Shown in pieces: positions 1 through 21,298 of a DNA stretch of 21,298 nt. Origin of the DNA: a virus; IMG/VR virus record IMGVR_UViG_3300027852_000189, positions 1 to 21,298 of that record; one strand, written 5' to 3'. The translations under genes and the position numbers were made by a program. Position 1 is the first letter of the stretch; each line of letters begins with the position of its first letter. The notes beneath the pieces were generated by a model that worked only from the letters and a program-made list of their open reading frames with translations, was not told the DNA's origin and searched no databases.

Positions 1-30
1 CCGCACGCCTGACGCATGAACTGCCCCAGC

Positions 31-107
31 GGTCCCGTAGCTCAACTGGATAGAGCACCTGACTTCTAATCAGGATGTTGGGGGTTCGAGTCCTCCCGGG
101 ATCGCCA
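31..107 (+). tRNA. tRNA-Arg (anticodon TCT), prophage attachment site
   Basis: A complete cloverleaf can be folded. The 7-bp acceptor stem (31-37 with 97-103) has one G-U pair. The anticodon stem 58-62/70-74 encloses loop 63-69 with anticodon TCT at 65-67, which reads AGA (Arg). The T-arm 80-84/92-96 has the loop TTCGAGT. Discriminator G104 is followed by an encoded CCA (105-107). The integrase gene ends 19 bp downstream and reads toward the tRNA, the usual arrangement when a phage integrates into a tRNA 3' end and restores it. The attachment core is therefore probably the T-arm/acceptor 3' part. The second att copy is not in the window. Confidence 0.95.
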
Positions 108-125
108 CTGCCTAAAATTCCACAA

Positions 126-1214
126 CTATTCCAACAGCTTACCGTGTGCATTTGGAAACTTTTCCACATGGTTTCCCATGTTCTGTTCTTGTTCTGCCCC
201 CAGAATCGCGCGTTGGTCGGCCCCTCGGGTGTAGTGCGCGACCTCGGACAAGCTGGCGTGACCGGTCCATGCGGCTGTGCGTTGGGTGCCTGCGTTGATC
301 TCAGCAAGCCCTGCTGCCCGCGCTTTGCGCAGGCCGTGTGCGGTACAATCGTCGGGCAGGCCTGCGGTGCTGGCGGCGGCGCTAAACCATTGTGACAGCC
401 CTTTTACGCTGCGTGGCTTGCCGGTGCGCGTGACGATCCATTGCAGCCGGTCGGTCGGCAGCTCGGCCAACATTGCGGCGTGGTCGCTGCTGATCGGGGC
501 ACACCACGGGGGCAGAGTGCGGATCGGGCAGACGGCTGGCCCGCCGGTTTTTTCCTGCACGAATGTCAGCCAACCCTGCGCATCGACCATTTGCCACCCG
601 AGCCTGACAGCATCCACGCAGCGGGCACCAGTCCAGAAAATCACCTCAAACGCGGTGCGTTCTGGCGTGCCGGTTGCCCAGTGCGTGCGGAATCCGTCGA
701 TCTCGGCGCGGGTCCACTGCCGGTGCGGTTTGACGTCGCCGCGTGGTGCTTTGATGCCAAGCGACGGATCGGTCGAGATCCACCCTTCGGCAACTGCGAA
801 TTTCAGCACGGACCGCCACGCCTTTAGGCGATTGGACGCCGCGCCCGGTGACAGGCTGCGCACGTCGCGGCGCAGGTGATCTGGTCGCAGGTCGCACAGC
901 TTGCCGCGACCGCGTTCGGCGTTGATCCGGTCGATGGTTCGACGCCAGGATTTGCGCGTGCTAGGGGCGAGTGCGCGGTGGTCGTGCGACCCGAGGTAGG
1001 CCGTGCAGGCCGCACCGATAGTGCCGGACGCGTGGCGGCTTTTGGTTGGCGGTGCTGCCTTTTCAGCGGCGACAAACGCCGCCAGAAATCGCGGATCATT
1101 TTCTGGCAGATCGGGCAGCGGGATCAGCGCCCCGCGCACGCGACGGTAGATGTAGCGCTTGCCGTTCTTTTTGGTGACAACTTTTATTCCGGTGATCCGA
1201 ATACCGCGTCGCAT
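126..1214 (-). CDS. int: Tyrosine-recombinase phage integrase
   Basis: This 362-aa site-specific recombinase would integrate the phage at the adjacent tRNA-Arg. The N-terminal 60 residues are basic (arm-type DNA binding), about 65-150 form a SAM-like core-binding domain, and about 165-335 form the catalytic domain. Visible catalytic residues are Arg198 in TGARCVDAV, His293 and Arg296 in HGLR, His319 in TGHAS and the nucleophile Tyr328 in HYTRG. Length is normal for phage integrases. An AGGAAGG ribosome site lies about 9 nt before the ATG at 1214. The start overlaps the end of the upstream 65-aa gene by 31 nt, and int is the last gene of the left operon. No terminator is visible between its stop and the tRNA. 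Confidence 0.96.
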   Translation of the reverse strand: MRRGIRITGIKVVTKKNGKRYIYRRVRGALIPLPDLPENDPRFLAAFVAAEKAAPPTKSRHASGTIGAACTAYLGSHDHRALAPSTRKSWRRTIDRINAERGRGKLCDLRPDHLRRDVRSLSPGAASNRLKAWRSVLKFAVAEGWISTDPSLGIKAPRGDVKPHRQWTRAEIDGFRTHWATGTPERTAFEVIFWTGARCVDAVRLGWQMVDAQGWLTFVQEKTGGPAVCPIRTLPPWCAPISSDHAAMLAELPTDRLQWIVTRTGKPRSVKGLSQWFSAAASTAGLPDDCTAHGLRKARAAGLAEINAGTQRTAAWTGHASLSEVAHYTRGADQRAILGAEQEQNMGNHVEKFPNAHGKLLE

Positions 1215-1381
1215 GTGTTCGACCCTTCCTGTTCGGGCGCTGGTGCGCCGGATTCGGCTGGCAGGATACGGATTGTTCCGTCGCGTGTCACTTCGAGGAC
1301 CGCACGCGGATCGGCAGCGCGGGCAACCTTCATTGCGCGTTCAAGGTCGGTTTGCGTGAATGCGGCGGCGCGGCGGCCCAT
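1184..1381 (-). CDS. Small phage protein of unknown function next to integrase
   Basis: This 65-aa protein has a basic N-terminal half (MGRRAAAFTQTDLERAMK) predicted helical, then a short strand segment (AVLEVTRDGTIRI) and a Pro/Glu-rich tail. Comparable small proteins are common in alphaproteobacterial prophages, but I know no function. The ATG at 1381 was chosen because it overlaps the upstream stop as TAATG. A longer in-frame start at 1423 would run back into the preceding gene. The place directly before int is where an excisionase would be expected, and the helical basic start is compatible with that, but no winged-helix Xis signature can be seen, so this stays a guess. Confidence 0.75.
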   Translation of the reverse strand: MGRRAAAFTQTDLERAMKVARAADPRAVLEVTRDGTIRILPAESGAPAPEQEGSNTCDAVFGSPE

Positions 1382-1599
1382 TATGGCGCCCTCGCTGATA
1401 AATTTTCCTGCGGGCCAATCCACTTCGCGGTGCGGCGGGTTTCCTGCGAAAGATCCATATCTTCCGTTTCGATTAGGCCCCGGTTTTCCAGGTCTGCCAT
1501 GAGGGCCATGATCTCTGCGTTGCGGCCATTACACCCGAAGTTCAGAGTTTCCCCGGATTTCAGGTGTGCGATTATTTGGGCGTCAGTCATGGCGGTCAT
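1381..1599 (-). CDS. Small hypothetical phage protein
   Basis: This 72-aa acidic protein begins MTAMTDAQIIAHLKSGETL and continues with a predicted helix (NAEIMALMADLENRGLIETED). Its layout resembles a small winged-helix-like fold, where the LMADLENRGLIE stretch would be the recognition and wing part, but this is only a fold impression. The ATG at 1599 forms ATGA with the stop of the upstream gene and TAATG with the next gene, so the three small genes are probably translationally coupled. An alternative in-frame start lies upstream at 1626. No known family is recognised. Confidence 0.75.
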   Translation of the reverse strand: MTAMTDAQIIAHLKSGETLNFGCNGRNAEIMALMADLENRGLIETEDMDLSQETRRTAKWIGPQENLSARAP

Positions 1600-1841
1600 T
1601 GGACGCTGTGCCTTTTGTTTGCGCACTCTAGCAGGTATTCGATTGCAGCAACGGACATCGCTTCGAAATCGCGAACGATGTGGTTGGGAAGTTCGCCCTC
1701 TTCTGCCATTCTCCGCACGTGGTCGAGCGTTTCAAGCCCGCTCTGGCCTGTTGGACGTTTCAGGCCAACAGCGATTTCTAGCAGCCGAATTGTCAGTTCG
1801 GTGTGATCGATTTCAATCACACTTTTGGATTTACCTGTCAT
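1596..1841 (-). CDS. Small hypothetical phage protein
   Basis: This 81-aa, mostly helical protein starts MTGKSKSVIEIDHTELTIRL and contains LETLDHVRRMAEEGELPNHI. No family is recognised. The ATG at 1841 is preferred because GAGGTG sits 6 nt before it and because it overlaps, as ATGA, the stop of a 14-codon leader peptide ending at 1838. The alternative start at 1859 lies inside that leader. Its stop overlaps the next start (ATGA). The strong spacing and coupling argue that it is expressed, but nothing shows its role. Confidence 0.75.
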   Translation of the reverse strand: MTGKSKSVIEIDHTELTIRLLEIAVGLKRPTGQSGLETLDHVRRMAEEGELPNHIVRDFEAMSVAAIEYLLECANKRHSVQ

Positions 1842-1882
1842 CCCGGCACCTCGTTCCATTCGATCTTGGTCTGCTCAGTCAT
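1838..1882 (-). CDS. 14-codon leader peptide, resembles the N-terminus of Gp37/Gp68 (DUF5131) proteins
   Basis: ATG at 1882 opens the peptide MTEQTKIEWNEVPG, which ends in TGA. The stop overlaps the ATG of the next gene (ATGA at 1841-1838), and the start overlaps the end of the ASCH-like gene. From memory, phage Gp37/Gp68-family (DUF5131) proteins commonly begin with a T-K-I-E-W-T-D type sequence and sit beside exactly this kind of ASCH-like gene. The peptide therefore looks like the leftover start of a deleted Gp37/Gp68 gene, now serving at most as a coupling leader. Chance is possible because it is so short. Confidence 0.45.
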   Translation of the reverse strand: MTEQTKIEWNEVPG

Positions 1883-2549
1883 TGGGGGTCTCCAGTTGGT
1901 CGAGGTCGCGGCGGTGGACCGCGAACGTGATCGCCACGATCCACGGGTTGGCGTCCCATCCGCACCCGCGCTTGGCGTTCAAACTGTCCCAGAGAGTGTG
2001 GAATGCGTCGACGCTGGCGAAGCAGCCTTGGCCGTTGCACGCACTTTCGTTCATCGCCCTGCACGTCTCGCACTCGACGCCCTCTGCAAGGCTGTCAGCA
2101 GCGCTGATGTCTTGCAGCTGCTGCACACGTACGTCGGTGACAACGAGTGTCAGGCGGCTGGCCCAGCGGGGCATAAATAGTGGACTTACATTTCCAGTCG
2201 CGGCGGCCTTAGGGAACCGCCAATCGCCAACGTCTATGTCGCTGGTCAGGTGCGCCTCGGATTCGTCGGCGCGGTAGCGTATCCGCAAATCCCACGCCCC
2301 ATATCCGACAAGTGGACGCCACGTCTCACGCACCCAAAGTTGGTCGCCGGGCGAATAGCGAAATGCTCCGTTTTTTGCTGCCTCGTGAACATTCAGCAGG
2401 CCGCCTTCGGAGCTGTGCCTCCCCCGTTTCACGTAGGCACGGAGATCATCACCAACCGACCAGTTCAAAACCCGCCGCGTCTGGGTCTTTCTGCCGTCGA
2501 GCAAAGCGCGAACCATTGGGCCGCTGAACAGGATTGGCCGGTCAGTCAT
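1875..2549 (-). CDS. ASCH/PUA-like phage protein
   Basis: This 224-aa protein has the recurring phage layout PILFSGPMVRALLDGRKTQT, then YSPGDQLWVRETW, then MPRWASRLTLVV and a closing DANPWIVAITF strand. I take this to be an ASCH/PUA-type nucleic-acid-binding fold; assignment is from pattern only. A Cys-rich insert (CETCRAMNESACNGQGC) near residues 175-195 could bind metal. The ATG at 2549 was chosen: it overlaps the upstream Lar-like stop by 8 nt (ATGACTGA), and protein similarity in memory starts at MTDRPILFS. The 59 residues before it in the open frame belong to another frame's gene. It sits with a methyltransferase and a Lar-like gene, suggesting a role around DNA or RNA modification, not proven. 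Confidence 0.8.
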   Translation of the reverse strand: MTDRPILFSGPMVRALLDGRKTQTRRVLNWSVGDDLRAYVKRGRHSSEGGLLNVHEAAKNGAFRYSPGDQLWVRETWRPLVGYGAWDLRIRYRADESEAHLTSDIDVGDWRFPKAAATGNVSPLFMPRWASRLTLVVTDVRVQQLQDISAADSLAEGVECETCRAMNESACNGQGCFASVDAFHTLWDSLNAKRGCGWDANPWIVAITFAVHRRDLDQLETPND

Positions 2550-2850
2550 GGCTGGCCCCCTGAGTTCGGCGTGGCTGGGTGTTGATGCGCACGGGGCTGG
2601 TTGGGGCGCTCGTGCGCTTGTTCCACGCGGCAACCGCTCCCGTTGCGCCGCCGGGCGCGTCTGGTCCCGTTGCGCCACACTCACACACCGCCATTGATAA
2701 CTCTGCAGTTTCGCCGCAACCGTCACAGGCCTGTTCGGCGATCCCGATCACCACTTGCCAGGGTGACGCACCGCAAAATGGGCACAATGCGGCGTCGGCG
2801 CGTTGTGAATCACTAAGCGCGATTGCGGTGGCAAAATTATTCTCAATCAT
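2542..2850 (-). CDS. Lar-like restriction-alleviation zinc protein
   Basis: This 102-aa protein carries CPFCG at residues 23-27, CDGCG at 42-46, CECGATGP at 56-63 and a closing AAWNKR at 74-79. The order CPFCG, C-x-x-CG, GP, A-x-x-WN-x-R is the signature of the Lar/zinc-ribbon family. The Rac prophage Lar protein relieves type I restriction and stimulates methylation. The tail after residue 80 is Pro/Thr-rich and probably disordered. Its start overlaps the end of the cytosine methyltransferase by 8 nt, so the two are coupled, which fits a shared anti-restriction role. The function is inferred from the family; many Lar-like phage proteins are untested. Confidence 0.8.
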   Translation of the reverse strand: MIENNFATAIALSDSQRADAALCPFCGASPWQVVIGIAEQACDGCGETAELSMAVCECGATGPDAPGGATGAVAAWNKRTSAPTSPVRINTQPRRTQGASHD

Positions 2851-4501
2851 AAATGTTTTCCTTTGGTGTGATCGGTTCCGCCTCGATCCCTGCTTTGGTC
2901 TTTAGCTGCGCACAGTTTGCGTGGACCAAGGCGGCGGCGACCGGTGGGCAGACGGAGTTGCCGCACATGCGGGTCTGGGCGGTTTTGGTCATGGGTTTGC
3001 CGTCATGCCTGCGATCGATGATGTAGTCGTCGGGGAACCCTTGGGCGCGGAATTGTTCGCGCGGGGTCAACATGCGCATGCCTATGTCGGTGATTGCGTA
3101 GGTCTGGCCGTCGATCTCGACGGTGACCAAGCCAAAGGTGTCGCGGGTGCTGAGGGTGTGCAGCGGATCGGTGAGGGTCTGGCCGACACCTTGGCCGTAA
3201 TATTTCTGCAAAAACGCGGCGATCACTGCGCCGTGTTGACCGCCGGCACAAACCGGCGGGTGCGGCGCGGCCAAGTCACGGGCGCTGCGCGAAGCACCGT
3301 GCATGTTCATCAGGTGCGCGGCGACGATCTGCTGTTGCGTGCCGCGTGTGGTCAGGGTGCTGACCGGCGTTGTGGCTGCGCGGCCTGCGTTCGAGGTCAT
3401 GCGCGGCCCGGCGTTGTGTTGGGCGAGAAAGGCGCTGACGGCCATCAGGTGTGCACCGCCTGCGGTGATTGTGTGGGTCGGCTCATTGGCGGCGGAAAAC
3501 GGCTTTCCCGCGTTCCGCATGGTCATCAGGTGAGGCACGACAAGGCCGTGACGATTGGCCGTGGTCATTGTCGTGGCTGGGTTGCTCATTGCGTGTTCGC
3601 GGGTCAGCCCGCCTGAGCCATCGCCGTAATAGCTGACCAAGAACGGTTCCGCTGCCTCGACCACATAGCGCATCACGCCGCGTGCGATCCGGCGCAGGGT
3701 GGCGTCCTTGAGTGGCCGCACCGCCCGCAACCCGTGCTTGGCCATGATTTCCGCGCTGGTGTCGAAAATCGACGGGCACGGCAGCGACCAGTCGATGATG
3801 CTGGCGGCGCTGCGCCACGGCTGCAGCTGGCCGGTGGTCACCGCGTCGCTGTCCGGTTTGGCGTGGGTCGGGGCAGGCCAGACAATCGGCTGGCCGTCGC
3901 AGCGGGCGACGATAAACAGGCGCTTGCGGATTGTCGGCGCACCGTAATCGCAGGCCCGCAGCTGACGCCACTCGACGCGGTAGCCCAAGCGTTTGAGCCG
4001 CGCGACCCAGTTGCGGAACGTCGCGCCGCGTTGGTCTGGGTCGGGTCTGCCTTCGGGCGTCAGGGGGCACCAGTCCTGAAATTCCTCGACGTTTTCCAGC
4101 AAGATCACGGCGGGGCGGACCTTTTCGGCCCAATGGATCACCACCCACGCCAGATCCCGGATATTCGCTGACAGCGGCTTGCCGCCTTTGGCTTTGCTGT
4201 GGTGTTTGCAGTCGGGCGAAAACCACGCGAGGCCGACGCTGCGACCGGCTGGCACCTGTTCGCGGGGGTCAACGGCATAAATCGAGGTTTGCAGGTGCTT
4301 GGCGGTCGGGTGATTGACCGCGTGCATCGATAGGGCCTGCGGGTCGTGGTTGATTGCAATGTCAGGGCTGCGGCCAAGCGCCAGTTCAATGCCCGTGCTG
4401 GCCCCGCCGCCACCTGCAAAACTGTCGATGATCATCGGCGGTGCGGTGGTGATCGCGTGCCGCTGGGGTGTGGTCAGGTCAAGGTGTGGCAGGTCACGCA
4501 T
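2843..4501 (-). CDS. Phage DNA C5-cytosine methyltransferase with repeated middle region
   Basis: This 552-aa enzyme would transfer a methyl group from AdoMet to cytosine C5 in DNA. Motif I is DSFAGGGGAS (26-35). Motif IV is SPDCKHHSKAKGG (95-107) with Cys98 as nucleophile and Asp97 in place of the usual Pro, a variant I associate with phage enzymes. Motif VI is ENVEEF (136-141), motif VIII lies in QLRACDYGAPTIRKRLFIV (180-198), motif IX is LTPREQFRAQGFP (478-490), and motif X is GNSVCPPVAAALV (514-526). Between about 286 and 460 lie five diverged copies of a roughly 35-aa unit, the place of the target-recognition domain. No restriction endonuclease is adjacent, so self-protection against host restriction is likely. 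AGGA precedes the ATG at 4501. Confidence 0.93.
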   Translation of the reverse strand: MRDLPHLDLTTPQRHAITTAPPMIIDSFAGGGGASTGIELALGRSPDIAINHDPQALSMHAVNHPTAKHLQTSIYAVDPREQVPAGRSVGLAWFSPDCKHHSKAKGGKPLSANIRDLAWVVIHWAEKVRPAVILLENVEEFQDWCPLTPEGRPDPDQRGATFRNWVARLKRLGYRVEWRQLRACDYGAPTIRKRLFIVARCDGQPIVWPAPTHAKPDSDAVTTGQLQPWRSAASIIDWSLPCPSIFDTSAEIMAKHGLRAVRPLKDATLRRIARGVMRYVVEAAEPFLVSYYGDGSGGLTREHAMSNPATTMTTANRHGLVVPHLMTMRNAGKPFSAANEPTHTITAGGAHLMAVSAFLAQHNAGPRMTSNAGRAATTPVSTLTTRGTQQQIVAAHLMNMHGASRSARDLAAPHPPVCAGGQHGAVIAAFLQKYYGQGVGQTLTDPLHTLSTRDTFGLVTVEIDGQTYAITDIGMRMLTPREQFRAQGFPDDYIIDRRHDGKPMTKTAQTRMCGNSVCPPVAAALVHANCAQLKTKAGIEAEPITPKENIYD

Positions 4502-4538
4502 GGCTTGGTTCCTTGTGTGGGGCGGCTGGCGTCCATCG

Positions 4539-4561
4539 CTGGACCCGGCGGGCGGGTCCAG
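4539..4561. other. 9-bp perfect hairpin between DUF2303 and methyltransferase genes
   Basis: CTGGACCCG (4539-4547) and CGGGTCCAG (4553-4561) are exact reverse complements around the 5-nt loop GCGGG. The element lies in the 69-bp gap between the DUF2303 stop and the methyltransferase start on the minus strand. No T-run follows on the minus strand (CGATGG), so it is not a classic intrinsic terminator. It could be a pause, processing or Rho-related structure. Confidence 0.6.
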
Positions 4562-4570
4562 AAAGGGGCG

Positions 4571-5554
4571 TCAGGATTCGGGGGTGCCGAACATGAGTGG
4601 CAGGGCGGTGGCGGTTTTCGCGTCTTCACAGGCTTCCTCGAATGACGCCTTGAATGCGCGTTCGGGGTTGTAGATCGACAGGATGAATTTCACCTGACCG
4701 CCACTTTTCCGATACCGGAACCGGACGGCCATGCGGTACAGGGCACCACCCGCGAACACCGGAATGGCAATTATGATCAGGTTCGGAATGTTCAGCGGCC
4801 TGCCGTCCGCGTCCTTGTGTTCATTCAGGAACTGGATTTCAGACTCACCCGTGTCGCGGTTTGTGCTGACCTTCAGGTCGCTGGATTCGAACACCTGAAA
4901 CTGTTTTGACAGTGCCAGAAGCTTGGTAAGCTGACCGAATCGACCCTCGATCTTTTGCGCAGTTTGGATCAGGCGATTTTCCCAGCCGTCGTTCTTGTCA
5001 TCCTCAACGCCGCGCAACATTGCCGGTGTCGGGTCCATGATGTCCTTGGCGTTGGCCTCGATGAATTCGCCGAGGTCGTCCTTTTCCAATGCGACACCGT
5101 CAATGGCTTTCCAGGCCTTCCATTCGTCGGATAGCGGAAAGGCGTAACGGGCACGGTGGTCGCAGTGGGCCGCACCTGGCACGCCTTCGCCTGGTGCGTA
5201 GGTTTCGCCCCCTTCGGCGTGGTAATTGGCGATGCAGGTCAGCGATGGTGCTGTCATGTCGGGGTTTGCGTAGAGCATAGATTCCGGGCTTTTGAACCGG
5301 TTTGACCAGTCAATCAGGCTTTGCAGGTGTTCGAGTTTCGCGGTGCCTTTTCGGCGCAGCGGGCGCAAAAACTGCGCGGCGTGGCCAATTTCGCTGGTCA
5401 GATCTTCGATTCTCCGGCCTTCGGGTACGGTGATCAGAAACGGCCGTTCCGGGTCGAAAGTCTCGGGCAGATCTACGGTTGTGTGCTCGGCCAGTTGTTT
5501 CATTACGTCGCGCATGGTTTCGGCGACATTGCGGTTGGTTGGTTGAGTTTCCAT
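4571..5554 (-). CDS. DUF2303 family protein (YfdQ-like)
   Basis: This 327-aa soluble protein starts METQPTNRNVAETMRDVMKQ. Recognisable family features are the PEGRRIEDL segment, the IDWSNRFKSPESMLYANPD stretch, a central YHAEGG and HCDHRARYAFPLSDEW block, and a C-terminal FRYRKSGGQVKFILSIYNPE. This pattern matches DUF2303, represented by E. coli prophage gene yfdQ. The biochemical function is unknown. Length is normal. The gene sits in the early left operon just after a 140-aa unknown protein, a pairing also frequent in other prophages. The Shine-Dalgarno is weak (AGAAAG). Confidence 0.85.
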   Translation of the reverse strand: METQPTNRNVAETMRDVMKQLAEHTTVDLPETFDPERPFLITVPEGRRIEDLTSEIGHAAQFLRPLRRKGTAKLEHLQSLIDWSNRFKSPESMLYANPDMTAPSLTCIANYHAEGGETYAPGEGVPGAAHCDHRARYAFPLSDEWKAWKAIDGVALEKDDLGEFIEANAKDIMDPTPAMLRGVEDDKNDGWENRLIQTAQKIEGRFGQLTKLLALSKQFQVFESSDLKVSTNRDTGESEIQFLNEHKDADGRPLNIPNLIIIAIPVFAGGALYRMAVRFRYRKSGGQVKFILSIYNPERAFKASFEEACEDAKTATALPLMFGTPES

Positions 5555-5589
5555 CGGGGTGCTTTCTGAATTGAATGTGGGCTTTCAGG

Positions 5590-6012
5590 TTAGTCCGTGT
5601 CCCGGATTTCGCCGGTATCGGGGTCATAGTTGGGGACGTCACGCACGGGGCGATCCATTCGTCGCATCATTGGTGTGCCAAGACTAAATTCGCCGCCGTC
5701 GCCGAGGTGGGCGGCCCCTGTTGCTGGTGGCTCTTTCGGGCGTTTGATTTCGCTTGTTCCGGCAATGATGGTGTCGCCGTTGGGCTTGACCTCAAATTCG
5801 AGTTTGAGGGTAAACGACCCTTTCCCAGCCGTGCCGGGGTGGTTTTCGCGGTGGGCATCAAACGCGGCTTTAAGGTCGTCAAGGTTGTCTTGAACGCTGC
5901 GCGTAAAGTCGCCGCCGTCCAATACTCTGGTGAGTTGGTCAAGCGTGCGCAGCGTGTAAGGGTCGTGAGGCTCTGGTGCATTCACGACCGCCGGGGATTT
6001 TTTGTTGGCCAT
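5590..6012 (-). CDS. Hypothetical early phage protein, DUF2303 partner
   Basis: This 140-aa protein has an N-terminal helical part (PYTLRTLDQLTRVLDGGDF and the following LDDLKAAFDAH), a central beta part (GSFTLKLEFEVKPNGDTII) and a C-terminal acidic tail ending NYDPDTGEIRDTD. I recognise no family name, but proteins with this helix-then-strand layout often precede DUF2303 genes. Two tandem ATGs (6015 and 6012) follow a strong AGGAAGG. The second is chosen for its 7-nt spacing, but the first is possible. It ends 35 bp before the DUF2303 start. Confidence 0.78.
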   Translation of the reverse strand: MANKKSPAVVNAPEPHDPYTLRTLDQLTRVLDGGDFTRSVQDNLDDLKAAFDAHRENHPGTAGKGSFTLKLEFEVKPNGDTIIAGTSEIKRPKEPPATGAAHLGDGGEFSLGTPMMRRMDRPVRDVPNYDPDTGEIRDTD

Positions 6013-6039
6013 CATTGGGCCTTCCTCTTGTGTTTAGGG

Positions 6040-6309
6040 TTATCGTTGCGCCGCTATCCGCCCGCGCCATGCGTCGAATTCGGTGCGGAGTTGGTTGAAC
6101 CGGTCAAGACCCGCGTCGTCTGTGTCGAGGTCGCGGCGGCTGGTGATCTGGCATTGGCCGCGCAGGTATTCGGCGGCGGCGCTTGAGGCAAAGCACAAGC
6201 CGGGGAAGCCGCTGCTGATGGCCGCGAATTTCTGAAACTGCGGATCGTTGCACAGAATGCCAGCGCGTCGCGCGTGGGTGTGGTCTGGCTTTGCGCAGGG
6301 ATTGGCCAT
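6040..6309 (-). CDS. Hypothetical early phage protein
   Basis: This 89-aa protein contains ILCNDPQFQKFAAISSGFPG, then AAEYLRGQCQITSRRDLD, and a final helix with FDAWRGRIA. The pattern (a Cys-Asp-Pro-x-Phe start, an A-x-x-YLR-x-x-C segment, then SR-x-x-LD) is familiar from prophage early regions, but I cannot name the family. AGGAAAGG lies 9 nt before the ATG. It is separated from the next genes by gaps of 21-27 bp with their own ribosome sites. Confidence 0.75.
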   Translation of the reverse strand: MANPCAKPDHTHARRAGILCNDPQFQKFAAISSGFPGLCFASSAAAEYLRGQCQITSRRDLDTDDAGLDRFNQLRTEFDAWRGRIAAQR

Positions 6310-6330
6310 GGTGGTTGCCTTTCCTGTGTT

Positions 6331-6627
6331 TCAAATATGAGGCAGGTGTGCCGGATTGGCGCTTGCCATTTCTTCGAGGAGTGGCATCAGGGCAGCGCCT
6401 GCCGCGCGGTCGATGTCGGTTCCGTCGCGGATCAGGACGCGGGCAGCGCGGCGGCGTGTGCCGGCGTCCAATGAAATATCGGCCATCGCGGCCCGCATGG
6501 CCCGCAGGCGCATGGGCATCATTATGGCGGCGGCTCCATGATTTGTGGGCAGGGCTGTGTCGATCAGCTGGTTGATGCGGGCGATAGCCGCGCAATCTGT
6601 GGCGATGGTGTGGGTGTGCTGGGTCAT
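6331..6627 (-). CDS. Hypothetical early phage protein
   Basis: This 98-aa protein starts MTQHTHTIATDCAAIARINQ and is almost entirely helical and Ala/Arg/Met-rich (MMPMRLRAMRAAMADIS, then GTRRRAARVLIRDGTDIDRA). No family is recognised. AAAGGTG lies about 7 nt before the ATG at 6627. Directly upstream is a terminator-like hairpin, so this gene may be the first of a separately controlled downstream part of the left operon. Confidence 0.7.
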   Translation of the reverse strand: MTQHTHTIATDCAAIARINQLIDTALPTNHGAAAIMMPMRLRAMRAAMADISLDAGTRRRAARVLIRDGTDIDRAAGAALMPLLEEMASANPAHLPHI

Positions 6628-6655
6628 GGTTGCACCTTTGACTGTTTGGAAAAGG

Positions 6656-6686
6656 GACCGGGGCAGAGAGCAGTCATGCCCCGGTC
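6656..6686 (-). terminator. Intra-operon intrinsic terminator or attenuator
   Basis: GACCGGGGCA (6656-6665) and TGCCCCGGTC (6677-6686) form a perfect 10-bp stem with an 11-nt loop. On the minus strand the stem is followed by CCCTTTTCC, a short T-run, as in an intrinsic terminator. It sits in the 69-bp gap (6628-6696) between the 136-aa and 98-aa genes, so it could reduce transcription into the distal genes (DUF2303, methyltransferase, integrase) unless antitermination occurs. Confidence 0.65.
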
Positions 6687-6696
6687 AGTGAACCGG

Positions 6697-7107
6697 CTAG
6701 GAAGAGCGGGCCGGTTTTTCGTGATCAGTGGCCGGTGGCCAGTGTGCGCTGATCGCGCCGATGTGTTCGTTCACGCGATAGGCTGCGCGGGCGTTAGCGA
6801 TTTCTTCGCCGTGGTTGCGCGGAGTGGGGAATGGCGCGGGGGCGTCGTCTTGTGCCGGTTTAGCGACGGCGGTTGCGGCTTTGATCCAGTTGCGGATAGC
6901 CTCGTCTTCGGTCCAGCCGTAGGCGTTGACCTGATGCACGCTGACCTCGATCATGTGGCTTGTCAGGCCGTTTTTGCTGGGGCGGATATGGCTGCCGCCG
7001 TTGGCGAGAACTTCACTGGCGAAGTGGTCCTGTCGTCCGGCAGGGCCGAGTAATTCGAGGTCGAGCAGGAAATCGCGCAGGTTTGTGTTGTCAGGTGTTT
7101 TGGTCAC
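6697..7107 (-). CDS. Hypothetical early phage protein (GTG start)
   Basis: This 136-aa protein begins with GTG at 7107, which overlaps the upstream TGA (GTGA) and has AGGA 8 nt before it. The open frame extends 58 codons further upstream, but those overlap the preceding gene in another frame and are Pro/Arg-rich shadow sequence. Visible parts are NLRDFLLDLELLGPAG, then HMIEVSVHQVNAYGWTEDEA and IRNWIKAATAVA (a helix-turn-strand layout), and a low-complexity Ala/Pro linker before a final helix. No family is recognised. Confidence 0.72.
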   Translation of the reverse strand: MTKTPDNTNLRDFLLDLELLGPAGRQDHFASEVLANGGSHIRPSKNGLTSHMIEVSVHQVNAYGWTEDEAIRNWIKAATAVAKPAQDDAPAPFPTPRNHGEEIANARAAYRVNEHIGAISAHWPPATDHEKPARSS

Positions 7108-7319
7108 AGCAATGTTTCCTGCGTTGCATCGCCGGGGCGATAGATTTCGATGGCTTCGAGCACCAGAAACGGGTGGCCGTTCTGGCGGGCAAGGCTGGCC
7201 GCCGCCGTTGCTGCGTCGCCGTGGTGGCTGTAGCGGGTGCGCGGTTCGGTCTTGGCGTGCGGGCCGGTCGGGTGGCGGCACACCATCCAGAACCGTGCGA
7301 CTGGAGGTAGGGCCGTCAT
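7104..7319 (-). CDS. Small hypothetical phage protein
   Basis: This 71-aa protein begins MTALPPVARFWMVCRHP. The arrangement W-x-V-x-R, then TEPRTRYSHHGDAATAAASL, then ARQNGHPFLVLEAIE recalls a recurring small prophage protein with a beta strand, a helix and a strand; no function is known. The start overlaps the ACP-like stop (ATGA at 7319-7316) and the end overlaps the next start (GTGA), so it lies in a translationally coupled chain. Ribosome-site-like GGAGG-type purines are not obvious, which fits coupling. Confidence 0.75.
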   Translation of the reverse strand: MTALPPVARFWMVCRHPTGPHAKTEPRTRYSHHGDAATAAASLARQNGHPFLVLEAIEIYRPGDATQETLL

Positions 7320-7564
7320 AGCGTTGCCAGTGCGCCGGTCGCGGCGTTCACCAGACGCTCAAGATCGCGAGGCGTGTGCGCGGATTCAAATTGGTCGTCG
7401 CTGATTTCGACGCCGAATTCATCCTCTATGGTGATGACGATTTCGATTGCGCCGAAGTCGTCAATCTGCAGATCGCGGGCAAGGACGGCGTCTGGTGTTA
7501 CGTCTGCCTTGGGGTGGCCGCTGATGTCGGCAATGATGCCGGTGATCTTGTCAAGTACGCTCAT
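7316..7564 (-). CDS. Acyl-carrier-protein-like protein lacking the phosphopantetheine serine
   Basis: This 82-aa protein aligns by eye over its whole length with acyl carrier proteins: a first helix (VLDKITGIIADIS), a loop (ADVTPDAVLARDL), a second helix entered through QIDDFGAIEIVITIEDEF, the conserved GVEISDD segment, and a last helix (TPRDLERLVNAA). Canonical ACPs have D-S-L at the start of the second helix, where Ser carries 4'-phosphopantetheine. Here the same place reads D35-D36-F37 (codons GAC GAC TTC), so the protein should not be able to carry an acyl group. The ATG at 7564 overlaps the upstream TGA (TGATG). It may act as a protein-protein interaction module, for example a decoy for host ACP partners. 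Function is inference. Confidence 0.85.
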   Translation of the reverse strand: MSVLDKITGIIADISGHPKADVTPDAVLARDLQIDDFGAIEIVITIEDEFGVEISDDQFESAHTPRDLERLVNAATGALATL

Positions 7565-7743
7565 CAAGCCACCTGCGGTTGGCTTGCAGGGCGGCGGATG
7601 GCGTGCAGGGTGCTTTGGCGCACGGTCTGGCCGCGTTCGGCCTTGAGCGTGGCCCAGGCGATCAGGCGCAGCATCGGACTGTGCGAAGCTGACGGGTTGG
7701 CGACCAAGGCGCGGGCGGTTGGGTGCTTTTCGGGCTGTTTCAT
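7564..7743 (-). CDS. 59-aa hypothetical protein, first gene of left operon
   Basis: ATG at 7743 follows a good GGAGG at 6-nt spacing and opens a 59-aa basic protein starting MKQPEKHPTARALVANPSAS, with a helical centre (MLRLIAWATLKAERG) and a C-terminal part rich in Arg, Gln and Ala. Its TGA overlaps the ATG of the ACP-like gene (TGATG), which argues strongly that it is a real coupled gene. It is the promoter-proximal gene of the left operon. No family is recognised. Confidence 0.7.
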   Translation of the reverse strand: MKQPEKHPTARALVANPSASHSPMLRLIAWATLKAERGQTVRQSTLHAIRRPASQPQVA

Positions 7744-7765
7744 CTTCGCCTCCAGTGTATCTACT

Positions 7766-7825
7766 GTTTGCGAAGTTAGCGGTTAGCGAATGTTACTGTC
7801 AAGTGTAAACTTAGCTGTTAGCGAA
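7766..7825. promoter_or_regulatory. Operator-like repeats before the left operon
   Basis: The plus strand reads GTTTGCGAA (7766-7774), GTTAGCGGT (7775-7783), GTTAGCGAA (7782-7790) and GTTAGCGAA (7817-7825). These near-identical 9-mers, in the same direction, surround the candidate promoter. The same GCGAA/TTCGC core recurs in the repressor/Cro interval, so they are likely repressor or Cro binding half-sites. The rest of the non-coding interval (7744-7908) shows nothing else clear. Confidence 0.55.
7773..7802 (-). promoter_or_regulatory. Candidate promoter of the left early operon
   Basis: On the minus strand TTGACA (7802-7797) is a consensus -35, followed after 18 nt by TAACTT (7778-7773) as a weak -10. 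It lies 30-60 bp before the ATG at 7743. The TTCGCTAAC operator-like boxes overlap both hexamers, which fits repression by the prophage CI protein. Confidence 0.5.
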
Positions 7826-7908
7826 CTTTCGTCAGCACAGCAATCCTGCCTTGAGGCCGGCGCACGCATCCGGCACCCTTGGGGTGGATTTAGCGCGTGG
7901 GGGTTGTG

Positions 7909-8271
7909 ATGATTTGGGTGTTCTGGATTGGCGCGGCTGTCGTGACTGGGCTGGCAGCGCAAGCGCGGGGGCGCAGCTTTTTTGGCTGGCTGATGCTTGG
8001 CTTTCTGTTCAGCGTTTTCGCGTTGATCGCCGTGCTGGTTATGGCGCCGGTTGGCGCGGGCGGGCGGGACGCTGGCGGATCGTTGTCGCCCGACCGGATC
8101 CGCCGCGAGCCTGTGCGAAAGCCCGCCGCCCCCAGTCAAGCCGTCGCTGACAACTATCGCGGCTACGAGATTGTGACGCGTTCGGGTCGCGTCACGTGCC
8201 GGGGTGTTGCGTTTGTTTCCGCAGAAGCTGCGCGAGCTTGGGTCGATGCGCAGCTTGGCGGGCATTGCTGA
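7909..8271 (+). CDS. Small inner-membrane prophage protein
   Basis: This 120-aa protein starts MIWVFWIGAAVVTGLAAQAR, one hydrophobic helix. It is followed by a short basic stretch and a second helix (WLMLGFLFSVFALIAVLV), an Arg/Pro-rich linker (about 60-80) and a soluble C-terminal domain (YRGYEIVTRSGRVTCRGVAF and a final Ala-rich helix). It is therefore a two-pass membrane protein. GTG codons at 7897 and 7906 are alternative starts; the ATG at 7909 has a G-rich site before it. It stands alone between two operator regions, beside the repressor, in a place where lysogenic-conversion or superinfection-exclusion genes are often found. That role is only a possibility. Confidence 0.75.
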   Translation: MIWVFWIGAAVVTGLAAQARGRSFFGWLMLGFLFSVFALIAVLVMAPVGAGGRDAGGSLSPDRIRREPVRKPAAPSQAVADNYRGYEIVTRSGRVTCRGVAFVSAEAARAWVDAQLGGHC

Positions 8272-8288
8272 TTTTAGAGAAAATCGGC
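8267..8288. terminator. Shared hairpin at convergent gene ends
   Basis: A 9-bp stem (8267-8275 with 8280-8288, one G-U pair) with the 4-nt loop AGAG spans the stop codons of the membrane protein (TGA 8269-8271) and the repressor (TAA 8276-8274). It is AT-rich inside and lacks a following T-run in either direction, so it is a possible weak bidirectional terminator or 3'-end stabiliser. Confidence 0.45.
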
Positions 8289-8864
8289 CCTCAACACACC
8301 AATAACCTTGCCTAGTATGGCCGCGCTACCGTTCGCGGGGTCCAGCCTGTCAATTGCGGGCCCGGAGACAAGCCACGGGTCGAGCCATCGCCGCAAGTGC
8401 GTTCTGGCGGTGCCGTCCGCATCGAGAATAGTGCAGATGACAATGTCATCCAGCGCGATCTTGCCGTTCATTTCGATCAACACTTTGTCGCCTGCCAGCA
8501 AGCCAAGGTCGGGTTGCGCAGCGTTGGTGGTGAACATCTGCACGTGGCGCCCGTTTCTGGCGCTGATTGCGAGAATCGTTTCTGCGTCTGATCGTGGCTT
8601 TGGTTGAAAGGGTGTAGCGCCCGACTCGGCCAGCGCAAAGTCTTGGGCGGTTTTGTTCTGCGCGGTACTGATCTCTGTGGCGCCGTAAATCTCGCCCGGT
8701 GTCACGCCAAGCGCCTCGACAATCAGCGCCAGCGTTTCCATGGATGGTTGTTTTTTTTGCGAAATAATCTCGCTTACAAAGCCTGCGCTGACCCCGATGC
8801 GAGCCGCAAGCGCAGCCTGCGTCACGCCCTGGCGTTTGAGAATCGGTCCTAGGTTCAGTTTCAT
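8274..8864 (-). CDS. CI-like prophage repressor with degenerate S24 domain
   Basis: This 196-aa protein should bind the operators and keep the lytic genes off. Residues 5-60 are an XRE/HTH_3 domain (VTQAALAARIGVSAGFVSEI is helices 2-3). Residues 105-195 have the LexA/S24 peptidase-like fold, recognised by LAGDKVLIEMNG and DDIVICTI. In active S24 proteins a G-D-S-M Ser precedes the GD-x-V strand and a Lys sits in the later T-x-K-R strand. Here the places read TTNAAQPDLG and ARTHLRRW, with no Ser or Lys, so self-cleavage after DNA damage seems unlikely. It diverges from the Cro-like gene, and no clear Shine-Dalgarno precedes the ATG. Confidence 0.88.
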   Translation of the reverse strand: MKLNLGPILKRQGVTQAALAARIGVSAGFVSEIISQKKQPSMETLALIVEALGVTPGEIYGATEISTAQNKTAQDFALAESGATPFQPKPRSDAETILAISARNGRHVQMFTTNAAQPDLGLLAGDKVLIEMNGKIALDDIVICTILDADGTARTHLRRWLDPWLVSGPAIDRLDPANGSAAILGKVIGVLRADFL

Positions 8865-8917
8865 CGTGGCACACTGTCACGCGGGGATCCTTGCCGCGAT
8901 AAGCTGAAAGAGAATAC

Positions 8918-8959
8918 TTCGCGGATGGCTAATGTTTCGCTTGACGCGAATAAGTTCGC
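8918..8959. promoter_or_regulatory. Operator cluster between repressor and Cro-like gene
   Basis: Four TTCGC/GCGAA half-sites occur in 42 bp: TTCGC 8918-8922, TTCGC 8936-8940, GCGAA 8946-8950 and TTCGC 8955-8959. The middle two form an inverted repeat with the 5-nt spacer TTGAC. A possible -35, TTGACG (8941-8946), for the rightward transcript lies inside that palindrome. No good -10 can be named. The layout matches a lambda-type oR region. Confidence 0.55.
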
Positions 8960-8977
8960 TGTGCGAGAAGTTGGGCT

Positions 8978-9208
8978 ATGTTGGCAGAAATTATCAAGCA
9001 GAGCGGTAAGCCGCGCAAAGACTGGGCCGCTGCCTTGGGTATCTCGGCACCGTATCTTTCTGACATTCTGAACGGGAACCGTTTGCCGTCGTTGGCGTTG
9101 GCAGCGAGAATCGAACGTCAAACCGACGGCGCGGTTCTTGCGGTCTCGTGGGTTTACGAGCCAGCCGCCGATGATGGGCAGGCTGATAGCGCGGTGGATG
9201 CGGCATGA
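8978..9208 (+). CDS. Cro-like HTH transcription regulator
   Basis: This 76-aa protein is little more than an XRE-type helix-turn-helix (residues 2-50: KPRKDWAAALGISAPYLSDI forms helices 2-3, followed by LNGNRLPS). It is followed by a short acidic tail. It is the first gene rightward of the repressor and is transcribed away from it, the position of Cro. It probably competes for the TTCGC/GCGAA operators just upstream. The ribosome site is weak. Confidence 0.85.
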   Translation: MLAEIIKQSGKPRKDWAAALGISAPYLSDILNGNRLPSLALAARIERQTDGAVLAVSWVYEPAADDGQADSAVDAA

Positions 9209-9268
9209 TTGTTTCATCCCCCGACTTGCGCACGGTTTTTCCGGTTTTCCAAGGAAACGAGGTTTCGC

Positions 9269-9709
9269 ATGGCTGATCCGGTAGTTCGGGGCATTTTTGA
9301 CGGTTTGGTGCGCCGCGCGGGTGGCGTTGATGCTGCCGCTGCGGTGCTCGAGGCGCGGTATGGTGTGGGATCGAAGGGCACGGTTTCCAAGATGTGCTCG
9401 GGCCAATTGGCGGTGTCGATCGATGCTGCGGTGGCGCTTGAGGATTTCGTGGGTGCGTTCCCGTTGACCTGCCGTCTGTTCGAGCGCGCCGGTCGCGAGG
9501 GAGTGCGCGAGGGAAGCCTGCGCGATCTGGCGGCGCAAAGCACGGTGACCTGCGGGCAGGCACATGCCGCGTTGATCCGGGCGTTTTCGCATCTCAGCCC
9601 TGGTGGCGAGGCGGTGACGCCGGGCGAGCGGACCGAGGTGATTGCGGAAATGCGGGCGGCGCGTGAGGTGTTGGAGCACATAATTGGGCTGGCGGAGGCG
9701 GGGTTGTGA
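9269..9709 (+). CDS. Probable phage DNA-binding regulator (CII-like position)
   Basis: This 146-aa protein starts at ATG 9269 with GAGG upstream; a TTG start 60 bp earlier is possible but has no such site. The N-terminal half (residues 1-70) reads as helical, with KGTVSKMCSGQLAVSIDAAV resembling a helix-turn-helix recognition unit. The C-terminal half is helical with a long final helix (ERTEVIAEMRAAREVLEHII), suitable for oligomerisation. Position directly after Cro and similarity of layout suggest a CII-type activator or other early regulator, but the family is not certain. Confidence 0.7.
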   Translation: MADPVVRGIFDGLVRRAGGVDAAAAVLEARYGVGSKGTVSKMCSGQLAVSIDAAVALEDFVGAFPLTCRLFERAGREGVREGSLRDLAAQSTVTCGQAHAALIRAFSHLSPGGEAVTPGERTEVIAEMRAAREVLEHIIGLAEAGL

Positions 9710-9879
9710 TGGCGGTTTTGTTGCACGCGCTGGCGTTTGTGTTGTGGTGCGTTGCGCTGTTCTTCGCAATGGTTGCCGGCGGGTTCCGCGAGGCGCGTAG
9801 ATTAACCGCCGGGCGGCAGGGTTTGGCGTTTAGTGCGGTGCTGGCGCTGATGGCGTTCACCTTGCAGGTGATCGCATGA
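9709..9879 (+). CDS. 56-aa two-helix membrane protein
   Basis: The TGA of the upstream gene overlaps this ATG (TGATG), and its own TGA overlaps the next ATG (ATGA at 9876). The 56-aa product has a first hydrophobic helix (LLHALAFVLWCVALFFAMVA), a short Arg-rich loop (REARRLTAGRQG) and a second helix (LAFSAVLALMAFTLQVIA). The overlaps at both ends and the clear hairpin-membrane layout make it a likely real gene. Function unknown; the small size could fit a toxin-like or membrane-regulatory peptide, but nothing proves it. Confidence 0.7.
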   Translation: MAVLLHALAFVLWCVALFFAMVAGGFREARRLTAGRQGLAFSAVLALMAFTLQVIA

Positions 9880-10436
9880 CTGTGTTGGGCGAGCGGCGCG
9901 TGATTTCCGGCCCTAAAATCTTGTGTGTGGGTGGTGGTTACTTCGATTTCGAGAACCCCGAAGCATCTGAGTTCACGATTCAAGACGTTGCACACGCGTT
10001 GTCGCAGATATGTCGCTTCACCGGGCAGGCACATCGGTTCTATTCGGTGGCAGAGCATTCGGTGTGGTGCAGTCTGGTGGTGCCATCCGAGTTCGCCCTG
10101 GCCGCGCTTTTGCATGACGCTGCCGAGGCGTTTATCGGTGATGTGTCCAGCCCGCTCAAAGGGCTGCTGCCCGATTACAAGCGTATCGAGGCGCGGGTGG
10201 AAGCGGCGGTGTTGGGTCGTTTCGGTTTGTCGCGGCCCTTGCCGTTCCCTGTCAAGCTGGCCGATCTGTACATGCTCAAAGTCGAGCAGGCGCAGGTCAT
10301 GTGCAATGATGATGATTGGCCTGCGGTCCGTTCAATTGCGGGGCCACCATTGACCGTTGAATTCTGGTCGCCGGATGAAGCCCGTGCGCGGTTTCTGAGT
10401 CGGTTTGAGGCGCTGATGACCGGCAGCGACACATGA
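9876..10436 (+). CDS. HD-domain phosphohydrolase (YfbR-like 5'-nucleotidase)
   Basis: This 186-aa protein has the metal-binding HD signature: His61 in SVAEHSVWCS, His80-Asp81 in LLHDAAEAFIGD and Asp130 in VKLADLYML. Spacing matches the YfbR-type 5'-deoxynucleotidases, which dephosphorylate deoxynucleoside monophosphates. Prophage versions probably adjust nucleotide pools for replication or changed DNA bases. The substrate is inferred from the family. Length is close to the family norm. It overlaps both neighbours by ATGA junctions and directly precedes a DNA methyltransferase. Confidence 0.85.
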   Translation: MTVLGERRVISGPKILCVGGGYFDFENPEASEFTIQDVAHALSQICRFTGQAHRFYSVAEHSVWCSLVVPSEFALAALLHDAAEAFIGDVSSPLKGLLPDYKRIEARVEAAVLGRFGLSRPLPFPVKLADLYMLKVEQAQVMCNDDDWPAVRSIAGPPLTVEFWSPDEARARFLSRFEALMTGSDT

Positions 10437-11173
10437 CCGGCATCCAGCGCGACATCACCATCGGCGATTGCCGTCTAATTCTGGGCGATTGCCGCGATGT
10501 GTTGCCCGGCCTGCGCGGTGTCGCCGACATGCTGTTTTGCGACGTGGCCTATGCGCTGACGTCGGGTGGTTGTGCCAATCAGTCCATGGGCGGGATTTTT
10601 ACCAATGGCGTTTATGACAACAAGGGTCTGCTGATGGACGTTCCGCCGTGGGAGGATCTTGGCGGGCCGTTCTTTCGCGCGTGCAAGGCTGATGCCGACG
10701 CTTACATCATGGCCAATGACAAGAACCTGTTTCGCGCGGGGCGGGCATTCGAGGGTGCGGGCTGGCGGTTTCACAACCTGCTGGTCTGGGACAAGATCCG
10801 CGCCACCCGCAACCGTTGGTACATGAAAAACCTCGAATTCACGATCTACCTGTGGAAGGGCCGCGCCCGCCCGCAGGGCATCAATGACTGCGGGTCAAAA
10901 CAATCGTTCGCCCTGAACGCGCCACGCGAAACCAAGCACCCGACCGAAAAGCCGGTCGCGTTGGTCGAGCATTATGTCCTCAATTCCACGCAGCCCGGCG
11001 ACCTCGTGCTTGATCCGATGATGGGGTCGGGCACGGCCCTGGTTGCAGCAGCGCGGAACGGACGCAAGGCCATCGGCGTTGAAAGTGACCCGCACTGGTT
11101 CGACGTCGCCGCCGCGCGAGTTCGGGGCGAGTACGCCCGAATTGCAAACGACAGCAAAGGAATTTGGGCATGA
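10433..11173 (+). CDS. Beta-class DNA methyltransferase (N6-adenine or N4-cytosine)
   Basis: This 246-aa protein follows the beta-class order: motif IV first, then the recognition region, then motif X (KHPTEKPVALVEHYV, 168-182) and motif I (LDPMMGSGTALVA). RNRWYMKNLEFTIYLWKG and NDCGSKQ are typical of a phage adenine-methyltransferase subgroup. Motif IV, normally D/N/S-P-P-Y/W/F, reads D-V-A-Y (residues 38-41, codons GAC GTG GCC TAT), which would change the loop that holds the target base. It may have weak activity or altered specificity. ATGA overlaps occur at both ends. No restriction partner is next to it. Confidence 0.88.
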   Translation: MTGIQRDITIGDCRLILGDCRDVLPGLRGVADMLFCDVAYALTSGGCANQSMGGIFTNGVYDNKGLLMDVPPWEDLGGPFFRACKADADAYIMANDKNLFRAGRAFEGAGWRFHNLLVWDKIRATRNRWYMKNLEFTIYLWKGRARPQGINDCGSKQSFALNAPRETKHPTEKPVALVEHYVLNSTQPGDLVLDPMMGSGTALVAAARNGRKAIGVESDPHWFDVAAARVRGEYARIANDSKGIWA

Positions 11174-11988
11174 GCACAAGCCCCAAGCCAATAACCATTG
11201 ACGGTGTTGCGTACCGGTCAGTGTCGGCAGCGGCACGGGCGCATGGTGTTCCGGTGAGCACCCTGAACGCCCGCCTGTTGCGCAACCCTGACAAAAGTGG
11301 GGCGCAGGCATTGCGGGCTGACGTGCCCCGCACCTGCGCAGCGGCGACGATTGACGGCGTTACTTACCCGTCGCGGCGGGCGGCGGCGGATGCGTTGGGT
11401 ATTAGCCACAAGACCGTCGCGGCCCGCATAGCGCGGGAAATACCCGTGGACATGGTTTGCACCTTGCCTGCTGGGTTGGTGACCACGCTGGATGGGGTGA
11501 CGTACCGGTCGCGCATGGCGGCGGCGCGGGCACTGGGGATCACGCCTTCGGCGATCACGCACCGCGTCAAACGTGCTGCGCTGGTCGAGGTCAAAAGAAT
11601 GCGGGCTGACTTAGCAGAGCGGGCTGCCGCCGCCCCGCCACAGGCCGCGCCTTTGCCCAAAATCCGGCGTTTGGCTTTACCCCCTGCGGTCGTGCAGGAC
11701 GCGGGTGAGGCCTATCGGGCCAAGGCCGCGCAGTTGCTGGACCCGATTTTTCACCCGCACTGGTCACCAGCCGCTGACCACGCGCTGTTGCTGTCACGCA
11801 CGCCGGGTGCTGCGACAACCCGCTGCGCCGCGCTCGATGGTCGGCAGCGCACCGCATTGACCCAACGTTACCACCAGTTGCGGGTGATCCCGAACATTGT
11901 CGCGCTGCTCGAGGATTACGGCCTGTCGTCGCGGCCATACCCAAGCATCACGGAAATCGACACGCAAAAGGGCGGAGGTGCGGCATGA
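11170..11988 (+). CDS. Protein with three tandem NUMOD/HTH-like repeats
   Basis: This 272-aa protein contains three copies of a 30-residue unit at residues 8-37, 59-88 and 105-134. Each has the form T-I/L-D-G-V-x-Y-x-S then A-A-x-A-x-G then a final helix with A-R or H-R. This strand-turn-helix-helix pattern resembles the NUMOD1/IENR1 DNA-binding modules of homing nucleases, but no GIY-YIG or HNH catalytic part is present. Residues 165-272 form a separate helical domain of unknown type (PHWSPAADHALLLSRTPG, then LTQRYHQLRVIPNIVALLED). Start ATG 11170 overlaps the methyltransferase stop. A modular DNA-binding protein of the replication region is the best guess. Confidence 0.75.
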   Translation: MSTSPKPITIDGVAYRSVSAAARAHGVPVSTLNARLLRNPDKSGAQALRADVPRTCAAATIDGVTYPSRRAAADALGISHKTVAARIAREIPVDMVCTLPAGLVTTLDGVTYRSRMAAARALGITPSAITHRVKRAALVEVKRMRADLAERAAAAPPQAAPLPKIRRLALPPAVVQDAGEAYRAKAAQLLDPIFHPHWSPAADHALLLSRTPGAATTRCAALDGRQRTALTQRYHQLRVIPNIVALLEDYGLSSRPYPSITEIDTQKGGGAA

Positions 11989-12044
11989 TCGACCTTGCAC
12001 AAATTTGCCGCTGTGGCGCTATCTGGCGGGAGCGCGGGGCATGA
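11985..12044 (+). CDS. 19-codon coupled mini-ORF
   Basis: ATG at 11985 overlaps the upstream stop (ATGA), and the TGA at 12042-12044 overlaps the next ATG at 12041 (ATGA). The peptide is MIDLAQICRCGAIWRERGA, with a C-R-C motif. It bridges two genes without a gap, so it may serve translational coupling, or be the start of a gene lost by deletion. No function can be given. Confidence 0.4.
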   Translation: MIDLAQICRCGAIWRERGA

Positions 12045-12466
12045 GTGAACCGGCACCCCATCCCGACGATGCACTGGCGGTGCATTTAGGGGCGCGGCCC
12101 TTTGACGTGCCTGTTTTTGACGTGCCTGCGTTCTCGGACGTGGCGTGGTCCGAATTGGCCGCGCATCCGTTTGCGGCGTTCGGTCGCTGCCTCAATCCGG
12201 CGTGTTCGCAGTTGTTCACGCCGCCACGGTCGTGGTCGCGCTATTGCTGCGCTGCTTGCAGGCGGCTTGATGAGGCTGAGTTTCGCCGCATCGGCCACAA
12301 GGTTGCGCCCGCGCTTTTGGCGCACCGAATGGGAAAATACGAGCGTGTCGATCCCGCGCTGCGCAATCTGTCCGCCGCCGCCCGCCGATTCATCGGCGAC
12401 GTGCAAACGCAGTGGCTGGGCAGTCGCAACGCCAGAATTCTAACCGCAACAAGGGGTCAAGAATGA
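12041..12466 (+). CDS. Zinc-ribbon-like phage protein
   Basis: This 141-aa protein has a Cys set C50-x4-C55 and C69/C70-x2-C73 (CLNPACSQLF, YCCAACRR), which looks like a small zinc finger of the MYND/TRASH-like kind. An N-terminal acidic part holds a repeated FDVP (encoded by a 15-bp direct repeat at 12101-12128). The C-terminal part is helical (HRMGKYERVDPALRNLSAAA). ATGA overlaps link it to both neighbours. It is likely nucleic-acid binding, judged only from the Cys pattern and its place in the early replication region. The start at 11897 in the same frame was rejected because it lies inside the previous gene. Confidence 0.75.
   Translation: MSEPAPHPDDALAVHLGARPFDVPVFDVPAFSDVAWSELAAHPFAAFGRCLNPACSQLFTPPRSWSRYCCAACRRLDEAEFRRIGHKVAPALLAHRMGKYERVDPALRNLSAAARRFIGDVQTQWLGSRNARILTATRGQE
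12101..12128. repeat. 15-bp tandem direct repeat
   Basis: TTTGACGTGCCTG occurs at 12101-12113 and again at 12116-12128 (15-bp period). It encodes FDVP twice in the zinc-ribbon-like protein and probably arose by slippage. Confidence 0.8.
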
Positions 12467-13074
12467 CCAATGCCCGCCCCCTTCAGGTCGCCGATGTGGC
12501 TGATCTGCCGACCTATCCGATCTCGGCGAGTGATCGGCTCGACAGCCACTATTTCTTGCAGTGGAACCTCAAGCGCTGGCGGGCTAGCGAGTTTCGCCGC
12601 AAGGCTGACCCCGAAGTCGGGTGGTTCGGGTTTCAGCTGTTTTGCATTGCACAAGACGAGACACCCATCGGCACCCTGCCCTGTGATGATTTCCAACTGG
12701 CCTATGAGTTACGACTGCCGTTGGAGCGCTGGCAAGCGTTGATCAATCGCGAACTGGGTCCGCTGCATGGCTGGCATCGCGTGCGGTGCGACAACGGTGA
12801 AATCCGTTGGGCACATAAGGTTGTCACCGAGGTCGCCGAGAAGGCGCTCGAATCGTCGCGCCTCAATGCTCAAAAAACCGAGACTCGCAAGATCAACAAG
12901 CGGTTGGCGGACCTGCGCAGCAAGGTTGAGGCCATTGGTGCCGCGCAACTGCTCAAATCGCCTGCGTTTGTCGACCGGTTTGATGCGTGGCTCGAGGAAC
13001 ACCACGCCGGGGTGCAGCGGCGCGAGCCGTTGATCCGCGCGGCGTTAGATCAATTCATGCTGGAGCAGAGCTGA
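12463..13074 (+). CDS. DUF1376-like phage replication-region protein
   Basis: This 203-aa protein starts at ATG 12463, overlapping the previous stop (ATGA). It has FLQWNLKRWRASEFRR, then WFGFQLFCIAQDETPIGTLP, DFQLAYELRLPLERWQALI and HRVRCDNGEIRWAHKVVTEV. This winged-helix-like order (plan, helices, then a His/Trp hairpin) is similar to the DUF1376 proteins found in phage replication modules. A coiled coil (KTETRKINKRLADLRSKVEA) and a helical tail follow. It lies directly before an iteron array, so an origin-binding or initiator role is plausible. Similarity is by eye only. Confidence 0.65.
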   Translation: MTNARPLQVADVADLPTYPISASDRLDSHYFLQWNLKRWRASEFRRKADPEVGWFGFQLFCIAQDETPIGTLPCDDFQLAYELRLPLERWQALINRELGPLHGWHRVRCDNGEIRWAHKVVTEVAEKALESSRLNAQKTETRKINKRLADLRSKVEAIGAAQLLKSPAFVDRFDAWLEEHHAGVQRREPLIRAALDQFMLEQS

Positions 13075-13334
13075 TGGCTTCCCTCGCGCGAGGGCGGTTT
13101 TGTGGCTGGTTTTGTGCCGTGTTTCGTTCTGTGACGTTTCGTGACTGTCACGGAAAGTTACGGAACCGTCACGGAACGGTCACGGAAAATCACGGAATAA
13201 ACACGGAACAGGACGTGTTTGTGCTGGGGCTTCCCTTTTTTTCGCCGGTTTCCGTGACCGTAGAAAAGAAAGGAAACGAGAATGAAAAGAAACGAGACAC
13301 ACGGAACACAACGGCCAACGGTGGGTCTGGTTGA
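13074..13334 (+). CDS. Doubtful 86-aa ORF containing the iteron array
   Basis: ATG at 13074 overlaps the stop of the replication-region gene (TGATG). The 86-aa translation is a normal-looking start (MASLARGRFCGWFCAVF) followed by a low-complexity stretch (HGKLRNRHGTVTENHG) made by the CACGGAA iterons, then a Lys/Glu/Asn-rich tail. The repeat-driven amino-acid sequence suggests that the DNA is selected for its repeats, not for the protein. It may be translated by coupling, but a functional protein is unlikely. Confidence 0.3.
   Translation: MASLARGRFCGWFCAVFRSVTFRDCHGKLRNRHGTVTENHGINTEQDVFVLGLPFFSPVSVTVEKKGNENEKKRDTRNTTANGGSG
13149..13208. repeat. Iteron array, candidate replication origin
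   Basis: Six copies of CACGGAA (one is TACGGAA) start at 13149, 13159, 13170, 13181, 13191 and 13202. The steps are 10, 11, 11, 10 and 11 bp, so all copies face the same side of the helix. An inverted copy TTCCGTG lies at 13250-13256 and a further direct copy at 13300-13306. An imperfect inverted unit (TTTCGTGAC) precedes the first copy. AT-rich DNA follows at 13231-13296, a pyrimidine run then a purine-rich tract, as expected for an unwinding element. Confidence 0.7.
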
Positions 13335-13369
13335 CACGTTGGAATTTGCTGAGAAGGGGAGACGGGGCG

Positions 13370-13945
13370 ATGGACGACGAGGCCGAAGACACAAGAACGC
13401 GGCGAGATCGTGTGCGGGCGTTGCTGGCAGACCTGACGGCGCGTGGTATGCGCAGGCGGCGTGGGCAAAGCGAGGCGGTGTTGTCGGATGATCTGGACCG
13501 TCTGGTTGTGGCGCTGGATCATTTGTCGCCTGCCTGCCTTGATGTGTTGGGTGAGCAAATACTGGACATGGCCGGCGGGGCGCGGCGTGACGAGTGGCCC
13601 AGTTTCGTCGTGATGCGCGGGATTGGTTTGGGTTTGCAGGCGCGGCCATTTGAGGAGCGCCGGATCGTGCGCTCGTGGTTGGCCTCGGTAGAGGGGCCGT
13701 TGGCCTTGGCGCGTGGCGAGCTGGTGCCGCTGTACCGCTTTCTGCGTCGTCATGGTCGCCCGCCGCTGGCGATGGATTTGCGTCAGATTTCGGACAGCGC
13801 GGCAGAGTGTGTACGTCGGCTGCAGATCATCGACGAGCGCGGCACCCCCCGATCGGACGAACTGGATTGGTTGCGTGCGTACCGCGCCGATGAATCGGCT
13901 GCGCTGGCGATCTTGGATTTGGCGAAGCGGGGTGAAGCGGCATGA
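13370..13945 (+). CDS. Helical hypothetical phage protein after the iterons
   Basis: This 191-aa, Arg- and Asp/Glu-rich protein begins MDDEAEDTRTRRDRVRALLA and is helical throughout. Parts are LSDDLDRLVVALDHLSPACL, GLGLQARPFEERRIVRSWLA, a LYRFLRRHGRPPLAMDLRQI segment resembling a helix-turn-helix, and a C-terminal DELDWLRAYRADESAALAIL helix. No family is recognised. AGGGGAGA precedes the ATG at 13370. A TTG start 13 codons earlier is possible but has no ribosome site. Lying between the candidate origin and the NusG-like gene, it could be a replication accessory factor, but this rests on position only. Confidence 0.72.
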   Translation: MDDEAEDTRTRRDRVRALLADLTARGMRRRRGQSEAVLSDDLDRLVVALDHLSPACLDVLGEQILDMAGGARRDEWPSFVVMRGIGLGLQARPFEERRIVRSWLASVEGPLALARGELVPLYRFLRRHGRPPLAMDLRQISDSAAECVRRLQIIDERGTPRSDELDWLRAYRADESAALAILDLAKRGEAA

Positions 13946-14583
13946 AGCATGAGGTGGTCAGGATGGCGGGTAATCTGGATTTCAGCGTTGGCGACGTGGT
14001 TGGCTCGGTGGCGCGTGGTGGTGCGATCTTTGACGGTGATGGCGGGCCCCGGTGGTATGCGTTGCGGGTGGCATCGCAGCGCGAGGATCAGGCTGAGGCA
14101 TGGTTGAACCAGCGCGGGGTATACGGGTTTCATCCGGTGCAGATACGCAAGACGCGGCGGTTCGGTCGAGTTCGCGAGTATGTGCGCCGCTATTTGCCGG
14201 GGTATGTGTTTGCTGAGTTCCCTGCGGCCCCGGTCATTCACCGGGTGTTGATCTGTCCGTTCATCACAGGCGCGTTGACCTTGCGGTGTGGCGCGTGGGG
14301 GCAGATTGATCCGGACGGTTTGCGGGCGATCCATGCGATGCGCCGCGTTGATGCCGATGCGCAGGAGGCCCACGCAGCGACCAAGAAGCGCCGGCGGCTA
14401 GCCGTGGCCCTTCGGGTTGGCGACACGGCGATGTTCAAGGCGGGGCCGTTTGCGGGCGTGCGATGTGAGGTTGTTTCGATCAAGGCCGCTGGTGGTTTGG
14501 CGGTGAGACTGTCGCTGTTCGGGCGTGAGACTTCGGTCGAGTCCAGCGTTGATGATTTAGTCCCTGTTAAGAAAACCGTTTGA
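13942..14583 (+). CDS. Phage NusG/RfaH-like transcription elongation factor
   Basis: This 213-aa protein has an NGN domain at about 36-110 (RWYALRVASQREDQAEAWLN, then YVRRYLPGYVFAEFP) and a C-terminal KOW domain at about 157-209 (LRVGDTAMFKAGPFAGVRCE, then SLFGRETSVESSVDDLVPV). NusG-type proteins bind the RNA polymerase clamp across the main channel and suppress pausing; RfaH-type paralogues do so at selected operons. An extra 35-residue N-terminal part and a basic linker (ATKKRRRLAV) distinguish it from housekeeping NusG. It is the last gene before the late region, the position of lambda Q, so late-gene antitermination is a good hypothesis. Its ATG overlaps the previous stop. Confidence 0.88.
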   Translation: MKHEVVRMAGNLDFSVGDVVGSVARGGAIFDGDGGPRWYALRVASQREDQAEAWLNQRGVYGFHPVQIRKTRRFGRVREYVRRYLPGYVFAEFPAAPVIHRVLICPFITGALTLRCGAWGQIDPDGLRAIHAMRRVDADAQEAHAATKKRRRLAVALRVGDTAMFKAGPFAGVRCEVVSIKAAGGLAVRLSLFGRETSVESSVDDLVPVKKTV

Positions 14584-14769
14584 CAGGTCTTGCATGCGGT
14601 GTTTATGCCTGTACCCCAATAGCCTTATGCCGGTGACCCCGCGTCGAGTGACGCCTGTGGCCCGAGCGGGTGGGCGGTTTGCTCAGGTTTATAGGCCCTG
14701 AGTGATACGCCTTCATTGCGTCCGGTGGATAGATCCACGCGGGCGCTTTCCTTTGTTAAAGGTTTGCAT
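14584..14769 (+). promoter_or_regulatory. Hairpin-rich leader before late genes
   Basis: This 186-bp gap has no supported gene. It can form three stems: GCGTC/GACGC (14641-14645 with 14650-14654, loop GAGT), GCCC/GGGC around 14660-14675, and CTCAGG/CCTGAG (14682-14687 with 14697-14702). GGCGGT at 14673-14678, followed by a TTGC stretch, resembles the first part of the RfaH ops element. No T-run follows any stem and no convincing promoter was seen. It could be where the NusG-like protein loads. Confidence 0.45.
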
Positions 14770-15177
14770 ATGCCGCCGTTGCGGATGCTCAAGGACCCGA
14801 CCCGTCGGTTGACGCGGGGCACGCGGTATTTGTCGGCGAATAAGGCGGCGGTGTCTCGGCAGCGTGACGCGGTTCGTCCTGATCGGGCTTGGTACAAGAC
14901 AGCGAACTGGCACCGGATGCGGTGGAAGGTTCTGGTGCGTGATGACTTCACGTGCCGGATGTGTGGTTGGGAGCACAGCTTGGCCAGCGTGGCGCGGATG
15001 CTCAAGGGCATCGGCAAGCCAGAGATGATCAAGGGTCGGGCGCCTGAGTTGGTCGCAGACCACATCGATCCGCATCGCGGCGACGAAGCGAAGTTCTGGG
15101 ACGAGGCTAATCTGCAGTGTCTATGCAAGCCCTGTCACGACGGTGCGAAGCAGCGGGCCGAGCGGCAGGGGGGGTAA
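14770..15177 (+). CDS. HNH endonuclease
   Basis: This 135-aa phage HNH nuclease has a zinc-binding Cys pair C62-x2-C65 (CRMCG), the His-metal motif D97-H98 in VADHIDPHRGD, Asn114 in EANLQCLC, and a second Cys pair C119/C122 with His123 (CKPCHD). Phage HNH proteins next to the terminase cut DNA and support packaging in HK97-type phages. ATG 14770 follows AAAGG at 7 nt; an in-frame TTG at 14716 is possible but gives an untypical extension. It is the first late gene after the leader. Confidence 0.9.
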   Translation: MPPLRMLKDPTRRLTRGTRYLSANKAAVSRQRDAVRPDRAWYKTANWHRMRWKVLVRDDFTCRMCGWEHSLASVARMLKGIGKPEMIKGRAPELVADHIDPHRGDEAKFWDEANLQCLCKPCHDGAKQRAERQGG

Positions 15178-15236
15178 TTCCTCACAACCCCCCGCAGCGC
15201 TAGACCGGTGCGTTCCCTCATCTGGAGATTTTTTTC

Positions 15237-15725
15237 TTGGGCGACGATGTTTTTGACCTATTCGGCAACCCTGTTCGGGCAGGTAAAGGCCAACGCGGAC
15301 GCCCGTCGTTCGAGGTCACTTCGAGAAATCGCAACAAAGTCAAGTTGTTACTTGCTGTGGGTTGGTCGAACGACCGGATTGCGAGCGCCGTCGATGCGTC
15401 TATTGCCACACTCAAGCGGCATTTTAGAGCCGAGCTGAAAGTTCGTGATGCGATGCGTGACCGGTTGGAGGCAGAGCGCCTCATGGCTGTTTATGAGTTG
15501 GCCGAAGGAGGCAACGTCGGAGCGCACCGCCAGTTCGACAAAATGTTGGCGCGAAACGACTTGATGGAGATAGAAAAGACGATGGGTCGTAGTGATAATA
15601 ACAAGCCCGACCCCGTGCCTGAAAAGCTTGGCAAGAAGCAGATAGACCGGGATCGCGCGACGAAAGCCGATGCCGAGTTGATGGCCGAACTCGACCTAGA
15701 GGCTCGCACCAGTGTTCGACACTGA
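15237..15725 (+). CDS. Terminase small subunit (TTG start)
   Basis: This 162-aa protein begins at TTG 15237 with GGAGA about 9 nt upstream; no in-frame ATG fits the expected N-terminus. VFDLFGNPV followed by GQRGRPS and a helix-turn-helix (GWSNDRIASAVDASIATLKR, about 42-61) are typical of phage small terminases of this group. The rest is helical with a Lys/Asp-rich C-terminal tail (KQIDRDRATKADAELMAELD), probably for contact with the large subunit. It recognises the packaging site. It overlaps the large subunit gene by 14 nt. Confidence 0.85.
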   Translation: MGDDVFDLFGNPVRAGKGQRGRPSFEVTSRNRNKVKLLLAVGWSNDRIASAVDASIATLKRHFRAELKVRDAMRDRLEAERLMAVYELAEGGNVGAHRQFDKMLARNDLMEIEKTMGRSDNNKPDPVPEKLGKKQIDRDRATKADAELMAELDLEARTSVRH

Positions 15726-17409
15726 CCCGCTGCCTCGCTTTGCCTGCACGGATTGGTGGGAGAAGATCCAGCGCGGCGAGACGCCAATGGCGGACGTGCC
15801 GATCAATGAGATGCGGGCGGCAAAGGCACTGGCGTTTTTTAACAGATTGCAGTTGCCAGATCGGGCAGGCAACCCGCCTCTGTCCGAGGCCTGTGGCGAA
15901 TGGTTCCGCGATATCGTCGTGGCATTTCTTGCAAGTGAGGATCCTGACACCAAGCAGCGGCTAGTTTGGGAACTGCTGTGCATGGTGCCAAAGAAAAATT
16001 CCAAGAGCACCTATGTTGCTGCATTGGGCCTAACTGCGCTGTTTATGGAGGAATCTCCGAACCAAAAGATGTTGATCGTCGCCCCATCGCAAAACATATC
16101 CAACCGGTTGTTTGATCAGGCACAGGGCATGATCCGTATCAATCCACAACTGGATGCGATCTTCAAAGTGCAGGATCACCTCAAGTGTATCACGCGGCGC
16201 AAAACGGGGACGGAACTGGACGTCAAAACCTTCGACACAAAAATCGTCGTCGGTGAAATCCCGGTTCTGACGATCATCGACGAGTTGCATGAGTTGGGCA
16301 AACGGGCGAAGGCTCAAGCCGTAATGCAGCAGATTCGGGGGGGTGGGATCACCATGCAGGGCGGTCAAGTTCTGATGATCACCACGCAGTCGGATGAAGC
16401 CCCTGCCGGAATCTGGAAGGCAGAACTCGAGAAGGCCCGCGCGGTGCGCGACGGCACTGGCGGCGCAAACCCAATCTTGCTGCCGATCCTGTATGAATAT
16501 CCGCCAGCGCACCAGCGTGACGAAAAGTTTTGGAGCGATCAGCGCAACTGGCAAATGGTGCTGCCCAACTGGGGGCGGTCCATCGACCCAGTTCGTCTGA
16601 TCGCAGATTATGAGAACAACGGCACCGTCTCGAAAGAGGCGAAGCAAATCTGGGTCAGTCAGCACCTGAACATCGAAATCGGTGTTGGCCTTAGCGCGGG
16701 TTGGGTCGGTGCGCAGTATTGGGACGGCGCGGCTGACCCCGGCTTGTCGCTGGATGACCTGATCGAGCGCAGTGAAGTGGCCGTGATGGGCATCGACGGC
16801 GGCGGGCTCGACGATCTGTTCGGGGTGGCGGTGATCGGTCGCTGTCGCGAAACACAGCGCTGGCTGCATTGGGGCCACGCCTGGGCGCACCCTGAGGTGC
16901 TGGATCTGCGCAAGGAAATCGCCCCGCGGCTGCATGACTTTGACGAGATCGGCGACCTGACCATGTTGGGCGACCGCGACACAACAGGCGACGTTCGGGG
17001 CGTCGCAGATATTGCCCAGCGTCTTCTCGATGCTGGGCTGCTGCCCGAAGACGATGCGATTGGTGTTGACACCACGAACGTCGCCTCGATCCAGCACGAA
17101 ATGTTCAAACGCGGGATCACCTTCGAGCAGCTGGTGGTTGTCGGGCAGGACTGGCGACTATCGCCCGCCCTGTGGGGCATGGAACGGATGTTAAAACAGG
17201 GCACGTTTGTCCACTGCGGCCAGCCTCTTATGGCGTGGTCGGTGGGGAACGCAAAGCCGGAACAAAAGGGGTCAGCCGTGCGCGTCACAAAAGAAGTCTC
17301 AGGCAAGGCCAAAATCGACCCGTTTATCGCGGCGCTTGATGGCTTCATGCTGATGATGCGCGAGCCGGTCGCCGCCGAAGGCAAGGCCTTCGTTTACGAG
17401 GGAATGTAA
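15712..17409 (+). CDS. terL: Terminase large subunit (GTG start)
   Basis: This 565-aa DNA-packaging ATPase and nuclease of the Terminase_1 (HK97-like) family has a Walker A-like loop VPKKNSKST at 92-100, a Walker B LTIIDELHEL at 186-195 and a coupling segment LMITTQSDE. The C-terminal RNase H-like nuclease shows Asp362 in GIDGGGLDDLFGV and the Asp536/Asp543 region in DPFIAALDGFML. The GTG at 15712 overlaps the small subunit, with AGAGG about 9 nt before; family members start at about this point. Length is normal. A long minus-strand open frame across this gene is a GC-codon shadow. Confidence 0.95.
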   Translation: MFDTDPLPRFACTDWWEKIQRGETPMADVPINEMRAAKALAFFNRLQLPDRAGNPPLSEACGEWFRDIVVAFLASEDPDTKQRLVWELLCMVPKKNSKSTYVAALGLTALFMEESPNQKMLIVAPSQNISNRLFDQAQGMIRINPQLDAIFKVQDHLKCITRRKTGTELDVKTFDTKIVVGEIPVLTIIDELHELGKRAKAQAVMQQIRGGGITMQGGQVLMITTQSDEAPAGIWKAELEKARAVRDGTGGANPILLPILYEYPPAHQRDEKFWSDQRNWQMVLPNWGRSIDPVRLIADYENNGTVSKEAKQIWVSQHLNIEIGVGLSAGWVGAQYWDGAADPGLSLDDLIERSEVAVMGIDGGGLDDLFGVAVIGRCRETQRWLHWGHAWAHPEVLDLRKEIAPRLHDFDEIGDLTMLGDRDTTGDVRGVADIAQRLLDAGLLPEDDAIGVDTTNVASIQHEMFKRGITFEQLVVVGQDWRLSPALWGMERMLKQGTFVHCGQPLMAWSVGNAKPEQKGSAVRVTKEVSGKAKIDPFIAALDGFMLMMREPVAAEGKAFVYEGM

Positions 17410-17411
17410 GC

Positions 17412-18665
17412 ATGGGCCTGATGAATCTGTTCCGTCGCGGCACGGTCATGATGGAACCTCAAGCTCGCTCTGAACCGGCGATGACCGCCTCGAGTGTGGA
17501 AAGCCCGACACAATGGTCGAACGGCTTTGTCACTTCTGGGGCGTCCCGTTCCGGAGTGCGTGTCGATGAAAGCACCGTGATCAGCCTGCCTGGTACGGTT
17601 CAGGCGTTGCGCATCATGGGTGGCGTCTTTGCTATGACGCCGATGATTTATTACCGCAGCGAGAAAACGGGCCGTTTCCGCGCTGAGGAATCGATCCTGT
17701 ACCGACTGATGCACGACGCGCCGAACAGCCACCAATCAGCGTTCCACTTTCGCGAGTTGATGATGGGCGACATACTGTTGTTTGGCGAGTTCAACGCCTA
17801 CGTCAGCCGCGACGTGGCGGGCCGTCCAGTGGCACTGACGCGACTGCGCCCCGGTGCCTGCACGCCGGTGGTGTTCTTTGACCCTGCCGAGGGCGAGACT
17901 GTGTTTTATGACGCGACCCTGCCAGACGGTCAGACTGGCCGGTTTGCGCAGCGCGACATCCTGCACATCGTCGGTTTTTCTCGCGACGGCATTTCTGGCC
18001 TAAGCCCGATGCGGTTTGCACGAGAATCATTAGGCGGCGCAGTCGCAGCAGAGCGTCACTCGCAAAAATTTTGGGAACGCGGCGGCAAGGTCGACACGGT
18101 TCTCCAGGGAAAGGGCAAGATTTCACCGTCAGACAAAACGGCGATGCGTTCCGATTGGCAGCGGATATATGGCAATCCGAATGGCGAGAATGTCGCGGTC
18201 CTCGATCAAGATGTGACGGCAAACTTTCTGACCCATGATCACCAGAAATCGCAGTTTCTTGAGACGCGTCAATTCAACGTCACGGATTTGGCCCGCATTT
18301 GGGGTGTGCCGCCGCACCTGATCTTTGATCTGTCGCGCAGCACGAACAACAACATCGAAATGCAGTCGCTGGAATTCGTGATCTACCACCTTGGGCCACA
18401 TTTCGCGCGGGTCGAATCCGCGGCGTCGCGGCTCTTTGCCGAGCCCGGCCATACCTTCGAGCACCTGACCGATGCGCTGGTTAAAGGCGATCTGAAAAGC
18501 CGGATGGAGGCGTATTGGCAGCAACGTCAAATGGGTATGGCTAACGCCAATGATTTGCGTCGCCGTGAAAATCAGCCGGAAATTCCGGGGGCTGCTGGCA
18601 CCGCCTATTGGCGTCCAGCCAATATGGAAGACGCGGGCCAACTATCCCGCGCATCAACCGAATAA
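17412..18665 (+). CDS. Portal protein (HK97 gp3-like)
   Basis: This 417-aa protein forms the 12-fold ring at the capsid vertex. Recognisable family segments are PGTVQALRIMGGVFAMTPM, LYRLMHDAPNSHQSAFHFRE, DILLFGEFNAYVSRD, DILHIVGFSRDGISGLSP, RQFNVTDLARIWGVPPHLIF and the final KGDLKSRMEAYWQQRQMG with RRRENQPE. Length matches HK97-type portals. The ATG at 17412 is 3 nt after the terminase stop. MMEPQARS further in is another Met but too late. It lies between terminase and prohead protease, the standard order. Confidence 0.94.
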   Translation: MGLMNLFRRGTVMMEPQARSEPAMTASSVESPTQWSNGFVTSGASRSGVRVDESTVISLPGTVQALRIMGGVFAMTPMIYYRSEKTGRFRAEESILYRLMHDAPNSHQSAFHFRELMMGDILLFGEFNAYVSRDVAGRPVALTRLRPGACTPVVFFDPAEGETVFYDATLPDGQTGRFAQRDILHIVGFSRDGISGLSPMRFARESLGGAVAAERHSQKFWERGGKVDTVLQGKGKISPSDKTAMRSDWQRIYGNPNGENVAVLDQDVTANFLTHDHQKSQFLETRQFNVTDLARIWGVPPHLIFDLSRSTNNNIEMQSLEFVIYHLGPHFARVESAASRLFAEPGHTFEHLTDALVKGDLKSRMEAYWQQRQMGMANANDLRRRENQPEIPGAAGTAYWRPANMEDAGQLSRASTE

Positions 18666-18676
18666 GGAACCCACCC

Positions 18677-19618
18677 ATGCAAGACGATCTCAGTCGTGTG
18701 CTGGCCGCCATTCGCGGCCAGCCTTGGGCAATCATGCCCGACTATCTTGGCGCCATTGAGGCGATTGCAACGCGGGCTTTCAACGCGGGCGCACTGCAAT
18801 CCGTCGCCGCAGATGGCCATGCAGCGCGGCTTGATGATGGACTGCACGCTGTCGCAGCTGTCGGCTCGCGGCTGGAAGGTGCTCGCATGTCAACCGTCCG
18901 CGACGGTGCTGCAGTGCTACCGGTTTTTGGACCTATTTTTCCGCGTGCGACGATGGTCAGTTCGTCAGCTGGCGGCGCGGCGCTTGATGCCATCATGCGC
19001 GATTTCCGCGTGGCGCTGGCCGATCCAGATGTGACGCAAATCGTCATGCTGTTCGACAGCCCCGGTGGTGTGGTTTCTGGCCTTGGTGAAGCTGCCGAGG
19101 CTATTCGCGCCTCGGTAAAGCCGGTGACAGCTTTCGTCACGGGCCAGTGCGCCTCGGCGGCGTATTGGCTGGCCAGTCAAGCCACGACCATAGTTTTGGA
19201 GCCCGCCGCAAGCGTTGGTAGCATCGGTGTAATGCTGTCGGGATCTCGGCAGGTAGCGCCTGATGCCAGCGGCAATCGGGGCTTTGACGTGATCAGCACA
19301 CACGCACCGATGAAGCGCCCAGACCCCGACACTGATGATGGCCGCGCCGCAATGCAGGTCAGCGTTGATGAGGCCGAGGCCGTGTTCATGGCCGACGTTG
19401 CGAAAGGCCGCAAGGTCAGTGTGGCGACCGTGCGATCCGAATTCGGACGCGGTGGCATGGTCGTCGCAAAAACTGCCGTTGAACTAGGGATGGCAGATCA
19501 AGTCGGCACGCTGGAAGGCGTGCTGAGCAAGGCCCGCGTGCCGGGTGACAAGAAGGCAGGCGGGCAACGCGCACCGTTTTCCGCACAGGTTGAAATGCGG
19601 CGTCGCGCCGCGAATTAA
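18677..19618 (+). CDS. S49 (SppA/protein C-like) prohead protease
   Basis: This 313-aa phage head-maturation protease is of the S49 serine peptidase family. Visible features are the SPGG oxyanion segment (128-131), the likely nucleophile Ser160 in GQCASAAYWLAS, and SVGSIGVMLSG (179-189). It would cut the N-terminal delta part of the capsid protein during maturation, the coiled-coil region of the next gene. The start ATG 18677 lies after AAGGAA; the open frame extends 23 codons upstream into the portal gene, which was rejected. No separate scaffold gene is seen. Confidence 0.92.
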   Translation: MQDDLSRVLAAIRGQPWAIMPDYLGAIEAIATRAFNAGALQSVAADGHAARLDDGLHAVAAVGSRLEGARMSTVRDGAAVLPVFGPIFPRATMVSSSAGGAALDAIMRDFRVALADPDVTQIVMLFDSPGGVVSGLGEAAEAIRASVKPVTAFVTGQCASAAYWLASQATTIVLEPAASVGSIGVMLSGSRQVAPDASGNRGFDVISTHAPMKRPDPDTDDGRAAMQVSVDEAEAVFMADVAKGRKVSVATVRSEFGRGGMVVAKTAVELGMADQVGTLEGVLSKARVPGDKKAGGQRAPFSAQVEMRRRAAN

Positions 19619-19629
19619 AAGGAACGGAC

Positions 19630-20931
19630 ATGGACCGTATCACTGAAATCCGCGCACGTCGCGCGACCATCCTTGACGAGATGGAAGCAATCACAGCGCA
19701 AATCGATCCCGAAACCGGTATCTCTGACGAACAACAGATCGCGTGGTCTGCCCTGACCGGCGAGGACGACCGTCTGCAAGCGGAAATGGAACGCCTGCGC
19801 GATGCCGAAACGCGCCGCGCGTCGCTGGCTGTGCCTGTGTCGGTTGCCCCGGCACAGCCAGCGCCTGCACAGACCCCTGCGCCAGCCGCAGCGGCGGTTC
19901 CGGGTGTGACCTTTGCTCGCATGACGCGGTATCTGGCCGCCGGTCAGGGCAACGCGCACATTGCGGCGCAGATCGCCGAAACCAACGGCGACTCTGGCCT
20001 GTTCGCAAACCAGAATATGAGCAGCGGTGCCGCTGGCGGGTTCTTGGTGCCCGAGGATGTGTCTGGCGAGATCATCGAACTACTGCGCCCGGCCAGTGTT
20101 GTTTCGGCGATGGGTCCACGGTTTGTGCCTTTGCCGAATGGCAACATGACCACCAACCGCCGCACCTCAGGTGCGCAGTTTGGCTACATTGCCGAGCAAC
20201 AGGATACCCCGGCCACCGGCCAGACCTTTGGGCAGATGAAATTGTCGGCAAAGAAGTTCGCGGGTCTTGTGCCGATCTCGAATGATTTGCTCGCGTCTGC
20301 CAGCACGTCTGTCGACAAGTTGGTGCGCGACGACATTGTCGAGGGGGCTGCGGCTGCGCAGGATCTGCACTTCTTGCGCGGTGCCGGTGGAGAAAATTCG
20401 CCACTCGGTTTGCGCAACCAGTTGGTTGGCACCTCGTTTGAGGTGCTGAATATCTTGACCATGACTGCGGTGCCTGATCTGCAAAAGGTCGACAACGATC
20501 TTGGGCGTCTGGAACTGGCGCTGATGAACCAGAACGTCGACCCAACCGGTGCACATTACGTCATGTCCCCGCGCACTGCGATGTATTTGACCAACCTGCG
20601 GGATGGCAACGGCAACAAAGCCTATCCCGAAATGGAAAACGGGATGCTGCGGCGCAAGCCTGTGCACGTTACCACCAATGTTCCGACGAACCTCGGTGGT
20701 GGCACGCTTTCGGAAATCGGCCTGATCCATCCACGCCACGTCGTGATCGGCGAACAGGACGGCATCAAGATTTCGGTGTCGACTGAGGCCGCATACAAAG
20801 ACGCCAACGGCGTCATGCAGGCCGCGTTCAGCCGCGACGAGACGCTGATGCGATTGATTTTGCACAACGACATCGGCCTGCGCCACCTTCCAGCGGTTGC
20901 TTGGCTGATCGGCGTGACCTGGGGCGCGTAA
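19630..20931 (+). CDS. HK97-fold major capsid protein
   Basis: This 433-aa protein starts with a coiled-coil delta region (MDRITEIRARRATILDEMEA, continuing to about 65), which acts as internal scaffold. An Ala/Pro-rich linker (70-92) follows, then the HK97 fold. Core markers are GGFLVPEDVSGEIIELLRP, FGQMKLSAKKFAGLVPISND, DLHFLRGAGGENSPLGL, VMSPRTAMYL and the C-terminal AAFSRDETLMRLILHNDIGL. The linker is the probable protease cutting region. AAGGAACGGAC precedes the ATG. It is the most abundant virion protein expected, and it is followed by a stable hairpin that may adjust expression. Confidence 0.95.
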   Translation: MDRITEIRARRATILDEMEAITAQIDPETGISDEQQIAWSALTGEDDRLQAEMERLRDAETRRASLAVPVSVAPAQPAPAQTPAPAAAAVPGVTFARMTRYLAAGQGNAHIAAQIAETNGDSGLFANQNMSSGAAGGFLVPEDVSGEIIELLRPASVVSAMGPRFVPLPNGNMTTNRRTSGAQFGYIAEQQDTPATGQTFGQMKLSAKKFAGLVPISNDLLASASTSVDKLVRDDIVEGAAAAQDLHFLRGAGGENSPLGLRNQLVGTSFEVLNILTMTAVPDLQKVDNDLGRLELALMNQNVDPTGAHYVMSPRTAMYLTNLRDGNGNKAYPEMENGMLRRKPVHVTTNVPTNLGGGTLSEIGLIHPRHVVIGEQDGIKISVSTEAAYKDANGVMQAAFSRDETLMRLILHNDIGLRHLPAVAWLIGVTWGA

Positions 20932-20953
20932 GGCGCACCTTTGACTTGCAGCG

Positions 20954-20971
20954 CGGCGGTTTGATCCGCCG
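20954..20971 (+). other. GC-rich hairpin after the capsid gene
   Basis: CGGCGG (20954-20959) pairs with CCGCCG (20966-20971) around TTTGAT, and the stem can extend to about 10 bp with G-U pairs. No T-run follows, so it is not a typical intrinsic terminator. It may protect the 3' end of the capsid mRNA or lower read-through to the next structural gene. Confidence 0.5.
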
Positions 20972-21007
20972 TGTTGCCTGAATCCCGGTCAATCAAAGGA
21001 GAACTCC

Positions 21008-21298
21008 ATGACCATGCAAACCCGATCCATCGGCGACCTGATCGCCGTTCGCAACGCTGCCGGTCCCGCTGCTGCGGTGGCTGGCGGCGCTGGTGACGCC
21101 ACCGTCGTGACGGGCGTCATCATTGACCGTGCCGTACTTGGCTGGCCAATGTCCGCAGTCGTCTGCTTGCCGTACACCGCCACACTCGGCGATGGCGACA
21201 CGCTGACCATCGCGTCGGTGATCCAGCACGGTTCCGAGTCTGATCTTTCAGACGCCGACACGCTGGCCAGCGTGGCCTCCGGTGTGCAGAGATCGGAA
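21008..21298 (+). CDS. Phage structural protein after capsid, partial at window end
   Basis: ATG at 21008 after a strong AAAGGAG opens a frame without stop to the window end (97 codons). It starts MTMQTRSIGDLIAVRNAAGP and contains Ala/Gly/Val-rich strands (DATVVTGVIIDRAVLGWPMS, then LGDGDTLTIASVIQHGS). Position directly after the major capsid gene and the beta-rich composition suggest a capsid decoration or head-tail connector protein. I do not recognise the family with certainty and the C-terminus is not visible. Confidence 0.75.
   Translation, partial: MTMQTRSIGDLIAVRNAAGPAAAVAGGAGDATVVTGVIIDRAVLGWPMSAVVCLPYTATLGDGDTLTIASVIQHGSESDLSDADTLASVASGVQRSE

Follow-up and report, generated by a model that had tools for sequence, protein, structure and literature searches.

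Without its attachment Ser, an acyl carrier protein (ACP) cannot be phosphopantetheinylated. In E. coli ACP, the S36T exchange likewise gave no modification (PMC3340395), and binding to IscS needs D35, S36 and D38, with both S36T and D35N losing binding (PMC13343975). The mitochondrial ACP of Plasmodium falciparum has Phe at the Ser site and binds Isd11 without the prosthetic arm (PMC8547962). ACPs encoded by phages have been reported as auxiliary metabolic genes or as genes of unclear function (PMC8224337, PMC5463345, PMC10152775), and acpP has been reported in 8 roseobacter prophages, where it was described as a lipid-synthesis gene, three copies adjoining fabG and fabF (PMC8224337). No paper describing Ser-less phage ACPs was found in the literature searched.

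The stretch of DNA analysed here (the window), a virus record of 21.3 kb, carries an integrase adjoining a tRNA-Arg, a repressor, a NusG-like gene, a terminase, a portal and a capsid gene. Judged by the neighbour genes, its closest relatives are phages and prophages of Rhodobacterales. One minus-strand ORF, at 7316-7564 (ATG at 7564, with the TTG at 7567, one codon further upstream, as the listed start), encodes the protein MSVLDKITGIIADISGHPKADVTPDAVLARDLQIDDFGAIEIVITIEDEFGVEISDDQFESAHTPRDLERLVNAATGALATL, which was matched by PF00550 at residues 5-72 over the whole profile (positions 1-67 of 67; E 1.3e-11, 45 bits against a cut-off of 20.8) and by PHROG 5934 'acyl carrier protein' (1.9e-12). 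Its score with TIGR00517, the NCBI ACP equivalog, was 43.6, below the cut-off of 70.45. In the PDB, 128 distinct sequences matched at E<=1. The helix-II pattern occurred once in the window and in none of 100 shuffles. The protein resembles AcpP of type II fatty-acid synthesis (PF00550 / TIGR00517) in length, four-helix fold, acidic helix II and acidic pI (17 acidic and 5 basic residues, its charge not exceeding that of host AcpP), and differs from it in having Asp36 for Ser36, Phe37 for Leu, Gln33 for Gly and Gly38 for Asp. A preliminary description of this DNA had stated that the whole ACP pattern is kept, the GVEISDD segment included, and that D-D-F stands where ACPs have D-S-L; the full-length profile match, the retained segment and the alignments bear out both statements.

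Residues 35-37 read D-D-F, and numbering from Met1 agrees with that of mature E. coli AcpP, which places Asp36 exactly at Ser36; the PDB ACP alignments displayed were free of gaps across this motif. No Ser, Thr or Cys that could substitute is found in residues 24-44. As a Ser codon (TCN/AGY) becomes an Asp codon (GAY) only by two base changes, a single base error as the source of Asp36 was excluded, and a sequencing error was judged unlikely. Because Asp36 replaces the Ser that is modified by phosphopantetheinyl transferase, the protein, to judge from its sequence, cannot carry 4'-phosphopantetheine and would not be loaded with an acyl chain, and the chemistry of the earlier proposal that this copy acts without a prosthetic group was right. 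Asp and Glu are generally favourable at the N-terminus of a helix, and the acid at the start of helix II may also be explicable on purely structural grounds. Mimicry of the phosphate and the helix-II N-terminal position are two possible reasons for the acid.

An AlphaFold2 model, built with an input alignment of 59 rows of viral ACPs, predicted the four-helix ACP fold (pLDDT 93.6), with helices at residues 3-15, 36-50, 56-60 and 65-76 as assigned by DSSP on the model. By Foldseek, the model lay at 0.8-1.0 A rmsd from solved ACPs of E. coli, H. pylori and T. thermophilus, the top PDB match being 3ejb_A (0.8 A across 74 columns). The structure prediction and the PF00550 search that had been proposed as checks thus both returned an ACP. 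Acidic residues are kept on or near helix II at D35, E41, E47, D48 and E49, and then at D56 and D57; position 38 is Gly, so the D38 of E. coli ACP is lost.

The gene lies second in a leftward operon adjoining the repressor (Table 1), as had been described for an early operon of a prophage, and it is coupled to both of its neighbours: its ATG and the stop of the preceding 59-aa gene have one base in common (TGATG), and its stop overlaps the start of the following 71-aa gene by four bases (ATGA). Each of the 18-nt repeats upstream of the operon holds two TTAGC(G/T) units, and the repeats are possibly operators, or repressor sites. About 30 related Rhodobacterales phage and prophage loci keep the 71-aa gene, and several of them also have the 59-aa gene, a gene like it being seen by inspection to precede the slot in other loci. 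The slot between the two is filled in these relatives by other small genes, such as that for a Cys-rich 83-aa protein in locus L003, and a phmmer search of 48 other loci turned up no ACP. As relatives have different small genes there, the slot is variable and the ACP gene of the window is accessory. Its operon neighbours are small proteins, none of which points to lipid metabolism; Pfam scans of the window genes gave no fatty-acid enzyme, and no match to a phosphopantetheinyl transferase was obtained in the virus record, which is incomplete. Two further genes of the window may be mentioned. The region between the left operon and the repressor encodes, at 7897-8271 (+), a 124-aa protein with a hydrophobic N-terminus and no Pfam match, and a NusG-family gene at 13942-14583 (+), upstream of the HNH and terminase genes, is perhaps a phage antiterminator of the late genes.

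Table 1. Positions of the ACP-like gene, its key residues and the neighbouring features in the window.
Feature	Position	Strand	Basis
Ser-less ACP-like gene, 82 aa, pI 4.05	7316..7564	-	PF00550, PHROG 5934, AlphaFold2 model
GAC codon, Asp36, at the E. coli AcpP Ser36 position	7457..7459	-	Gap-free alignments
Helix II, acidic recognition helix, residues 36-50, DFGAIEIVITIEDEF	7415..7459	-	DSSP on predicted model, H36-50
First left-operon gene, 59 aa	7564..7743	-	tblastn matches in L003 and L006
Third gene, 71 aa, kept in related prophages	7104..7319	-	Searches of related loci
Two 18-nt direct repeats, AAGTTAGCGGTTAGCGAA / AACTTAGCTGTTAGCGAA, just upstream of left operon	7773..7825	.	Repeat analysis
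Phage repressor with HTH (HTH_3), upstream of left operon	8274..8864	-	Pfam scan

Close relatives of the protein were sought in several collections. Single-protein pattern scans of IMG/VR and GTDB contigs gave no relative, the repressor used as bait gave no related record, and with DUF2303 as bait 17 related records were retrieved, PF00550 matching in none of them. In 395 Rhodobacteraceae genomes, a protein search returned matches at about 40% identity or below and none closer, and Ser was present in all of the matches fetched. A second ACP of Rhodobacteraceae (96-98 aa frames, DLGIDSLG; L081 and L106) has in common with the window protein the MSV-DK--IIA start, ADVTPD and an I-D-x-x-G pattern around the site, and differs from it in its intact Ser, in its C-terminal half and in an identity of only 36-40%. 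As the window protein is without a close relative, selection on its Asp36 is not itself measurable. Close phage homologues with an intact D-S-L, marking Asp as a chance mutation, and a predicted structure lacking the ACP fold had been named beforehand as findings that would overturn the proposal. Neither was obtained: the predicted fold is that of an ACP, and no close phage homologue with D-S-L exists in the collections searched.

To follow the loss of Ser among viral ACPs at large, the complete IMG/VR collection was scanned for the helix-II motif with a codon starting in G (Val, Ala, Asp, Glu or Gly) at the Ser position. This gave 112 stretches, 51 of which were ACP-like after scoring with an ACP profile and removal of false cases; without identical copies, these comprised 20 with Glu, 11 with Asp, 9 with Ala and 1 with Gly, and PF00550 matched 8 of 9 Ser-less proteins that were scanned independently. 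Two candidates stand outside the 51. L166 was rejected as no ACP at all, and L140 was rejected for a DSL three residues upstream, its frame (6446-7138, +) encoding an ACP domain with intact D-S-L followed by a three-residue insertion (DSLDGVDGVELL). A matching scan for the Ser form gave at least 114 ACPs, all with Ser and none with Thr or Cys in this sample. Its coverage was estimated at about 44% (95% range about 22-69%) from a rarer sub-pattern, 8 of whose 18 stretches had already been seen, which puts the Ser ACPs of IMG/VR at about 260 (165-530) and the Ser-less share of viral ACPs bearing the helix-II motif at about 17% (9-24%), or roughly one in six. Ser-less, mostly acidic ACP-like proteins are therefore a regular part of viral genomes, and the window protein, with its ACP fold and profile match, its viral genome and its Asp at the Ser site, belongs to a grouping proposed here of Ser-less, acid-substituted phage ACP-like proteins. 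The same G-codon pattern gave four matches in 398 Pseudomonadota and 391 Rhodobacterales genomes, with no convincing ACP (best 12.7 bits); as a control, the pattern with Ser matched 36 of 38 host ACP loci.

Codons for Asn, Lys, His and Gln, which share their middle base with those for Asp and Glu and are twice as many, accounted for only one ACP in the whole of IMG/VR, so that the non-redundant count was 31 Asp or Glu against 1, in a survey of the Ser site that took in the G-starting codons, these four residues and the Ser form. No Ser codon reaches Asp or Glu in fewer than two steps, and the bias is therefore better accounted for by selection for an acid, or by a strong structural preference for one, than by drift. 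In a tree of 116 ACP rows, the acidic rows were scattered, and 16 changes (13-16 in bootstraps) were reconstructed for them; the resolution is too weak for counting losses and the supported branches force only two, so that many independent losses of Ser among viral ACPs are likely and not proven.

Ser-less ACPs were also found in cultured phages. Five Miltonvirus genomes, that of Serratia phage phiMAM1 among them, have the motif D-E-L and an invariant helix II; pN was 0.005-0.094 and pS 0.084-0.41 among the five copies, and by these values the Miltonvirus Ser-less ACP is under purifying selection. Among IMG/VR pairs, dN/dS was 0.13 for L120/L172, in which Glu and Asp are swapped, 0.18 for L126/L181 and 0.33 for L134/L157. 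The question of whether the acid is conserved in prophage homologues, raised in the preliminary description, thus receives a divided answer: an acidic residue recurs in many phages and is retained in Miltonvirus, as in several IMG/VR clusters, but the window gene has no close homologues of its own. Pseudomonas phage Lu11 (Lu11_0346) has D-D-L and phage NCTB has D-N-L. The ACPs of PHROG 5934 are phage-encoded like the window protein, and phiMAM1 MAM_092 and Lu11_0346 are Ser-less as well; all of these are only distantly similar to it in sequence, most phage ACPs keep DSL, and phiMAM1 and Lu11 are large lytic phages whereas the window is a prophage.

Ser-less ACP domains were also seen within larger proteins. 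The frame L169:7148-7996 (-) joins a RIIB-lysis-inhibitor domain (PHROG 609, 1.6e-33) to a Ser-less D-D-L ACP domain (PF00550, 4e-5), and tblastn matches extending past the RIIB part were obtained in Caulobacter phage CcrBL10 and Erwinia phage FBB1. In L154:2962-4968 (+), a protein of about 669 aa has a Ser-less ACP domain in its middle, flanked by Ala/Lys-rich linkers, with no other Pfam match, and in L202 such a domain follows one that matches PHROG 419.

The reading that we favour, though tentatively and a little short of calling it probable, is that the window protein is a prosthetic-group-free ACP mimic which would occupy partners of host AcpP, competing with the host ACP signal or replacing it. 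The phage would make the mimic early and permanently without the prosthetic group; it would dock through the largely retained acidic helix-II face, as ACPs do on their partners, perhaps as a decoy for host ACP; and it would thereby occupy at least one host enzyme or regulator that normally recognises AcpP. Candidate partners are fatty-acid, lipid-A or phospholipid enzymes, AcpS, an Rsh/SpoT-type enzyme and IscS; for the toxin enzymes also suggested previously, the sequence gave no pointer. Some host partners would not bind the mimic because they need the arm, as suggested by the loss of IscS binding in S36T and D35N; the D38 that E. coli ACP needs for IscS is moreover Gly in the window protein. 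The earlier interpretation is partly supported, namely for the ACP fold, the missing carrier chemistry and the place in the early left operon of a prophage, with the decoy and the phosphate mimicry as its conjectural part, and the recurrence of Ser-less ACPs is wider than had been seen. A broader proposal, which we regard as possible but somewhat more doubtful, is that phages have repeatedly made ACPs into arm-less docking proteins by acidic replacement of Ser, forming a widespread host-takeover class that would block or re-route lipid synthesis, (p)ppGpp or Fe-S control.

Other readings of the locus account for parts of these data. The ACP fold might serve as a scaffold or docking module in a complex unrelated to lipid metabolism, with host AcpP not displaced; the Ser-less domains within larger phage proteins (the RIIB fusion of L169, L154 and L202) are in keeping with such a subunit, as is the precedent of the P. 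falciparum mitochondrial ACP (PMC8547962), which like the window protein combines the ACP fold with the absence of the attachment Ser and of the prosthetic group. That protein differs in having Phe rather than Asp and in being an essential Fe-S assembly subunit of a eukaryotic organelle. Against a structural role, the window protein is free, 82 aa long and placed in a slot of unrelated small genes, more like an accessory effector than part of a fixed complex; we consider such a role unlikely, if worth serious attention. The variable slot and the lack of close relatives would also suit a captured carrier gene that has lost its role and now has no function, its Asp kept only because an acid fits the N-terminus of helix II. 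Against this stand the intact frame, its coupling to both neighbours, the confidently predicted fold and the purifying selection on relatives of the class; moreover, drift should yield Asn, Thr and the like at least as often as Asp or Glu, and there was one case of Asn/Lys/His/Gln and none of Thr or Cys in the sample. A remnant therefore seems rather improbable.

Acidic phage proteins often act as DNA mimics or similar anti-defence or anti-repressor proteins, and a very acidic, early protein could have taken up the ACP fold for its charge only; we think this very unlikely, as what is conserved belongs to ACP docking and not to a general negative surface, and the charge does not exceed that of host AcpP. 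Least credible of all is an ordinary auxiliary metabolic acpP that still carries acyl chains. Annotation tools would name the window protein an ACP, and the roseobacter prophage genes (PMC8224337), compared by description, are likewise ACP genes in Rhodobacteraceae prophages; but the residue to be modified is absent, with no replacement nearby, and even S36T is unmodified in E. coli (PMC3340395).

Phage acpP is routinely reported as an auxiliary metabolic gene aiding lipid synthesis, and about one in six of the motif-bearing viral ACP-like proteins cannot do that chemistry. Annotation may readily present these proteins as acyl carriers: the database entry of phiMAM1 MAM_092 reads 'acyl carrier protein', and the product of L131:1006-1239 (-) has Glu at the Ser site, yet scored 92.7 with TIGR00517 against the cut-off of 70.45, so that automatic annotation would name it a working acyl carrier protein. 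If arm-less binding of ACP partners is true, these proteins would compete naturally with a hub protein central to bacterial metabolism and would offer a route to learning how lipid synthesis or stress signalling comes under phage control, and their recurrence in cultured phages (Serratia phage phiMAM1 and its relatives, Pseudomonas phage Lu11) makes the idea of a mimic testable. In a further phage, Pseudomonas phage HRDY3 (L371), two overlapping ACP genes lie side by side, with D-S-L intact in both.
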